Part shown: in pieces, positions 1-64,000 of the stretch | How positions within the stretch are numbered: position 1 is the stretch's first letter | Layout: every line of letters starts with the position of its first letter | Origin: Leifsonia shinshuensis | GTDB taxonomy: Bacteria; Actinomycetota; Actinomycetes; Actinomycetales; Microbacteriaceae | Length of the DNA stretch: 64,000 nucleotides | Direction of reading: 5' to 3' | Assembly: GCF_014217625.1 (NCBI RefSeq) | Contig: NZ_CP043641.1 | Location: forward strand, 1,736,001-1,800,000 | Notes under the pieces: model-generated | What the model was told of the DNA's origin: nothing | Database searches by the model: none | What the model saw: only the letters and a program-made list of their open reading frames with translations | Position numbers and translations under genes: made by a program

Positions 1-676
1 GTGGGACATCGTGCACGACCCCGCGACGGCGAAGGGCCGCGCGGGCGTCGCGATCGCCAGCCGGCACCCCCGCGCGGAGATCCACCGCGTCGAGCTCGGC
101 GCTCCCGACTTCGACAGCGCCGGCCGCTGGCTGGAGGCCGACTACGAGGTCGACGGCCACGTCGTCACCGTCGTCAGCGCCTATGTGCACTCCGGCGAGG
201 CGGGCACAGAGAAGCAGGACGCCAAGTACGCGTTCCTCGACGCGATGGAGGCCCGCCTCCCGCAGCTGGTGAAGCACAGCGAGTACGCGGTCGTCATGGG
301 CGACCTCAACGTCGGCCACCGCAAGCTCGACATCCGCAACTGGAAGGGCAACGTCAAGAAGGCGGGCTTCCTCCCCGAGGAGCGGGCGTACTTCGACCGC
401 TTCCTCGGCGCGGAGGACGACGCCCGCTACAACGACGGCGCCGGCCTCGGCTGGGTCGACGTCGGCCGCAAGGCCGCGGGCGAGGTCGACGGCCCGTACA
501 CCTGGTGGTCGTGGCGCGGGCAGGCCTTCGACAACGACACCGGCTGGCGGATCGACTACCAGCTCGCCTCCCCGGCGCTGGCGGCGAAGGTGAAGAACTA
601 CGCGGTGGACCGTGCGGCCGCCTACGACGAGCGATGGTCGGACCACACTCCCGTGGTCGTCGACTACGCCCTCTAG
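1..676 (+). CDS. xth: Exodeoxyribonuclease III, 5' part missing at window edge
   Basis: This is the C-terminal part of an exonuclease III/AP endonuclease, an enzyme of base-excision repair that cleaves DNA at abasic sites and trims 3' ends. The reading frame is already open at base 2, so the true start lies outside the window. Visible family motifs are GDLN (metal and phosphate site), WWSWRG near the C-terminal third, and the final SDHTPV, which carries the catalytic Asp-His pair. About 225 residues are present of a usual 260-280. trpS follows after 33 bases. Confidence 0.9.
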   Translation, partial: WDIVHDPATAKGRAGVAIASRHPRAEIHRVELGAPDFDSAGRWLEADYEVDGHVVTVVSAYVHSGEAGTEKQDAKYAFLDAMEARLPQLVKHSEYAVVMGDLNVGHRKLDIRNWKGNVKKAGFLPEERAYFDRFLGAEDDARYNDGAGLGWVDVGRKAAGEVDGPYTWWSWRGQAFDNDTGWRIDYQLASPALAAKVKNYAVDRAAAYDERWSDHTPVVVDYAL

Positions 677-709
677 CATCCGCATCCTTCTCGACCCGAA
701 AGCAGTGAC

Positions 710-1720
710 ATGAGCACACTCCCCCGCCTGTACTCCGGCATGCAGCCGTCGGCGGACTCCCTCCACCTCGGCAATTACATCGGCGCCCTCCTGCAGTGGA
801 AAGAGCTGCAGAGCACCCACGACGCGTTCTTCTCCGTGGTCGACCTGCACGCCATCACCGTGGCGCAGGACCCGGCGGAGCTCCGCGAGAAGACGCGCCG
901 CACGGCCGCGCAGTACATCGCCGCCGGAATCGACCCGTCGGCCTCCACCCTCTACGTGCAGTCGCACGTGCCCGCGCACGCGCAGCTCGCCTGGCTGCTT
1001 AACACGATCACCGGGTACGGCGAGGCCGCCCGGATGACCCAGTTCAAGGACAAGGCCGCAAAGCAGGGCGCCGACGCGACCTCGGTCGGGCTGTTCGCGT
1101 ACCCCGTCCTGATGGCCGCCGACATCCTGCTGTTCGACGCGGAGGTCGTCCCGGTCGGCGACGACCAGCGCCAGCACGTCGAGCTGACCCGCGACCTCGC
1201 GGAGCGGTTCAACAGCCGGTTCGGCGAGACGTTCGTCGTGCCGCAGGCGATGATCCTCAAGGACGGCGCGCGCATCTACGACCTCCAGAACCCGGAGTCG
1301 AAGATGTCCAAGTCCGCCGAGTCGGGCGCCGGGATCGTCTGGATGCTCGACGAGCCGGACGTGACGCGCAAGAAGATCATGCGCGCCGTCACCGACACCG
1401 ACGGGGTCGTCTCATTCGACCGCGCGGGCAAGCCGGGCATCTCCAACCTGCTCAGCATCTACTCGGCGCTCAGCGGCCGCGCGGTCGCCGACATCGAGCT
1501 GGAGTACGACGGCAAGGGCTACGGCGACTTCAAGAAGGGCCTCGTGGAGGTCGTCGTGGAGACGTTCGGCCCGGTCCGTGAGCGCGCCCTCGACCTGCTC
1601 GCCGACCCGGCCGAGCTCGATCGAATCCTCGCGGGCAACGCGGAGCGCGCGAGCGAGGTCGCCGAGCGCACGCTCGCCAAGGCCTTCAACGCGATCGGTC
1701 TGCTGCGACGGGCGCGCTGA
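710..1720 (+). CDS. trpS: Tryptophan--tRNA ligase
   Basis: Charges tRNA-Trp with tryptophan in the cytoplasm using ATP. The 336-residue product has the usual length for bacterial TrpRS. It carries the class I signature in the variant HLGNY (residues about 17-21, after PSADS) and the KMSKS loop near residue 198. The ATG is preceded by only a weak purine-rich stretch. The stop TGA overlaps the ATG of the following acetyltransferase gene by one base, so the two are probably co-transcribed and translationally coupled. Confidence 0.97.
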
Positions 1721-2319
1721 TGCCTCCGGCCCCGGTGGAGCTGGCGGGCGGCCCTGTCCTCCTGTCGGTTCCGGCGGAGGCCGACATCGACCGGATCGCG
1801 GAGTTCTGCCGCGATCCGGAGGTCGCCGCCTGGACCACGGTGCCCTCGCCCTACGACCGCGCGGACGCCGTGAAGTTCGTGACCGGGATCGTCCCGGACG
1901 GCTGGGCGAGCGGGCAGGAGCTCACGTGGGCGCTGCGCGACGCTCAGACGCGCCTGCTGCACGGGATGATCGGGCTGCACCACCTCCACGACGGCGAGGG
2001 CGAGATCGGCTTCTGGCTGGCCGAGGGCGCCCGCGGGCGCGGCTGGATGGCCGCGGCGGTGGACCTGGTGCTCGACCACGCCTTCGACGGCTCCGCGGGG
2101 CTGGGCCTCCAGCGCGTCGTCTGGCACGCGTTCGCGGGCAACGTCGCGAGCGCGGCCGTCGCCCGCCGGGCCGGCTTCCAGTGGGAGGGCGTCGCCCGGC
2201 TGGGTGCGCCGCACCGCGGGGTCCGGCGCGACGACTGGCAGGCCGCGCTCCTGCCCGGCGACCCGCGGACGCCGGCGGACGGCTGGCCCGCGTTCACCTC
2301 CGCGCAGGCGGCGTTGTGA
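1720..2319 (+). CDS. GNAT family N-acetyltransferase (RimJ/RimL-like)
   Basis: A 199-residue acetyltransferase of the RimJ/RimL-type GNAT fold. It shows an ordinary GNAT layout: an N-terminal strand region, a central segment EIGFWLAEGARGRGWM (about residues 88-103) matching the acetyl-CoA-binding R/Q-x-x-G-x-G/A loop, and a C-terminal part with the NVAS-A-RR pattern (about residues 144-151) typical of RimJ/L-like enzymes. The substrate cannot be read from sequence. The start ATG overlaps the trpS stop, and the stop TGA overlaps the GTG start of the next gene, so it sits inside a tight three-gene run. Confidence 0.85.
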   Translation: MPPAPVELAGGPVLLSVPAEADIDRIAEFCRDPEVAAWTTVPSPYDRADAVKFVTGIVPDGWASGQELTWALRDAQTRLLHGMIGLHHLHDGEGEIGFWLAEGARGRGWMAAAVDLVLDHAFDGSAGLGLQRVVWHAFAGNVASAAVARRAGFQWEGVARLGAPHRGVRRDDWQAALLPGDPRTPADGWPAFTSAQAAL

Positions 2320-3059
2320 CGCGGGAGTCCGCACCCCGCGTCGTGCTCTTCGACCTCGACGACACGCTCTTCGCGCACCGCGCGGCGGTGTCGGCCGGCA
2401 TCCAGCGCTACGCCGACCAGCTCGGCGAGCCGTACGGCACGATGGCGGCCGTCGACCTGACCGCGCTCTGGCACGACCTGGAGGAGGAGCACTACCACTC
2501 CTACCTCGCCGGCCGGCTCGACTTCGAGGGCCAGCGCCAGGCGCGCGCCCGCGACTTCGCCTCCCGGCACGGCGTCGAGCTGAGCGACACCGAGGCGAGC
2601 GCCTGGTTCGCGGACTACTTCGAGCACTACGTCGCGGCCTGGTCGCTGCACGACGACGCCCTCCCCTGCCTGGACGCGCTGGACGCGGCGTTCCCCGGCG
2701 TGCGGTTCGGCCTCATCACCAACGGCGACCTGGCGTTCCAGCGCCGCAAGGTGGAGGCCGTCGGGCTCGACTCCCGCATGGAGCACCTGATCGCCTCCGG
2801 CGAGGTCGGCGTCGCGAAACCGGACTCCCGGATCTTCGAGTACGCCTGCTCGGTGTTCGGGGCACGTCCCGCCGAGGCGGTGTACGTCGGCGACCGCCTC
2901 CGCACCGACGCGATCGGCGCCGCCCGGGCCGGGCTGACCGGCGTGTGGCTGAACCGTCGCGGGGATGTGCCGACGGCCGACGACGCGGCGGAGGCCGCGG
3001 AGGTCGGCGTGATCGAGCTGAGCGGGCTGGCTGGCTTGGTGGGGGCGCTGGGCGGCTAG
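2316..3059 (+). CDS. HAD-superfamily hydrolase (subfamily IA, YjjG-like)
   Basis: A 247-residue haloacid-dehalogenase-type phosphatase. Motif I DLDDT lies at residues 13-17 (nucleophile D13, acid D15), motif II at LITNGD, the motif III lysine in VAKPDSRIF, and motif IV at YVGDRLRTD. A helical cap lies between motifs I and II, as in subfamily IA enzymes acting on nucleotides or sugar phosphates; the actual substrate is unknown. The GTG start at 2316 overlaps the acetyltransferase stop. A much longer open frame extends upstream, but only this part has HAD similarity. Its TAG stop overlaps the stop of the convergent gene. Confidence 0.88.
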   Translation: MTRESAPRVVLFDLDDTLFAHRAAVSAGIQRYADQLGEPYGTMAAVDLTALWHDLEEEHYHSYLAGRLDFEGQRQARARDFASRHGVELSDTEASAWFADYFEHYVAAWSLHDDALPCLDALDAAFPGVRFGLITNGDLAFQRRKVEAVGLDSRMEHLIASGEVGVAKPDSRIFEYACSVFGARPAEAVYVGDRLRTDAIGAARAGLTGVWLNRRGDVPTADDAAEAAEVGVIELSGLAGLVGALGG

Positions 3060-4033
3060 TCCGCTGCGAGCCGATCCCCCGCGAGCCGATCCCCCGCGAG
3101 CTCCTCGCGCCGCAGCGGGTGGAAGTAGTAGCCGCCCTCCGTCTCCACCGCGTGGACGGTGAGGCGGGCGCCCTTCCGGACGAAGTCGTCGACCTTGACG
3201 GTGCCGCGCGCCTCGACCAGGTCGCGCACGCCGACCGCGGGGATCAGCCCGCGCTTGCCGTCGTCGTCCGTGGCGAGAGCGAAGCGGGGGCCGGTGTGGG
3301 TGACCGTCACGACCCGGTCGCTGTTGCTCGTGGCGGCGTTCGGCGCGATCTCGTCACGGCTCGGGTCCACTTTCCTGTCGGCCTGGTTCGCGATGATGTC
3401 GGCGAGCAGGTCGACCTCCCACAGCAGCCCGGCCATCGTGCGCGCCAGGTCGGCCCTGTGCTCCGTGGGAGCGAGCGCGCCGAAGTTGTAGAGGTCCTCG
3501 TGGGTGAGCTCACTCCACGAGTCCTGCAGCATCGTCTTCACCTGCAATTCCACGATCACCGGCCTCTTCCCGCTCCCCGGCACGTCCAATTCGAAGAGGA
3601 AATGCCGCGCGCGGTACCCGCTCGCCTTCGGGCCGGCGATGTAGTCCTTGTTCTCCGTGACGTCGTGGAACCGGAGGTTGCTCTTCGGATCGCCGCAGCG
3701 CTTCTCGATCTCCTCCGTCACGAGCGCGGAGTCGCGCAGGGTCTTGCAGACGAGCTTGACGCCGACGATGTCCTTGACCGTTGCAGCGATGTCGTCGAGC
3801 TCCGCGACGGTGGCGTCAGGCCCGAGCTTGCGCTTGGCCTTCTCCAGCGTGCGCTTGACGTCCTTGACCCGGCCTGGGGCGACCTTCAGCCGCGACCGGT
3901 CCTCCCCGGCGAGGATCTCCTCGCACAGCTGGTCGAGGAAGTTCTCGACGCTCGACTGCGCGCTCCTCCACTCGTGACCGCGCATCGAGTACAGCGCTTC
4001 GACGACCTCGTAGGACAGGGTGTAGCCAGGCAT
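3056..4033 (-). CDS. RelA/SpoT-domain protein with C-terminal beta-rich domain
   Basis: A 325-residue protein with a nucleotidyltransferase-like RelA/SpoT synthetase domain at about residues 45-185. Recognisable parts are KDIVGVKLVC (88-97), the DYIAGPKASGYRARH block (130-144) and VELQVKT followed by THED (161-180), corresponding to the substrate-binding core of (p)ppGpp synthetases. There is no HD hydrolase domain and no TGS/ACT region. The remaining 90 or so residues look like a small S1/cold-shock-like beta domain, ending in a short repeat (ELAGDRLAGDRLAAD) encoded by two copies of a 15-bp unit. Alarmone synthesis is plausible, but the canonical GYRSLH is changed to GYRARH, so activity or substrate may differ. 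Confidence 0.75.
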   Translation of the reverse strand: MPGYTLSYEVVEALYSMRGHEWRSAQSSVENFLDQLCEEILAGEDRSRLKVAPGRVKDVKRTLEKAKRKLGPDATVAELDDIAATVKDIVGVKLVCKTLRDSALVTEEIEKRCGDPKSNLRFHDVTENKDYIAGPKASGYRARHFLFELDVPGSGKRPVIVELQVKTMLQDSWSELTHEDLYNFGALAPTEHRADLARTMAGLLWEVDLLADIIANQADRKVDPSRDEIAPNAATSNSDRVVTVTHTGPRFALATDDDGKRGLIPAVGVRDLVEARGTVKVDDFVRKGARLTVHAVETEGGYYFHPLRREELAGDRLAGDRLAAD

Positions 4034-4084
4034 GACTGCGATGCTATACCTGAGATTTCTCGCGCCGGGCGGCGGCGTCCTGCC

Positions 4085-5374
4085 TCAGTTCCCCTTGGTG
4101 CAGGTCTGCTGCGCGGCGGTCTGACCGGTGACGTTCGACGGGAGGCTGACCGCCGACGATGTCGGAGCCGGCGTGCTGCCGCTCGCCGCGCTCGACGTCG
4201 CGCTCGGCGCCGGCGTCGCGGCCGCGGTGGGCGTGCTCGACGGCGTCGCGGTGGCCGACGGCGTCGGCGTGGCCGCCTCCGTCCCGTTCCCGGTCGTTCC
4301 GGTGAGCTGGACCGGGGTGTCCGTGGAGAGCGCCTGCTTGAGCGCGTCGACACCCGTCGGCTCCGGGACGACGCGGTTGTTGTTGTCGGGGTCCGTCATC
4401 GACGGGTACTGGAGGAACACGAAGTCGCTCAGCGACACGCTCTTCAGCGCGAGGCCGATCGAGACCAGAGTGGTCGGGGAGGCCATCGTGTCCGACAGGG
4501 TGAGGTTGGAGGTCGCAGCCTTCGCCAGCGTGAACAGCGTCAGCGGGTTGCCCAGGACACCGGCGCTGGTCACCTTGCGCAGCAGGGCCGAGAGGAACAG
4601 CTGCTGGTTGCTGATCCGGCCGAGGTCGCTGCCGTCGCCCACGCCGTGCCGGCTGCGGACGAACGCGAGCGCCTGGGCGCCGACCAGGGTCTGCTGGCCG
4701 GCGGGCAGGTTTAGCCCGACGTACGGATCGGTCAGCGGCGTCGCGAGGCAGACGGTCACGCCGCCGACCGCGTTCGACATCGCCGAGACGCCGTCGAAGC
4801 TGATCTCCGCCGCGTACGGGATGCTGAGGCCGGTGAGCGCCTCCGCCGTGAGCACGACGCAGGACAGGCCGCCGGTGGACAGCGTGGTGTTGAACTGCGC
4901 GCTGTCCTGCGGCGAGGTAGAGCCGCCGCCGGAGGTCGGGCAGGACGGGATCGGCACCATCAGGTCGCGCGGGATGCTGATCACGGTCGCGTGCTGGTGG
5001 TCCGCGGAGAGGTGCAGGACCATCGTGACGTCGTTGTTGCCCGCGCCCGAGCTGCCCGCGAGCTCCTGAGCGCTGGAGAACTGGCCGCCCTGGCCGGTGC
5101 GGGTGTCCGTTCCGGCGAGCAGGATGTTGACAGCTCCGGACTCCGCGCCGACCGCGGGCACCGCGACGGGCTTGCCCGCGGCGGAGACCAGGTGGACGGC
5201 GGGCTTCAGGGAGCGGACGGTGTCCTGCACCGCATACGCGGCGATGGCGCCCGTCGAGATGACGGCGACGGCGACGATCGACGCGAGCAGCCGCGCGACC
5301 GGTCCGCGGGCGCGGCGGACCGGCAGGCGGCCGTGCCGCACCGGGGTCGGTCGCGCGACCGTCGAATGCCTCAT
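4085..5374 (-). CDS. LytR-CpsA-Psr (LCP) family cell-wall glycopolymer ligase
   Basis: LCP enzymes transfer undecaprenyl-linked glycopolymers such as arabinogalactan-like or teichoic-type chains to peptidoglycan outside the membrane. The 429-residue product has a basic cytoplasmic tail, one membrane helix (about 27-49) and an extracellular LCP domain (about 80-285). Diagnostic motifs are LLAGTDTR, ISIPRDLMV and VRSRHG followed by DLGRISNQQ, which hold the Asp and Arg residues that bind the polyprenyl pyrophosphate and metal. The last 80 residues are a Ser/Thr/Ala/Pro-rich low-complexity tail. It is transcribed alone; 151 bases separate it from the glpK stop. Confidence 0.9.
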   Translation of the reverse strand: MRHSTVARPTPVRHGRLPVRRARGPVARLLASIVAVAVISTGAIAAYAVQDTVRSLKPAVHLVSAAGKPVAVPAVGAESGAVNILLAGTDTRTGQGGQFSSAQELAGSSGAGNNDVTMVLHLSADHQHATVISIPRDLMVPIPSCPTSGGGSTSPQDSAQFNTTLSTGGLSCVVLTAEALTGLSIPYAAEISFDGVSAMSNAVGGVTVCLATPLTDPYVGLNLPAGQQTLVGAQALAFVRSRHGVGDGSDLGRISNQQLFLSALLRKVTSAGVLGNPLTLFTLAKAATSNLTLSDTMASPTTLVSIGLALKSVSLSDFVFLQYPSMTDPDNNNRVVPEPTGVDALKQALSTDTPVQLTGTTGNGTEAATPTPSATATPSSTPTAAATPAPSATSSAASGSTPAPTSSAVSLPSNVTGQTAAQQTCTKGN

Positions 5375-5475
5375 GCTTCGACGTTAGGGGAGCAAACTGC
5401 GGGAAACCTTTCCCGCGGATGAGGAACCTGCAAGGATCCACAGCCGGGCGGCGGACCTGACCCGCGAACACGCAC

Positions 5476-5507
5476 GAGCGCCGCCCGGCGGAAGCCGGAC
5501 GGCGCTC
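5476..5507 (-). terminator. GC-rich hairpin after glpK
   Basis: An inverted repeat GAGCGCCG ... CGGCGCTC with an inner CCGG/CCGG stem and a 6-base loop lies 19 bases past the glpK stop on the minus strand. No U-tract follows, as is common for actinobacterial terminators. It probably ends the glpFK transcript. Confidence 0.65.
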
Positions 5508-5525
5508 GGTGGCACTGCGTGGAGG

Positions 5526-7040
5526 TTACTTCACGTCGTCGTCGACCCAGTCGAACGTCTTCGTGACGGCCTTCTTCCACAGGCGCAGCTGACGGTCGCG
5601 CTCGGCGGCGTCCATGTCCGGCGTCCAGCGACGGTCTTCCTGCCAGTTCTTGCGCAGGTCGTCCAGGTCGCTCCAGAAGCCGACGGCGAGGCCCGCGGCG
5701 TAGGCGGCGCCGAGCGCCGTCGTCTCCGCGACGACCGGACGGACGACCGGGACGCCGAGGATGTCCGCCTGGAACTGCATGAGGGTGTTGTTGGCGATCA
5801 TGCCGCCGTCCACCTTCAGCTCCGACAGCTCGACACCGGAGTCCGCGTTGACCGCGTCCAGCACCTCGCGGGTCTGGAAGGCCGTGGCCTCCAGGACGGC
5901 GCGGGCGATGTGACCCTTATTGACGTAGCGCGTGAGGCCCACCAAGGCGCCGCGCGCGTCCGCCCGCCAGTACGGCGCGAACAGGCCGGAGAACGCCGGC
6001 ACGAAATACGCGCCGCCGTTGTCCTCGACGGTCTTCGCCAGGTCCTCGATCTCGGGGGCGCTGGAGATGATGCCGAGGTTGTCGCGCAGCCACTGCACCA
6101 GCGAACCGGTGACGGCGATCGAGCCCTCCAGGGCGTAGTGCGGCTTGTCGTCGCCCAGCTTGTAGCCGAGCGTCGTCAGGAGGCCGTTCTTGGAGTGGAC
6201 GATCTCCTCACCCGTGTTGAAGATGAGGAAGTTGCCGGTGCCGTAGGTGTTCTTGGACTCGCCCGGATCGAACGCCGCCTGACCGAACGTGGCCGCCTGC
6301 TGGTCGCCCAGGATGCCCGCGACGGGCACCTCGCGCAGCAGGCTGGAGGACTCCACCGTGCCGTAGACCTCGGAGGAGCTCTTGATCTCCGGGAGCATCG
6401 ACTTCGGGACCCCGAACACCTCGAGGATGTCGTCGCGCCAGGTGAGCGTCTCCAGGTCCATGAACATGGTGCGCGAGGCGTTGGTCACGTCGGTGGCGTG
6501 CACGCCGCCGTCGGGGCCGCCGGTGAGGTTCCAGAGCACCCACGCGTCGGTGTTGCCGAACAGCAGGTCGCCGCGCTCGGCGCGCTCGCGGGCGCCTTCG
6601 ACGTTCTCCAGGATCCAGGTGATCTTGGTGCCGGAGAAGTAGGTCGCCAGCGGGAGGCCGACATCCTGCTTGAACCGCTCGACGCCGCCGTCCGCGGCGA
6701 GGCGGTCGACGATCGGCTGGGTGCGGGTGTCCTGCCAGACGATGGCGTTGTAGACGGGCTCGCCGGTGTTCTTGTCCCAGACCACCGCGGTCTCGCGCTG
6801 GTTGGTGATGCCCACCGCCGCGATGTCGTGACGGGTGAGGTCGGCCTTCGACAGCGCCTGGCCGATGACCTCGCGCGTGTTGTTCCAGATCTCGACCGGG
6901 TTGTGCTCGACCCATCCCGCCTTCGGGAAGATCTGCTCGTGCTCCAGCTGTCCGCTCGACACGATCGACCCGGACTTGTCGAAGATGATCGCCCGAGTGC
7001 TGGTCGTGCCCTGGTCGATAGCGACGACGTAGTCGGCCAT
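5526..7040 (-). CDS. glpK: Glycerol kinase
   Basis: Phosphorylates glycerol to sn-glycerol 3-phosphate with ATP, the first committed step after uptake. The 504-residue length is standard. The FGGY-kinase signature starts at [10 protein letters not shown] (residues 9-18), with [10 protein letters not shown] in the nucleotide-binding half and the conserved C-terminal VDGG segment. A good ribosome site (AAAGGAG, 7 bases before ATG) is present. It lies downstream of glpF on the same strand, with a 72-base gap holding a strong hairpin. Together with glpF and glpD it forms the glycerol pathway. Confidence 0.97.
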
Positions 7041-7075
7041 ACGTAACTCCTTTGTTTTGGGGGTGGGACTGAAGA

Positions 7076-7105
7076 GGGCCGGTCGGGGTCTCCCCCGGCC
7101 GGCCC
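7076..7105 (-). terminator. Intercistronic hairpin between glpF and glpK
   Basis: A 13-bp stem (GGGCCGG T CGGGG pairing with CCCCG G CCGGCCC, one G-U) closed by a 4-base loop lies between the glpF stop and the glpK ribosome site. It could attenuate transcription or act as an mRNA-stabilising or processing structure setting the glpF:glpK ratio. Which of these applies cannot be told from sequence. Confidence 0.5.
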
Positions 7106-7112
7106 CCGGGTG

Positions 7113-7892
7113 TTACTTGGTGAGGATGGGCAGCAGCAGCAGCGCGAGCCAGCCGGCGAGCAGACCGCCGATGATCGGGCCGACGACCGGCACCCAGGAG
7201 TAGGACCAGTCGCTGGTGCCCTTGCCCTTGATGGGCAGGACGGCGTGAGCGATGCGCGGGCCGAGGTCACGAGCCGGGTTGATGGCATATCCGGTCGGAC
7301 CACCGAGGCTCGCGCCGATGCCGATCACCAGGAGGGCGACGGGCAGGGCGCCGAGGGCGGCGAGGCCCGCCGCGGTGCCGGGCTGGTGGCCGAAGGCGAT
7401 CACGACGAACACCAGCACGAAGGTGCCGATGATCTCGGTGACGAGGTTCCAGGCGTAGCTGCGGATCGCAGGGCCGGTGGAGAAGACGCCGAGCTTGTTG
7501 CCCGGGTCCGGCTCCTCGTCGAAGTGCTTCTTGTACGCCAGGAACGTCAGCACGGCGCCGATGAACGCACCGATCAGCTGCGCGACGATATAGAGGAGCA
7601 CTGTCACGAAGTTGACCGGCACCAGCGTGTGCCCGGCGGCGCTGCCGAACGCCTTGGCGCCGTTGGCGACCAGACCGAGCGTCACGGCGGGGTTCAGGTG
7701 CGCGCCCGAGTTGTAGGCGACGACGACACCCGAGAAGACCGCGATGCCCCAGCCGATGTTCACCATCAGGAACCCGCCGTTGAAGCCCTTGTTCTTGATC
7801 AGGGCGACGTTCGCGACGACACCGGTACCGAGAAGCACCAGCATTGCCGTTCCGCACAACTCTGACAGGAAATCAATACCGATATTGTCCAC
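7113..7892 (-). CDS. glpF: Glycerol uptake facilitator (MIP/aquaglyceroporin)
   Basis: A membrane channel of the major intrinsic protein family that lets glycerol enter by facilitated diffusion. The 259-residue product has six predicted membrane spans and the two half-helix NPA motifs, HLNPAVTLG in the first half and INPARDLGPR in the second. The NPARD form is typical of glycerol facilitators, as opposed to strict aquaporins. Start is GTG with GGAAGG upstream. glpK follows. A palindrome at 8008-8023 upstream is a likely regulator site. Confidence 0.95.
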   Translation of the reverse strand: MDNIGIDFLSELCGTAMLVLLGTGVVANVALIKNKGFNGGFLMVNIGWGIAVFSGVVVAYNSGAHLNPAVTLGLVANGAKAFGSAAGHTLVPVNFVTVLLYIVAQLIGAFIGAVLTFLAYKKHFDEEPDPGNKLGVFSTGPAIRSYAWNLVTEIIGTFVLVFVVIAFGHQPGTAAGLAALGALPVALLVIGIGASLGGPTGYAINPARDLGPRIAHAVLPIKGKGTSDWSYSWVPVVGPIIGGLLAGWLALLLLPILTK

Positions 7893-8007
7893 GTTGACCT
7901 TCCAGTTGTTCAGTTGACCCGCACCCTGTCGTGCGATGGTGTGGCTCTCGCCAGGGTGGGCCTTTGAACGCTATTGCGGTCGGGTCCGCCCGGGCAAGGA
8001 CCGTTCT

Positions 8008-8023
8008 ATGCACGTTCGTGCAT
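8008..8023. promoter_or_regulatory. Candidate glp operator upstream of glpF
   Basis: ATGCACG-TT-CGTGCAT, a perfect 7-bp inverted repeat with a 2-base centre, lies just past the glpD stop and 116 bases before the glpF start. The same TGCAC-N4-GTGCA pattern recurs at 9844-9857, between glpD and the SorC-type regulator gene. Finding it at both control regions of the locus suggests the binding site of that regulator. Confidence 0.6.
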
Positions 8024-9762
8024 TATCGGAGCGCCGCGGCTTCGCTCCCGTCCCCCGACGCCAGGTTCACCCGGTGGGCGGCTGCCAGTTCCGCTTGGAA
8101 CGCATCTTCCTCCTCCGCGCGCCGATTTGGCGACCATCCGAGCGCGTTTGCGACGATTTCGCCGATCTCGTGGACCAGCGGGATCGAGACCGAACCGGTG
8201 AACGCGAGGCTGGTGCGGCGCAGGAAGACATCGGAGAGGTGGGCCACCCGCTCCGTGCGCACGAGGTGGTCGATCTCCGCGCGGGAGTAGTCGGGGGCGG
8301 CGGCGAGAGGGGCGTCCTCACCGTCCCAGCCGGCGATGGCGTCGATGACGAACGCGGCCTTGGTGCCGTAGCGGTGCAGCAGCACGCTCGCGCGGGCGGC
8401 GCCCACGTCGGCGCCGTAGCGGGCCACCCAGTCGCGCTCGGCCTGCGGCGTCGTGGGGAAGCCGGCGCCGCCGCCGATCGGGAGGCCGAGGGTGGCGACC
8501 GTGCGGGTCATGCCCAGGGCCTCCAGCGTCTCGTTCGCGAGGTGCTCGCTCAGCGCGCGGAACGTCGTCCACTTGCCGCCGACGAGGCTGAGCACGGTGG
8601 TGTCGCCGAGACCGGCGATCGTGCCGGGCACGATCCGGTAGTCGCGGGAGACGAAACCGGGCGCGGTGTCGTCGTGGTGCGGCAGCGGGCGGACGCCGGA
8701 GAAGCTGTAGACGATCTGCTCGCGGGTGACCGGGATCGTTGGGAAAACGTGCGCGACCAGTTCGATGAAGTAGTCGATCTCGTCCTCGGTGCACACCGCG
8801 GGGACCGACATGTCCGCTTCGAGGTCGGTCGTGCCGACCATGACCTTGCCCTTGAGCGGGTAGATCAGGACGATGCGGCCGTCGTTGTTCTCGAAGAAGA
8901 TCTCCCGGCCGTCGCACGCCTCCAGCAGCTCCGGGTTGTCGAGGACGATGTGCGAGCCTTTGGTGCCGCCCATGAACTCGGTCGCCCGGCCGAGGGCGGC
9001 GTTGGTGAGGTCGGTCCAGGGGCCGGAGGCGTTGACGACGACGTCGGCGGTGACCGTGAACTCGTCGCCGGTCTCCCGGTCGCGGACGAGCACGCCGCCG
9101 TCCTGTGCTCCGACGGCCTCCAGATAGTTCGCCGCCCGGGCATGCGGGCCGGCGGCCAGACCGTCGGCGAGGACGTCGAGCGCCAGGCGCTCCGGGTCGT
9201 GCACGGACGCGTCGAAGTACGTGGCGGTGTACTTCAGCCCCGGGTTCAGCTTCGGGAGGGTCTCGAGCGACTTCCGCCGGCCGTGGAAGCTGTGCCGCGG
9301 CACGGTGCCGCCCTCGCGGGAGAACGTGTCGTAGATCGTGAGGCCGGTCTTGATCAGGAAGGCGCCGCGCTCCTTCGGCTTGCCCTGCTTGTGGGTGAGG
9401 AAGCGCAGCGGCGCAGCGAGGATGCCCGAGAAGGTGGAGTAGATCGGGATGGTCGTCTGCAGCGGCTTGACGTAGTGCGGCGCGATCTTCAGCAGGCCGT
9501 TGCGCTCGGTCACCGACTCCTTGACCAGGCGGAACTCGCCGTTCTCCAGGTAGCGGATGCCGCCGTGGATCATGTGGCTGGAGGCTGCGGACGCGCCGGA
9601 CACGAAGTCGTTGCGCTCCACGAGCACGACGTCGACGCCCTGCAGGGCGAGGTCGCGGAAGGTGCCGAGCCCATTGATCCCGCCGCCGACGATCACGACC
9701 TGGGCGTGCGGGCGCTCGCGGAGCTGCTGGATCTCGGGGCGGGCATTCGACTTCGTCGTCAC
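8023..9762 (-). CDS. glpD: Glycerol-3-phosphate dehydrogenase (FAD)
   Basis: Oxidises glycerol 3-phosphate to dihydroxyacetone phosphate at the membrane, passing electrons to quinone. The 579-residue protein begins with the Rossmann FAD site VVIVGGGINGLG (about residues 21-32) and the matching acidic end of strand 2. The DAO-type C-terminal domain (from about residue 400) is intact. It is transcribed leftwards, upstream of glpF and separated from it by 130 bases containing an operator-like palindrome, so glpFK may also have its own promoter. It is divergent from the regulator gene. Confidence 0.96.
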   Translation of the reverse strand: MTTKSNARPEIQQLRERPHAQVVIVGGGINGLGTFRDLALQGVDVVLVERNDFVSGASAASSHMIHGGIRYLENGEFRLVKESVTERNGLLKIAPHYVKPLQTTIPIYSTFSGILAAPLRFLTHKQGKPKERGAFLIKTGLTIYDTFSREGGTVPRHSFHGRRKSLETLPKLNPGLKYTATYFDASVHDPERLALDVLADGLAAGPHARAANYLEAVGAQDGGVLVRDRETGDEFTVTADVVVNASGPWTDLTNAALGRATEFMGGTKGSHIVLDNPELLEACDGREIFFENNDGRIVLIYPLKGKVMVGTTDLEADMSVPAVCTEDEIDYFIELVAHVFPTIPVTREQIVYSFSGVRPLPHHDDTAPGFVSRDYRIVPGTIAGLGDTTVLSLVGGKWTTFRALSEHLANETLEALGMTRTVATLGLPIGGGAGFPTTPQAERDWVARYGADVGAARASVLLHRYGTKAAFVIDAIAGWDGEDAPLAAAPDYSRAEIDHLVRTERVAHLSDVFLRRTSLAFTGSVSIPLVHEIGEIVANALGWSPNRRAEEEDAFQAELAAAHRVNLASGDGSEAAALR

Positions 9763-9843
9763 GGTTGACTCCTGGTGCTTCTACTGAACGGCGGTGGGTT
9801 TCGCTATAGTCTTCGATGTCGGCACAACTTCGATCAAGCCGGA

Positions 9844-9857
9844 TGCACATACGTGCA
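9844..9857. promoter_or_regulatory. Candidate glp operator between glpD and its regulator
   Basis: TGCACATACGTGCA has 5-bp perfect arms and lies in the 146-base divergent control region. It matches the palindrome at 8008-8023 in both arms. The position, 52 bases before the regulator ATG and 82 before glpD, suits control of both genes and autoregulation. Confidence 0.55.
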
Positions 9858-9908
9858 GCGCCACCCGAACCCAGGCAGCAGTACCCGAAACCAGAAAGCG
9901 GTCCCCGA

Positions 9909-10922
9909 ATGTCCGCACCCGATACCCAGAACCTCCCCGAGAAGGTCCGCGACGCCCTGAAGGCGGGGCACCTGTACTACATGCAGGACCTCACGATGGA
10001 GGCCATCGCCCACGAGATGCACACCTCGCGGTCCAGCGTCTCCCGGCTCCTCTCCTATGCGCGCGCGTCCGGGCTGGTCACCATCCAGATCGCCCAGCCC
10101 CACGAGGGCGCGACGCGCGTCCAGCAGGAGCTGCACGCCCGCTACGGCATCGGCGCACACATCGTGCCGATGCCGAGCGCGATCAGCGACGTCGACCGGC
10201 TCGAGCGCGTCGCGATCTCCGCTGCACGGATTCTCGACCGCTTCATCGACTCCAACACCACCGTCGGGGTCGCCTGGGGCTCGACGATGAGCGCGCTTAG
10301 CAGGCACCTCATCCCGAAGGACCTGCACAACGTGGAGTTCGTGCAGCTCAACGGCGCGGGCAACACCTACACGACCGGCGTGCTGTACGCGTCCGAGATC
10401 CTGCGCCGGTTCGGCGACACCTACGCCGGGACGATCCAGGAATTCCCGGTGCCCGCGCTGTTCGACGACCCGCAGACCAAGCAGGCCATGTGGCGCGAGC
10501 GCAGCACCCGGCGCATCCTCGACATCCAGGAGCGGATGGACGTGGCGCTGTTCGGCCTGGGTTCCCCCTTCTCGGAGGTGCGCTCGCACGTGTACGCGGG
10601 CGGCTACCTCGACGCGGAGGACTACGCGTCGCTGGACGCCTCCGGGGTCGTCGGCGATGTGGCGACGGTGTTCTTCCGCGAGGACGGCAGCCACCACGGC
10701 ATCCCGCTGAACGAGCGGGCCAGCGGGCCGGACATCGACCTGATCAAGCGCGTGCCCCGCCGGGTCTGCATCGTCTCGGGCCCGTCGAAGGTGCACAGCC
10801 TCCGCGGCGCGCTGGCGGCCGGGCTGATCACCGACCTGATCGTGGACGAGGGGACGGCACGCGCGCTGGCGGATCTGGTGGAGCCGGGCGAGGCCGCCGC
10901 CTCGGTCGAGCACGCCGCCTGA
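9909..10922 (+). CDS. SorC/DeoR-type sugar-binding transcriptional regulator
   Basis: A 337-residue regulator with an N-terminal helix-turn-helix (about residues 20-60; MEAIAHEMHTSRSSVSRLL) and a C-terminal SorC-type effector domain that normally senses a phosphorylated sugar. It is divergent from glpD and next to glpFK, so the likely effector is glycerol 3-phosphate or a related triose; this is inferred from context. ATG at 9909 was chosen because the HTH begins soon after. An in-frame ATG at 9816 would add 31 residues that look like untranslated DNA and would contain the operator-like palindrome. Confidence 0.85.
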   Translation: MSAPDTQNLPEKVRDALKAGHLYYMQDLTMEAIAHEMHTSRSSVSRLLSYARASGLVTIQIAQPHEGATRVQQELHARYGIGAHIVPMPSAISDVDRLERVAISAARILDRFIDSNTTVGVAWGSTMSALSRHLIPKDLHNVEFVQLNGAGNTYTTGVLYASEILRRFGDTYAGTIQEFPVPALFDDPQTKQAMWRERSTRRILDIQERMDVALFGLGSPFSEVRSHVYAGGYLDAEDYASLDASGVVGDVATVFFREDGSHHGIPLNERASGPDIDLIKRVPRRVCIVSGPSKVHSLRGALAAGLITDLIVDEGTARALADLVEPGEAAASVEHAA

Positions 10923-10985
10923 CGTCACACAACGTCCGGGAATAGTTCGCCCGAACCGGCGTTGATCTAGACTCGACAACAGAAG

Positions 10986-11137
10986 AACGTGCTCCGGGGT
11001 CGGTGAGAGTCCGAACCGGCGGTGACAGTCCGCGAGCGGGAGGCGAGAGCCCCCTGCTGAACCGGTGGAATTCCGGTACCGACGGTAATGCGTGCAGGCG
11101 AGAGCCTGGGCGCTCAGTCCGGATGGGAGGCGCACGT
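10986..11137 (+). ncRNA. FMN riboswitch (RFN element)
   Basis: The leader of ribD contains the conserved FMN aptamer. P1 pairs GTGC near 10989 with GCAC near 11132. Inside are GGTGAGAGTCCGAACCGGCG, GGTGACAGTCCGCGAG, CTGAACCGGTGGAATTCCGG, ACCGACGGT and AGTCCGGATGGGAG, in the order of the known six-stem junction. A further hairpin (CGGCGGTC/GACCGCCG, 11138-11162) follows directly and is a candidate expression platform. There is no U-tract, so control may act on translation of ribD or through Rho. FMN binding should switch the downstream rib operon off. Confidence 0.95.
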
Positions 11138-11235
11138 CGGCGGTCCGCGTTTTCGACCGCCGCGAACGCGAGCTTTCGGCTCCAGCGACCCCGGCACCAC
11201 GTCTCGACGGCAACGAGAGACAGGACGACGCCCGG

Positions 11236-12273
11236 ATGACCCGGACTGGAGATTGGGAAGCGGCGATGCACACCGCGCTGCGGCTCGCCGAGGGCGGCCC
11301 GGCCGCCGGCGTCAACCCGCGCGTCGGCTGCGTGATCCTCGACGCCGACGGCAACGCCATCGCGGAGGGCTTCCACCGCGGAGCCGGCACCGCGCACGCC
11401 GAGGTCGACGCGCTCAGCAGCCTCCCCGAGGGCGGCGCCCGTGGAGCGACGGCCGTCGTGACCCTGGAGCCGTGCAACCACTGGGGTCTCACCGGCCCCT
11501 GCTCGGAGGCGCTGATCGCCGCCGGGGTCGCCCGCGTGGTCTACGCGGTCGCCGATCCGGGCCGCCACTCCAGCGGAGGCGCCGAGCGCCTGCGGGAGGC
11601 CGGCGTCGAGGTCGTCGGCGGCGTGCTCGCGGACGAGGCGGAGACCTTCCTCGGCGACTGGCTGACGGCCGCGCGCCTCGGCCGGCCGCACATCACGGTC
11701 AAGTGGGCCAGCACGCTCGACGGCCGCACCGCCGCCGCCGACGGCACCAGCCGGTGGATCACCGGCGCCGCAGCCCGGCAGCGCGTGCACGAGCAGCGGG
11801 AGGCCTCCGACGCGATCGTCGTCGGCACCGGCACCGTGCTCGCCGACGACCCCAGCCTGACCGCACGCGGCGACGCCGGCGAACTCCTCGCCACGCAGCC
11901 GACGCCCGTCGTCGTCGGAACGCGCGCCGTTCCGAAGGACGCGGCTGTGTTCCGCCATCCGCACCCCGTGATCTTCGAGGGCACCCACGACCTCCACGAG
12001 GTCGTCGCGGACCTCCACCAGCGCGGCTTCCGCCGGGTGTACGTGGAGGGCGGCCCGACCCTGGCGAGCGCGTTCGTCGCCGCGGGGCTCGTGGACGAGT
12101 ACGCCATCTACCTCGCGCCGTCGCTGCTCGGCGGCCCGAAGCTCGCGCTCGGCGACATCGGGGCCGAGACCATCGGCGACCAGCGCAAGCTGCGCATCCT
12201 CGACGTCGAACGACTCGGCGTCGACCTGTACCTGCGGGCCGTGCCCGTCCCGACCACCCACCAGGAGGCGTGA
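11236..12273 (+). CDS. ribD: Bifunctional riboflavin deaminase/reductase
   Basis: Carries out the second and third steps of riboflavin synthesis: deamination of the diaminopyrimidine product of GTP cyclohydrolase II, then NADPH reduction of the ribosyl side chain. In the 345-residue product the N-terminal deaminase domain has zinc ligands H54 (in HAEVDAL), C80 and C89 (EPCNHWGLTGPC), with E56 as proton shuttle. The C-terminal RibD-type reductase domain spans about 150-340, including YVEGGPTLASAF. It is the first gene of the operon, under the FMN riboswitch. ATG 11236 is preferred; ATG 11266 is a less likely alternative because it would cut the first helix. Confidence 0.95.
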   Translation: MTRTGDWEAAMHTALRLAEGGPAAGVNPRVGCVILDADGNAIAEGFHRGAGTAHAEVDALSSLPEGGARGATAVVTLEPCNHWGLTGPCSEALIAAGVARVVYAVADPGRHSSGGAERLREAGVEVVGGVLADEAETFLGDWLTAARLGRPHITVKWASTLDGRTAAADGTSRWITGAAARQRVHEQREASDAIVVGTGTVLADDPSLTARGDAGELLATQPTPVVVGTRAVPKDAAVFRHPHPVIFEGTHDLHEVVADLHQRGFRRVYVEGGPTLASAFVAAGLVDEYAIYLAPSLLGGPKLALGDIGAETIGDQRKLRILDVERLGVDLYLRAVPVPTTHQEA

Positions 12274-12275
12274 GC

Positions 12276-12935
12276 GTGTTCACCGGAATCATCGAAGAGC
12301 TGGGCGAGGTCGTCGCCGTCGAACGCGACGCCGACGCGATGCGGATCACCGTGCGCGGCCCGCTCGCCGTCAGCGACGCCGGGCACGGCGACTCCATCTC
12401 GGTCAGCGGGGTCTGTCTCACCGTGATCGGCCAGGACGCCGAGACGTTCACGGCCGACGTGATGGCGGAGACCCTCGCGATGAGCACGCTCGACGACGTC
12501 GCGCCGGGCCGCAGGGTGAACCTGGAGCGCGCCGCGCAGGTCGGCGACCGGCTCGGCGGCCACATCGTTCAGGGCCACATCGACGGCACGGCGACCGTGC
12601 TCTCCATCGAGGACGGCAGCGCCTGGCGCGTGGTCCGGCTCAGCCTCGACCCGGCGCACGCGCCCCTCGTCGCCCGCAAGGGCTCCATCGCCATCGACGG
12701 CGTCTCGCTCACGGTGAGCGAGGTCGGCGGCGGCCGCGAGGACGGCTGGTTCGAGGTCTCGCTCATCCCGGAGACCCTCGCCGCCACCACGCTCGGCGAC
12801 CGCGTCCCCGGCGACAGCGTGAACATCGAGACCGACATCCTCGCCCGGCACGTCGAGCGGATGCTCGCGCTCGAGCCCGACTTCGCCGCCCGCTTCGAAC
12901 CCGCAGAGACCGCAACAGAACGGAGTGCGTCATGA
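12276..12935 (+). CDS. ribE: Riboflavin synthase, alpha chain
   Basis: Dismutates two 6,7-dimethyl-8-ribityllumazine molecules to riboflavin and a diaminopyrimidine. The 219-residue protein begins with the family start MFTGIIEELG and consists of two repeated lumazine-binding beta-barrels (about 1-95 and 96-200); the second starts at GGHIVQGHIDG. The GTG start lies 2 bases after the ribD stop, with a strong CAGGAGG ribosome site. The TGA stop overlaps the ATG of ribBA. A far longer open frame continues upstream but is only a shadow of ribD. Confidence 0.95.
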   Translation: MFTGIIEELGEVVAVERDADAMRITVRGPLAVSDAGHGDSISVSGVCLTVIGQDAETFTADVMAETLAMSTLDDVAPGRRVNLERAAQVGDRLGGHIVQGHIDGTATVLSIEDGSAWRVVRLSLDPAHAPLVARKGSIAIDGVSLTVSEVGGGREDGWFEVSLIPETLAATTLGDRVPGDSVNIETDILARHVERMLALEPDFAARFEPAETATERSAS

Positions 12936-14218
12936 CGCTCGCCACCATCCCCGAGGCCCTCGCCGAGCTGCGCTCCGGCCGGCCCGTCATCGTGGTCGAC
13001 AACGAGAGCCGCGAGAACGAGGGCGATGTCGTGATCGCCGCCGAGTTCGCCAGCCAGGAGTGGATCGCCTGGACGGTGAAGAACTCCTCCGGCTTCATCT
13101 GCGCGCCGATGACGAACGAGATCGCCGACCGCCTGGAGCTGCCGGTGATGGTCGCGCACAACGAGGACGCACGCGGCACCAACTACACCGTCAGCGTGGA
13201 CGCCGCCAACCGGCTGTCGACCGGCATCAGCGCCGCCGACCGCGCGCACACCCTGCGCGTGCTCGCCGACGCGGAGTCCACGCCCGCGAGCCTGCACCGG
13301 CCCGGCCACATCATGCCGCTGCGCGCGGTGGACGGCGGCGTGCGCGAGCGCGACGGCCACACCGAGGCGGCGGTCGACCTGATGCAGCTCGCCGGACTCA
13401 CCCCGGTCGCGGCCATCTCGGAGATCGTCGCCGACGACGGGGAGATGATGCGCCTCCCCGGCCTGCTGGAGCTGGGCGAGCGCGAGGGCGTCCTCGTGAT
13501 CACGATCGAGGCGCTGATCGCGTACCTGCAGGAGTTCCACTGCGACCAGCAGCTCGGCTCCCCCGCGCCCATCCCGGAGTCGTCGCGGGTGATCTTCGAG
13601 GTCGAGACCACCGTCCCGACCACGAACGGCTCGTTCCGGATGCGCGCCTACCGCGACCGGATGACCGGCGCCGACCACGTCGCCATCGTCTCCGGCAGGC
13701 CGGCGGCCGAGGGCACGCTCGTCCGCGTCCACTCGGAGTGCCTGACCGGCGAGGCGTTCGGCTCGCTCAAGTGCGAGTGCGGGCCGCAGCTCGACGCGGC
13801 GCTCGCCACCATCCAGCGGGAGGGCGGCGTCGTGGTCTACCTGCGCGGGCACGAGGGCCGCGGCATCGGCCTGATCAACAAGCTGCGCGCCTACAAGCTC
13901 CAGGAGGACGGCCTCGACACCCTCGACGCCAACCTGGCGCTGGGCCTGCCGATCGACGCGCGCGACTACGGCGCGGCGACGGCGATCCTGCAGGACCTCG
14001 GCATCGAGTCCGTTCGCCTGCTGACCAACAACCCCGAGAAGGTGCGCCAGCTCGAGGAGCACGGCATCGAAGTCCAGGAGCGCGTGCCGCTCGTCGTGGG
14101 CGTCGGGGTGTTCAACGAGGGCTACCTCGAGACCAAGCGCGACCGGATGGGTCACGTGATCGACGACATCGAAACGGATGACGAGGACGCCATCGCGGCG
14201 GAGAGGACAGCACGATGA
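12932..14218 (+). CDS. ribBA: Bifunctional DHBP synthase / GTP cyclohydrolase II
   Basis: Provides both starting branches of riboflavin synthesis. The N-terminal half (about 1-205) is 3,4-dihydroxy-2-butanone-4-phosphate synthase, with [10 protein letters not shown] as its metal and substrate site. The C-terminal half (about 206-428) is GTP cyclohydrolase II, with zinc cysteines in [16 protein letters not shown], the catalytic GRGIGLINK segment and LLTNNPEKV. At 428 residues both domains are complete. It overlaps ribE and ribH through ATGA junctions, so the operon is translationally coupled. Confidence 0.96.
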
Positions 14219-14691
14219 GCGGAGCCGGAGCGCCCAACGCAGCAGAGGCCGTCGACGGGAGCGGCCTGCGGGTCGTCATCGTCGCCGGCACCTGGCACGA
14301 CCAGATCACCGACGGCCTGATCGCGGGTGCCACGCGGACGCTGGAGGCCGCGGGCGCCGAGTTCTCGCTCGTGCGCGTCCCCGGCAGCTTCGAGCTCCCC
14401 GTCGTCAGCAAGGCGGCGCTGGAGTCCGGCGCCGACGCCGTGGTCGCGCTCGGCGTGATCATCCGCGGCGGCACCCCGCACTTCGAGTACGTCTCGTCGG
14501 CGGCGACCGACGGCCTCACCCGGGTCGCGCTCGACACCGGCAAGCCGGTCGGCTTCGGCGTCCTCACGCTGGACGACGAGGCGCAGGGCATCGACCGCGC
14601 CGGCCTCCCCGGCTCCAAGGAGGACAAGGGCGAGGAGGCCGCGCACGCGGCGCTCGTGACCGCGATCGCGCTGCGGGCGCTGCGCGCGTAA
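14215..14691 (+). CDS. ribH: 6,7-dimethyl-8-ribityllumazine synthase
   Basis: Condenses the butanone phosphate from RibB with the RibD product to give the lumazine used by riboflavin synthase. It usually assembles into icosahedral or pentameric particles. The 158-residue chain has the usual length and shows the substrate loops VPGSFELP and [14 protein letters not shown], the latter carrying the catalytic histidine. It is the last gene of the riboswitch-controlled operon; a strong hairpin follows 8 bases after its stop. Confidence 0.95.
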
Positions 14692-14699
14692 CGGCCGGT

Positions 14700-14725
14700 G
14701 GTGTGGAGGCTACGGCTTCCACACC
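14700..14725. terminator. Bidirectional hairpin between ribH and a convergent gene
   Basis: GGTGTGGAGGC and GCTTCCACACC form an 11-bp stem (one G-U) closed by a C(UACG)G tetraloop of the very stable UNCG class. It lies directly after ribH and includes the stop codon of the convergent gene at 14710. It probably ends both transcripts. Confidence 0.7.
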
Positions 14726-15138
14726 ATCAGCACGACCACGGCGACCAGCAGCAGGCTGGCGACGCCGGAGCCCGCGGCGATGGCCGGGTACTTCGAGGTC
14801 TCGCCCGCGCGGATGGCCTCGCCGGCGCGGCGCATGGTCGGCACGACCAGGAACAGCGTCAGGCCGAGGGCGACCACGTAGAGGATGATCGACCAGAGGA
14901 TCCACGGCGTCACGATGCTCAGGTCGTACTTCTTGTCCGCGAGTCCCATCACGCCGAACCCGAAGAACACGACCAGCAGCGAGAGCAGCGAAAGAAGGTT
15001 GGTCGACTTCGCGAGCACCTCCACCTGGCCCGCGTTCCCCGCGCGCACGGCGCGCATCGCCGTCATCGGCAGGATGGCCATCGGCCCCACGATGAAAACG
15101 GCGGACACGACATGCAGCACGGCGAAGAGGGTTTCCAT
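14710..15138 (-). CDS. DUF2269-like small integral membrane protein
   Basis: A 142-residue protein with four predicted membrane helices (about 1-25, 45-68, 78-102 and 118-140) and short basic loops. The overall pattern, with an early histidine in LHVVSAVFIVGP and a four-helix layout, resembles the DUF2269/DUF2214-type membrane proteins of actinobacteria; no catalytic motif is evident. Transcribed alone, convergent with ribH. Function unknown. Confidence 0.7.
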   Translation of the reverse strand: METLFAVLHVVSAVFIVGPMAILPMTAMRAVRAGNAGQVEVLAKSTNLLSLLSLLVVFFGFGVMGLADKKYDLSIVTPWILWSIILYVVALGLTLFLVVPTMRRAGEAIRAGETSKYPAIAAGSGVASLLLVAVVVLMVWKP

Positions 15139-15320
15139 GCCCTCAGCCTATCGATCGGCGTGGCCCGGCCCGGCCGGGCCCGATTCGGTCCGGCCTCCAT
15201 CGGCGGCATAGGGTGAAACGGACGCCACAAGCGTCCCGTTCCTTCTTCACCGCCCGCGCGACGCCCGACCGACGCCCACGCTCTGCGGCTGCTCGTCACG
15301 TCACCGGAAGTTCTTCACGC

Positions 15321-16715
15321 ATGTCCACGACGGCCTCCGTCACCCCTCCCGCCCCCGTCAACACCCGCGGTCGCGTCATCCTCGCCAGCCTCATCGGCAC
15401 CTCGATCGAGTTCTACGACTTCTACGTCTACGCCACCGCCGCCGTCCTCGTCTTCCCCTCGCTGTTCTTCACCAGCGAGGACCCGACGGCCGCACTGCTG
15501 TCGTCGTTCGCCGTCTTCGGCGTCGCGTTCATCGCGCGTCCGGTCGGCTCCATCTTGTTCGGCCACTTCGGCGACCGGATCGGCCGCAAGGGCACCCTGG
15601 TCGGCTCCCTGCTGACCATGGGTGTCGCCACCGTCCTGATCGGCTGCCTGCCCACCGCGCACGTGCCCGGCTGGGAGTTCTGGGCTCCGTTCCTGCTCGT
15701 CGTGATGCGGTTCTGCCAGGGACTCGGCCTCGGCGGCGAGTGGAGCGGCGCTGCGCTGCTCGCCACGGAGAACGCACCGGCCGGCAAGCGCGCGATCTAC
15801 GGGACGTTCCCGCAGCTCGGCGCGCCCATCGGGTTCATCGTCGCGAACCTGCTGTTCCTGGTGCTGAGCCTCTCGATCGACGCCGAGCAGTTCGCGGCGT
15901 GGGGCTGGCGCGTCCCGTTCCTGCTGAGCGCGGTGCTCGTCATCGTCGGCCTGTACGTGCGGCTGAAGCTGGTGGAGACCCCGGCCTTCCAGAAAGTCGT
16001 CGACACCGGCGAAGTGGCGAAGCTCCCGCTCGCGCGGGTGTTCAGAACCAGCTGGCGGCAGATCGTGCTCGGCACGTTCATCATGCTCGCGACCTACGTG
16101 CTTTTCTACCTGATGACGGCGTTCACGCTGACCTACGGGACGACCGCTGCGACCCCGGAGGCCGCCCAGTCCGCCGCCGAGAAGGCCGGCAAGACGTTCT
16201 CGGCCGCCGGGTTCGTGCCCGGCCTCGGCTACGCGCGCAACGACTTCCTGGTCATGCTCATCATCGGTGTGGTGTTCTTCGGAGTCTTCACACTGGTCGC
16301 CGGCCCGCTCGCGGAGCGCTTCGGGCGCCGGAAGACGCTGATCTGGGTGACCCTCGGCATCATCCTGTTCGGGTTGCTGTTCGTCCCGCTGTTCGCCGGC
16401 GGCACGATCGGCACGATGGCGCTGCTCATCGTCGGCTTCACGCTCATGGGACTGACCTTCGGGCCGATGGGCGCCGAGCTGCCGGAGCTGTTCCCGACGA
16501 ACGTCCGCTACACGGGCTCCGCCATCGCGTACAACCTGGCCAGCGTGCTCGGCGCGGCGGTGGCGCCCACGATCGCGGTGTGGCTGTGGACGATCGGCGG
16601 CGGCAGCACCGTCTGGGTCGGCGTCTACCTGTCCGGGGCTGGCGTGCTGACGCTCATCGCGCTGCTGCTCTCCACGGAGACCCGCGACATCGACTTCGAC
16701 GAGAACGTCAGCTGA
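15321..16715 (+). CDS. MFS transporter, metabolite:H+ symporter (ProP/ShiA-like) family
   Basis: A 464-residue, 12-helix major facilitator. The start motif SLIGTSIEFYDFYVYATAA and the loop GHFGDRIGRKGTL between helices 2 and 3 mark the metabolite:H+ symporter group, whose members import proline, betaine, shikimate, dicarboxylates or other organic acids. The substrate cannot be assigned. An ATG at 15321 begins a sensible cytoplasmic N-terminus; the frame is open for another 108 bases upstream but without membrane-protein character. It stands alone and ends at a strong bidirectional hairpin. Confidence 0.88.
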   Translation: MSTTASVTPPAPVNTRGRVILASLIGTSIEFYDFYVYATAAVLVFPSLFFTSEDPTAALLSSFAVFGVAFIARPVGSILFGHFGDRIGRKGTLVGSLLTMGVATVLIGCLPTAHVPGWEFWAPFLLVVMRFCQGLGLGGEWSGAALLATENAPAGKRAIYGTFPQLGAPIGFIVANLLFLVLSLSIDAEQFAAWGWRVPFLLSAVLVIVGLYVRLKLVETPAFQKVVDTGEVAKLPLARVFRTSWRQIVLGTFIMLATYVLFYLMTAFTLTYGTTAATPEAAQSAAEKAGKTFSAAGFVPGLGYARNDFLVMLIIGVVFFGVFTLVAGPLAERFGRRKTLIWVTLGIILFGLLFVPLFAGGTIGTMALLIVGFTLMGLTFGPMGAELPELFPTNVRYTGSAIAYNLASVLGAAVAPTIAVWLWTIGGGSTVWVGVYLSGAGVLTLIALLLSTETRDIDFDENVS

Positions 16716-16722
16716 GGCCGAC

Positions 16723-16751
16723 CGGGCGCCCGCCACGGCGGTGGGCGCCCG
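16723..16751. terminator. Bidirectional hairpin between MFS gene and ABC permease
   Basis: CGGGCGCCC-GCC pairs with GGT-GGGCGCCCG (12 bp, one G-U) around a 5-base loop, in the 39 bases between two convergent stops. There is no long U-tract. Confidence 0.7.
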
Positions 16752-16754
16752 TTC

Positions 16755-17585
16755 TCAGTCCAGGAACAACGCCCTGAGGCGCCGCGTCGTGAGCACCAGC
16801 CCGAGCACGATCATCACCGCGAAGTACAGCACGTGCCACAGCATCCCCGCGTCGACGGCGCCGGTCGTGAGGCCGCGCACCAACTCGACCCCGTGCCACA
16901 GCGGCAACGCCATGATGATCGACTGGATCCAGCCGGGGTAGACGGTGATCGGGTAGAAGGTCGCCGACAGCAGGAACATCGGCAGCAGGATGAAGTTGAT
17001 CCAGTCCATCTGCTGGAAGGTCTTCATGTAACTGGTGATGCCCATCCCGAAGCTCGCGAAGCCGAACGCGATCAGCAGCACAGCCGGGAGGGCGAGCAGC
17101 GCCCACCAGGACAGGTTCAGCCCCAGCACCTGCATCACGATCATGAAGCCGACCGCGTAGAGGGCGCCGCGCAGCAGCGCCAGCAGGATCTCGCCGAGCG
17201 CGACGTCGAGCGGGCCGAGGGAGGTCGACAGCATCCCCTCGTACAGCTTGGCGAAGTGCATCTTGAAGAACACGTTCCAGGTGGAGTCGTACACCGCGCC
17301 GTTCATCGCGGCGGTCGCCAGCAGCGCGGGAGCGATGAAGGCCGCGTAGGGGACCTGCTGGCCTCCGGCGGTCGTCACGGTGCCGACGAGCGCGCCGAAG
17401 CCGACGCCGAGCGAGAGCAGGTAGAAGATCGGCTCGAAGAAGCCGGAGACGATGACCAGCCAGTTCGTGCTGCGGGTCGCCGACCAGCCGCGCTGCATGA
17501 CCGACCGGGCGTTGCCGGCGTAGAGCGCGCGCAGCGGACGCGACCGGAAGACGGTCTCGACGAGCGGGTCGCGGGTGGTGGTCAC
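16755..17585 (-). CDS. ABC-2 type (drug-export) permease, second
   Basis: A 276-residue membrane subunit of an ABC-2 exporter with about six helices and the conserved block around SLGPLDVALGEILLAL that contacts the ATPase. It is the third gene of a three-gene system (ATPase, permease, permease), overlapping the stop of the preceding permease by 4 bases (GTGA). The two permeases differ in sequence and probably form a heterodimer, as in DrrB/NodJ-type exporters. The substrate is unknown; antibiotic, lipid or polysaccharide export are all possible. Confidence 0.85.
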   Translation of the reverse strand: MTTTRDPLVETVFRSRPLRALYAGNARSVMQRGWSATRSTNWLVIVSGFFEPIFYLLSLGVGFGALVGTVTTAGGQQVPYAAFIAPALLATAAMNGAVYDSTWNVFFKMHFAKLYEGMLSTSLGPLDVALGEILLALLRGALYAVGFMIVMQVLGLNLSWWALLALPAVLLIAFGFASFGMGITSYMKTFQQMDWINFILLPMFLLSATFYPITVYPGWIQSIIMALPLWHGVELVRGLTTGAVDAGMLWHVLYFAVMIVLGLVLTTRRLRALFLD

Positions 17586-18421
17586 TTGGTCAGCCTCCGT
17601 CCCGCGATGCGGCGCGCCCAGCGCCAGAACACGACGAACAGCGCCAGCAGGTAGACAGCGTGCACGAGGCTGAGCCAGAGCGGTTCGGCGTAGCCGTAGG
17701 CGAAGACGCGGGCGAGCTCGGTGGAGTGCCAGAGCGGCGAGATCCAGCCGATCCACTGCAGGTAGACCGGCATGGAGGCCAGCGGGAAGAACGTGCCGGA
17801 GAACAGCGTCATCGGCAGCAGCACGAAGCGCATCAGCATCGCGATCTGGCCGGTGTCCTGCTCCAGAGTCGCGACGTACGCAATCACGGGCGCGCCGAAG
17901 GCCAGCCCGCCGAGCGTCGCGACCAGGATGGCGAGCCACCCCCACGGGCTCGGCACCGCACCGAAGAGCAGCATGAAGACGTAGTAGACGATGCTCGTGC
18001 CGAGCAGCCGCGCCACCACCGAGATGACGACGCCGTCGATGATCTGCCCCGGGGCGATCGGGGACGCGCTGATGCCGATGAAGGTGGGATTCCACTTGAA
18101 CCCGAGCATGACCGGGTAGGTGAACTCCTCGCTCGCCACCGTGACCGCCGCCGTGCAGAGGAGGGCGGGCGCGACGAACGCCAGGTAGCTGACGCCGTTG
18201 ACGGCGGTCGGACCCATGTGAGCGCTCACCAGGCTCCCGAGCCCGACGCCCATCGCGAAGAGGTAGAGGAACGGGTTGCCGAAACCGGTGACCAGCAGCG
18301 TCTGCAGGTACGAGCGCATCACCCGGAAGCGGTGCTCCGCGACGTACCAGGCGCCGAACCGGCGCGGCCGTGCGGAGGCGGCGAGCGCCGCCCGCGTGCC
18401 TTCGTCGACCGCCGCGCTCAT
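17582..18421 (-). CDS. ABC-2 type (drug-export) permease, first
   Basis: A 279-residue DrrB-like permease with six predicted membrane helices. It contains the ABC-2 pattern FKWNPTFIGISASPIAPGQI, which corresponds to the coupling region, and SGTFFPLASMP near the fifth helix. The ATG at 18421 overlaps the ATPase stop (TGA at 18418-18420), and its own stop overlaps the next permease, giving strict translational coupling through all three genes. A long open frame that continues upstream is a shadow of the ATPase and beyond. Confidence 0.85.
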   Translation of the reverse strand: MSAAVDEGTRAALAASARPRRFGAWYVAEHRFRVMRSYLQTLLVTGFGNPFLYLFAMGVGLGSLVSAHMGPTAVNGVSYLAFVAPALLCTAAVTVASEEFTYPVMLGFKWNPTFIGISASPIAPGQIIDGVVISVVARLLGTSIVYYVFMLLFGAVPSPWGWLAILVATLGGLAFGAPVIAYVATLEQDTGQIAMLMRFVLLPMTLFSGTFFPLASMPVYLQWIGWISPLWHSTELARVFAYGYAEPLWLSLVHAVYLLALFVVFWRWARRIAGRRLTK

Positions 18422-19344
18422 TCGATCAGGCTCCGTCCGGTGAGCCGCAGGAAGACATCCTCCAAGCTGGACCGGCGCACCAGGCTGGTGAGCGGGTGGA
18501 GGCCGCGCTCCGTCAGCCGCGCGAGCTCGGCCTCGCCGTCGTCGCTGTAGACCAGGATGCGGTCGGGCAGCACCTCCACGCGCTCGCCGATCCCGTCGAG
18601 CCGCGGCGCGACCTCGGCGTTGCGCTCGGAGCCGAAGCGGACCTCCAGCACCTCGCGCGTCGAGTACTGCCGGATGAGGGAGGCCGGCGTCCCCTCGGCC
18701 ATGATCGTGCCCTTGTCGACCACGACGAGCCGGTCGCAGAGCTGCTCGGCTTCGTCCATGTAGTGCGTTGTGAGCACCAGCGTCGTCCCCTGCTCTTTGA
18801 GGCGGAACAGCCGGTCCCAGAGGATGTGCCTGGCCTGCGGGTCGAGTCCGGTGGTCGGCTCGTCGAGCAGCAGGATGCGCGGGTCGTTGATCAGGGCACG
18901 CGCGATGGTGAGCCGGCGCTTCATGCCGCCGGAGAGGTCGTCCACCTTCGCCTTGGCCTTGTCCTCCAGCTGCGCGAACGCCAGCAGCTCGTCGGCGCGC
19001 TGTCGCACCCGCGCGGACGGGAGGCCGAAGTAGCGCCCGTAGACGATGAGGTTGTCCCGCACCCGCAGCTCGGTGTCGAGGTTGTCCGACTGCGGCACGA
19101 CGCCCAGCTGCGACCGGATCTCCGGCCCGTACCGGTCGGGGTCGAGCCCGAGGATGCTCAGCTCGCCCGCCGTGCGCGTGGAGACCGCGCCGATCATCCG
19201 CATGGTGGTCGACTTGCCCGCGCCATTGGGGCCGAGGAGGCCGAACGACTCCCCCGCCTCGACTTCGAAGCTGATCCCGTCGACGGCCGGGAAGTCCTTG
19301 TACTTCTTGACCAGGTCGGCGGCGGTGATGACGGACGTCGGCAT
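18418..19344 (-). CDS. ABC transporter ATP-binding protein, drug-resistance type
   Basis: A 308-residue DrrA/CcmA-type ATPase driving the two downstream permeases. Walker A is GPNGAGKST (about 38-46), the signature is LSGGMKRRL, and Walker B plus catalytic Glu is ILLLDEPTTGLD, followed by the switch histidine in LTTHYMDEAE. The 90-residue C-terminal extension is typical of this family. First gene of the operon; its start faces the start of another ABC exporter across 109 bases, so both promoters must lie there. Confidence 0.93.
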   Translation of the reverse strand: MPTSVITAADLVKKYKDFPAVDGISFEVEAGESFGLLGPNGAGKSTTMRMIGAVSTRTAGELSILGLDPDRYGPEIRSQLGVVPQSDNLDTELRVRDNLIVYGRYFGLPSARVRQRADELLAFAQLEDKAKAKVDDLSGGMKRRLTIARALINDPRILLLDEPTTGLDPQARHILWDRLFRLKEQGTTLVLTTHYMDEAEQLCDRLVVVDKGTIMAEGTPASLIRQYSTREVLEVRFGSERNAEVAPRLDGIGERVEVLPDRILVYSDDGEAELARLTERGLHPLTSLVRRSSLEDVFLRLTGRSLIE

Positions 19345-19453
19345 AGTTCAGCACTGTAGCCCGGACCACGGACATTCCGCCGGTGTCAGCAAACCGGCAG
19401 CCCGCAGGAAGTACGGTCGAAGCAGCATCCCGAACTCCTGTCGAAGGAACCCC

Positions 19454-21412
19454 ATGAGCACCGACACCACCGCTCCACGCCGCCGTTCGCCCTTCGCGCG
19501 GCGGGAGGCGGACAGCGGACCGCGCGCGCGGTTCAGCCAGCTCCTCCCCTACCTGCTCGAGCACCGCGGCGTGCTCTCGTTCGTCGTCGTGCTGAGCGTG
19601 CTCGGCGCGGCCGCGAGCCTCGCCCAGCCGCTGCTGGTCAGCCAGGTCATCACCATCGTCGGCAAGGGCGAGCCGCTGAACGGGATCGTCTGGGGACTGG
19701 TCGCGCTCGTGGTGGTCTCCGCGCTCATCTCCGGCTACCAGCACTACCTCCTGCAGCGCACCGGCGAGGGCGTCGTGCTGTCCTCGCGCCGCAAGCTCGT
19801 GGCGCGGATGCTGCGGCTGCCGATCAGCGAGTTCGACACCCGACGCACAGGCGACCTCGTCTCCCGGGTCGGCTCGGACACCACGCTGCTGCGCGCGGTG
19901 CTCACCCAGGGCCTGGTGGAGGCCATCGGCGGCGCGCTGACGTTCATCGGCGCGCTCATCGCCATGCTGATCATCGACCCGGTGCTGCTCGGCCTGACCG
20001 TGCTCGTCGTCGCAGTCTCCATCGTCGTCGTCACGCTGCTGTCGGGCCGCATCCGCGTCGCCAGCCAGAAGGCGCAGACCAAGGTCGGGGACCTCGCCGC
20101 CGCGGTCGAGCGCGCGATCAGCTCGGTGCGGACCATCCGCGCGGCGAACGCGACGGACCGCGAGATCGCGGCGGTGGACGCCGACGCGACCGGCGCGTGG
20201 AAGATGGGCATCCAGGTCGCGAAGATCTCGGCCCTCGTCGTCCCGGTCGCCGGCATCGCGATGCAGGTGTCGTTCCTGGTCGTGCTCGGCGTCGGCGGCT
20301 TCCGGGTCGCCAGCGGCGCGATCACCGTGGCGAACCTGGTCGCGTTCATCCTCTTCCTGTTCATGATGATCCTGCCGCTCGGCCAGGCCTTCGGCGCGAT
20401 CACCGCCGTGAACTCGGCGCTCGGCGCGCTCGGCCGCATCCAGGAGATCCTCGACCTCCCCGCCGAGGACCAGTTCGACCGCGACATCGCGCCGCTCGGG
20501 ATGACCGTCGGTGTCGCCAACGAGGGCCTCGCCCCGCACGCCCCGGCGATCGAGTTCGTGGACGTGGAGTTCGCCTACCCGTCGAACCCGGAGCGCGACG
20601 AGCCGTCGCCCGCAGGGTCCGCGCCCGCCGGCACGGAGGGGATCGCCCTCGGCGCTCTCGGCGGCGCGGATGTCGTCGCCGAGGCGGAGGCCGCGGCCGG
20701 CCTCGGCGCCGACGCACCGGCCGCCGCACACGGGGGCGTGCTGCACGGGGTCAGCTTCACGGTTCCGCGCGGCAAGCGCACGGCCCTGGTCGGCCCGTCC
20801 GGCGCGGGCAAGTCGACCATCCTCGCGCTGATCGAGCGGTTCTACGACCCGGAAGCCGGCCAGGTGCGGTTCGGCGGGATGGACGTCCGCACGCTCGACC
20901 GCGTCGCGCTGCGCTCCAACATCGGCTACGTCGAGCAAGACGCCCCGGTGCTGGCCGGGTCGCTGCGGGACAACCTCCGGCTCGCGACGCCGGAGGCGAC
21001 CGACGAGCAGTGCGTGGACGTCCTGCACGCGGTCAACCTCACCGAGGTGCTGGAGCGCAGCGACCTCGGCCTGGACGCGCCCGTCGGCGAGGACGGCATC
21101 ATGCTCTCCGGGGGCGAGCGCCAGCGCCTCGCCATCGCGCGTGCCCTGCTCGCCGCGCCGCCGGTGCTGCTGCTGGACGAGTCCACCTCCAGCCTCGACG
21201 GCCGCAACGAGCAGCTGATGCGGGAGGCCATCGACGCCGTCGCCGAGGACCGCACACTCCTGGTCATCGCACACCGGCTCTCCACCGTCGTGGACAGCGA
21301 CCAGATCGTCGTGCTCGACCACGGCCGCGTGGTCGGCGTCGGGACGCACTCCGAGCTCGTCGCGAGCACCCCGCTCTACCGCGACCTGGCCAAGCACCAG
21401 CTGCTGGTCTAG
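19454..21412 (+). CDS. ABC exporter, fused permease and ATPase (MsbA/MDR-like half transporter)
   Basis: A 652-residue half transporter that should act as a homodimer. The transmembrane domain spans about 35-350 with six helices. The ATPase domain follows with Walker A GPSGAGKST (about residues 447-455), signature LSGGERQRLAIARAL and Walker B LLLDESTSSLD. Between the first strand of the ATPase domain (FVDVEFAYPSNPE) and GVSFTVPRGK there is an unusual Ala/Gly/Pro-rich insertion of about 50 residues. The substrate is unknown; lipid or drug export is usual for the family. ATG 19454 has GAAGGA upstream. Confidence 0.92.
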   Translation: MSTDTTAPRRRSPFARREADSGPRARFSQLLPYLLEHRGVLSFVVVLSVLGAAASLAQPLLVSQVITIVGKGEPLNGIVWGLVALVVVSALISGYQHYLLQRTGEGVVLSSRRKLVARMLRLPISEFDTRRTGDLVSRVGSDTTLLRAVLTQGLVEAIGGALTFIGALIAMLIIDPVLLGLTVLVVAVSIVVVTLLSGRIRVASQKAQTKVGDLAAAVERAISSVRTIRAANATDREIAAVDADATGAWKMGIQVAKISALVVPVAGIAMQVSFLVVLGVGGFRVASGAITVANLVAFILFLFMMILPLGQAFGAITAVNSALGALGRIQEILDLPAEDQFDRDIAPLGMTVGVANEGLAPHAPAIEFVDVEFAYPSNPERDEPSPAGSAPAGTEGIALGALGGADVVAEAEAAAGLGADAPAAAHGGVLHGVSFTVPRGKRTALVGPSGAGKSTILALIERFYDPEAGQVRFGGMDVRTLDRVALRSNIGYVEQDAPVLAGSLRDNLRLATPEATDEQCVDVLHAVNLTEVLERSDLGLDAPVGEDGIMLSGGERQRLAIARALLAAPPVLLLDESTSSLDGRNEQLMREAIDAVAEDRTLLVIAHRLSTVVDSDQIVVLDHGRVVGVGTHSELVASTPLYRDLAKHQLLV

Positions 21413-21426
21413 CCGCCGGACGCGGA

Positions 21427-21459
21427 AGAGCCGCCGCGATCGATGATCGCGGCGGCTCT
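21427..21459. terminator. Bidirectional hairpin between ABC exporter and pckG
   Basis: A perfect 15-bp inverted repeat, AGAGCCGCCGCGATC and its complement, with a 3-base loop, lies between two convergent stops and is the only visible structure in the 63-base gap. Confidence 0.8.
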
Positions 21460-21475
21460 CCTGCTGTGGCTCTCG

Positions 21476-23395
21476 TTACGCCTTCAACTGGTACCGCAGC
21501 GAGGCGAGCTCGGCGCGGAGGGCGGCGGGGACGCGGTTCCCGAACTGCCCGAAGAACTCCTCGGTGAGGTCGCACTCGGCGAGCCAGCTGGCCGGGTCCA
21601 CCTCGAACAGCTCCTCGACGTCCGCCTGCGGCAGGTCGAGGCCGTCGAGGTCGAGCTCCTCCACCAGCGGGAGGCGGCCGATCGGCGTCGACGCGGCGCC
21701 GGCCGAGCCCTCCACCCGGCGGGCGATCCACTCGATGACGCGCGAGTTCTCGCCGAACCCGGGCCAGAGGAAGCGGCCGTCGTCGCCCTTGCGGAACCAG
21801 TTCACCTGGAACACAGCGGGCGCCTTGGAGCCGAGCTGCTCGCCGACCTCCAGCCAGTGGCCCCAGTAGTCGGCCATGTTGTAGCCGCAGAACGGCAGCA
21901 TCGCGAACGGGTCGCGGCGCAGCTCGCCGACCGTGCCCTCGGCCGCGGCGGTCTTCTCCGATGAGATGGTCGCGCCGATGAATACGCCGTGCTTCCAGTC
22001 GCGGGCCTGCGCCACCAGCGGCACGTTGGTCGCGCGACGTCCGCCGAACAGGATGGCGTCGATCGGCACGCCGTCGACCGCGTCCCAGTCGTCCGCGATG
22101 CTCGGGCACTGGTCGGCCGCCACGCAGAACCGGGAGTTCGGGTGCGCCGCCGGGCGCCCGCTCTCGGGCGTCCAGTCGTTGCCCTGCCAGTCGATGAGGT
22201 GCGCGGGCGGGGTCTCGGTGAGGCCCTCCCACCACACGTCGCCGTCGTCCCGGAGCGCGACGTTCGTGAAGATCGTGTTGCCCCAGAGCGTGTCGACCGC
22301 GGTCTTGTTGGTCAGCTCGCCCGTCCCCGGCGCGACGCCGAAGAAGCCCGCCTCGGGGTTGATGGCGCGCAGCCTCCCGTCAGCGCCCTGCCGGAGCCAG
22401 GCGATGTCGTCTCCGATGGTCTCGACCTTCCAGCCCGGGATGGTCGGCTTCAGCATGGCGAGGTTCGTCTTGCCGCACGCCGAGGGGAACGCCGCGGCGA
22501 AGTGGAAGTCGCGGCCTTCGGGCGAGGTGACCTTGACCAGCAGCATGTGCTCGGCCAGCCAGCCTTCGTCGCGCGCCATCGCGGAGGCGATCCGCAGCGC
22601 GAAGCACTTCTTGGCCAGGATGGCGTTGCCGCCGTAGCCGGAGCCGTAGGACCAGACCTCCCGGGTCTCCGGGAACTGGACGATGTACTTGGTGGTGTTG
22701 CACGGCCAGGTCACGTCGTCGTGACGCACTCCGGCGTCGTCGATCAGCGGAGCGCCGACGCTGTGCACGGTCGGCACCCAGGGCTGGCCGGCGTCGATCA
22801 GGTCGAGGACCCGGCTGGTCACGCGGGTCATCAGCCCCATGCTGACCGCGACGTAGGCGGAGTCGGTCAGCTCGACGCCGACCTGCGAGATCGGGCCGCC
22901 GAGCGGTCCCATCGAGAACGGGACGACGTACATCGTGCGGCCGCGCATGCTGCCGGCGAAGACGCCGCGCAGTTCGGCGCGCATGGCCTCCGGCTCGCGC
23001 CAGTTGTTGGTCGGGCCGGCGTCCGCCTCCTCGACGGAGCAGATGAAGGTGCGGTCCTCGACGCGGGCGACGTCGCCCGGGTCGGTGCGCGCCAGGAAGC
23101 TGTTCGGGCGCCACTCCGGGTTCAGCCGGATGAGCTTGCCCTCGGCGACGAGCTGCTTGGTGAGGCGGTCGGCCTCCCCCGGCGTGCCGTCGCACCAGAC
23201 GATGCTCTCGGGCTGGGTGAGTTCGGCGATCTCGGCGACCCAGGCGCGGAGGCCGGCGAGGCCGGTCGGGCGCGCCGGTTCGGCGGCCGGAGCCTGGCGT
23301 GCGGCCGGGGTGGAGGCCGCGGGGTACGCGTGCGTCTCGTGGTCGGCGTCGGCGTCGTGTGCCTGGTCGGTCAGCGGGAGCTCGGCGATGGACAT
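21476..23395 (-). CDS. pckG: Phosphoenolpyruvate carboxykinase (GTP)
   Basis: Converts oxaloacetate to PEP with GTP, the key step of gluconeogenesis from acetate, fatty acids or amino acids. The 639-residue protein has the GTP-type P-loop [13 protein letters not shown] (around residues 300-312). The first 35 residues are an Ala/His/Pro-rich extension before the conserved core, longer than the usual 600-610 residues, so a later start is possible though no better start codon is obvious. It is divergent from a ramB-like regulator, which in corynebacteria controls acetate and gluconeogenic genes. Confidence 0.96.
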
Positions 23396-23477
23396 TCCGT
23401 CGTCCTCTCGGTAGGAAAGATCGGTTGTGAATCCAGGATCGGATAGGAATCAGGAGCTTGGGTGACAAATTGCCCGT

Positions 23478-23495
23478 AAAGAATCGCGATTCTTT
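23478..23495. promoter_or_regulatory. 18-bp perfect palindrome in the pckG/ramB control region
   Basis: AAAGAATCGCGATTCTTT is a perfect 18-bp palindrome, centred 24 bases before the ramB-like ATG and 92 bases before the pckG start. It is AT-rich within GC-rich surroundings. It overlaps where polymerase should bind for the regulator gene: a TATTGT at 23499-23504 lies 6 bases before the ATG. A role as the autoregulatory and/or pckG operator is inferred. Confidence 0.65.
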
Positions 23496-23510
23496 CGCTA
23501 TTGTGAAGGG

Positions 23511-24968
23511 ATGGACTCCACCGCCACCGAGGCGGCGACCGCCGACGTCGCCACCCTCGGGCACCGCATCCGGCACTTCCGCACCCAGCGCGGGCTGACG
23601 CTGGACGAGCTCGGCGCCGCCGCCGGTGTCGCCGCCAGCCAGCTGTCCCTGATCGAGAACGGCAAGCGCGAGCCGCGCGTCTCGCTGCTCGGCACGCTCG
23701 CCGCCGCGCTGGGCGTCCCGCTCGCGGAGCTGCTGTCCGCCGAGCCGCCGGACGCGCGCGCCGCGCTGGAGATCGAGCTCTCCCGCGCCCAGAAGGGCTC
23801 GCTCTACGGCTCCCTCGGCCTCCCCGCCGTCAAACCGACCAAGGGCACGCCGACCGAGACGCTGGAGGCCCTGGTCGGCCTGCACCGCGAGCTCGCCCGC
23901 CGCGCCAACGAGGCGATCGCGACGCCCGAGGAGGCCCGGCGCGCGAACACGGAGCTGCGCGAGCGGATGCGCGGGCAGAACAACTACATCCCCGACATCG
24001 AGGTGCTCGCCGAGGAGCGCGTGCGCGCGTCCGGCCACGTCCGCGGCGCGCTCACGCACCGCGAGGTCAGCGTGATGGCCGAGCAATTGGGCTTCGAGCT
24101 GATCTACGTGGACGACCTCCCGCGCTCGACCCGCTCCATCACCGACTTGGAGAACGGCCGCATCTACCTGCCGCCGGCCTCCATCCCGGGCGGCCACGGC
24201 CTCCGCTCGATGGCCTTGCAGGCGATGGCGCACCGCCTGCTCGGCCACGAACGCCCGGCCAGCTACGCGGACTTCCTGCGGCAGCGGCTGGAGATCAACT
24301 ACTTCGCGGCGTGCGCGCTGATGCCGGAGGCGGCGGCGGTGGCGTTCCTGCAGCAGGCGAAGAAGGAGAAGGACCTCGCCGTCGAGGACTTCCGCGACGC
24401 GTTCGGCGTCACCCACGAGGCCGCCGCGCTGCGCCTGACCAACCTGGCGACCAGGCACCTGGACATGCCGCTGCACTTCCTCCGCGTCGGCGACGACGGC
24501 ACCCTCTACAAGGGCTACGAGAACGACGGCCTCCCGCTCCCGACCGATGTCACCGGCTCGATCGAGGGCCAGGTGGTCTGCCGCAAGTGGGGCGCACGCA
24601 ACGCGTTCGCGCGCACCAACCGCACCACGGAGTTCTACCAGTACACCGACACCCCCGCGGGGACGTACTGGTGCTCGACCCAGACCGGCAGCACGGCCGA
24701 CGGCGGCTACTCGATCAGCGTCGGCGTGCCGTTCGACCAGGCCAAGTGGTTCCGCGGCCGGGAGACGACGGCGCGCGCCGAGTCCCGCTGCCCGGACGAG
24801 TCGTGCTGCAAGCGGCCGGCGACCGAGCTGACCGGGCACTGGACGGGCAAGGCGTGGCCGAGCGCGCGCCTGCACGCGCACATCCTGTCGCCGCTGCCGT
24901 CCGGGTCCTTCCCGGGAGTGGACGACTCGGACGTGTACACGTTCCTGGAGGCGCACTCCGGCGCCTGA
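23511..24968 (+). CDS. ramB: RamB/ScfR-type transcriptional regulator (HTH-XRE, DUF955, DUF2083)
   Basis: A 485-residue regulator with an N-terminal XRE helix-turn-helix (about 15-70; LDELGAAAGVAASQLSLIEN), a central DUF955/IrrE-like domain (about 185-300), and a C-terminal cysteine-containing region with CPDESCC. This architecture defines the short-chain fatty-acyl regulator family, whose best-known member, RamB of Corynebacterium glutamicum, governs acetate metabolism. The zinc-protease-type HExxH of true IrrE proteins is replaced by HRLLGH, as usual for sensors of this family. It is divergent from pckG, and acs lies 22 kb away. Possibly translated from a leaderless mRNA. Confidence 0.88.
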   Translation: MDSTATEAATADVATLGHRIRHFRTQRGLTLDELGAAAGVAASQLSLIENGKREPRVSLLGTLAAALGVPLAELLSAEPPDARAALEIELSRAQKGSLYGSLGLPAVKPTKGTPTETLEALVGLHRELARRANEAIATPEEARRANTELRERMRGQNNYIPDIEVLAEERVRASGHVRGALTHREVSVMAEQLGFELIYVDDLPRSTRSITDLENGRIYLPPASIPGGHGLRSMALQAMAHRLLGHERPASYADFLRQRLEINYFAACALMPEAAAVAFLQQAKKEKDLAVEDFRDAFGVTHEAAALRLTNLATRHLDMPLHFLRVGDDGTLYKGYENDGLPLPTDVTGSIEGQVVCRKWGARNAFARTNRTTEFYQYTDTPAGTYWCSTQTGSTADGGYSISVGVPFDQAKWFRGRETTARAESRCPDESCCKRPATELTGHWTGKAWPSARLHAHILSPLPSGSFPGVDDSDVYTFLEAHSGA

Positions 24969-24978
24969 GCCCCGCGCC

Positions 24979-25096
24979 ATTCGTCACGAATGTCGCGAAT
25001 GGCGCCGCCATTCGCGCGATTCGTGACGAATCGCCCTCTGGCGATTCGTCACGAATGTCGCGTTTGGCGGCGTTTATCGCGCGATTCGTCACGAAT
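24979..25096. repeat. Tandem 65-bp palindromic repeat with four ATTCGTSACGAAT copies
   Basis: Four copies of the 13-bp palindrome ATTCGTCACGAAT (or its G-centred complement) start at 24979, 25019, 25044 and 25084. Spacings of 40, 25 and 40 show a 65-bp unit repeated twice. In the first unit the outer copies are exact complements and flank a perfect 10-bp hairpin with a 3-base loop (24994-25016), so 24979-25031 can fold into one long stem. The second unit is diverged in its centre. It fills almost all the space between two convergent stops and could act as terminator, protein-binding array or a relic of a REP-like element. Confidence 0.8.
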
Positions 25097-25101
25097 GTGG
25101 G

Positions 25102-25863
25102 TTACTTCGGCTGCATCCGAATCGCTCCGTCGAGGCGGATGGTCTCGCCGTTGAGCATCGGGTTCTCCACGATGGAGCGCACGAGCTGGGCGTACTCCGC
25201 GGGACGGCCGAGGCGGGAGGGGTGCGGCACCTGCGCGGCGAGCGAGTCCTGGGCGGCCTGCGGGAGGCCGGCCATCATCGGCGTCTCGAAGATGCCGGGG
25301 GCGATGGTGACCACGCGGATGAGGCTGCGGGCGAACTCGCGGGCGAGCGGCAGTGTCATCGCGGCGACGCCGCCCTTCGACGCGGAGTAGGCCGGCTGGC
25401 CGATCTGGCCGTCGAACGCGGCGACGGAGGCGGTGTTGACGATGACGCCGCGCTCTTCGCCGACCGGCTCCGTCTCCGCCATCGCGACCGCGGCGAGGCG
25501 CACCACGTTGAACGTGCCGATCAGGTTGACCCGGATGACGCGCTCGAAGCTCTCCAGCGGGAGGACGCCGTCGCGGCCGATGACCTTCTGAGCGGTCGCG
25601 ATCCCGGCGCAGTTGACCACGACGCGCAGCGGGCCGAGGGAGCTCGCGGCGTCCACGGCGGCCTGCACCTGCTCCTCGTCCGTGACGTCGGCGGCGACGA
25701 ACCGGGCGTGCGGGCCGAGCGCGACGGCGGCCTTCTCGCCTTCCGAGCTGGGCAGGTCCAGGATCACGACGCGCGCGCCGGCCTCCGTGAGGGCGCGGGC
25801 GGTGGCGTTGCCGAGTCCACTGGCGCCGCCGGTGACGAGCGCCGAGCATCCGTCGATCTGCAT
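25102..25863 (-). CDS. Short-chain dehydrogenase, 3-hydroxyacyl-CoA dehydrogenase type II-like
   Basis: A 253-residue NAD(P)-dependent short-chain dehydrogenase. Cofactor motif TGGASGLG (11-18), NCAG, a catalytic Ser in NTASVAAF and YSASK are all present. Sequence features such as [13 protein letters not shown] and [10 protein letters not shown] match the type II 3-hydroxyacyl-CoA dehydrogenase group that oxidises fatty- or branched-acyl-CoA intermediates. It lies 45 bases downstream of a thiolase gene on the same strand, which fits a beta-oxidation pair. A ribosome site AAAGGAT precedes the ATG. Confidence 0.88.
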
Positions 25864-25908
25864 GGTGATCCTTTCGAGACGGTGGTGAGAAGAGGGTGAA
25901 GCAGAGGG

Positions 25909-27093
25909 TCAGAGGCGTTCGATCAGGGTCGCGTTGGCGGTGCCGCCGCCCTCGCACATGGTCTGCAGGCCGAACCGGCCGCCGGTGGCCTCCAGCTCGT
26001 TGAGCAGGGTGCCGAGCAGGCGCGTGCCGGACGAGCCGAGCGCGTGGCCCAGCGCGATCGCGCCGCCGCGCGGGTTCAGCCGAGCCGGGTCGGCGCCGAA
26101 CTCGCGCAGCCACAGCAGCGGCACCGGAGCGAAGGCCTCGTTGACCTCGTACGCCGCGATGTCGTCCAGCGTCACCCCGCTGCGGTCGAGCAGCTTGCGG
26201 GTCGCAGGGAGGATGCCGGTGAGCATGAACAGCGGGTCGCTGCCGGCCACGGCGAACGAGTGGAAGCGCGCCCGCGGCCGCAGCCCCAGCCGCGCCGCGG
26301 CCTCCGCGCTCATGATCAGGGCCGCGGAAGCGCCATCGGTCAGCGGCGACGAGTTGCCCGGCGTGATCCGCCAGTCCAGCTGCGGGAAGCGCTCGGCCAG
26401 CCGGTCAGTGCGGAACGACGGCGACAGCGCGGCCAGCTTCTCGGCGGTCGTCCCCGGCCGGATGGTCTCGTCCGCCGTGACGCTCCCGCTGTCCGGCGTC
26501 GGCACCGGCACGAGCTCGCTCTCGAACGCCCCGGAGGCCGCCACCTCGGCCGCGCGGCGGTGCGACTCCGCGGCGAAGGCGTCCAGCTCCTCGCGGGAGA
26601 AGCCCCAGCGGTCGGCGATCAGCTCCGCGGCGACGCCCTGGTTGACCAGGCCCTCCGGGTACCGTGCGTGCAGAAGTTCGCCGCCGAGCGAGGCGCCGCC
26701 CAGGTTGGAGCCCATCGGAGCGCGGCTCATCGACTCGACGCCGCAGGCGATCACCATGTCGTAGGCGCCGGCGATCACGCCCTGCGCGGCGAACGCGGCG
26801 GCCTGCTGGCTGGAGCCGCACTGCCGGTCGATCGTGACGCCGGGCACGCTCTCCGGGAAGCCGGCGCTCAGCAGCGCCGTGCGCGCGATGTTGCCGGCCT
26901 GCTCCCCCGCCTGCGTCACGCAGCCGGCGATGACGTCGTCCACGAGCGCGGGATCGACCCCGTTGCGGTGCACGATCTCGGCCAGCACTCCGGCGAGGAG
27001 GTCGGCGGGATGGATGTCGGACAGCTCGCCGCCCGGTTTGCCGCGCCCGGAGGGGGTGCGGACGACATCGACGATGACGGCTTCGGTGGCCAT
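25909..27093 (-). CDS. Acetyl-CoA C-acyltransferase (thiolase)
   Basis: A 394-residue thiolase that cleaves 3-ketoacyl-CoA or, in reverse, condenses acetyl-CoA. The acylated cysteine lies in DRQCGSSQQ (about residue 90), the HEAF-type asparagine motif is NEAFAPVPL, GGAIALGHALGSSG carries the catalytic histidine, and CEGGGTANA the second cysteine. It has GAGGAG 8 bases before ATG. It lies between the dehydrogenase gene downstream and the aldehyde dehydrogenase gene upstream on the same strand, so a fatty-, branched- or aromatic-acid degradation role is inferred. Confidence 0.94.
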   Translation of the reverse strand: MATEAVIVDVVRTPSGRGKPGGELSDIHPADLLAGVLAEIVHRNGVDPALVDDVIAGCVTQAGEQAGNIARTALLSAGFPESVPGVTIDRQCGSSQQAAAFAAQGVIAGAYDMVIACGVESMSRAPMGSNLGGASLGGELLHARYPEGLVNQGVAAELIADRWGFSREELDAFAAESHRRAAEVAASGAFESELVPVPTPDSGSVTADETIRPGTTAEKLAALSPSFRTDRLAERFPQLDWRITPGNSSPLTDGASAALIMSAEAAARLGLRPRARFHSFAVAGSDPLFMLTGILPATRKLLDRSGVTLDDIAAYEVNEAFAPVPLLWLREFGADPARLNPRGGAIALGHALGSSGTRLLGTLLNELEATGGRFGLQTMCEGGGTANATLIERL

Positions 27094-27151
27094 GGGGTGC
27101 GCTCCTCGGCTCGGGTGCGTGGTGGATCGGGGTCTGCTCAGACGAACGGAC

Positions 27152-28615
27152 TCAGACGCTGAACGGGTCGGGCGTCAGGGTGTACTTGGTGCTGAGGTAC
27201 TCGTGGATGCCCTCCAGGCCTCCCTCGCGGCCGATCCCCGACTGCTTCACCCCGCCGAACGGCGCGGCGGCGTTGGAGACGACGCCGACGTTGAGGCCCA
27301 TCATGCCGGTCTGCAGCCGCTCGATCATCCGCTGCCCGCGCGCGAGGTCCTTCGTGAAGACGTAGGAGACGAGCCCGAACTCGGTGTCGTTGGCGATCCG
27401 CACGGCCTCGTCCTCGTCGCGGAAGCGCACGATCGAGAGCACGGGGCCGAAGATCTCCTGCCGGAGGATCTCGCTCCCGGCGCGCACGTCGGTGACGACC
27501 GTCGGCTCGAAGAACGTGCCGGGGCCGGAGACCCGCGACCCGCCCGCGAGCACCGAGGCTCCGCGTGAGACGGCGTCCTCCAGCAGCTCGGCGGCCTTGT
27601 CCACGGCGTCCGCGTTGATCAGCGGGCCGATCGTGACGCCGTCCTCGGTGCCGCGGCCGACCTTCATGGCCTTGACGCGCTCGGTCACGCGGCGCGCGAA
27701 CTCGTCGGCGACGTCCTCGTGCACGATGAACCGGTTGGCGGCTGTGCAGGCCTCCCCGATGTTGCGGAACTTCGCGAGCATCGCGCCGTCCACCGCCCGG
27801 TCGAGGTCGGCGTCGTCGAACACGACGAACGGGGCGTTGCCGCCGAGCTCCATGGACGTACGCAGGACGTTCTCGGACGCCTGCTGCAGCAGCCTGCGGC
27901 CGACCTCCGTCGAACCGGTGAACGACAGCTTGCGGAGGCGCGCGTCGGCGATGATCGGCGCCGACACCTTCCCCGAGGTGGAGGTCGTGATGACGTTGAG
28001 CACGCCCGCGGGGAGGCCGGCGTCCTCCAGGAGGCGGGCGAAGTACAGCGTGGTCAGCGGGGTCAGCTCGGCCGGCTTCACGACGACCGTGCAGCCCGCG
28101 GCGAGCGCCGGGGCGATCTTCCTGGTCGCCATGGCGAGCGGGAAGTTCCACGGCGTGATCAGGAAGCAGGGGCCGACCGGGTGCTGCGACACGATCATGC
28201 GGCCGGTGCCCTCGGGATTGGTCGCGTAGCGGCCGGCGATGCGGACGGCCTCCTCGGAGAACCAGCGCAGGAACTCGCCGCCGTAGGTGACCTCCCCGTT
28301 GGACTCCGCCAGCGGCTTGCCCATCTCCAGGGTCATCAGGAGGGCGAACTCGTCGCGGCGCTCCTGCAGCAGGTCGAAGGCGCGGCGCAGGATCTCGCCG
28401 CGGGTGCGCGGCGGCGTGGCGGCCCAGTCGTCGGCGGCGGCCACCGCGGCGTCCAGCGCGCGCGTCCCGTCCTCCACCGACGCGTCGGCGATCTCGCGGA
28501 TGAGGTCGCCGGTCGCCGGGTCGTAGACCTTGAGGGTGCCGTTCGAGCCCGGTAGCCACTCGCCGCCGATGAACAGGCGGTCGGGCACGCGCTCCAGCAG
28601 GGTCTTCTCGTCCAT
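27152..28615 (-). CDS. NAD(P)-dependent aldehyde (succinate-semialdehyde) dehydrogenase
   Basis: A 487-residue aldehyde dehydrogenase closest in pattern to succinate-semialdehyde dehydrogenases (GabD type). It shows PWNFPLAMATRKIAPALAAG, FTGSTEVGR, the catalytic Glu in MELGGNAPFVVF and a Cys in NIGEACTAANRF. The C-terminus PFGGVKQSGIGREGG is typical of the GabD/SSADH group. GABA or a similar amine may be the source of the aldehyde; no transaminase gene is visible here. ATG 28615 has GAGGAG 5 bases before it, better placed than GTG 28621. An Lrp-type gene lies upstream on the same strand. Confidence 0.9.
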   Translation of the reverse strand: MDEKTLLERVPDRLFIGGEWLPGSNGTLKVYDPATGDLIREIADASVEDGTRALDAAVAAADDWAATPPRTRGEILRRAFDLLQERRDEFALLMTLEMGKPLAESNGEVTYGGEFLRWFSEEAVRIAGRYATNPEGTGRMIVSQHPVGPCFLITPWNFPLAMATRKIAPALAAGCTVVVKPAELTPLTTLYFARLLEDAGLPAGVLNVITTSTSGKVSAPIIADARLRKLSFTGSTEVGRRLLQQASENVLRTSMELGGNAPFVVFDDADLDRAVDGAMLAKFRNIGEACTAANRFIVHEDVADEFARRVTERVKAMKVGRGTEDGVTIGPLINADAVDKAAELLEDAVSRGASVLAGGSRVSGPGTFFEPTVVTDVRAGSEILRQEIFGPVLSIVRFRDEDEAVRIANDTEFGLVSYVFTKDLARGQRMIERLQTGMMGLNVGVVSNAAAPFGGVKQSGIGREGGLEGIHEYLSTKYTLTPDPFSV

Positions 28616-28659
28616 CGTCACTCCTCGTCTCGTGTCATCTCGGCGGCCGCAGCCGTCCG

Positions 28660-29121
28660 TCACTCCTCCACCGCGGACTCCACCAGGGGTACGCTGCGGT
28701 GCTCGATCGTGGTCTCCAGGGCGATCACCGTGGAGGTGCGGCTGATGCCCGGCTCGCTCAGGATGCCGCTGATCACCCGCTGCAGGTCGGCGTTCGACCG
28801 CGCGACCACCCGGATCAGCAGGTCGCCGGCGCCGGTCACGGTGTGCACCTCCAGCACCTCGGGGATGCCGCGCAGGTGGTCCACCACGGAGAGGTCGCTC
28901 TGGGCGATCTCCGCGGTGACGAACGCCGTCACCGGGAAGCCGAGCCGGAGGCTGTCGATGGTCGGGGCGAAGTCCTTGATCACGCCGGTGCGCTGCAGCC
29001 GGTCGAGCCGGGCCTGCACCGTGCCGCGCGCGACCCCGAGCCGCCTCGACGCCTCGAACACCCCGAGCCGGGGCTCCTCCGTGAGCAGGGCGATGAGGTC
29101 GGCGTCGAGCCTGTCGATCAT
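28660..29121 (-). CDS. Lrp/AsnC family transcriptional regulator
   Basis: A 153-residue regulator with an N-terminal helix-turn-helix (about 18-45; GVFEASRRLGVARGTVQARLDRL) and a C-terminal ligand-binding RAM/AsnC domain. Family members sense amino acids or their catabolites. It sits directly upstream of the aldehyde dehydrogenase and thiolase genes on the same strand and probably controls that block. ATG 29121 with AAAGGAG 7 bases away is preferred over an in-frame upstream start at 29148. Confidence 0.9.
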   Translation of the reverse strand: MIDRLDADLIALLTEEPRLGVFEASRRLGVARGTVQARLDRLQRTGVIKDFAPTIDSLRLGFPVTAFVTAEIAQSDLSVVDHLRGIPEVLEVHTVTGAGDLLIRVVARSNADLQRVISGILSEPGISRTSTVIALETTIEHRSVPLVESAVEE

Positions 29122-29172
29122 GCGGGCACTCCTTTGCTCCTCGCACATCGTACGACCGGGTGGCCGCGTCGC

Positions 29173-29898
29173 CTACAGGCTGACCGAAGCTCCCAGGAAG
29201 GGAAGCGCAGCCTGCTTGAAGGCCCGGGCACTCAGTGCCGTGATGTGGTTGCGGCGCGGCAGCAGCACCAGTTCGGCGCCGAGTAGCCGGGCGGCCTCGT
29301 CGGCATCCCCGGCGACCGGGTCCGCGTCGCCGGCGACCACCAGGGTCGGGACGGCGGAGGCCAGCGGGAGCGGGTGCTGCGCCATGCCCGCCGCGCAGGC
29401 CGCGAGCGCCGCGCGGTCGACGCCGGGAGCCTCGCGCAGGGAGGCCAGGAGCGGTGCAAGCGGGGCGTCCGGCGGCAGCGTGTCCGCACCCTCCAGGATC
29501 GCCCGCTGCACGGCCTCCACGCCCCAGTGGGCGAACTGCTCGACCGTGCCGACACCGCCGACCACGAGCCGCCGGACGCGCTGCGGCGCCAGGCCGACGA
29601 GGGCCAAAGCGACCCAGCTCCCCATCGAGTACCCGATCACGTCGACGCGGTCGAGGCCCTGCTCGTCCAGGACGCCGACCAGGTCCTCCGCGAGCAGGTC
29701 CGGCGAGTAGGCGGCCGGGTCGTGCGGGGCGTCGCTCGCACCGTGGCCACGGAGATCGGGGACGATCGCGCCGCGACCCGCCTGCGCGAGCGCGGCCACC
29801 CAGCCCGTCGACTCCCAGGTGAGCGCCCCGGTGGTCGCGAAGCCGTGGATCAGCAGGACCGGGTCGGCCCCGGGATGGCGTTGGACGTGGATGCGCAT
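29173..29898 (-). CDS. Alpha/beta hydrolase
   Basis: A 241-residue alpha/beta-hydrolase-fold enzyme. The oxyanion region LLIHGFATTG and the nucleophile elbow GYSMGSW are present; the late acid is in VVAGDADP and the histidine in RRNHITAL near the end. The substrate is not evident. It lies 29 bases downstream of a shortened E1-alpha-like gene on the same strand. Alpha/beta hydrolases next to or fused with alpha-ketoacid dehydrogenase subunits are known from acetoin clusters, which suggests a derived or remnant version of that pair. Confidence 0.85.
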   Translation of the reverse strand: MRIHVQRHPGADPVLLIHGFATTGALTWESTGWVAALAQAGRGAIVPDLRGHGASDAPHDPAAYSPDLLAEDLVGVLDEQGLDRVDVIGYSMGSWVALALVGLAPQRVRRLVVGGVGTVEQFAHWGVEAVQRAILEGADTLPPDAPLAPLLASLREAPGVDRAALAACAAGMAQHPLPLASAVPTLVVAGDADPVAGDADEAARLLGAELVLLPRRNHITALSARAFKQAALPFLGASVSL

Positions 29899-29927
29899 GG
29901 GACCATCCTCGCGGATGACGGGCCGGT

Positions 29928-30716
29928 TCAGGCTCCGACGGTGAGCCGGGCGCGCAGCCGGTCGGCGACGGCGTCCGCGGTGTCGGCGACCTCTGCGAAG
30001 TACCCGTCGTCCACCGTCCGGGTCGTCCGCAACCGCTGCTCGCAGAGCACGAGCGGGTCGCGCGCGGGCCACGCGGCCGGGGCGGGGAGGACGGCGTCGA
30101 TGAGGACGGGCCCCGCGCCCGACCGCGCGAGTTCGAGCGCCTTCACGGTGGCGTCATGGACGGCGAGGGCGTCGGCGCCGTCGACCAGCAGGACCGGCAT
30201 CCCGGCCCCTTCGGTGCGGCCCGAGCTGGAGAGGAACACGACGGGGAGGGCGGAGGTCCGCGCGGTGGTCACCGCGGTGCGCAGCTCCGTCGCCGATCCG
30301 GCGCCGGCGCCGAGCGGGACGAGGGCACAGCCCCCGGTGCGGTCGAGCTTCGCGCAGAGCGCCCAGCCGACGGCGTGAGTCACCGGTCCCTCGGCGGAGT
30401 CCAGGCCGCGCCCCGAGCGCAGCACGACCGTCGGATCCGCGCCGAGCGCGATCGCCATCCCCGGCTCGTGGCCGGTCGGGAACGCGCGGTCGCGCGAGGC
30501 CTGCAGTGCGAGCGCGGCGCCCACCTGCATCGCCTCGCGGCCGCGGGAGTCGACGTATCCGGGGAGGACGCCGTGGCCGCGCAGGGCGACGGCCTCGCGG
30601 TCGAGACGCCGGACCGTCGCCATGGTCCGGTACAGCCGGCGGAGCAGTGCGGCGACGTCGGCGCCCGCTCCGCCGATCGACGCGCCGAGAACCGGCTCGA
30701 GGATCGTGGAGGTCAT
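29928..30716 (-). CDS. Shortened thiamine-dependent dehydrogenase E1-alpha-like protein, cofactor motif lost
   Basis: A 262-residue protein clearly related to E1-alpha subunits of alpha-ketoacid or acetoin dehydrogenases: RRLYRTMATVRRLDREAVAL at the start, SRGREAMQVGAALAL, then HAVGWALCAKL and DGADALAVHDATVKALE. Normal E1-alpha has 320-400 residues with a GDG...N thiamine-diphosphate/magnesium motif; here that place reads LVPLGAGAGSATELRTAVTT, and the following NN-Y-S loop is also gone. No E1-beta or E2 gene lies beside it. Thiamine catalysis is therefore unlikely, and a regulatory, structural or decaying role is more probable. The reading frame is intact. Start uncertain: ATG 30716, with in-frame GTG/TTG starts just upstream. 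Confidence 0.7.
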   Translation of the reverse strand: MTSTILEPVLGASIGGAGADVAALLRRLYRTMATVRRLDREAVALRGHGVLPGYVDSRGREAMQVGAALALQASRDRAFPTGHEPGMAIALGADPTVVLRSGRGLDSAEGPVTHAVGWALCAKLDRTGGCALVPLGAGAGSATELRTAVTTARTSALPVVFLSSSGRTEGAGMPVLLVDGADALAVHDATVKALELARSGAGPVLIDAVLPAPAAWPARDPLVLCEQRLRTTRTVDDGYFAEVADTADAVADRLRARLTVGA

Positions 30717-30803
30717 GGATGCCACTCTGACCGACAGGTGAAGAGGCGGCAACGCGCGCGCGAACGGGCGAGCATCCTGCTCATTCGAGCAGCGGTCGGC
30801 GGC

Positions 30804-33008
30804 CTACCGCTGTACAGCCTGCCTGTTGCCCGGATCGGCGGGTGAACGCCACAGCTTCGACGGCCACCAGATCGCGCGCCCCACGTCGTACGACAGAGCG
30901 GGGACGAGCAGCGAGCGCACCAGCACGGTGTCGAGAAGCACCCCGAACGCGACGATGAACGCGATCTGCACGAGGAACAGGATCGGGATGACCGCGAGCG
31001 CCGCGAACGTCGCCGCGAGCACGACGCCGGCCGAGGTGATGACGCTGCCGGTCATCCCGAGCCCCCGCAGGATGCCCGGCCGGGTGCCGAGCCGCAGGGA
31101 CTCCTCCCGCACGCGCGTCATCAGGAAGATGTTGTAGTCCACGCCGAGCGCGACCAGGAAGACGAAGCCGAACAGCGGGACGCTCGCGTCCGCGCCGGGG
31201 AACCGGAACAGGTGGTCGAAGACGAGCGCGGAGACGCCGAGCGCCGCCGCGTACGACAGCACGACGCTGCCGATCAGCAGCACCGGCGCCAGGATCGAGC
31301 GCAGCAGCAGCATGAGCACCAGCAGGATGACCAGCAGCACGATCGGGATGATCCGCAGAAGGTCGCTCTGGGCGGTGTCGTTGGTGTCGAGCGCGATCGC
31401 GGTGACCCCGCCGACCAGGACGCCGGAGCCGGCGGCCGGGAGGTCGCGGCGCAAGTCCCGGACCACCTGCTCGGCCGCTGACGAGTCGGGCTGCGCCTTC
31501 AGGGTCGCCTGGATGAGCACCCGGCCGTCCTTCACCACCGGCGGCGGCGCGCTCTGGGCCGCACCGGGACCGGCCTGGGCGGGCCGCACGTTCCCCGCGT
31601 ACAGCGTCGCGGACGAGATCCCGTCGTTCTTCTTCGCGGCGGCCAGCACGGCGTCCCCGTCGGCCTCCTTCGCCACGATCAGCACCGGAGCGCCCGACCC
31701 GGCGTCGAAGTGCTTCGCGAGGATCTTCTGCCCGTCGGCCGCGTCCGACTGCGAGAGCACCAGTGCAGTCTGCTCGACCCCGTTGGCCTTCAGACCTGTC
31801 AACCCGAACGCGCACGCGACGAGGACCACGAACGACACGATCCAGGTCACCCGCGGCCGATGCGCGATGAGGAGGCCGACGCGCCGCCACACGCCGCGGA
31901 TCCCCTCCAGCCCGTCGACGCGCTCTGTGTTCTCGTGCGCATGGGCATGCGCGTGCTCCCCGCCCGCGTACTTCGGCCGGAACGGCCAGAACGCCGCCCG
32001 CCCGAACACCGCGAGCAGGGTCGGCAGCAGCGTCAGCGCCGACAGCAGCGAGAAGACGATACCGATCGCGGCGATGGGCCCGAGGCTCTTGTTCGAGTTG
32101 AGGTCGGAGAACAGCAGGCACAGCAGCGCGAGGATGACCGTCGCCCCGGAGGCCAGGATCGGCTCGAACGCCGCCCGCCACGCCTTCACGATGGCCGTCC
32201 AGCGCGACTCGTTCGCCTCCAGCGCCTCCCGGTAGCGGGCGACGAGTAGCAGCGAGTAGTCGGTGGCCGCGCCGATCACCAGGATCGACAGGATGCCCTG
32301 GCTCTGGCCGCTGAGGTTGATCCAGCCCCAGAGCGCGAAGAAGTAGACGACCAGGATCGCCGCGCAGAGTGCGAACACCGAGGTGAGCAGCACCAGGAAC
32401 GGCAGCAGGAGCGCGCGGTACACCAGCAGCAGGATCACGAAGACCGCGCCCACGGCCACGAAGAGCAGGATGCCGTCGATCCCGCCGAACGCGTTGACCA
32501 GGTCGGCGGTGAGGCCGGCCGGGCCGGTGACCCAGCCCTGGGTCCCGGAGGGCAGCTCGCTCTTCAGCACACTCCGGAGGTCGGCGACGACCGTCTTCAC
32601 ATTGTTGGTGTCGCTGACCGGGACGATGAACTCGACGGCGCGACCGTCCTGCGAGGGGATCGGCCCGGCGACGCTGGTGCTCTGCCCGGACTCCGGAGCC
32701 TGCACGCCCTTCACTGCGCCGAGCTTCGCGCCCAGCGCCGCGAACGAGGCGAGGTCGCTCTGCGGGATCGTCGACCCGGACTGGACGACCACGATCGCGG
32801 GCACCGCCTGCGAGTCCGTGAACCGCTTCTGCCAGTCCTGCACCTCGGTCGACTCGGCGCTGGCCGGCAGGAACGCGGCCTGGTCGTTGCTGGAGACCCC
32901 GGAGAGCTTGCCGAAGGTTGGGCCGCCGAGGCCGGCCAGAACGAGCCAGACCAGGATGAGCGCCGCCGGCACCACCACCCGCAGCCACACCGACGGCTTC
33001 CCCGACAT
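30804..33008 (-). CDS. MMPL family RND-type transporter
   Basis: A 734-residue MMPL-type transporter, proton-driven exporters of lipids or hydrophobic compounds in actinobacteria. It has two halves, each with an extracellular domain after the first helix and a bundle of five helices; GAATDYSLLLVARYREAL and LGVDYNIFLMTRVREE are the paired proton-relay motifs. The ATG at 33008 has GAGGGA upstream and is preferred to a TTG at 33029. No regulator gene is adjacent, but a palindromic control region lies right before it. Confidence 0.92.
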   Translation of the reverse strand: MSGKPSVWLRVVVPAALILVWLVLAGLGGPTFGKLSGVSSNDQAAFLPASAESTEVQDWQKRFTDSQAVPAIVVVQSGSTIPQSDLASFAALGAKLGAVKGVQAPESGQSTSVAGPIPSQDGRAVEFIVPVSDTNNVKTVVADLRSVLKSELPSGTQGWVTGPAGLTADLVNAFGGIDGILLFVAVGAVFVILLLVYRALLLPFLVLLTSVFALCAAILVVYFFALWGWINLSGQSQGILSILVIGAATDYSLLLVARYREALEANESRWTAIVKAWRAAFEPILASGATVILALLCLLFSDLNSNKSLGPIAAIGIVFSLLSALTLLPTLLAVFGRAAFWPFRPKYAGGEHAHAHAHENTERVDGLEGIRGVWRRVGLLIAHRPRVTWIVSFVVLVACAFGLTGLKANGVEQTALVLSQSDAADGQKILAKHFDAGSGAPVLIVAKEADGDAVLAAAKKNDGISSATLYAGNVRPAQAGPGAAQSAPPPVVKDGRVLIQATLKAQPDSSAAEQVVRDLRRDLPAAGSGVLVGGVTAIALDTNDTAQSDLLRIIPIVLLVILLVLMLLLRSILAPVLLIGSVVLSYAAALGVSALVFDHLFRFPGADASVPLFGFVFLVALGVDYNIFLMTRVREESLRLGTRPGILRGLGMTGSVITSAGVVLAATFAALAVIPILFLVQIAFIVAFGVLLDTVLVRSLLVPALSYDVGRAIWWPSKLWRSPADPGNRQAVQR

Positions 33009-33029
33009 CGCGTCCCTCGCCTTCTGCAA

Positions 33030-33047
33030 TTAGCTAACCAAGCTAGC
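33030..33047. promoter_or_regulatory. Nested palindromes upstream of the MMPL gene
   Basis: TTAGCTAA (33030-33037) and GCTAGC (33042-33047) are centred 11 bp apart, one helical turn, and together form TAGCT-N5-AGCTA. The AT-rich patch stands out from its surroundings and lies 22-39 bases upstream of the ATG. A MarR- or TetR-type repressor site is a reasonable inference. Confidence 0.45.
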
Positions 33048-33109
33048 AATCAGCATAGTGCGTATCCGGCCCGGTGCGTATCCCGGGCGCACACCGCGCG
33101 GGTCGCGCG

Positions 33110-33682
33110 CTAGACGAGCTCCGCCCCCGCGTGCGCCAGCTCCGCCAGCGCCGCCTCCGACGACTCGGCCGCCACCCCAGCCACCAGCGCGGTCAGCACC
33201 CGCACCTTCTGGCCGTGGTTCAGCGCGTCGAGCGCGGAGGCCCGCACGCAGTAGTCGGTCGCGATCCCGACCACCTCGACGGTGTCGATCCCGTGCTCGT
33301 CCAGGAGGTTGTGCACCGACGAGCCGGCCTCCGTCCTGCCCTCGAAGATCGAGTAGGCCGGCACACCCTGGCCCTTGCGGATGTGGTAGCCGACGCGGGA
33401 GGTGTCGAGCGCGGGATGGTACTCCGCGCCGTCCGTGCCCGCGACGCAGTGCACGGGCCAGGTGTTCACGAAGTCCGGCTCGGCGTCGGTCGCGAAGTGG
33501 CCGCCGTTGTCGTTGTCGCGGTCGTGCCAGTCGCGGCTGGCGAGGATGACCGCGTACTCGTCGGCGTGCGCGCGGAGGTGCTCGGTGATGGCGGCCGCCA
33601 CCGCCGCTCCCCCGTCCACGCCGAGAGCGCCGCCCTCGGTGAAGTCGTTCTGCACGTCGATGATGAACAGCGCCTTGCCCAT
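33110..33682 (-). CDS. pncA: Nicotinamidase
   Basis: Hydrolyses nicotinamide to nicotinate for NAD salvage; in mycobacteria the same enzyme activates pyrazinamide. The 190-residue isochorismatase-fold protein has the catalytic triad in place: Asp9 in IIDVQNDF, Lys in IRKGQG and Cys in ATDYCVRAS. The metal-binding Asp-His-His set is in SRDWHDRDN and GGHFA. It is transcribed leftwards, followed after 101 bases by the MMPL gene; 60 bases separate it from dacB upstream. Confidence 0.94.
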   Translation of the reverse strand: MGKALFIIDVQNDFTEGGALGVDGGAAVAAAITEHLRAHADEYAVILASRDWHDRDNDNGGHFATDAEPDFVNTWPVHCVAGTDGAEYHPALDTSRVGYHIRKGQGVPAYSIFEGRTEAGSSVHNLLDEHGIDTVEVVGIATDYCVRASALDALNHGQKVRVLTALVAGVAAESSEAALAELAHAGAELV

Positions 33683-33742
33683 CGCCGCCTCCCCTGTTCG
33701 CTGGATCCGGGTCGCCTGATCCGGGCTCGGCCGACACCCCTG

Positions 33743-35365
33743 CTACCCGTTGGTGAGGTTGTCCCCGCACTTGTAGAAGCCGGTCGTCAGCGTGTCGATC
33801 GCCTGCTTGGCATTGTCGCTCACCGGGCCGAGCGCGTACACAGCGAAGGTGAGCTGCGTGCCGTCGGCCGCGTCGATGATTCCGGAGAGCGTGTAGCCGT
33901 TGTTGATCCAGCCGGTCTTGGCGTGCACCGAGCCGTCCGCGACCGAGTTCGCCCCGGTGAACCGGCTGTAGCCCGGCCCGAGCGTCCCCGTCCGGCCGGA
34001 GACCGGCAGGCCGTCGTAGACGACGCCCAGCCCGTTCTGGCGGTTGAGCACCTTGATGAAGAGCTGGGTGAGGTACGACGGCGGCACCGCGTTGTCGGCG
34101 CTGAGGCCGGAGCCGTCGGCGATGTGGATGCCGGTCGTGTCGATGCCGTAGCCCTTCAGCCCCGCCAGCACGCCCGCGTTCTCGGCGTCGAAGGTGTTGC
34201 CCGCGCCGGTCTTGATCGCGACGAGCCGCGCCAGCTCCTCCATGATCGTGTTGTCGGAGTAGGTCATCGCCTGGTCGATCAGGGTCGTCACCGGCTGCGA
34301 CTGCACCGCCGCGAGCTGCCGGGCGCCCGCCGGGGCGGAGCCGGACGTCACCGGGACGTTGGTGCCGAGGTACTGCTGGAAGTACTGCACAGCGCGACCG
34401 GTCGGGTCGGTGCTGCGCGGCGACTCGACCGCGCCGGGGTTGTCCCGGTCGCCGTCCACCATCAGGGCAGACATGTACGGCGTCGAGCCCTCGACGACGC
34501 GCTCCTCGTGCTCGTCCCAGCTCGGCTGCCACATCGGCCCGCCGAACAGCGACGTGTCGACGACGATGGAGGTCACCGGCTGACCGCCGAGCGCCTGCTT
34601 GGTCTGAGTGGCGAGATCCTGGATGGACGGCGCGTTCGTGTAGAAGGCGCCCTGGCCTCCGGGGAGCCGCGACAGGGTGACGTCGCCGCCGCCGACGATG
34701 ACGACCTGGCCGGGGACGCTGCCGGCGACGACCGTGGTCTGCACGCGGTAGTCCGGGCCGAGCGTCGCGAGTGCGGCGGCCGAGGTCAAGGTCTTGAGCA
34801 CGGACGCGGTCGGGCCGGGCTTGCCGCCGTTGCGGTCGAAGAGCACCTGGCCGGTCTTCGCGTTGACGACCTGCGCCTCCAGGTTGCCGAGCCGGCCGTC
34901 CTGGGCGAGGGAGGCCACCGAGCAGGTGCGGATGCGGCTCGCGGCCGGCTGCGCCGCGGGCACGGGCCGCGTCGGGTCGGCGGTGGGCGTCGGAGTCGGG
35001 GTGGGCGTGGGAGTCGCGGAGTGCGTCGGGGGCGCAGCGGCGGCGGCACCGGCGGGCGCCGCGCCGACGGTCGCGCCGAGCGCGACGCTCCCGGCGCCGA
35101 GGATCACGAACGCCGCGGCGGCGCCGGCGGCGATCCACGCCGTCGGGTGCGAGCGGATGGCGGACAGCACGCCCGCCGCCGCTCCGGAGAGTGCGCCGCC
35201 TGCGCGCGCGTCACGCGCCGAACGACGGCCTCCAGGGGTCGCTCCGCTCCCGGGCTCGCTCGTCGCAGAGGAGTCCCCGGTGTGGAGAACAGTTGTCGGG
35301 GTGTTCGTCGAATCAGACTCGGTGCTGTCGGGCACACCGGAGTCGCGCTGGTCCGGTTCGCGCAT
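33743..35365 (-). CDS. dacB: D-alanyl-D-alanine carboxypeptidase/endopeptidase (PBP4 type)
   Basis: A 540-residue class C penicillin-binding protein that trims peptidoglycan cross-bridges outside the membrane. An acidic, Thr/Ser-rich cytoplasmic region is followed by one membrane helix (about 85-110), a Pro/Thr-rich linker and the catalytic domain. Active-site motifs are SVLK (SxxK), YSDN (SxN) and HAKTG (KTG). The ATG at 35365 is chosen because a good promoter ends exactly 6 bases upstream (see that entry), which implies a leaderless message. The open frame runs on into tRNA-Thr but cannot be coding there. Confidence 0.9.
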   Translation of the reverse strand: MREPDQRDSGVPDSTESDSTNTPTTVLHTGDSSATSEPGSGATPGGRRSARDARAGGALSGAAAGVLSAIRSHPTAWIAAGAAAAFVILGAGSVALGATVGAAPAGAAAAAPPTHSATPTPTPTPTPTADPTRPVPAAQPAASRIRTCSVASLAQDGRLGNLEAQVVNAKTGQVLFDRNGGKPGPTASVLKTLTSAAALATLGPDYRVQTTVVAGSVPGQVVIVGGGDVTLSRLPGGQGAFYTNAPSIQDLATQTKQALGGQPVTSIVVDTSLFGGPMWQPSWDEHEERVVEGSTPYMSALMVDGDRDNPGAVESPRSTDPTGRAVQYFQQYLGTNVPVTSGSAPAGARQLAAVQSQPVTTLIDQAMTYSDNTIMEELARLVAIKTGAGNTFDAENAGVLAGLKGYGIDTTGIHIADGSGLSADNAVPPSYLTQLFIKVLNRQNGLGVVYDGLPVSGRTGTLGPGYSRFTGANSVADGSVHAKTGWINNGYTLSGIIDAADGTQLTFAVYALGPVSDNAKQAIDTLTTGFYKCGDNLTNG

Positions 35366-35371
35366 CCGGGT

Positions 35372-35400
35372 ATAGTACCGGCGTTCCCTGAGAGCGCCAA
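35372..35400 (-). promoter_or_regulatory. Promoter of dacB, probably leaderless
   Basis: On the minus strand TTGGCG (35400-35395) and TACTAT (35377-35372) are separated by exactly 17 bases. The expected start of transcription, 7 bases past the -10, is the A of the dacB ATG at 35365. Confidence 0.55.
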
Positions 35401-35447
35401 TCGGCGAGGAGCGGGGAGCGTCCCCGGGATGACCCCGCAGACGACGA

Positions 35448-35481
35448 AACCCCCGGTCAAGACGACGTCTTGCCGGGGGTT
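35448..35481 (-). terminator. Terminator of tRNA-Thr
   Basis: A hairpin with arms AACCCCCGG and CCGGGGGTT plus an inner CAAGACG/CGTCTTG repeat lies 5 bases past the tRNA 3' end on the minus strand and is followed by TTTCGTCG. It separates the tRNA from dacB. Confidence 0.65.
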
Positions 35482-35485
35482 CTGC

Positions 35486-35561
35486 TGGAGCCGCCCAAGG
35501 GAATCGAACCCTTGACCTTCTCATTACGAGTGAGATGCTCTGCCGACTGAGCTAGGGCGGC
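35486..35561 (-). tRNA. tRNA-Thr (CGT anticodon)
   Basis: A 76-nt tRNA including an encoded CCA. The 7-bp acceptor stem is GCCGCCC/GGGCGGC, the D-loop follows TAGCTCAGTCGGCAGAGCA, the T-arm has GGTTCGATTCC, and the anticodon loop CTCGTAA within TCTCA/TGAGA reads codon ACG. Confidence 0.97.
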
Positions 35562-35648
35562 GTGGCCGGACTCGCGCCCGGGCACAGTCAGATAGCTTAC
35601 CCGATCCCGCGGGGTGCTTTCGACCACCGCCCGGACCGCGCGAGCCGG

Positions 35649-36344
35649 TCAGCTGAGCTGGCCGCCGAGGGCCTGGAGCTGCGCGAACGAGCTGCGGAGG
35701 CGGTCCGCGAGCGGCTCGACGCCGCCGTGGTCGGCCCAGCACGACCAGGCGTGCCGCATGCCGGCGAACGCCACGTAGGTGACGAGGCGCGCCCGCTGGT
35801 GCAGGACCTCCTCGTCGCCGGCGAGCTCTGGCTCGTCGTGCGCCAGGCGGCGCTGCACGACGGCGCTCAGGGCGTCCTCGAACTTGTGCATGCTCGCCAT
35901 CCGCTGCGCGAACAGCTCCGGGTTGCCCTTCAGGAGCGCGCGGCGGAGGGCGTGCAGCTCCTTCGCGCTGGCCGCGTTCTCGCCGGCGTGGGCGCCGTCC
36001 AGGTCGCCGTCGAGGCCTCCCGTTTCGATCGCGGCGATCAGGAGCCTGCCCATCCCGTCCAGGATCGGCTCGGCCGGTCCGGCCTCGATGAAGCGCTCGA
36101 TGCTCTCCTCGTCCGGGAGCTCCGGGAGCTCGCCGATGATCGCGGACTCCTTGGACGGGAAGTAGTTGAAGAACGTGCGCGGCGAGACGTTCGCCGCGTG
36201 GCTGATCTCGTCGACCGTGACATGGTCGAAGCCCCGCTCGCTGGCGAGCTCGAGCGCGGCGAGCTGGATCGCGCGTCTCGTCGCGATGCGCTTGCGCTCG
36301 CGGAGGCCCAGCTCGCCCTCCGCGGTCCCGATCTCTACAGTCAC
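35649..36344 (-). CDS. TetR/AcrR family transcriptional regulator
   Basis: A 231-residue repressor-type regulator with the N-terminal TetR helix-turn-helix (about 15-65; TVDEISHAANVSPRTFFNYF) and an all-helical effector domain. The FFNYFPSKE segment is typical. Start is GTG. A 12-bp palindrome TGCAA-AA-TTGCA at 36366-36377, just upstream, may be its own operator. The nearest possible target is the secreted peptidase gene upstream on the same strand or a distant exporter; the target is not certain. Confidence 0.9.
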   Translation of the reverse strand: MTVEIGTAEGELGLRERKRIATRRAIQLAALELASERGFDHVTVDEISHAANVSPRTFFNYFPSKESAIIGELPELPDEESIERFIEAGPAEPILDGMGRLLIAAIETGGLDGDLDGAHAGENAASAKELHALRRALLKGNPELFAQRMASMHKFEDALSAVVQRRLAHDEPELAGDEEVLHQRARLVTYVAFAGMRHAWSCWADHGGVEPLADRLRSSFAQLQALGGQLS

Positions 36345-36365
36345 GAGTCCGATTATTTCACCGTC

Positions 36366-36377
36366 TGCAAAATTGCA
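36366..36377. promoter_or_regulatory. Candidate TetR autoregulatory site
   Basis: TGCAAAATTGCA, arms TGCAA/TTGCA, is located 22 bases upstream of the tetR start codon in an AT-rich patch. Short, so chance occurrence is possible. Confidence 0.35.
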
Positions 36378-36419
36378 CCACTCACCGCGGCGGCGGTGCC
36401 GGCATCCCGGGCCCGGGCG

Positions 36420-37976
36420 TCAGCAGGTCTTGCCCTTCGGCGGGATGGTGCCGCCCACCAGGAAGTCGTCCACCGCGTTGTTCACGCACGAGTTCGACTT
36501 GTTGTAGGCGGTGTGGCCTTCGCCCTTGTAGGTGAGCAGGTGGCCGTTCTCCAGCTCGGACGACATGTTCTTCGCCCACACGTACGGGGTGGCCGGGTCG
36601 TTGGTGGTGCCGACGACGAGGATGGGCGCCGAGCCCTTCGCCGCGATCGGGCCGCGCTGCACGGTGGTCTTGTATGGCCAGGTGGCGCAGCCGATGTCGC
36701 CGTAGGCCATGTACGGGCCGATCACCGGCGCCGCGACGGCGAGCTCGGCCGCCTGCGCCCGCATCGTGGCGGGGTCCGCGTCGTAGCTGTAGTCGAGGCA
36801 GTTGATCGCCATGAACGCCTCGGTCGAGTTGTCCGAGTACGTGCCGTCGCTGTTGCGGCTGTTGTAGCCGTCGGCCAGCGTGAAGGCGACGGACGCGTTG
36901 CCCTTCATCACGTCGGCGAACATGCTGCTCAGGTACGACCAGGCGGTCGCGTCGTAGAGCGGGTAGATGATCGCCGTCACGAGCGTGTTGGCGCCGAGCT
37001 CCCGGCCGTCCGAGTTGCGGATCGGGCTGTGCTCCACGGAGGCCAGCAAGTCGGAGATGGTCTTCATCCCGTCCTCCACCGTGCCGGTGAACGGGCAGTC
37101 CTTCTTCGCGAGGCAGCTCTTCAGGTAAGCGCGGAGCGCGCTCTCGAAACCCTGCGCCTGCACCTTCGTGACGTCGAAGTTGCTCGCCGCCGGGTCGAGG
37201 GCGCCGTCGAGGACGAGCCGCCCGGTCTTGCCCGGGTAGAGGTCGGCGTACACCGCGCCCAGATACGTGCCGTAGGAGTACCCGAGATAGTTGAGCTTCG
37301 TGTCGCCGAGCACCGCTCGCAAGAGGTCGAGGTCGCGCGCCGCGCTCACGGTGTCGACGTGGTCGAGGAGGGCGCCGGTGTTCGTGGCGCACGCGGCGCC
37401 GAAGTCCTTGGCGACGGTGGTGTTCTCGGCGATCCACTGGTCGGAGCCGCGCTGTCCGGGGGTGATCCCGTAGAGGTAGGTGTCCATCTCCTGGGCGTTG
37501 TAGCACTTGACCGCGGTCGAGTGGCCGACTCCGCGCGGGTCGAAGCCGACGATGTCGAAGTGGCTCTGCAGCGTCTTGTCGGTCGCGTAGTCGACGGAGT
37601 CCTTGACGAAGTCGTAGCCGGAGCCGCCTGGGCCGCCCGGGTTGACCAGGAGAGAGCCCTGCTTGGTGCCCTTGGCCTGCTGCCGGATGAGCGCGAGGGA
37701 GACCTGACCGGCCGACGGGTCGTTCCAGGTCAGCGGGGCCTTGGCGGTCGCGCACTGCTTGCCGCTGGAGCAGTCGGACCAGACCAGCTTCTGCTCGTAG
37801 AACGGCTTCAGCGCCGCGGCGACCTTCTCGGGCGCCGGCGTGGAGGTCGTGGACGACTTCGCAGGAATGAACCAGGTGACGCAGCCGGTCAGCGTCAGCG
37901 CGACGACGGCGGCGATCGCGACGAAGACGGTGCGAGCGGCCCGCCGGCGGGCCGGGCGGCCCTCTCGGATGGTCAC
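36420..37976 (-). CDS. Secreted alpha/beta-hydrolase peptidase (tripeptidyl aminopeptidase-like lipoprotein)
   Basis: A 518-residue exported hydrolase. The basic N-terminus, hydrophobic stretch and LTGC lipobox (about residue 32) indicate a lipoprotein. The catalytic fold has VNPGGPGGSG (oxyanion) and GYSYGTYLG (nucleophile serine); the C-terminal part matches the TAP-like domain, with a final GEGHTAYN supplying histidine. Relatives cleave N-terminal tripeptides or esters outside the cell. Its GTG start overlaps the holB stop by 4 bases, an arrangement seen in other actinobacteria. Confidence 0.9.
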   Translation of the reverse strand: MTIREGRPARRRAARTVFVAIAAVVALTLTGCVTWFIPAKSSTTSTPAPEKVAAALKPFYEQKLVWSDCSSGKQCATAKAPLTWNDPSAGQVSLALIRQQAKGTKQGSLLVNPGGPGGSGYDFVKDSVDYATDKTLQSHFDIVGFDPRGVGHSTAVKCYNAQEMDTYLYGITPGQRGSDQWIAENTTVAKDFGAACATNTGALLDHVDTVSAARDLDLLRAVLGDTKLNYLGYSYGTYLGAVYADLYPGKTGRLVLDGALDPAASNFDVTKVQAQGFESALRAYLKSCLAKKDCPFTGTVEDGMKTISDLLASVEHSPIRNSDGRELGANTLVTAIIYPLYDATAWSYLSSMFADVMKGNASVAFTLADGYNSRNSDGTYSDNSTEAFMAINCLDYSYDADPATMRAQAAELAVAAPVIGPYMAYGDIGCATWPYKTTVQRGPIAAKGSAPILVVGTTNDPATPYVWAKNMSSELENGHLLTYKGEGHTAYNKSNSCVNNAVDDFLVGGTIPPKGKTC

Positions 37977-39163
37977 AGGTCTGTCCCCTTTCGCGCGGCC
38001 GAGCCGCGAAGGATCGTCGTGAGCATGGCCTCCAGGGCCAGCGCGGGAGCGACGTTGCCGTCGATCCGCTCGCGGGCGGTCGTCACGGCATCCATCGCGG
38101 AGAGCGTAGCGGCAGGACTTGTCCGTGCGCTGAGTGCGGTCAGCCGGTCGCCCAGCTCGGCGTTCACGAGCTCGCTGCCGCTGCCGAGCTGCAGCATCAT
38201 CACGTCGCGGTACAGCGAGAGCAGGTCGGTGAGGATCCGGTCGATGCCGTCGCGGAGGCTGCGGGTCGCACGGCGCTTCTGGTCCTCCTCGAGCTGGCGC
38301 AGCTGGCCGCGCAGCGCGGGCGGGATGGCCCCGCCCGGCTCGATGCCGAGCGAGCGGAGGGCGTGCTCGCGCTCCTCGGCGTCGCGCTCCTCGGTGATCG
38401 CCTTCGCGTCGGCGCCGGCCACCTCAAGCAAGGTCGCGGCGGCGAGCACAGCCCCGGAGACGGAGCGGATGCCGAGCGCGAGGTCGAGCGTCTGCTCGCG
38501 GCGGCGCCTGGCCTCCTCGTTGGTGGCGAGGCGGTGCGCCATTCCGATGTGGCTCTGCGCGTGGCGGGCCGCGCGCTCGGCGGCGGCGCTGTCGACGCCG
38601 TCGCGGCGCTCGATGAGCCGCGCGACGTCGGCGACGTCCGGGACCTTCAGCCGCACGGTGCGGACGCGCGACCGGATGGTCGGCAGCAGGTCGGCGTCGC
38701 TCGGCGCGCACAGGATCCAGACCGTGCGCTCCGGGGGCTCCTCCAGCGCCTTCAGCAGGACGTTGGAGGTGCGCTCGGTCATCCGGTCGGCGTCCTCGAT
38801 GACCATGACGCGGTAGCGCCCGACCGACGGCGCGAACTGCGAGCTCGCGACCAGGGACCGCACCTCCTCGATGGCGATGATGACGCGCTCGGTGCTGAGC
38901 ACCGCGAGGTCGGGATGCGTGCGGGCCTCCACCTGGCGCTGCGTGGCGAGGTCGCCCTCCGGGTTCCCGGGGCTGAGCAGGGCGGTGGCGAACGCGTAGG
39001 CGAGATTGGAGCGGCCGGACCCGGGCGGGCCGGTGATGAGCCACGAGTGGGTCATGCCGCGGGCGGCCTCGGCGGCGGGACCGGTGGCAGTGGCCGACTC
39101 CGCGGCGGAACGGACGACGGCGATCGCCTCGTCCTGACCCGTCAGGTCGTCCCACACCGCCAT
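37973..39163 (-). CDS. holB: DNA polymerase III subunit delta'
   Basis: Clamp-loader subunit of the replicative polymerase. The 396-residue AAA+ protein begins VWDDLTGQDEA and has a degenerate Walker A, GPPGSGRSN, with Arg for Lys, which fits the non-hydrolysing role of delta'. The sensor-like motif CAPSDADLLPTIRSR is conserved. ATG 39163 was chosen because homology begins there; GTG 39184 is an in-frame alternative. It follows tmk after 95 bases, consistent with a replication-linked operon topA-tmk-holB. Confidence 0.92.
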   Translation of the reverse strand: MAVWDDLTGQDEAIAVVRSAAESATATGPAAEAARGMTHSWLITGPPGSGRSNLAYAFATALLSPGNPEGDLATQRQVEARTHPDLAVLSTERVIIAIEEVRSLVASSQFAPSVGRYRVMVIEDADRMTERTSNVLLKALEEPPERTVWILCAPSDADLLPTIRSRVRTVRLKVPDVADVARLIERRDGVDSAAAERAARHAQSHIGMAHRLATNEEARRRREQTLDLALGIRSVSGAVLAAATLLEVAGADAKAITEERDAEEREHALRSLGIEPGGAIPPALRGQLRQLEEDQKRRATRSLRDGIDRILTDLLSLYRDVMMLQLGSGSELVNAELGDRLTALSARTSPAATLSAMDAVTTARERIDGNVAPALALEAMLTTILRGSAARKGTDL

Positions 39164-39258
39164 GCGTTCCAGGCTAGTGGGCACGGAGGACAGCGCGGGC
39201 TCCGGGGTCGAGGCGGCCGATGCTGGTGCCGATGCGGGCGCCGTTGCCGGTGCGCCGG

Positions 39259-39888
39259 TCAGACCCGGTCCTCCAAGCGGCTGCGGATGTCGGCGGCGAT
39301 CTCGTCGACGGGGCGTGCTGCGTCCACGACGAGGAACCGCTGCGGCTCCGCCTCGGCGAGCCCGAGGTAGGCCGCGCGGACGCGCGCGTGGAACTCCGAG
39401 CGCTCGGCCTCCAGCCGGTCGTAGCGGGTCCGGGACGTGTCCAGCCGGGCGCGGGCCGCGGTCTCGTCGAGGTCGAGCAGGATGGTGAGGTCCGGCAGCA
39501 GCCCCTCGGCAGCCCAGAGCGAGAGGTCGCGCACCTGGCCGGCGTCGAGCACCCGGCCGGCGCCCTGGTAGGCGACGGACGAGTCGATGTAGCGGTCCTG
39601 CACGACGACCTCGCCGCGCTCCAGGGCCGGACGCACCACGGTCGCGATGTGGTGGGCGCGGTCCGCCGCGTAGAGGAGCGCCTCAGCACGCGGCGCGATG
39701 TCGCCGCGGTGGTGCAGGACGATCTCCCTGATCTCCACCCCGGCGTCGGTGCCACCCGGCTCCCTGGTGCGCAGGACGGTGCGGCCGCGGTCGCGCAGCC
39801 ACTCCTCCAGGAGGGCGGCCTGCGTCGACTTCCCGACGCCGTCGCCGCCCTCCAGAGTGATGAACAGACCGGTGCGCGACTCGCTCAC
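39259..39888 (-). CDS. tmk: Thymidylate kinase
   Basis: Phosphorylates dTMP to dTDP with ATP for DNA synthesis. The 209-residue protein has the P-loop EGGDGVGKST (residues 13-22), the DRY motif in VQDRYIDSSVAYQG, and a lid segment around RARLDTSRTRYDR. The GTG start overlaps the topA stop (GTGA), so the two are co-translated. Confidence 0.96.
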   Translation of the reverse strand: MSESRTGLFITLEGGDGVGKSTQAALLEEWLRDRGRTVLRTREPGGTDAGVEIREIVLHHRGDIAPRAEALLYAADRAHHIATVVRPALERGEVVVQDRYIDSSVAYQGAGRVLDAGQVRDLSLWAAEGLLPDLTILLDLDETAARARLDTSRTRYDRLEAERSEFHARVRAAYLGLAEAEPQRFLVVDAARPVDEIAADIRSRLEDRV

Positions 39889-42761
39889 TCGGCGGACTTC
39901 TTCGCCGCCGCGCGGGTCGAAGCGCCGGTCTTGGGCGCGGCCTTGGCCTTGGCGGCTGTGGTCTTGGCCGCCGTGGTCTTCGCCGCCGTGGTCTTCGCCG
40001 CCGTGGTCTTCGCTGCGGTCGTCTTCGCCGCCGTGGTCTTCGCCGCCGTCGACTTGGTCGCCGTCTTCGCCGCGCTCGTCCGCGAGGTCGTGCGCTTGGC
40101 GGCCGGCTTCTTGGCCGGTCCCTTCGCACGCTTGTCCGCCAGGAGCTGCACGGCGCGGTCGAAGTCGACCTCGTCCACCGTCTCACCCCGGGGGATGGTC
40201 GCGTTCGTCTCGCCGTCGGTCACGTACGCGCCGAACCGGCCGTCCTTGATCTTTATCGGCTTGCCGCTGACCGGGTCGGCGTCGAACTCCTTGAGCGCGC
40301 TCGACGCCCGGCGGTTGCCGTACTTCGGCTGCGCGAACAGCTCGACGGCGCCGGCCAGGTCGATCCCGAAGATGTCGTCCTCGCTCGGCAGCGAACGGGT
40401 GTCCGTGCCCTTCTTCAGGTACGGCCCGTACCGGCCGTTCGCGGCCTGGATCTCCGTGCCCGTCTCCGGGTCGGCACCGACGGTGCGCGGCAGGTCGAGC
40501 AGCTTCAGCGCGGTGTCGAGGTCGATGGTCGCGAGGTCCATCGACTTGAACAGCGAGGCCGTGCGCGGCTTGGCGGCGGCCTTCTTCGCGGTCTTCTTCG
40601 GCTCGACGACCTCGCCGGTCTGCGGGTCCACCTCGGGCTCGGGCTCGGGGTCCGCCTCCGTCACGTACGGCCCGAACCGGCCGTCCTTGGCGAGGACCAG
40701 CTTGCCGCTCTCCGGGTTCACACCGAGCTCGCGGTCGGTCTGGACCGGAGCCTCGATGAGCTCCTTCGCCTTCGCGGGCGTCAGCTCGTCGGGGGCGAGG
40801 TCCGGCGGGAGGTTGACGCGGCGGGGCGTCGCGTCCTCGGCGGCGCCGGCCTCCTGCACCTCCAGGTACGGGCCGTACTTGCCGATGCGCAGGGTCACGT
40901 CGTCGTCGATCGCGATCGAGTTGATGCTGCGGGCGTCGATCTCGCCGAGGTTGTCGATCACCCGGCGCAGACCCTTGTGCTTGTCGCTGCCGAAGTAGAA
41001 GCTGTTCAGCCAGTCGACGCGCTCCGCCTCGCCGTCGGCGATGCGGTCGAGGTCGTCCTCCATCTCGGCCGTGAAGTCGTACTGCACGAGGTCGCCGAAG
41101 TAGTCCTCCAGCAGGCGCACCACGGAGAACGCGACCCAGCTGGGCACGAGCGCCTGCCCGCGCTGCGTGACGTAGCCGCGGTCGATGATCGTGGAGATGA
41201 TGCTCGCGAACGTGGAGGGACGCCCGATGCCGAGCTCCTCCAGCGCCTTCACGAGGCTCGCCTCGGTGTAGCGCGGCGGAGGGGTGGTCTCGTGGCCGTC
41301 GGCGGCGATGTCCTGGACGCCGAGGGTCTGACCCGGAGTGAGCGGCGGCAGCTTCGCGTCGCCGCTCGCGTCGGCGTTGCGCTCCTCGTCGCGGCCCTCT
41401 TCGTAGGCGTTGAGGAAGCCGCGGAAGGTGATCACCGTCCCGCTGGCCGTGAACTCGGCGACGGTGCCGTCGAGCTGCCCCTCGCCGATCCGCGCCTCGA
41501 CGGTGACCGAGGCGGTCTGGCCCTTGGCGTCGGCCATCTGGGAGGCGACGGTCCGCTTCCAGATCAGGTCGTAGAGCCGCAGCTCGGGACCGCGGAGCGA
41601 CTTCTCGAGCTCGGCCGGCGTGCGGAAGACCTCGCCCGCGGGACGGATCGCCTCGTGCGCCTCCTGCGCGTTCTTGCTCTTGGAGGCGTAGACGCGCGGC
41701 TTGTCCGGGACGGTCTCCGCGCCGTACAGTTTCGCCGCCTGTGCGCGCGCCGCGTTCGTCGCCTGCTGCGACAGCGACGCGGAGTCGGTGCGCATATAGG
41801 TGATGTACCCGTTCTCGTAGAGGGTCTGTGCGACGCTCATGGTCTGGCGGGCGGAGAACCGCAGCTTGCGGGCGGCCTCCTGCTGCATCGTGGAGGTCGT
41901 GAACGGCGCGGCCGGCCGACGTGAGTAGGGCTTGGAGTCGACCTTGGAGACCGTGACGGCCGTGGTCTGCTGCCGCACGGCGTCGGCGAGCGCCTGCGCG
42001 GACGTCTCGTCGAGGATCGTCGCGCCGGAGGTGAGCCGGCCGTGGTCGTCGAAGTCGCGCCCGGTGGCGACGCGCTCGCCGTCCAGCCGGGCGAGCCTGG
42101 CCTCGAACGCCGTGGCGTCCTCCGGGAGCAGCTGGGCGGTGAGCCCCCAGTAGGAGGCCGCGACGAACGCGAGCCGCTCGCGCTCGCGGTCCACGACGAG
42201 CCGGGTGGCGGCGGACTGGACGCGGCCGGCGGAGAGCCCAGGACCGACCTTGCGCCACAGCACGGGCGACACTTCGTAGCCGTAGAGCCGGTCGAGGATG
42301 CGGCGGGTCTCCTGTGCGTCGACCAGGGCGGTGTCGATTTCGCGCGTGTTGTCCCGCGCCTTCTCGATGGCCTCCCGGGTGATCTCGTGGAACACCATCC
42401 GCTTGACGGGGACCTTGGGCTTCAGGACCTCGACCAGGTGCCAGGCGATGGCCTCCCCTTCGCGGTCCTCATCAGTGGCGAGCAGGAGTTCGTCGGCGTC
42501 CTTGAGGGCGCGCTTGAGGTCGGCGACGGTCTTCTTCTTCTGGTCGGAGACCACGTAGTAGGGAGCGAACTCGTTTTCCACGTCGACGGAGAACTTGCCG
42601 AGCGACCCCTTCTTCAGCTCGGGCGGAAGGTTCTTGGGCTCGATCAGGTCGCGGATGTGTCCGACGGATGCCATCACCTCGTAGCCCTCGCCGAGGTACT
42701 GGGCGATGGACTTCACCTTGTTCGGAGACTCGACGATGACGAGCTTCTTCGTGCCAGGCAC
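39885..42761 (-). CDS. topA: DNA topoisomerase I
   Basis: Relaxes negatively supercoiled DNA. The 958-residue type IA enzyme has a TOPRIM domain (LVIVESPNKVKSIAQYL at the start; TDEDREGEAIAW), the active-site tyrosine in NGYITYMRTDS (around residue 320), and C-terminal Topo_C repeats marked by FGPYVTE and GRYGPYLKKG; zinc fingers are absent, as in actinobacteria. The tail is lysine-rich, with KTTAA repeated six times. GTG 42761 has GAGGAG 4 bases before it; the frame is open a further 99 bases upstream without family similarity. Confidence 0.97.
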   Translation of the reverse strand: MPGTKKLVIVESPNKVKSIAQYLGEGYEVMASVGHIRDLIEPKNLPPELKKGSLGKFSVDVENEFAPYYVVSDQKKKTVADLKRALKDADELLLATDEDREGEAIAWHLVEVLKPKVPVKRMVFHEITREAIEKARDNTREIDTALVDAQETRRILDRLYGYEVSPVLWRKVGPGLSAGRVQSAATRLVVDRERERLAFVAASYWGLTAQLLPEDATAFEARLARLDGERVATGRDFDDHGRLTSGATILDETSAQALADAVRQQTTAVTVSKVDSKPYSRRPAAPFTTSTMQQEAARKLRFSARQTMSVAQTLYENGYITYMRTDSASLSQQATNAARAQAAKLYGAETVPDKPRVYASKSKNAQEAHEAIRPAGEVFRTPAELEKSLRGPELRLYDLIWKRTVASQMADAKGQTASVTVEARIGEGQLDGTVAEFTASGTVITFRGFLNAYEEGRDEERNADASGDAKLPPLTPGQTLGVQDIAADGHETTPPPRYTEASLVKALEELGIGRPSTFASIISTIIDRGYVTQRGQALVPSWVAFSVVRLLEDYFGDLVQYDFTAEMEDDLDRIADGEAERVDWLNSFYFGSDKHKGLRRVIDNLGEIDARSINSIAIDDDVTLRIGKYGPYLEVQEAGAAEDATPRRVNLPPDLAPDELTPAKAKELIEAPVQTDRELGVNPESGKLVLAKDGRFGPYVTEADPEPEPEVDPQTGEVVEPKKTAKKAAAKPRTASLFKSMDLATIDLDTALKLLDLPRTVGADPETGTEIQAANGRYGPYLKKGTDTRSLPSEDDIFGIDLAGAVELFAQPKYGNRRASSALKEFDADPVSGKPIKIKDGRFGAYVTDGETNATIPRGETVDEVDFDRAVQLLADKRAKGPAKKPAAKRTTSRTSAAKTATKSTAAKTTAAKTTAAKTTAAKTTAAKTTAAKTTAAKAKAAPKTGASTRAAAKKSAE
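39961..40050. repeat. Six 15-bp tandem repeats in the 3' end of topA
   Basis: Six consecutive 15-bp units of the type GTCTTCGCCGCCGTG (plus-strand reading) encode the KTTAA repeats of the basic topoisomerase tail. Units 2, 3 and 5 are identical, so copy number may vary between strains. Confidence 0.9.
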
Positions 42762-43035
42762 TTGACTCCTCTTATATAGCAACTGTGTTCGCAGGGACCT
42801 CACTGGTCCGAAGCGCGCTCCCCCGAGCGCCGCACAGAGGGCGGCGAGCGTGGGCCGCACGGCCCAACAGGCAAACCATACACACCTAGGCCGCTTGTGT
42901 GCCTAATCGCCGGCGGCGCCGTTCGCCCGAGCGGAAGGGAGGGGCCGGCGGCCGGGACGGTCTCGGAGTGGCGGCTGAGGCGCTCTCCGGGCGCGGGGCC
43001 TGTTGCTCCTGGAGCGCCGGGAGGACAATGTGATC

Positions 43036-43287
43036 ATGGCAACGACATCAATGACGACGTACACCGCCAAGCTCATCGACGGCCCCCTGGAAGGCAAGAC
43101 GATCGCGATCTCCTTCCTCGACTCGGGCGACCCGCAGCCGCGCCTGAAGCTTGCCGCCCCGTCCGGCGGAAAGCACTACCTCTACGTCCGCGGCTCCGCC
43201 TCGGAGACGGAGTACGCGTCCGACGACCCGAGCGCGTCGCTCCCGAGCGCGGTGGCGTACCGGTACGTGGAGACGGTGTTCGACTGA
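43036..43287 (+). CDS. Small conserved hypothetical protein
   Basis: An 83-residue soluble protein starting MATTSMTTYTAKLIDGPLEG. It contains no cysteine, no membrane helix and no motif I recognise; alternating short hydrophobic stretches suggest a small beta-rich fold. A GGGAGGA ribosome site precedes it; GTG 43030 is 5 bases from the site and ATG 43036 is 11, so the start could be two codons earlier. It is divergent from topA across about 270 bases and convergent with the Tad cluster. Confidence 0.7.
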   Translation: MATTSMTTYTAKLIDGPLEGKTIAISFLDSGDPQPRLKLAAPSGGKHYLYVRGSASETEYASDDPSASLPSAVAYRYVETVFD

Positions 43288-43325
43288 CGTCGCGGGACGC
43301 CGGCTGAGGCCGCCGCGCAGCGCGA

Positions 43326-43688
43326 TCAGCGCGAGCCCGGAGGTCCGGCCCGGGCCGACGCGGACGCCTCCCAGCCGTGGTACGGAACCGCGACCTCGAC
43401 GCGCACGACGACTCCGGCCAGGACGCAGTCCGTCACGGTCGCGCCGTTGGCACGTGCCACCGTCTCCGCGAGACCGCACGGCTCGGCTGCCGTCCGGCCC
43501 ACCGCCGCGTCCGCCGCGGCCAGAGCGGCGGCGTCGGCGGCGACCGCGGCCTTCCGGCTCGCGCCCCACGCTCCCGTCACACCCACGGCCGCGAGCGTGA
43601 CCGTGACGGTGACCGCGACCACGGCGAGCGCGAGGACGGATCCGGCCCCGCGCTCGCCCCGGCCCAGAGGTACGGGTGGCCCCATCAT
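43326..43688 (-). CDS. TadE/TadG-like minor pilin-type protein (Rv3654c-like)
   Basis: A 120-residue protein of the TadE-like type found in actinobacterial secretion neighbourhoods. RGAGSVLALAVVAVTVTVTLAAVG forms one membrane helix near the N-terminus, followed by ASRKAAVAADAAALAAADAA, typical of this group, and an outside domain with two cysteines that may pair. It is the last gene of the Tad cluster. The ATG overlaps the upstream stop (ATGA). Confidence 0.75.
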   Translation of the reverse strand: MMGPPVPLGRGERGAGSVLALAVVAVTVTVTLAAVGVTGAWGASRKAAVAADAAALAAADAAVGRTAAEPCGLAETVARANGATVTDCVLAGVVVRVEVAVPYHGWEASASARAGPPGSR

Positions 43689-44110
43689 TCCTCCACCTCT
43701 TCATCCGGCGCCGCGTCATCGAGCGCGCACGAGCGGGCCGACACCGTCAGCCCGAGTGCGCCGAGGCCGCCCGCGGCGCTGGGCGCCGTGACCGTCACGC
43801 ACAGCAGCCCGCCGGCGGAGCCGACCTGGCGCGCGGCGCCCTCGGGCGGCCGGGGCGCCGCGTCCCCGCGTCCGAGGAGGCGCGCCGCGGCCGCCGCGTG
43901 ATCGAGCAGCCGCGCCTGCTGAGCCGCCGCCTGGATCGCGCCGACGCAGAGCGCCAGGCACAGCAGGACGGCGGGAAGGACCGCCGCGAACTCCGCCGTC
44001 ACACTCCCCCGCTCGCCGTGCAGCCTCCCGTCGTGCGGCCTCCCGCCGTCGAACCCGACGCCGGCCCGACGCACGCGTCGACCGCCCGTGCGCTCTCCGT
44101 CGTCAGCCAT
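43685..44110 (-). CDS. TadE family minor pilin
   Basis: A 141-residue protein: a basic, glycine-rich leader, then ERGSVTAEFAAVLPAVLLCLAL, which is the TadE-type prepilin processing and helix motif with the conserved Glu, then a small extracellular domain with two cysteines. TadE proteins are minor subunits or assembly factors of Flp pili. It overlaps the preceding pilin gene by 8 bases and the following gene by 4. Confidence 0.82.
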   Translation of the reverse strand: MADDGERTGGRRVRRAGVGFDGGRPHDGRLHGERGSVTAEFAAVLPAVLLCLALCVGAIQAAAQQARLLDHAAAAARLLGRGDAAPRPPEGAARQVGSAGGLLCVTVTAPSAAGGLGALGLTVSARSCALDDAAPDEEVEE

Positions 44111-44282
44111 CGACCGTGAGTGCTCGCCGCACCAGCTCGGTGAGGATGGATTTCACCTCGTCGCCGCGCAGCAGCATCAGCAGCACGCCGGCGAAGGCGA
44201 CCGCCGCCATGGTCGTGACGGCGTACTCCGCCGTGCTCGCTCCGCGGTCCTCCCAGCGCAGCCGGTGAATGATCTCTCGCAT
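44103..44282 (-). CDS. Flp-type pilin, DUF4244
   Basis: A 59-residue protein, MREIIHRLRWEDRGASTAEY followed by one hydrophobic helix and a short charged end. The RGASTAEYA motif corresponds to the prepilin cleavage site with Glu at +5 of the mature chain, so this is the likely major pilin of the cluster. ATG 44282 has AGGAGAG ahead and is preferred over a TTG at 44384 that would add 34 unrelated residues. Confidence 0.82.
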   Translation of the reverse strand: MREIIHRLRWEDRGASTAEYAVTTMAAVAFAGVLLMLLRGDEVKSILTELVRRALTVDG

Positions 44283-44385
44283 TTCTCTCTCCTTCGTGTT
44301 CGGTTCCGCCGACCTCCGCCGGCCTGATTCGATCGTCTCGTCCGCCGGTTCCGCGGTGTTCGTCGCCCCCGAATCCGTGGACAAC

Positions 44386-45567
44386 TCAGCTCAGGCCCGC
44401 GATGGTGGAGGACATCATCGCCAGGATGACGGGCACAACGCCGAGGAGCACGAACGCGGGCAGCACGCACACGCCGAGCGGGAGCAGCAGTCGCACGGCG
44501 AGAAGCTCCGCGCGCCGCCGCCCGTCGGCGCGGGCGGTCCGTCTCTCCTGCCTGGCTTCGGCGGCCAGCAGCTCGATCGCGGGCGCGCCTGCCCGCTCCG
44601 CGATCCGGAGGACCCGGTCGACGGAGGTGTCGCCCTCCGCGACGAGGTCGAGCCCGACGCGGCGTGCGACGTCGGCGATCGTCGCCCGGGCTGCCGGCAC
44701 CGACAGTCCCCCGGCCAAGGCGATGGCCGTCAGATCGTGCTCGATCCCCGGCACCGGCCCCGCCCGCGATGCCGACCGGATCAGACTGCGGGTCCAGGAC
44801 CGCCCGGCGACGAGCAGGCCGCCGCCGGAGATCGCCGCGACCCAGCCGAGCGGCCCGGTGACCAGCGTGCCGATGACGTCGACGCCGATCCCGTAGGCCA
44901 TGGCGACGCCGACGGCCGGAAGCCAGGACATCAGCCGTGCGGTGGCTCGGGGGCCGGCCAGAGCGGTCGCGATGTCCCGCTCCGCTCCGGCACGGTCGCG
45001 CAGGGCCTCGGCTGCGCCGCGCAGAGCGGGCGCGATCGAGGCTCCGGCGTACTCGGCGACGCCCCATGCCGCCGCCACCGCGGCCATGCCGGCGTCGCCC
45101 GCGGTTCCGTGACTCTGCTGCGCCGAGGTGCTGTGTGTGGCCGCGGGCTCGCGCGCCGACGTCGGGCCGCGCCACGCCGCAACGCCGAGCGCCGCGTGCT
45201 CGGCATGGCCGCCGGACGCCCGGCCATGCCGCCCGGCAAGCCCGAACGTCGCTCCGCCGCCGTAGCCGCCACGCGCCAGGCCACGCCGCGCCGCAGCGCC
45301 GGACGCCGCTCTTCCGACGTGTGCACCGGGAGTCGCGCCGGGCCGCGCCGCCGCCGCAAGCGCCTCGGAGGGCGCCGTCCCCTCCGCGACGAGTCGCGCC
45401 GCCCGGGCGACGGCCGGGTGCGTGGCCTCCGCGGCCACGTACTGCCACGCCGAGCGGGGTGCGATGCCCGCGTCCAGGAGCACAGCGAGGGCCTCCACCG
45501 AACTGGAAAGGAGGTCGTCGGCGGGACGGCCGCCCCGGCCGCGTGCCGCGTTCCGTCGTTCACTCAT
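44386..45567 (-). CDS. Type II secretion F-domain protein, TadB/TadC fused
   Basis: A 393-residue inner-membrane platform protein for Flp pilus assembly. The first F-type domain is split: one half at about 15-60 (SSVEALAVLLDAGIAPRSAW) and the rest from about 150, with paired helices near 215-250. A second F-like domain follows at 260-390 (DLTAIALAGGLSVPAARATI, two final helices). Most actinobacteria encode these as separate TadB and TadC. Residues 75-145 are an Ala/Gly/His/Arg-rich low-complexity insert (codons at about 45130-45345). It overlaps the ATPase gene. Confidence 0.78.
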   Translation of the reverse strand: MSERRNAARGRGGRPADDLLSSSVEALAVLLDAGIAPRSAWQYVAAEATHPAVARAARLVAEGTAPSEALAAAARPGATPGAHVGRAASGAAARRGLARGGYGGGATFGLAGRHGRASGGHAEHAALGVAAWRGPTSAREPAATHSTSAQQSHGTAGDAGMAAVAAAWGVAEYAGASIAPALRGAAEALRDRAGAERDIATALAGPRATARLMSWLPAVGVAMAYGIGVDVIGTLVTGPLGWVAAISGGGLLVAGRSWTRSLIRSASRAGPVPGIEHDLTAIALAGGLSVPAARATIADVARRVGLDLVAEGDTSVDRVLRIAERAGAPAIELLAAEARQERRTARADGRRRAELLAVRLLLPLGVCVLPAFVLLGVVPVILAMMSSTIAGLS

Positions 45568-46741
45568 ACGGCACCACCGCCAGGCGGCCGTCCGGCGATG
45601 TCGTGAACCGGCCGAAGCCGGCGACGCGGCGCCGGTCGCCGACCCGTTCGACGTGGACGATCATCCCGATGGCGCTGATCGTCTGGCGGGCGGTCGCGAT
45701 GTCGTCCAGGCCGGCGAGCGCGCCGAGAGCCTCCATCCGTGCGGGGACGTCCGCCAGCGAGTTCGCGTGCAGGGTTCCCGCCCCGCCGTCGTGGCCCGTG
45801 TTCAGCGCGGAGAGGAGGTCGGCCACCTCCTCTCCGCGGCACTCGCCGAGGACGAGCCGGTCCGGTCGCATCCGGAGCGCCTCCCGCACCAGTCGCCGCA
45901 GGCCAACGCCGCCGGCGCCCTCGAGGTTCGGCTGGCGCGTCTGCAGGCCGACGACGTGCGGGTGCGGGATGCGGAGCTCGGCGACATCCTCGATGAGCAC
46001 GATGCGCTCGGTGGGAGGCGCATGGGCCAGGGTCGCCGCCAACAGTGTCGTCTTGCCCGCGCCGCCTGCCCCGGTCACCAGGATGTTCGCCCGGGCGGTC
46101 ACCGCCGCGCGGAGCAGGGCGACGCCGTCGGAGGTCAGCGAACCGGCGCCGACGAGGTCGTCCAGGGTGAGGGCAGCAGCCGCCGGAATGCGGATCGACA
46201 GCAGTGTTCCTCCGGTCGAGATCGGCGGGAGCACCGCGTGGACGCGCACACCGCCGGGAATTCGCACGTCCACGAACGGGGTCGCCTCGTCGATGTGACG
46301 CCCTCCGGTGGCGATCAGCCGGGTGGCCAGCCGACGGGCGGCGTGGAGGTCGGGCGGCCAGCCGTCCACCCGGTGGAGCCCGCGCGGGCCGCCGTCGGAC
46401 CACAGCACGCCGTCGCCGGTGACGAAGAGGTCGGTGACGCCGGCGCGCATCAGGTACGGGGCCAGCGGTCCGAAGGTCTCCCAGAAGTCCGGGGCGGCCG
46501 CCGTGTGCGCGGGAGGCGGCGCCGTCCGCGGTGGCGGCGCGCTCATCGATGGCGGGCCAATCGGTGACGACCCGGTCCCCGATGGCGGCAAGACCATGGG
46601 CAACACCCCAGCCCCGCGTACCGGTGGCCTCGGCGGCACCCTCACCGGCGCACCGCGCGCACCACTCACACCACGCACATGCGGACCGACCACCCCCGCC
46701 CGGGCGATCGACGGCGTACTCCACTCGTTCGAATTCCTCAT
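45560..46741 (-). CDS. tadA: Tad secretion ATPase (CpaF/TadA family)
   Basis: The 393-residue motor ATPase of the Flp pilus system. A proline/alanine-rich N-terminal stretch (1-80) is followed by the core: Walker A GAGGAGKTT near residue 230, IEDVAELRI (Asp box), RPDRLVLGECRGEE (Walker B) and the histidine motif GTLHANS. It is the first gene of the cluster on the minus strand. The start is ATG 46741 or GTG 46747; neither has a strong ribosome site. The 6C RNA gene lies about 110 bases upstream on the same strand. Confidence 0.9.
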   Translation of the reverse strand: MRNSNEWSTPSIARAGVVGPHVRGVSGARGAPVRVPPRPPVRGAGVLPMVLPPSGTGSSPIGPPSMSAPPPRTAPPPAHTAAAPDFWETFGPLAPYLMRAGVTDLFVTGDGVLWSDGGPRGLHRVDGWPPDLHAARRLATRLIATGGRHIDEATPFVDVRIPGGVRVHAVLPPISTGGTLLSIRIPAAAALTLDDLVGAGSLTSDGVALLRAAVTARANILVTGAGGAGKTTLLAATLAHAPPTERIVLIEDVAELRIPHPHVVGLQTRQPNLEGAGGVGLRRLVREALRMRPDRLVLGECRGEEVADLLSALNTGHDGGAGTLHANSLADVPARMEALGALAGLDDIATARQTISAIGMIVHVERVGDRRRVAGFGRFTTSPDGRLAVVPYE

Positions 46742-46853
46742 GCCCACGACGCTACGAAGACCGAAGAGCGCACGGCGGCGAAGCCGGAGATCAGTGGAGA
46801 ACCCGCTTCATCCACAGGCCGCCGCGGACAACCAGATTGTGAACCGGCGGGTT

Positions 46854-46935
46854 AAAAAAAGGGGGGCCGCACCTATTGGGGGGAACAGGTGCGGCCACTG
46901 CGGCGCATGATTGGGGGGAATCGATTGCGCCGCAC
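46854..46935 (-). ncRNA. 6C small RNA
   Basis: On the minus strand two consecutive hairpins each show a six-cytosine loop: stem TGCGGCGCA/TGCGCCGCA (46899-46934) and stem GGCCGCACCT/AGGTGCGGCC (46865-46896). Both loops contain TTCCCCCCAA. The second stem is followed by CCCC and seven T (46860-46854), a textbook intrinsic terminator. This is the defining structure of the actinobacterial 6C RNA, and the place beside tad genes matches other actinobacteria. GATAAT at 46947-46942 is a good -10 placing the 5' end near 46935. Function is regulatory, by C-rich loop pairing with mRNA. Confidence 0.92.
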
Positions 46936-46941
46936 GCCAGA

Positions 46942-46947
46942 ATTATC
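46942..46947 (-). promoter_or_regulatory. -10 element of the 6C RNA
   Basis: GATAAT on the minus strand lies 6 bases before the probable 5' end of the 6C RNA. No convincing TTGACA-like -35 is seen at 16-18 bases (CGTAAA or GCGTAA only), so expression may need an activator or another sigma factor. Confidence 0.45.
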
Positions 46948-47085
46948 ATTCGGCCGCTGCCTAGTTTACGCAGAATCAATGCAAACGCAAGTCTGCTCGG
47001 AGGCCGCTACCTGGGGGTTGTAGAGTCAGGGATTGTCGCGCCACGACTCGAACAACAGCATCGCAAAGGAGCGAAAAGACTCCCC

Positions 47086-49035
<1,950 letters not shown>

Positions 49036-49053
49036 GCACGACGAGAACGCACG

Positions 49054-49098
49054 AACGGGAACCGCCGCGGATCACTGCGATCCGCGGCGGTTCTCGTT
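49054..49098 (+). terminator. Terminator after acs
   Basis: A 20-bp stem (AACGGGAACCGCCGCGGATC with its complement, one G-U) and a 5-base loop lie 18 bases after the acs stop. It stands between acs and the convergent ridA-like gene and could serve both. Confidence 0.8.
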
Positions 49099-49109
49099 GT
49101 CAGGGGGTG

Positions 49110-49580
49110 TCACTCGTAGGCGACGATGATCTCCACCTCGACGGGCGCGTCGAGCGGGAGGACCGCGACGCCGACGGCGGACCGGGCGTGGACGCCGGCG
49201 TCGCCGAAGATCTCGCCGAGCACTTCGGACGCACCGTTGATCACACCGGGCTGGCCCGTGAACGACGGGTCGGACGCGACGAAGCCGACGACCTTCACGA
49301 CCCGCGTCACGCGGTCGAGCGAGCCGATGACGCTCTTGACGGCCGCGAGCGCGTTCAGCGCACAGATGCGGGCGTACTCCTTCGCGTCGTCGGCCGGAAC
49401 GAGGCCGTGCCCGTCCCCGACCTTGCCGGTCGCCGGGAGGGCGCCGGAGACCATCGGGAGCTGGCCGGAGGTGTAGACGTGTCCGCCGTCGACGACGGCC
49501 GGCGTGTAGGCCGCGACGGGTGGCACGACGGCCGGGAGGTCGATCCCGAGCTCGGCCAGGCGAGCCTCGATCGCGGCCAT
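49110..49580 (-). CDS. RidA/YjgF family protein
   Basis: A 156-residue RidA-type protein. Members remove reactive enamine/imine intermediates from amino-acid metabolism. The longer N-terminus (about 30 residues before TSGQLP) and the end PVEVEIIVAY are typical of the larger YjgF subgroup; the conserved arginine normally seen in RVEIE-type ends is replaced, so true deaminase activity is uncertain. ATG 49580 overlaps the stop of the upstream small gene. Confidence 0.82.
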   Translation of the reverse strand: MAAIEARLAELGIDLPAVVPPVAAYTPAVVDGGHVYTSGQLPMVSGALPATGKVGDGHGLVPADDAKEYARICALNALAAVKSVIGSLDRVTRVVKVVGFVASDPSFTGQPGVINGASEVLGEIFGDAGVHARSAVGVAVLPLDAPVEVEIIVAYE

Positions 49581-49747
49581 CAGGCGGCGTCCTCGGCCGG
49601 CACCGGACGCTTGAGGTAGGCGACCAGACCGCCCTCGGGGCCGGTCACGACCTGCACCAGCTCCCACCCCTCCGAGCCCCAGTTGTTGAGGATGGCGGCC
49701 GTGTTATGGATCATGAGAGGAGTCGTAAGGTATTCCCAGCGCAGCAT
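49580..49747 (-). CDS. DUF4177 small protein
   Basis: A 55-residue protein beginning MLRWEYLTTPL and containing NNWGSEGWELVQVV, the DUF4177 hallmark of a small beta-alpha fold of unknown role. The stop overlaps the ATG of the ridA-like gene (ATGA), so the two are coupled. An in-frame start at 49783 is possible but would cover the promoter region of the divergent penicillin-binding protein. Confidence 0.8.
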   Translation of the reverse strand: MLRWEYLTTPLMIHNTAAILNNWGSEGWELVQVVTGPEGGLVAYLKRPVPAEDAA

Positions 49748-49799
49748 GGTGCTCTTTTCATTCGGGGGGTTTAACAGGTTCATCGCCTACATTGATCCT

Positions 49800-52373
49800 A
49801 TGTCTGCGCAAAAACCACAGGCTAGAGGTGTGCTCGGAGCAGTCGGCGCGTTCGTCGGCATGAGTGCCGTGGCCGGTCTTCTGGTCACCGCTGCCGTCAC
49901 CCCCGCGATCGCCGTGACCGGCATGGCCGCCAACAACGGCATCGGTGTGTTCGAGGGTCTTCCCGAGTACCTCCAGGTCGGTCAGCTCGCCCAGCCGACG
50001 ACCATCTACGCGAAGAACGGCGACCAGGACGTCCCGCTCGCGACCTTCTACTCCCAGAACCGGCTGCCGGTCGGCTTCGACCAGATGTCGCAAGCCGTCA
50101 AGGACGCCGCCATCGCCGGTGAGGACCCGCGCTTCTACAGCCACGGCGGCGTCGACATCCAGGGCACCATGCGCGGTGTGCTGTCGACGGTCTCCGGCGG
50201 CGGCGTGCAGGGCGGCTCGTCGATCACTCAGCAGTACGTCAAGAACGTGCTGCTGCAGAAGTGCGAGGCCATGCCCGTCAAGACCGCCGCGGAGAAGAAG
50301 ACGTACCAGAGCTGCGTCGACGACTCGACGGGCGTCACTCCCGACCGCAAGGTGAAGGAGATGAAGTACGCCATCGGCCTGGAGAAGAAGTACACCAAGG
50401 ACCAGATCCTCGAGGGCTACCTCAACATCGCGGGCTTCGGCGGCACCGTCTACGGCATCGAGGCCGCGGCCCGCTACTACTACAACACGACGGCTGCTGC
50501 GCTGACGCCCGCCCAGGCGGCGAGCCTGGTCGCGATCGTCAACGAGCCGACCGGCCTCAAGATCGACAACCCCGACTCGAAGACGAACGGCGCGGCCAAC
50601 GGCTATGCCGCGAACAAGGATCGCCGCGACTACATCCTCGGCAAGATGTACGAGTACAAGAAGCTGACCAAGACGCAGTACGACGACGCGAAGAAGACCC
50701 CGATCCAGCCGGTGATCACGCCGTCGAACCGTGGCTGCCAGACGGCCGGCAACGCTGCCTTCTTCTGCGACTACGTGCAGAAGATCATCCTCAACGATCC
50801 GTCGTTCGGCAAGGACGACGACACCCGCAGCGCGAACTTCCTCCGCGGCGGCTACAAGATCTACACCTCGCTCGACCTCGACCTGCAGAACGTCGCGCAG
50901 GACACCCTCAACTCGTACGTGCCGATGGAGTACAAGACCGACATCGGCGGCGTGCTGGTCGGCGTGCAGCCGGGCACCGGCCGCGTTCTCTACATGGCGC
51001 AGAACAAGGTGTTCACCGAGGACGCGGAGCTCGCCAGCACGAGCAAGAAGTACACGAGCATCAACTACGCGACCGACCGCGACTACGGCGGCTCGAGCGG
51101 CTTCCAGGTCGGATCGACGTACAAGACGTTCACCCTGGCGGAGTGGCTGAAGGAAGGCCACTCGCTCTACGAGACGGTCAACGCGAACATCCGCACCTAC
51201 CCGAGCGGCACCTTCAAGGGCTACTGCTTCCCGGGCGGCAGCTACGGCTCGACGGGCACTCGCTGGCCGACGAACGACAGCTCGGGCGAGGAGGGCACGC
51301 GCAGTGCCATCCAGGCGACGCAGCTCTCGATCAACACCGCCTTCGTCTCGATGGCGTCGCAGCTGGACATGTGCAAGATCCGCGACACCGCTGAGGCGTT
51401 CGGCGTGCACACGGCGACAAACGACCCGCTCGGCACGAACCCCGCGAGCGTGCTCGGCACCAACACGATCGCGCCGATCACCATGGCGACGGCGTTCGCC
51501 GGGATCGCGAACGGCGGCGTGACCTGCACACCGATCGCGATCGACAAGATCGTGGACGGCGGCGGCAAGGAGATCAAGCCGCCGGCGACGAAGTGCACGC
51601 AGTCCGTGGATCCCGCCATCGCCGCGGGCATGGCCTATGCGATGCAGAAGGTCACGGTCAGCCCCGGTACGGCCGCGGGGATGAACACCACCGGCAAGGA
51701 CATGCTCGCCAAGACCGGCACCACCGACAACAACAACCAGCTCTGGCTCGTCGCGTCCACCACCAAGGTCGCCGGCGCCTACTGGGTGGGCAATGTCACC
51801 GGCGACCAGGACATGCGGAAGATCTATCCGACGCACGGCACGACCCCGGCCATCGCCCGAACCGCGGTGATGCGCACGATGATGTCGGCGGCGGTCGGCA
51901 AGTACGGCGGCGACTCCTTCCCCACCCCGAGCAGCAAGCTCGTGCAGGGCGCGCAGGTCGCCGTCCCCGACCTCACCGGCAAGTCGCCGGACGAGGCGAA
52001 GACCATCCTGAGCGGCCTCGGCCTCGACAGCGCCGACGGCGGCCCCCAGGACTCCGCAGCACCGGCGGGCACGGTCTCCTCGACCAACCCGGCGGCCGGC
52101 ACCTCGGTCGGCAAGGGCACCGTCGTCACGATCTACACCAGCAATGGATCGCTGGTCGCCCTCCCGAACGTCGTCGGGCAGAAGCTCTCCGACGCGCAGA
52201 AGGCGCTGACGGACGCCGGATTCGGCGTGAAGGTCGGCGGCGGCGCCTCTCCCGACGACATCGTCCAAGCAATGGATCCCGGCGCGGGCACGCCCGCGAA
52301 GGCCGGCACCCAGGTGAGCCTCACACTGCAGAAGGGCAGCACCCCCACTCCCGGACCGGGAGCGGGCGGCTAG
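49800..52373 (+). CDS. Class A penicillin-binding protein with two PASTA domains
   Basis: A bifunctional peptidoglycan glycosyltransferase/transpeptidase of 857 residues. After a short cytoplasmic start and one membrane helix (about 13-40), the GT51 domain shows EDPRFYSHGG (catalytic Glu near 108) and QGGSSITQQYVKN. The transpeptidase domain has STYK (Ser near 439), SIN and KTGT (near 638). Two PASTA repeats follow at about 720-785 and 785-850, which probably bind muropeptides or nascent wall. It corresponds to PonA/PBP1 of actinobacteria. Length and all motifs are intact. Confidence 0.94.
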   Translation: MSAQKPQARGVLGAVGAFVGMSAVAGLLVTAAVTPAIAVTGMAANNGIGVFEGLPEYLQVGQLAQPTTIYAKNGDQDVPLATFYSQNRLPVGFDQMSQAVKDAAIAGEDPRFYSHGGVDIQGTMRGVLSTVSGGGVQGGSSITQQYVKNVLLQKCEAMPVKTAAEKKTYQSCVDDSTGVTPDRKVKEMKYAIGLEKKYTKDQILEGYLNIAGFGGTVYGIEAAARYYYNTTAAALTPAQAASLVAIVNEPTGLKIDNPDSKTNGAANGYAANKDRRDYILGKMYEYKKLTKTQYDDAKKTPIQPVITPSNRGCQTAGNAAFFCDYVQKIILNDPSFGKDDDTRSANFLRGGYKIYTSLDLDLQNVAQDTLNSYVPMEYKTDIGGVLVGVQPGTGRVLYMAQNKVFTEDAELASTSKKYTSINYATDRDYGGSSGFQVGSTYKTFTLAEWLKEGHSLYETVNANIRTYPSGTFKGYCFPGGSYGSTGTRWPTNDSSGEEGTRSAIQATQLSINTAFVSMASQLDMCKIRDTAEAFGVHTATNDPLGTNPASVLGTNTIAPITMATAFAGIANGGVTCTPIAIDKIVDGGGKEIKPPATKCTQSVDPAIAAGMAYAMQKVTVSPGTAAGMNTTGKDMLAKTGTTDNNNQLWLVASTTKVAGAYWVGNVTGDQDMRKIYPTHGTTPAIARTAVMRTMMSAAVGKYGGDSFPTPSSKLVQGAQVAVPDLTGKSPDEAKTILSGLGLDSADGGPQDSAAPAGTVSSTNPAAGTSVGKGTVVTIYTSNGSLVALPNVVGQKLSDAQKALTDAGFGVKVGGGASPDDIVQAMDPGAGTPAKAGTQVSLTLQKGSTPTPGPGAGG

Positions 52374-53356
52374 TGCCGCGGGCTTCGGGCTTCCGGCCGG
52401 TGGGCGCCGCACTCGCGGTGCTCGCCGGCGCGGGCGCTGCTGCGTTCGCCTACGGCTCGCTCGTGGAGCGGCGCGCGTTCACGCTGCGCGAGGTGAGCGT
52501 CCCGGTGCTGCCGCGCGGCGCCAAGCCGATCCGGGTGCTGCACCTGTCCGACCTGCACATGGCGCCGTGGCAGGCGGACAAGCAGGAGTGGGTGCGGGAG
52601 CTCGCCCGGTTCCAGCCGGACCTCATCGTGGACACGGGCGACAACCTCAGCCACGAGAACGGCCTGGAGGGCATCCGCGCCGCGTTCGACGCGTTCCAGG
52701 GCATCCCGGGTGTCTTCGTGCACGGCTCGAACGACTACTACGGCCCGCAGCTCAAGAATCCGTTCAAGTACTTCCTCGGACCGTCGAAGCGATCCGCGTC
52801 GACGGCGCCGCGCCTCGACGACAAGGCCCTCACCGCGTACTTCGAGAGCCTCGGCTGGCTGAACCTCAACAACGCCGCCGGCGCCCTCGACATCCGCGGA
52901 ACGCACCTCGAGTTCTTCGGCGTGAACGACCCGCACATCCACGCCGACCGGGTGGAGGCCATCCCGGGCGCGCTGGACGAGCTCCGCGAGGACGACCCGT
53001 ACTCCGACGACGCGACGTGGCCGGCCGACGAGCCGCGCTCGGAGCGCGCCACGGTCACGCTCGGCGTGGTGCACGCCCCGTACCGCCGGGTGCTGGACGC
53101 CTTCGTCACCTACGGCGCCTCGATGATCTTCGCCGGGCACACGCACGGCGGTCAGGTCTGCGTGCCCGGCTTCGGCGCGCTGGTCACGAACTGCGACATC
53201 CCGCGCTCCCAGGTCAAGGGCCTGAGCATCTGGCGTCACGCGTTCCGGGCGGCGTACCTCAACGTCTCGGCCGGCCTCGGCACGTCGATCTACGCGCCGG
53301 TCCGGTTCGCCTGCCGGCCGGAGGCGACGCTGGTCACGCTGACGGCGTCGGAGTGA
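52373..53356 (+). CDS. Membrane-anchored metallophosphoesterase
   Basis: A 327-residue calcineurin-like phosphoesterase. A hydrophobic N-terminus (about 8-28) probably anchors it. Metal-binding motifs in order are HLSDLHM, DTGDN, GSNDYY, a His in GVVHAPY and GHTHGG. Members act on diverse phosphoesters, including undecaprenyl-linked or nucleotide substrates; the specific one is unknown. The GTG start overlaps the penicillin-binding protein stop (TAGTG), and this pairing is common in actinobacteria, hinting at a cell-wall task. Confidence 0.88.
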   Translation: MPRASGFRPVGAALAVLAGAGAAAFAYGSLVERRAFTLREVSVPVLPRGAKPIRVLHLSDLHMAPWQADKQEWVRELARFQPDLIVDTGDNLSHENGLEGIRAAFDAFQGIPGVFVHGSNDYYGPQLKNPFKYFLGPSKRSASTAPRLDDKALTAYFESLGWLNLNNAAGALDIRGTHLEFFGVNDPHIHADRVEAIPGALDELREDDPYSDDATWPADEPRSERATVTLGVVHAPYRRVLDAFVTYGASMIFAGHTHGGQVCVPGFGALVTNCDIPRSQVKGLSIWRHAFRAAYLNVSAGLGTSIYAPVRFACRPEATLVTLTASE

Positions 53357-53415
53357 GCCGAGTGGTCATTTGCACCCCTCGGGCTCGTGTATCCTAGATG
53401 AGGCCTTCGGGCCAC

Positions 53416-53489
<74 letters not shown>

Positions 53490-53497
53490 CCCAATAG

Positions 53498-53531
53498 CAA
53501 GAGCCGGTTCGATAATTCGAACCGGCTCTTG
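53498..53531. terminator. Terminator between tRNA-Pro and FMN reductase gene
   Basis: A perfect 15-bp inverted repeat (CAAGAGCCGGTTCGA and its complement) with a TAAT loop lies 9 bases past the tRNA and 13 bases before the convergent gene's stop, so it can serve both directions. Confidence 0.8.
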
Positions 53532-53543
53532 TCGTTTCAGAAC

Positions 53544-54137
53544 TCAGAACGCATCCGGCCGTGCGAAGTCCGCGGTCGCGTACAGCGACTCCGGGTCGAT
53601 GTGCGAGCGGATGAGGGGCAGTGTGCGGGAGACCGTCGTGTTGATCCGCTCGCGGAGGTCGTCGGAGGAGATCGCGTAGTCCGTGAAGTCGGACTCGCTC
53701 GCGTAGATGCCGAGCGGCAGGGTCAGGGACTGGAAGAAGCCGAACAGCGGGCGCATCTGGTGCTCGACCAGCAGGGCGTGGCGGTCGCTGCCGCCCGTCG
53801 CGGTGAGGACGATCGGCTTGTCCACCAGGGCGTACTGGCCGATGTGGTCGAAGAACAGCTTGAACAGGCCCGTGTAGGTGGCCCGGTAGGCGGGCGAGCC
53901 GACGACGATGACGTCGGCGGACTCCACGGCCTCCAGTGCCTCCTGCACCCGCGGGCTCAGGCCGCTGCGGAACGGGGCGGCGCCCAGCTCGCCGAGCAGG
54001 GGTGCGAGTTCGATGGTCGTGGAGGTCCCGCCCGTCGCCTCGGCGAACGAGCGTGCGACCTCGTCGACGAGGACCGTCGTGCGGGAGGGCGCCGTCGGGC
54101 TGCCGCTCACGCCGACGACGTGGGGTGCGTGTGCCAT
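53544..54137 (-). CDS. NAD(P)H-dependent FMN reductase (LLM-partner, CE1759-like)
   Basis: A 197-residue flavodoxin-like reductase. The phosphate loop is GVSGSPTAPSRT (8-19), and GSPAYRATYTGLFKLFFDHI belongs to the family core. It supplies reduced flavin to a partner monooxygenase. The luciferase-like gene lies 123 bases upstream on the same strand; this two-gene pairing is the known CE1758/CE1759-type duo of actinobacteria. The substrate of the pair is unknown. Confidence 0.9.
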   Translation of the reverse strand: MAHAPHVVGVSGSPTAPSRTTVLVDEVARSFAEATGGTSTTIELAPLLGELGAAPFRSGLSPRVQEALEAVESADVIVVGSPAYRATYTGLFKLFFDHIGQYALVDKPIVLTATGGSDRHALLVEHQMRPLFGFFQSLTLPLGIYASESDFTDYAISSDDLRERINTTVSRTLPLIRSHIDPESLYATADFARPDAF

Positions 54138-54260
54138 GCGGGGTACCGCCTTCGCTGGGTGGGGGTCGGGAATGCGCCCAACGCTACCCCCGGCCCTCCC
54201 GGAGCGCCCCTCCGGCTGTCATGGTCCGTCATGGAGGCGGTTACGTCCGGGAATGCCCCG

Positions 54261-55277
54261 TCACGCCTGCGGGTACAGCCCCGCCACGATCTCCAGCGAG
54301 CGGATGCGGCCCTCCACCGTCGCAGCGCCGGAGGAGATCATCAGCTCGTCCACGCCGGTGGAGGCGATCAACGAGTCCAGGCGGGCCTTCACGTGGTCCG
54401 GCGTCCCGATGGCCTGGCGGGCGTTGCGGGCGGCGATGAACTCCTCCTCCGCCGGGCTGAACTCGTAGGCCAGGGCCTCCTCGACGCTCACCGGCTGCGG
54501 CTTGAGCCCGCGGCGCATCCGCAGGAACGAAAGCTGGCCGGGCAGCGACAGAGCGCGCACCTGCTCCGGGTCGTCGTCCGACACGACGTTGACGGCGATC
54601 ATGGCGTGCGGCTCCGTCAGCTGCTCACCCGGCTCGAACCGCGACCGGTAGAGGTCCAGGGCGGCCTCCGTGTTCTCGCCCGCGAAGTGGTGGGCGAAGG
54701 CGAACGGGAGGCCGAGGGCGGCGGCCACCTGTGCGCTGTAGCCGCTGGAGCCGAGCAGCCAGACCTGCGGGGCGTCGCCCAGTCCCGGCACCGCCGTGAT
54801 GCTGTGCAAGGGGTTCGCGTCGCTCATGCCGCCGTAGAAGAAGCCGAAGAGGTCGAGGAGCTGCTGCGGGAAGTCGTCGACGCCGAGGCCCTCCGCGCTC
54901 CGCCGCAGCGCCATGGCGGTGGCGCCGTCGGTGCCGGGCGCTCGGCCAATGCCGAGATCGATGCGGTCGCCGTACAGGGCGCGGAGGGTGCCGAACTGCT
55001 CCGCGACGACCAGCGGCGCGTGGTTGGGGAGCATCACGCCGCCGGAGCCGACCCGGATGCGCTCGGTCGCCGCCGCGACGCCCGCGATCAGGACGGCCGG
55101 CGCGCTGGAGGCGATCGCCGGCATCCCGTGGTGCTCCGCCACCCAGAAGCGGCGGTAGCCGAGACGCTCCGCCTGCTGTGCGAGGCGGACCGTCCCGGCC
55201 ACCGCGTCGGCGTTGCTGCCGCCGGCGGGCCGGCTGGCGAGGTCGAGGACGTTGAGCGGGATGCTGGTGGAGGTCAC
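54261..55277 (-). CDS. Luciferase-like flavin-dependent monooxygenase (CE1758-like)
   Basis: A 338-residue LLM-class flavin enzyme with the (beta/alpha)8 layout: [10 protein letters not shown] at the start, [42 protein letters not shown] and [14 protein letters not shown]. It probably uses reduced FMN from the downstream reductase to oxygenate or desulfurise an unknown organic substrate. GTG start. Transcribed towards the reductase gene. Confidence 0.92.
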
Positions 55278-55334
55278 AGGGAGGGCAACCGCTGCCGCCC
55301 TCCCGTCATTCCGTCGGGGACGGGACCCTGCGGG

Positions 55335-55880
55335 TCAGGACGACCGCACCTTCCGCATCCACGCCGCGATGGCGACGCTCACGAGGCCGACGATCAGGAG
55401 GCCTCCCCCGACCCAGATCGACCACTCGGCGATCACGGAGCCCGTGTCGGCGAGGCCGGAGTTGCCCGGGTCGTTGACGGTCGTCGCCGTCGTGTCGGCG
55501 GGCAGGACGGTGACCGACACCGAGCAGACGTGGCCGCTCGCGGCGCCGACGCCGGTGATCGTGTAGACGCCGTTCGCGGTCGACGGCAGCGTCACGTGCA
55601 GGACGTCGCTCCCGTCCGCGTTGGCATGCTTGGTGAAGGTGACGGAGCTGGCCATGTGGATGTTCGCGCCGTCGAAGCCGCTGCCGGTCCAGGTGATGAG
55701 CTCGCTGGACGCCCAGGTCCCCGGGATGCAGGTGACGGTGGCCGTGTCGCCCGCCTGGATGGTGCTGACGTCGACGCTGCATGGCGCGCCGCTCGTGTAG
55801 TCGTCAGCGTTGGCCGCCGCAGGTGCGGCGAGAAGCAGTCCCGCGGTGACGACAGCGGCCGCCAGAATCTTCTTCAGCAT
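55335..55880 (-). CDS. Small surface protein with LADTG sorting signal
   Basis: A 181-residue secreted protein. A signal peptide (cleavage near AANA-DD) is followed by a single Ig-like beta domain with four cysteines, and the C-terminus has LADTG, a membrane helix and a basic tail (MRKVRSS). LAxTG-type signals are used by class E sortases of actinobacteria, so it is likely wall-anchored. The start may be GTG 55889 (3 bases after AGGGGA) or ATG 55880 (12 bases after). No sortase gene is in the window. Confidence 0.8.
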   Translation of the reverse strand: MLKKILAAAVVTAGLLLAAPAAANADDYTSGAPCSVDVSTIQAGDTATVTCIPGTWASSELITWTGSGFDGANIHMASSVTFTKHANADGSDVLHVTLPSTANGVYTITGVGAASGHVCSVSVTVLPADTTATTVNDPGNSGLADTGSVIAEWSIWVGGGLLIVGLVSVAIAAWMRKVRSS

Positions 55881-55929
55881 CGGGCTCACGTTCCCCTCGG
55901 ACGACGTACGTGGTTTTACTGACTAATTC

Positions 55930-57771
55930 TCACTTTACACCCGGCGTGCAGGGGACTGCGATGGTCCCAATGGCCTTCGGTGCCCCCATAACGGGGGTGG
56001 TTCCATCGCCATTCAGGGTGGGCGTGACGGCGACCGTCACCCCCGGCCGCTTCTGCGCCGTGCCCAGGAACTCGACGTCCACCGTCTTCGACTCGCCCGG
56101 CGTGAGCTCCACCTCCACCACCGCCACCGGGCGGCCTCCGTCACTGCCGGTCACGGAGGGCAGGCCGGCGCCGCCGCTCCGCACTCCCCCCAGCAGGCCG
56201 CCCTGGGGTCCGTAGAAAGCGATCCTGGTGAGGATGGAGCCGCGCGCGACCCCGAACAGGTCGCCTCCCGTGACGTAGTCCGAGAGAGTCGTGGCGGCGT
56301 TCGCCGGAGCCCGGTTGCTCAGCGTCACCTCCACCCGCGACGTCACCCTCCCGTCGGCGCGGCAGACCTTCGCGCCGGCCGAGACAGAGCTCCCGAGGTA
56401 GTAGTCCATCTTGCCGCCCGTTGCGTCGTTGAAGTACACGCCCAGCGCCGCGTTGTCGGGCGTGGAGACCGGGAGACCGCCCGCCAGGGTCGTGTCAGCC
56501 AGGACCCGCTGCTCGGCAGGGCGCGAACTCCAGATCCGCACGCGGTCGGACGCACCCGCCTGCGCGAGCACGTCGACCAGCGCGGAGCCCGAGGCGCCGC
56601 CGTCGGCGACCTCGGCGAACACCGCTCCGGCGGCCGAGGCGAAGAACGCGTCCTGATCGGCCGGGTTGGAATAGCGGTGGTAGACGTCGCTGAGCAGGAG
56701 CTGCACGGCGTTGTCGGCCGTGAGCGTGTCGCCCGTCGGCAGCGAGACCGGGCCCGCGGCGCGCAGCAGCCCGCTGAGCACGACGGGGTCGAGGGCGATG
56801 ACGCCGTCGACGACGCCGCCGTGCTCGTGCACCCACATCGCCGACGCCGTGCGCGCGGCGAGCGCGAAGTCGGGCGTCACGTTCGCATCCTGCAGATATC
56901 GGCCGACCACGGTGCCGAACAGAGCCGTCGTGGGGGCAGGAACGTCGAAGACGGGCTGCGCCCACGGCCCGAACGACGCGGACTGCGCGGCCAGGGTGAT
57001 GGCGCCGTGGTCGGTGCGGATCTCCGTGACGGACCCGATCAGCCCGCCGGTGGCCCGGATCTCTGCGGGGTTCTGTGCGACCACGAGATAGGTGCGCGGC
57101 CCGTCGGCCCCGAGCATGCCCGGCAGCAGCCGCGCGGTGTTGGCGACCGCCTCCAGCTGACCTCCCGCCGCGTCGAGCATGGTCCGCATCTTCGTGACCG
57201 CGCGACTCACCGGGCTGACCAGCTGCCCTTCGTCGATCGCGTCTATCTGGCGCTGCGCCGCGACGAAACCGGTCTCGGCCTTCTCGACGGCCGGCCCTGC
57301 GGCGATGAGCGGTGCGAGGTCGATGCGGCCGTGGGAGAGCGTGAGTTGGCGAGGATCGACCGCGGCCGCGGCCGAGGCGAGCGGCTCGACGACCTGGCTC
57401 GCCAGCGTGTCGGTCGCGGCGGCGACGGTGCGGACGGCAGCCAGGTCGGAGCCGAACCACGGTACGGCCTCCCCCGCGCGCCAGATGGGATCGCTGGTCA
57501 GGTCCGCGGCCGAGCGCGCATGCCGAGAGAGGTCGGCCGCGATCGAGCGCGCCTGGGCCGTGTTGCCGGACTCCACGGCGGAACGGGCGGCTTGGACGTC
57601 GGCGAGCGCGTCCTTCAGCTCGCCGCGGGCGAGGTACGCGCGGAAGCCGATCCAGGCGGCGCCGAGCAGGAGGACGAGGATGACGAGCAGCACGGCGACG
57701 AGGATCGGGCGGCGGCGCCGTTCCTCCTCGCGAACCGGAGGTACGTCGTCCTCCGCGAGACCGTTGGACAT
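55930..57771 (-). CDS. DUF4012 membrane-anchored extracellular protein
   Basis: A 613-residue protein: charged N-terminus, one membrane helix (about 23-46), a helical region (50-215), then a large outside domain with DGPRTYLVVAQNPAEIRATGG, the core mark of DUF4012. The function of DUF4012 is unknown; such genes often sit in polysaccharide or wall-polymer loci, and UDP-glucose dehydrogenase follows upstream here. The gene is transcribed leftwards, with about 110 bases to the ugd stop. Confidence 0.85.
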   Translation of the reverse strand: MSNGLAEDDVPPVREEERRRRPILVAVLLVILVLLLGAAWIGFRAYLARGELKDALADVQAARSAVESGNTAQARSIAADLSRHARSAADLTSDPIWRAGEAVPWFGSDLAAVRTVAAATDTLASQVVEPLASAAAAVDPRQLTLSHGRIDLAPLIAAGPAVEKAETGFVAAQRQIDAIDEGQLVSPVSRAVTKMRTMLDAAGGQLEAVANTARLLPGMLGADGPRTYLVVAQNPAEIRATGGLIGSVTEIRTDHGAITLAAQSASFGPWAQPVFDVPAPTTALFGTVVGRYLQDANVTPDFALAARTASAMWVHEHGGVVDGVIALDPVVLSGLLRAAGPVSLPTGDTLTADNAVQLLLSDVYHRYSNPADQDAFFASAAGAVFAEVADGGASGSALVDVLAQAGASDRVRIWSSRPAEQRVLADTTLAGGLPVSTPDNAALGVYFNDATGGKMDYYLGSSVSAGAKVCRADGRVTSRVEVTLSNRAPANAATTLSDYVTGGDLFGVARGSILTRIAFYGPQGGLLGGVRSGGAGLPSVTGSDGGRPVAVVEVELTPGESKTVDVEFLGTAQKRPGVTVAVTPTLNGDGTTPVMGAPKAIGTIAVPCTPGVK

Positions 57772-57879
57772 GACCTAAAGATAACAAATCCTCACTTTTT
57801 GCCCCAGGCTTTGACGACCCCCCGAACGAGGGGCGAAGGTCACTGTCAACGGGCGTCGCCCGCTAGTGCGGCCGCGCGC

Positions 57880-59187
57880 CTAGCGCCCGAGGCCCCGGAA
57901 CCGCCACCCCGCGGCACGCCACCGGTCGGCGTCGAGCGCGTTGCGGCCGTCGATGACCAGGCGCCGGGAGACCAGCGCGCCCAGCTCCTCCGGGTCGAGC
58001 TCCGTGAACTCGGGCCACTCGGTGATCAGCACCACGACATCCGCGGCCGCGGCCGCCTCGGCGGCGGACTCCACATAGGTCAGCTGCGGCGCACGGCGGC
58101 GCGCGTTCGCGATGGCCTCGGGATCGGTCGCGGTGACGACCGCGCCGCCCTCCGCCAAGCGCACGGCGATGTCGAGGGCCGGCGAGTCGCGGATGTCGTC
58201 CGAGTGCGGCTTGAAGGCCAGGCCCAGGACTGCGACACGCACGCCGTCGAGGCCGCCGGCCTCCTCGCGCACCAGGTCGACCACCCGCTCGCGGCGGCGC
58301 AGGTTGATCTTGTCCACCTCGTCCAGGAACCGGACGGAGTCGCCGCGGCCGAGCTCCCGGGCGCGGGCGCTGAACGCGCGGATGTCCTTCGGGAGGCAGC
58401 CGCCGCCGAAGCCGACGCCCGCGTTGAGGAAGCGCCGACCGATCCGCGCGTCGTGACCGATCGCGTCCGCGAGCTGCGTCACATCCGCACCCGTGGCCTC
58501 CGCGATCTCGGCCATCGCGTTGATGAAGGAGATCTTCGTCGCGAGGAACGCGTTCGCGGCGACCTTCACCAGCTCCGCCGTGGCGTAGTCGGTCACGATC
58601 ACCGGGGTGCCGTTCGCGACGGCGCCGGCGTAGACCTCGTCCAGGATGCGGGCGGCGCGTGCGCCATCCTCGCCCTCCGGCACACCGTAGACGAGCCGGT
58701 CGGGGCTCACCGTGTCCTTGACGGCGAAGCCCTCGCGGAGGAACTCCGGGTTCCAGGCGAGCGTCGCGCCCGGCACGCGCTCGGCGACGAGCTCCGCGAG
58801 CCGGGAGGCCGTGCCGACCGGGACGGTGCTCTTGCCGACGATCACATCGCCGGGCGAGACGTGCTCCAGCAGGGAGGCGAACGCGGCGTCCACGAACCGG
58901 AGGTCGGCGGCGTCGCCCTCCGCGGACTGCGGCGTGCCGACGGCGACGAAGTGCACGTCCGCGTCCGCGACGGCGGAGAAGTCGGTGGTGAAGCGCAGGC
59001 GCCCGCTGGCGGTCGCGGAGGCGAGCACTTCGGGAAGGCCCGGCTCGAAGAACGGCGCGCGCGCCTCGGAGAGCGCGGCGATCTTGGCCTCGTCGACATC
59101 GACGCCGACGACGGTGTGGCCGAGGTCGGCCATGGCTGCGGCGTGGACGGCTCCGAGGTAGCCGACGCCGATGACGGAGATGCGCAT
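57880..59187 (-). CDS. ugd: UDP-glucose 6-dehydrogenase
   Basis: Oxidises UDP-glucose to UDP-glucuronate for surface polysaccharides. The 435-residue protein starts with the Rossmann motif VIGVGYLGAVHA (5-16) and contains GKSTVPVGT, NPEFLREG and the active-site cysteine in FGGGCLPKDI. GLAFKPHSDDIRDSPAL marks the C-terminal UDP-binding domain. ATG 59187 overlaps the stop of thymidine kinase. A long open frame upstream is a shadow of that gene. Confidence 0.94.
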   Translation of the reverse strand: MRISVIGVGYLGAVHAAAMADLGHTVVGVDVDEAKIAALSEARAPFFEPGLPEVLASATASGRLRFTTDFSAVADADVHFVAVGTPQSAEGDAADLRFVDAAFASLLEHVSPGDVIVGKSTVPVGTASRLAELVAERVPGATLAWNPEFLREGFAVKDTVSPDRLVYGVPEGEDGARAARILDEVYAGAVANGTPVIVTDYATAELVKVAANAFLATKISFINAMAEIAEATGADVTQLADAIGHDARIGRRFLNAGVGFGGGCLPKDIRAFSARARELGRGDSVRFLDEVDKINLRRRERVVDLVREEAGGLDGVRVAVLGLAFKPHSDDIRDSPALDIAVRLAEGGAVVTATDPEAIANARRRAPQLTYVESAAEAAAAADVVVLITEWPEFTELDPEELGALVSRRLVIDGRNALDADRWRAAGWRFRGLGR

Positions 59188-59861
59188 CAGGTGAAGTCCG
59201 GGTCCGGTTCGGTGTCGCAGGCGGTGGTCGCGGACACCGGCCAGTGCCGGCGGCCGTTGTTGAGGACGCCCTGGCTCTCGTCCAGGTAGCAGTTGCCGCA
59301 CAGCGCCTCGTAGCTCACCGAGGCGCCGTCGATGGCGACCTGGTCGCCGTCGAAGACGAAGACGCCGTCGATCTTGCGTGCGTTGAAGATCGCCTTGCGG
59401 CCGCAGCGGCAGATGGTCTTGAGCTCCTCGAGGCTGTGCGCGACCTCCAGGAGGCGCCTGCTGCCCGGGAACGCGACCGTCTGGAAGTCGGTGCGGATGC
59501 CGTACGCGAGCACGGGGACGTCGTCCAGCAGCGCGATCCGCAGCAGATCGTCGATCTGCGCCTCGGTGAGGAACTGCGCCTCGTCCACCAGCAGCGCGCT
59601 GACGTCGCGGCCGTGCCGCTTCAGCGTGCGCTCGCGGTGCTGCTGGAAGCGGCCGTACGCGTCCGTCTCCGGCGCGATCAGGAAGTCGACCTGACGGGTG
59701 ACGCCGAGCCGCGACAGGATGCCCATGTCGCCCTTGGTGTCGATCGCCGGCTTCGCGAGCAGCACCCGGTGCCCGCGCTCCTCGTAGTTGTACGCCGCCT
59801 GCAGCATGGCGGTGCTCTTGCCGCTGTTCATCGCGCCGTAGCGGAAATACAGTTTTGCCAC
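59187..59861 (-). CDS. tdk: Thymidine kinase
   Basis: Salvages thymidine to dTMP with ATP. The 224-residue type II enzyme has P-loop GAMNSGKST (8-16), LLVDEAQFL with the catalytic Glu, and four zinc cysteines in ICRCGRKA and CGNCY. The C-terminal tail is longer than in Escherichia coli but normal for actinobacteria. Its stop overlaps the ugd start. Confidence 0.95.
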   Translation of the reverse strand: MAKLYFRYGAMNSGKSTAMLQAAYNYEERGHRVLLAKPAIDTKGDMGILSRLGVTRQVDFLIAPETDAYGRFQQHRERTLKRHGRDVSALLVDEAQFLTEAQIDDLLRIALLDDVPVLAYGIRTDFQTVAFPGSRRLLEVAHSLEELKTICRCGRKAIFNARKIDGVFVFDGDQVAIDGASVSYEALCGNCYLDESQGVLNNGRRHWPVSATTACDTEPDPDFT

Positions 59862-59889
59862 GGAGCAATCCTATGCGGGCGCCGCAGGC

Positions 59890-60570
59890 TCAGGTGAGGT
59901 AGCCGTCCTCCGCGGCGCGGCGGATGAGGTCGGCACGGGAGCTCGTCGGCCTCCCGACCTTGCCGTACTTCTCGCGCACCCGGCGCAGGTAGGTCTTGGC
60001 GGTCTCGTACTGCACGTTCATCGCACGGGCGACTTCGGAGGTCGTCCGGCCGTCCGCGTAGAGCACGAGCGCCTGCCGCTCGCCGTCGCTCAGCTTCGGC
60101 CGGGAGGCCTCGGGGACGGTCGGGCGGGGGCGCCAGGCCTGCGCCGGCTCCTTCTCCCCCGCGGCGCTGTCCCTGCCCATCGCGGCGAGCGCCGCGGCGA
60201 TGAGCTCGGCCATCGGCTGGGTCTTGGTGACGTATGCCACCGCGCCGGCGGCGAGGGCGGCGTCGCGGTCCTCCTGCGTGTCGACGGCGCTCAGGACGAC
60301 GACCTTCGCCCCGGCCGCGCGGCAGGTGCGCACGCGCGCGCCGATCGACACGGACTCCCGGAGCTGGAGGTCCATGATGACGAGGTCGGTCGGGAACGCG
60401 TCGCTGTGGACGAGTTCCAGCCAGCTCCCCGCCCGCACGACGAGGTCGAAGTCGGGGGCGTTCCGCTCGATCCAGGCGGCGAGGCTGTCGAGGAGGATCT
60501 CGTGGTCGTCGAGGATGGCGAGCCGGATGGGAGGTGCAGTGGATCCGGGATGTGCTGTGCTGGTGCTCAT
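59890..60570 (-). CDS. NarL/LuxR-family response regulator
   Basis: A 226-residue response regulator. The receiver domain (15-135) has acidic pocket D21-D22, phospho-acceptor D67 (VIMDLQL), Ser in VVLSAV and Lys in YVTKTQP. The C-terminal LuxR-type helix-turn-helix (about 160-215; RTTSEVARAMNVQYETAKTYLRRV) binds DNA. Its ATG overlaps the stop of the membrane protein gene upstream. Third gene of a signalling operon; the regulon is unknown. Confidence 0.92.
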   Translation of the reverse strand: MSTSTAHPGSTAPPIRLAILDDHEILLDSLAAWIERNAPDFDLVVRAGSWLELVHSDAFPTDLVIMDLQLRESVSIGARVRTCRAAGAKVVVLSAVDTQEDRDAALAAGAVAYVTKTQPMAELIAAALAAMGRDSAAGEKEPAQAWRPRPTVPEASRPKLSDGERQALVLYADGRTTSEVARAMNVQYETAKTYLRRVREKYGKVGRPTSSRADLIRRAAEDGYLT

Positions 60571-61778
60571 GGTGCTCGCCTCTCAGGATAGGCGAAGCGG
60601 ACGGTGAGGCCGCCCTCGCGAACGCGCATCGAGGCCACCATGGACGCCGACTGCAGCGCGCTGAGGTACGGGACGAGGTCGGAACGCAGCTCGCGCCGTG
60701 GCTCGCTCACCTGTGCGGTGAGCACGAACACCGGGGAGCCCGGCTGGGCGACGGAGACCGCGAGGGTCCGCGGGTCGAGGCCGGGGAGGGCGGCGATGGT
60801 GCCGATGAGCGCGCCGACGATCGCACGATGTTCGTCGCTCAGGACCTGCTCCAGCCGGTCGGGGTCGTGCACGCGGGAGGCCTGGCCGGCCTCCGCGCCA
60901 TCGCCGCGGCGCGCGAGTGCCAGGGCGACGGTCTCGGCGAGCCAGCTGCGCTCGACGGCCTCCACGGCGGCTGCGCGGAGCCGTTCGGCGATCGCCCGCG
61001 CCCGGCGCCTGTCGTCGTCGGTGACGACGCCGCGGGCGGACAGCTCGGTCAGGAACGGGACGGCTTCGGCGTTCAGCGCCGTGGTGCGCTCCTGCGCGAC
61101 CATCCGCGCCGCGACCTGCCTCAGCTCCGCGTCGAGCCGGAGCTGGCCCGCTCGCGCGACCTCCCGCCAGCGCAGCGTCTCGCCGGTCATGGTCCACGCG
61201 TAGCCCGCGCCGCCGAAGGCGAGGGCGAGGATCGGCGTCGCAGCCACCGTGGCGTAGACGAGCGGCTGGTTGGCGATCAGGAGCGAGGAGGCCTGCGCCG
61301 CGGCGAGCGCGCCGAGCACGACCGCCGCGAAGGCGGCGACCGCGAGCACTTCGCCGACCGGCCGGTACAGCGGCATCGCGGTCAGCAGCAGCGCGACAGC
61401 GAGCTGCCCCCAGTCGTCCTGGATGCGCTGGTTGTGACCCCAGACCGCCGCCTCGAACAGGCACGCGCCGACCAGGGCGACGCCGACGATCGCCAGGTGC
61501 GACCAGAGTCCGACCGGCGCGAGGCCGGGGTGCGTCCGGATCGCCGCGACGACGACGGCCACGAGCAGCACGACGATGGCCCACACCGCGAGGGGGTGAT
61601 GGGGGAGCTGGTCGTGGTGGAGCAGCGTCGAGAACACCGCGTCGGCGAGCGCGACGATCCCGAGCAGCGGCACCAGGAGCCACGCGGACTGCACGCCGAG
61701 CGGGTCCAGGCGCTGCGGCGTGCGCTCGACGGGCAGCGACCGGTAGTGGACGATCGTCTCGGACAGCACCTGGTTCAT
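60567..61778 (-). CDS. Membrane protein with degenerate kinase-like C-terminus
   Basis: A 403-residue protein between a histidine kinase and its response regulator. It has seven or eight membrane helices (about 30-225), then a coiled segment (TLRWREVARAGQLRLDAELR) in the place of a dimerisation domain, and a C-terminal region about 250-400 laid out like a kinase ATPase domain but without the conserved phospho-His, N, G1 and G2 boxes. It probably acts as a sensor or modulator partner of the kinase, not as an enzyme. Overlaps both neighbours by 4 bases. Confidence 0.7.
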   Translation of the reverse strand: MNQVLSETIVHYRSLPVERTPQRLDPLGVQSAWLLVPLLGIVALADAVFSTLLHHDQLPHHPLAVWAIVVLLVAVVVAAIRTHPGLAPVGLWSHLAIVGVALVGACLFEAAVWGHNQRIQDDWGQLAVALLLTAMPLYRPVGEVLAVAAFAAVVLGALAAAQASSLLIANQPLVYATVAATPILALAFGGAGYAWTMTGETLRWREVARAGQLRLDAELRQVAARMVAQERTTALNAEAVPFLTELSARGVVTDDDRRRARAIAERLRAAAVEAVERSWLAETVALALARRGDGAEAGQASRVHDPDRLEQVLSDEHRAIVGALIGTIAALPGLDPRTLAVSVAQPGSPVFVLTAQVSEPRRELRSDLVPYLSALQSASMVASMRVREGGLTVRFAYPERRAP

Positions 61779-62965
61779 GCGGCCTCCGCGACGGGGATGG
61801 TCATGATCACGGTCGTGCCGACATCCTCGGCGGAGTAGACGGTGACGGTGCCGCCGACCTTGCTGACACGGTCGTGGACGGACTGGCGGAGGCCGAGCCG
61901 GTCGGCGCCGGGGGCGGTGGCGACCGCGAAACCGCGCCCGCCGTCGACCACCATGACGGAGACGGAGGCGTCCCCGCAGGAGAACGCGACCTCGGCGGTC
62001 GCGCTTCCGGAGTGGCGGAGCACGTTGACCAGGCACTGCCGGACGGCGAGGCCGACGGCGCGGCGCGCATCCGGGGTGAGCAGGGCGACGGCCTCCCGCT
62101 CGCCGGAGACGTCGACGGCGAGCCCTTCGTCGCGCGCGTCCTCGATGGCCCTGCGCAGTTCGCTGTCGTACCAGGCGTCCTCGCCGGGCGGCGCCTGGTC
62201 GTCGGCCGGGAGCCCGGCGACGCCCAGCCGGTGGAGGTCGGACTCGATACGCTGCCGGAGCCGCGGCGGCAGCTCGCCCGGCTCGGTCGCGGCGACGGCG
62301 ACCAGTTCGCTGAGGACGGTGTCGTGGAGGTCGGCCGTGGACTCGGCGAGCAGTTCACGGCGCAGATCGACGAGCCGGGCGTCCCGGACCGCGCGGTGGA
62401 TGGCGCCCTGCGTCCGCGAGCGCGAGCCGCGGGTGAGCCCGTCGAAGGCGAGCACCCCGATCAGCAGCAGGTAGGCGCTCAGCGAGATCGCGTCCGGCCG
62501 GAAGTCGCGCCCCGCCGCGGTCGCCCCGAGGAAGACGGCGGCTTCTGCGAGCGCGAACCCCAGAGTCGCCCAGAGCACGCCGACCAGGGAGCCGGTCCCC
62601 GTCCCGCCGACCAGGGTCATCGCGACGACGGGGAGGGCGACGACGAGCAGGTTGGTGTCCTGGTACGCGGGCGTGCTGCCGAAGATCAGGTAGACGTAGA
62701 AGTAGGTGCAGACCGAGCCGACGAGCAGGTAGGCGAGGGTGAGCAGGACGGTCCGGCCGCGCGACAGCAGGAGGAGCAGCGCGATCATCGGCAGCAGGAC
62801 GAGCGTGCTGATCCAGGAGGCCGCGCCTGTCGTCCCGCCGACGGTCGAGACCGCGACGTTGAGCGCCGCCATCACCAGGCAGACCAGCGCGGCCCACCGC
62901 GCCGCGGTGGCCAGCGCACGGGAGTTCGCCGCCCTGGAGAGGTGGCTGGGAAGGCCGAGCGACAC
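61775..62965 (-). CDS. NarL-type sensor histidine kinase
   Basis: A 396-residue sensor kinase. Six predicted membrane helices (about 15-190) are followed by a HisKA_3-like dimerisation helix with STADLHDTVLSEL, where the HD pair holds the phospho-histidine, and an HATPase_c domain with QCLVNVLRHS (N box), VVDGGRGF (G1) and DRLGLRQSV. GTG 62965 has AAGGAG 4 bases ahead and is preferred over GTG 63019. First gene of the three-gene operon; all junctions are ATGA overlaps. Confidence 0.88.
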   Translation of the reverse strand: MSLGLPSHLSRAANSRALATAARWAALVCLVMAALNVAVSTVGGTTGAASWISTLVLLPMIALLLLLSRGRTVLLTLAYLLVGSVCTYFYVYLIFGSTPAYQDTNLLVVALPVVAMTLVGGTGTGSLVGVLWATLGFALAEAAVFLGATAAGRDFRPDAISLSAYLLLIGVLAFDGLTRGSRSRTQGAIHRAVRDARLVDLRRELLAESTADLHDTVLSELVAVAATEPGELPPRLRQRIESDLHRLGVAGLPADDQAPPGEDAWYDSELRRAIEDARDEGLAVDVSGEREAVALLTPDARRAVGLAVRQCLVNVLRHSGSATAEVAFSCGDASVSVMVVDGGRGFAVATAPGADRLGLRQSVHDRVSKVGGTVTVYSAEDVGTTVIMTIPVAEAA

Positions 62966-63138
62966 CGGACTCCTTCGGCGCGAGAGGAACCGACGGTGGG
63001 GGCGCCGGTGGGAAACCACGCGTCGGCGGCGTCCCAGTGGGGATTATGGCAGCGATCGTGCACACTGTGTACCCCGGACGCGTCGGCGTGTTGTACCCCG
63101 CGAAGTGGGGGAGACGCCTGCCGCGCGCAGCTTCGCTC

Positions 63139-64000
63139 TCAGAACAGCGTCGGCTGCACCCCGAGCGTCACCAAGGCAGCCTCGGGCGCGACCTCCTCGG
63201 GTGCGACGCGATCCGCCGCGGCATGGCCCCCGACAGCACGGTCTCCGGCAGCACGGTCTCCGGCAGCACGGCCCACGACGCGCCGCTCCCCCTCGCCGTC
63301 GCGCAGCATCCCGAGCGCCGAGGACCGCACGCCCCCGGTCAGCGGGTCCTCCTGCCCGCGCTCGAGGCGGTGTGCGCGGATGAGCGGCTTGATGCGCGCG
63401 GCCAGCCACGCGCGATACTCCTTCGGCGCGTAGGTGCCGCGGCCGTACATGCTGCGGTACTTCGGCAGCAGTTCGGGGTGCTCCCGGCCCAGCCAGAGGT
63501 AGTACCACTCCTTCACCCCGGGCTTCAGGTGCAGCGCGGTGTAGAGCACGCTGGTGGCCCCGGCCTCCTTCGCCTGGCGCAGCGCCTCGTCGAGGTGGGC
63601 ACGCGTGTCGGTCAGGTACGGGAGGATCGGCATCAGGAAGACGCCGCAGTCGAGGCCGTGCTCGCGCACGGCGGTCACGGTCGCCAGCCGCGCCTTGGTC
63701 GTCGGCGTGCCCGGCTCCACCGACTGCTGCAGCTCATCGTCGTAGACCGCGATCGACATGGCCAGGTCGACAGGGACCCGCTTGGCCGCCTCGGCCAGCC
63801 GGTCCAGGTCGCGACGGAGCAGCGACCCCTTGGTGAGGATGCTGAACGGCGTGCCGGAGTCGGTCAGCGCGTCGATGATGCCGGGCATCAGTGCGTAGCG
63901 CCCCTCCGCCCGCTGGTACGGGTCGGTGTTGGTGCCGAGCGCCACCGCGTGGTGGCCCCAGCTCGGCTTCGTCAGCTCTTTGCGCAGCACGTCGGCCACG
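63139..64000 (-). CDS. Radical SAM protein, Rv2578c-like, 5' part missing at window edge
   Basis: The C-terminal 286 residues of a radical-SAM enzyme of the spore-photoproduct-lyase-like/Rv2578c group. The visible part has VALGTNTDPYQRAEGRY, LTKGSLLRRDL and LDCGVFLMPILPYLTD, all typical. The CxxxCxxC iron-sulfur motif must lie upstream, outside the window. The end is unusual: about 60 residues rich in Ala, Gly, Asp and Arg with short repeats (GDRAAGDRAVGG), encoded by three 15-bp units. Confidence 0.85.
   Translation of the reverse strand, partial: VADVLRKELTKPSWGHHAVALGTNTDPYQRAEGRYALMPGIIDALTDSGTPFSILTKGSLLRRDLDRLAEAAKRVPVDLAMSIAVYDDELQQSVEPGTPTTKARLATVTAVREHGLDCGVFLMPILPYLTDTRAHLDEALRQAKEAGATSVLYTALHLKPGVKEWYYLWLGREHPELLPKYRSMYGRGTYAPKEYRAWLAARIKPLIRAHRLERGQEDPLTGGVRSSALGMLRDGEGERRVVGRAAGDRAAGDRAVGGHAAADRVAPEEVAPEAALVTLGVQPTLF
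63231..63275. repeat. Three 15-bp tandem repeats in the radical SAM gene tail
   Basis: Three copies of CGGCAGCACGGTCTC-like units run head to tail (the first and last with two or three changes) and encode the repeated AAGDR/AVGG residues of the low-complexity C-terminus. Confidence 0.8.

Follow-up and report, generated by a model that had tools for sequence, protein, structure and literature searches.

A predicted 6C (B11-type) small RNA between acs and the tad genes of Leifsonia shinshuensis

We believe that positions 46854-46956 of the minus strand, in the 64-kb stretch of L. shinshuensis DNA analysed here (the window), are a genuine 6C RNA as judged from comparative sequence evidence, that is, a known actinobacterial small RNA which is called B11 in mycobacteria. 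The explanation that we favour, at a probability of about 0.8, is a stand-alone trans-acting sRNA of about 103 nt with its own promoter and terminator, the C6 loops of which would silence mRNAs with G-rich ribosome-binding sites. The structure is deduced from covariation, the promoter and the RNA itself from conservation across the family Microbacteriaceae, and synteny points the same way. The L. shinshuensis 6C RNA is a regular family member, of use chiefly because standard RNA annotation overlooks it.

The predicted RNA gene and its promoter

The features considered are as follows.

46854-46956, minus strand: predicted 6C RNA, about 103 nt; 5' end placed 7 nt after the -10 element
46985-46990, minus strand: predicted -35 element TTGCGT of the 6C promoter (hexamer conservation, 137 loci)
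46963-46968, minus strand: predicted -10 element TAAACT of the 6C promoter (hexamer conservation, 137 loci)
46936-46954, minus strand: P1, the 5' hairpin, conserved in Microbacteriaceae; contains GATAAT
46899-46934, minus strand: P2, hairpin with the first CCCCCC loop (46918-46913); from folding, covariation and the RF01066 alignment
46865-46896, minus strand: P3, hairpin with the second CCCCCC loop (46883-46878), stem of the predicted intrinsic terminator; from folding and covariation
46854-46860, minus strand: T7 tract of the predicted intrinsic terminator, 3' of P3; from the sequence
47086-49035, plus strand: acs, acetyl-CoA synthetase, 649 aa, divergent; Pfam ACAS_N, AMP-binding and AMP-binding_C
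45560-46741, minus strand: cpaF-like tad secretion ATPase, next gene downstream; Pfam T2SSE, 151.2 bits
44386-45567, minus strand: tadB/C-like gene of the tad locus; Pfam T2SSF, 43.2 bits

The minus strand from 46968 to 46854 holds the TAAACT hexamer, three hairpins and the T7 tract. Two hairpins with CCCCCC loops and a T7 terminator had been described by an earlier reading made from the sequence alone (the sequence-only reading), and both observations are correct: the hairpins are at 46934-46899 and 46896-46865, and the T7 tract (46860-46854) comes after the second. P2 and P3 with their flanks have a minimum free energy of -43.2 kcal/mol (z -8.6), and the stretch 46961-46848, which covers the RNA including P1, reaches -50.4 kcal/mol (z -5.1); none of 200 shuffles was as stable in either case. 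According to the folding, P3 with the T7 tract makes a good intrinsic terminator. The assignment to the 6C class, made in the same reading, is upheld by RF01066, which matches over its full length at 39.9 bits, and further by the conservation of the stretch, by covariation and by the adjacent tad genes.

The promoter has to be moved. The sequence-only reading took GATAAT for the -10 element; the letters exist (46947-46942), but they are the loop and inner stem of P1 (46954-46936), and a -10 role is rejected because the hexamer is part of a conserved hairpin with compensatory changes. The conserved elements lie further upstream. At a fixed distance from the loops, 61 of 137 loci have TACACT as the -10 hexamer and another 41 have TAAACT; hexamers starting with TTG sum to 121 among the 14 commonest -35 sequences, and the spacer is 16 in 114/137, figures which describe a fit and not a blind discovery, considering that the script sought such motifs. 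In L. shinshuensis the arrangement TTGCGT (46990-46985), a spacer of 16 and TAAACT (46968-46963) is most likely a conserved promoter of the housekeeping type; the RNA then most likely starts near 46956, outside the interval 46854-46947 that had been proposed for it.

A near-perfect 20-base palindrome, TGTCC..GGACA (e.g. TGTCCTCATTTATGAGGACA), is found just upstream of the 6C -35 element in 30/137 loci, L036, L044, L061 and L103 among them, within the control region common to acs and 6C. The promoter of L. shinshuensis 6C does not have this element.

The Microbacteriaceae branch of the 6C family

A search with the Rfam 6C covariance model, suggested along with the sequence-only reading, was answered in two ways. 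In the 241 bases searched, RF01066 matched over its full length (model positions 1-75; 39.9 bits, E 3.7e-4), and the gathering score of 47 was not reached. Rfam at gathering scores accordingly does not report the locus, and a genome-wide Rfam search at E <= 0.001 gave no match there; default annotation misses the L. shinshuensis 6C since 39.9 bits is below the cut-off. The cut-off is tight for Microbacteriaceae generally, for the members of the family straddle it: RF01066 matched 38 of 150 genomes at E <= 0.001 and only 5 of 150 above 47. Elsewhere in the window, at 10986-11138 of the plus strand, an FMN riboswitch scores 80.7 bits, above its own cut-off.

We refer below to R1, a covariance model built from 68 sequences (alignment A1), all of them from Microbacteriaceae. 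It finds one copy in the L. shinshuensis genome (E 3.1e-40). The analysis thus provides a corrected promoter, a three-hairpin model and, in R1, a model that matches 121/150 family genomes, against 5/150 at the Rfam cut-off; the two counts evidently come from the same draw (equal tallies of genera and of complete genomes), and the better reach of R1 in Microbacteriaceae is expected of a model made from family sequences. Its scores are slightly understated, since the R1 structure has P3 one column off. The 29 genomes of 150 without an R1 match include, among the 20 listed, several reduced ones (0.9-2.1 Mb) and others of full size.

In a class-wide draw R1 matched 10/197 genomes, eight of them Microbacteriaceae, and RF01066 matched 108/194, 83 over the cut-off. 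The two R1 matches outside the family (20.8 and 21.3 bits) do not coincide in position with the RF01066 matches in those genomes and were taken as chance. R1 and RF01066 see complementary parts of one family.

The distribution is similar by other means. DNA search of 60 relatives found the 6C stretch in 35, namely in 28/28 genomes of the genus (L. shinshuensis included), in 7/9 from other Microbacteriaceae genera and in 0/23 from other families of the order. Over this stretch, loci from the window's genus show complete identity with those of named Leifsonia, e.g. L019 and L033, L. poae, in keeping with the genus. A loop-pattern scan of named genomes gave at least 120 stretches; the names among the matches listed are mostly those of Microbacteriaceae, with Leifsonia, Agromyces, Cryobacterium, Rathayibacter and others among the genera.

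Covariation was counted at 100 R1 loci (99 distinct sequences), chosen without regard to the loop sequence. The three-hairpin structure is paired in 88.9% of cells, and 29 of its 33 pairs changed on both sides; the covariation score is 0.400 versus 0.195 (sd 0.006) after shuffling, none of 500 shuffles being as high, and at most 0.084 in controls with slid partners. Compensatory changes at these loci support P1, P2 and P3 alike.

P1 deserves a separate comment. All six of its outer pairs have compensatory changes and 83.8% of cells are paired (99 distinct sequences), in an alignment which was fitted to a model already containing P1 and hence leans towards it. Folded alone, independently of the model, the P1 stretch gives a hairpin of at least 6 pairs in 100/101 distinct relatives, with a median z of only -1.67 (78/101 below -1, 4/101 above 0). 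RNAalifold on A1 supports P2 and P3 with compensatory changes and does not predict P1, the loop of which varies in length, so that a plain alignment blurs it. Not every 6C has such a 5' hairpin: of 29 RF01066 loci outside Microbacteriaceae, 13 by our reading form a terminal hairpin of at least 5 pairs in the 40 nt upstream.

The sequence-only reading also drew attention to an 11-base sequence, TTCCCCCCAAT, common to both loops. It is indeed present at 46920-46910 and 46885-46875, and the significance implied for it is not supported. The count was made at 119 of 120 loci (one truncated contig was missed), examined without the loop pattern; the pattern-scan loci were picked by the 11-base pattern itself and are unfit for this purpose. 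Exact matches occur in loop 1 of 86/119 relatives, in loop 2 of 59/119 and in both loops of 51/119, and exact identity as a rule was rejected on the last figure. Six C are found in loop 1 in 97/119 and in loop 2 in 95/119, runs of five being next. Part of the identity is explained by the UU..AA flanks, which are the pairs closing the loop. Among small-genome relatives (L188-L194, L205) both hairpins are kept, some with five-C loops and altered flanks.

Runs of six G and of six C are strongly avoided in the 64-kb window and in 400 kb of the genome. GGGGGG occurs 6 times on both strands of the window versus 68.7 expected from dinucleotide shuffles, and three of the six are the complement of the 6C gene. 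In 307 script-called reading frames (400 kb of genome) there are 12 G6 runs versus 144.7 expected, and 6 C6 runs versus 97.8. The idea that 6C drives the avoidance of G tracts was rejected, as G6 and C6 are avoided alike in coding sequence.

Neighbouring genes and the readings based on them

The divergent position of acs, noted earlier with a distance of 150 bases, is confirmed, its ATG being at 47086, 139 bases from 46947. The tad genes had been mentioned as neighbours of 6C elsewhere; this is to be amended, since at the L. shinshuensis locus too the gene that follows the RNA on its strand is cpaF. Within 1.5 kb, acs is divergent in 128/141 loci and cpaF is downstream on the same strand in 125/141. 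By source, acs and cpaF are found at 28/29 and 29/29 of the DNA-search loci and at 100/112 and 96/112 of the pattern-scan loci; the two sets share some species, and 13 pattern-scan loci on each side have flanks shorter than 800 bases. At the 35 Microbacteriaceae loci found by R1, without the loop pattern, the values are 31/35 for acs and 32/35 for cpaF. The acs-6C-tad order, being so constant, gives an easy genetic entry to the question of which core function of 6C is conserved.

Outside Microbacteriaceae, 3 of 30 RF01066 loci have cpaF within 1.5 kb and none has acs; ten neighbour frames from such loci comprise four ParA/MinD-like, one T2SSE and five without a match. The tad neighbourhood is shared with these families; acs was found as a neighbour in Microbacteriaceae alone.

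Such constancy can be read in several ways. The RNA could act in cis on the tad operon, as a leader or attenuator, with read-through into cpaF when the terminator is disturbed, e.g. by pairing of its C loop. The frequency of cpaF on the same strand, also among R1 loci, is in favour of this, and Rfam types the 6C family as Cis-reg; against it, acs is equally constant on the other side, the gap between 6C and cpaF varies widely (reaching 1.7 kb at one locus and 4.1 kb at another), and the homologues, in the cited parts of the literature, are free RNAs of about 93-100 nt acting in trans. We consider a leader or attenuator improbable. That the acs-tad gap holds a mere terminator or structured spacer, with incidental C loops, is scarcely credible to us: P3 and the T7 tract would indeed terminate well, but this leaves aside the compensatory changes in P1 and P2, the conserved promoter and the persistence of C6 loops despite the strong avoidance of C6 and G6 in the genome.

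It is likewise improbable, in our opinion, that 6C is mainly tied to acetate or carbon metabolism through control common with acs and has targets unlike the mycobacterial ones. The promoter region is common with the divergent acs in most relatives, the TGTCC..GGACA element precedes the 6C promoter in 30/137 loci, and the cited part of a study on Corynebacterium glutamicum places 6C in the network of GlxR, a carbon regulator (PMC4046766). The same element is absent from the L. shinshuensis promoter, and acs is missing at the 6C locus in some relatives, e.g. L029, L059, L163 and L175. A broader proposal, unlikely as it stands, would combine these features with the favoured trans-acting function: a distinct family-wide 6C branch, almost wholly unannotated by default Rfam and locked between acs and tad with control common with acs, in which acetate use, tad pilus expression and translational silencing by 6C form one regulatory node. 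A literature search gave no description of 6C in Microbacteriaceae among the matches listed.

The proposed trans-acting RNA: known relatives, mechanism and targets

Returning to the stand-alone trans-acting RNA, we presume the mycobacterial mechanism to be the best bet for L. shinshuensis because the anatomy is the same. The comparison extends a functionally studied mycobacterial regulatory RNA to the large family Microbacteriaceae. In the parts of the M. marinum report on B11 that are cited here (PMC12395582), lead probing gives three stem-loops, two of them C-rich and the last being the terminator, with a housekeeping-type promoter just upstream, as we propose for L. shinshuensis; the terminator loop is the seed for repression there, which is backed by compensatory mutations. 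The C-rich loops of mycobacterial B11 base-pair to G tracts in the vicinity of ribosome sites, according to the sections cited. In M. abscessus, as the cited part of PMC10470900 has it, one C loop, no matter which, is enough for repression of a reporter that has a G6 leader, and the genes that go up upon deletion are enriched for complementary ribosome sites; so far as the cited parts go, the two papers disagree on whether loop 2 matters.

There are differences in detail, as far as the cited parts of the sources describe. The loops have 6 and 6 C in L. shinshuensis versus 6 and 9 in M. marinum B11; the -10 hexamer is TAAACT versus TATAGT ahead of the three stem-loops (PMC12395582); and L. shinshuensis has cpaF directly next to 6C and acs on the other side, whereas mycobacterial B11 lies in the Rv3660-Rv3661 intergenic region. 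In C. glutamicum, 6C is a free transcript of about 100 nt by Northern blot; cgb_03605 extends 27 nt further 5' than the Rfam match, the L. shinshuensis P1 is in the corresponding place, and the cgb_03605 loops differ in having eight C (PMC4046766, cited in part). With RF01066 in general the L. shinshuensis RNA has in common two hairpins with C6 loops, ordered and spaced alike, its actinobacterial origin and the adjoining tad genes; its stems and loop flanks (UU..AA around the C run) differ, and the Rfam model is without a 5' hairpin.

The following course of events is proposed. Transcription of the 6C RNA would begin at its own housekeeping-type promoter between acs and tad and stop at its own intrinsic terminator, and the product would fold into three hairpins. 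Both C6 loops, of which one sits on the terminator hairpin, would act as seeds and pair with G-rich tracts at or near the ribosome-binding sites of mRNAs; the pairing would block translation, with loss of the mRNA as a consequence. The sequence-only reading had supposed that the C loops bind G-rich targets such as ribosome sites, and this agrees with the pairing demonstrated by others for mycobacterial B11, in the cited parts of those reports, and may apply here by analogy. We infer from the mycobacterial case that the loops pair and repress likewise in L. shinshuensis, and the same analogy would indicate which mRNAs are hit.

A search for targets of this type gave no conserved one, at the level of six G before ATG in the genome and of one candidate followed in 27 orthologues, and we accordingly put no mRNA forward as a target. 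The window has no GGGGGG 4-12 nt before an ATG or GTG opening a frame of at least 100 codons, and the whole genome has 36 matches to GGGGGGN{3,12}ATG versus 32 for the reversed pattern, i.e. no enrichment. Thirty of the 36 places were inspected (two are one site) and ten frames scanned with Pfam, which gave a LacI-type regulator, a Phd/YefM antitoxin, a beta-lactamase-family protein, a FAD-binding protein, PLDc_N and five without a match. The LacI-type regulator was rejected as a conserved 6C target, the six G at its start being kept in only 2/27 orthologues of the genus; the starts of two further frames with G6 leaders are not conserved in alignments. The counts and the LacI result leave room for species-specific targets.

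Outside the phylum, the Xanthomonas sRNA sX13 also has C-rich loops; from the cited part of PMC3771888, the resemblance is one of description only.
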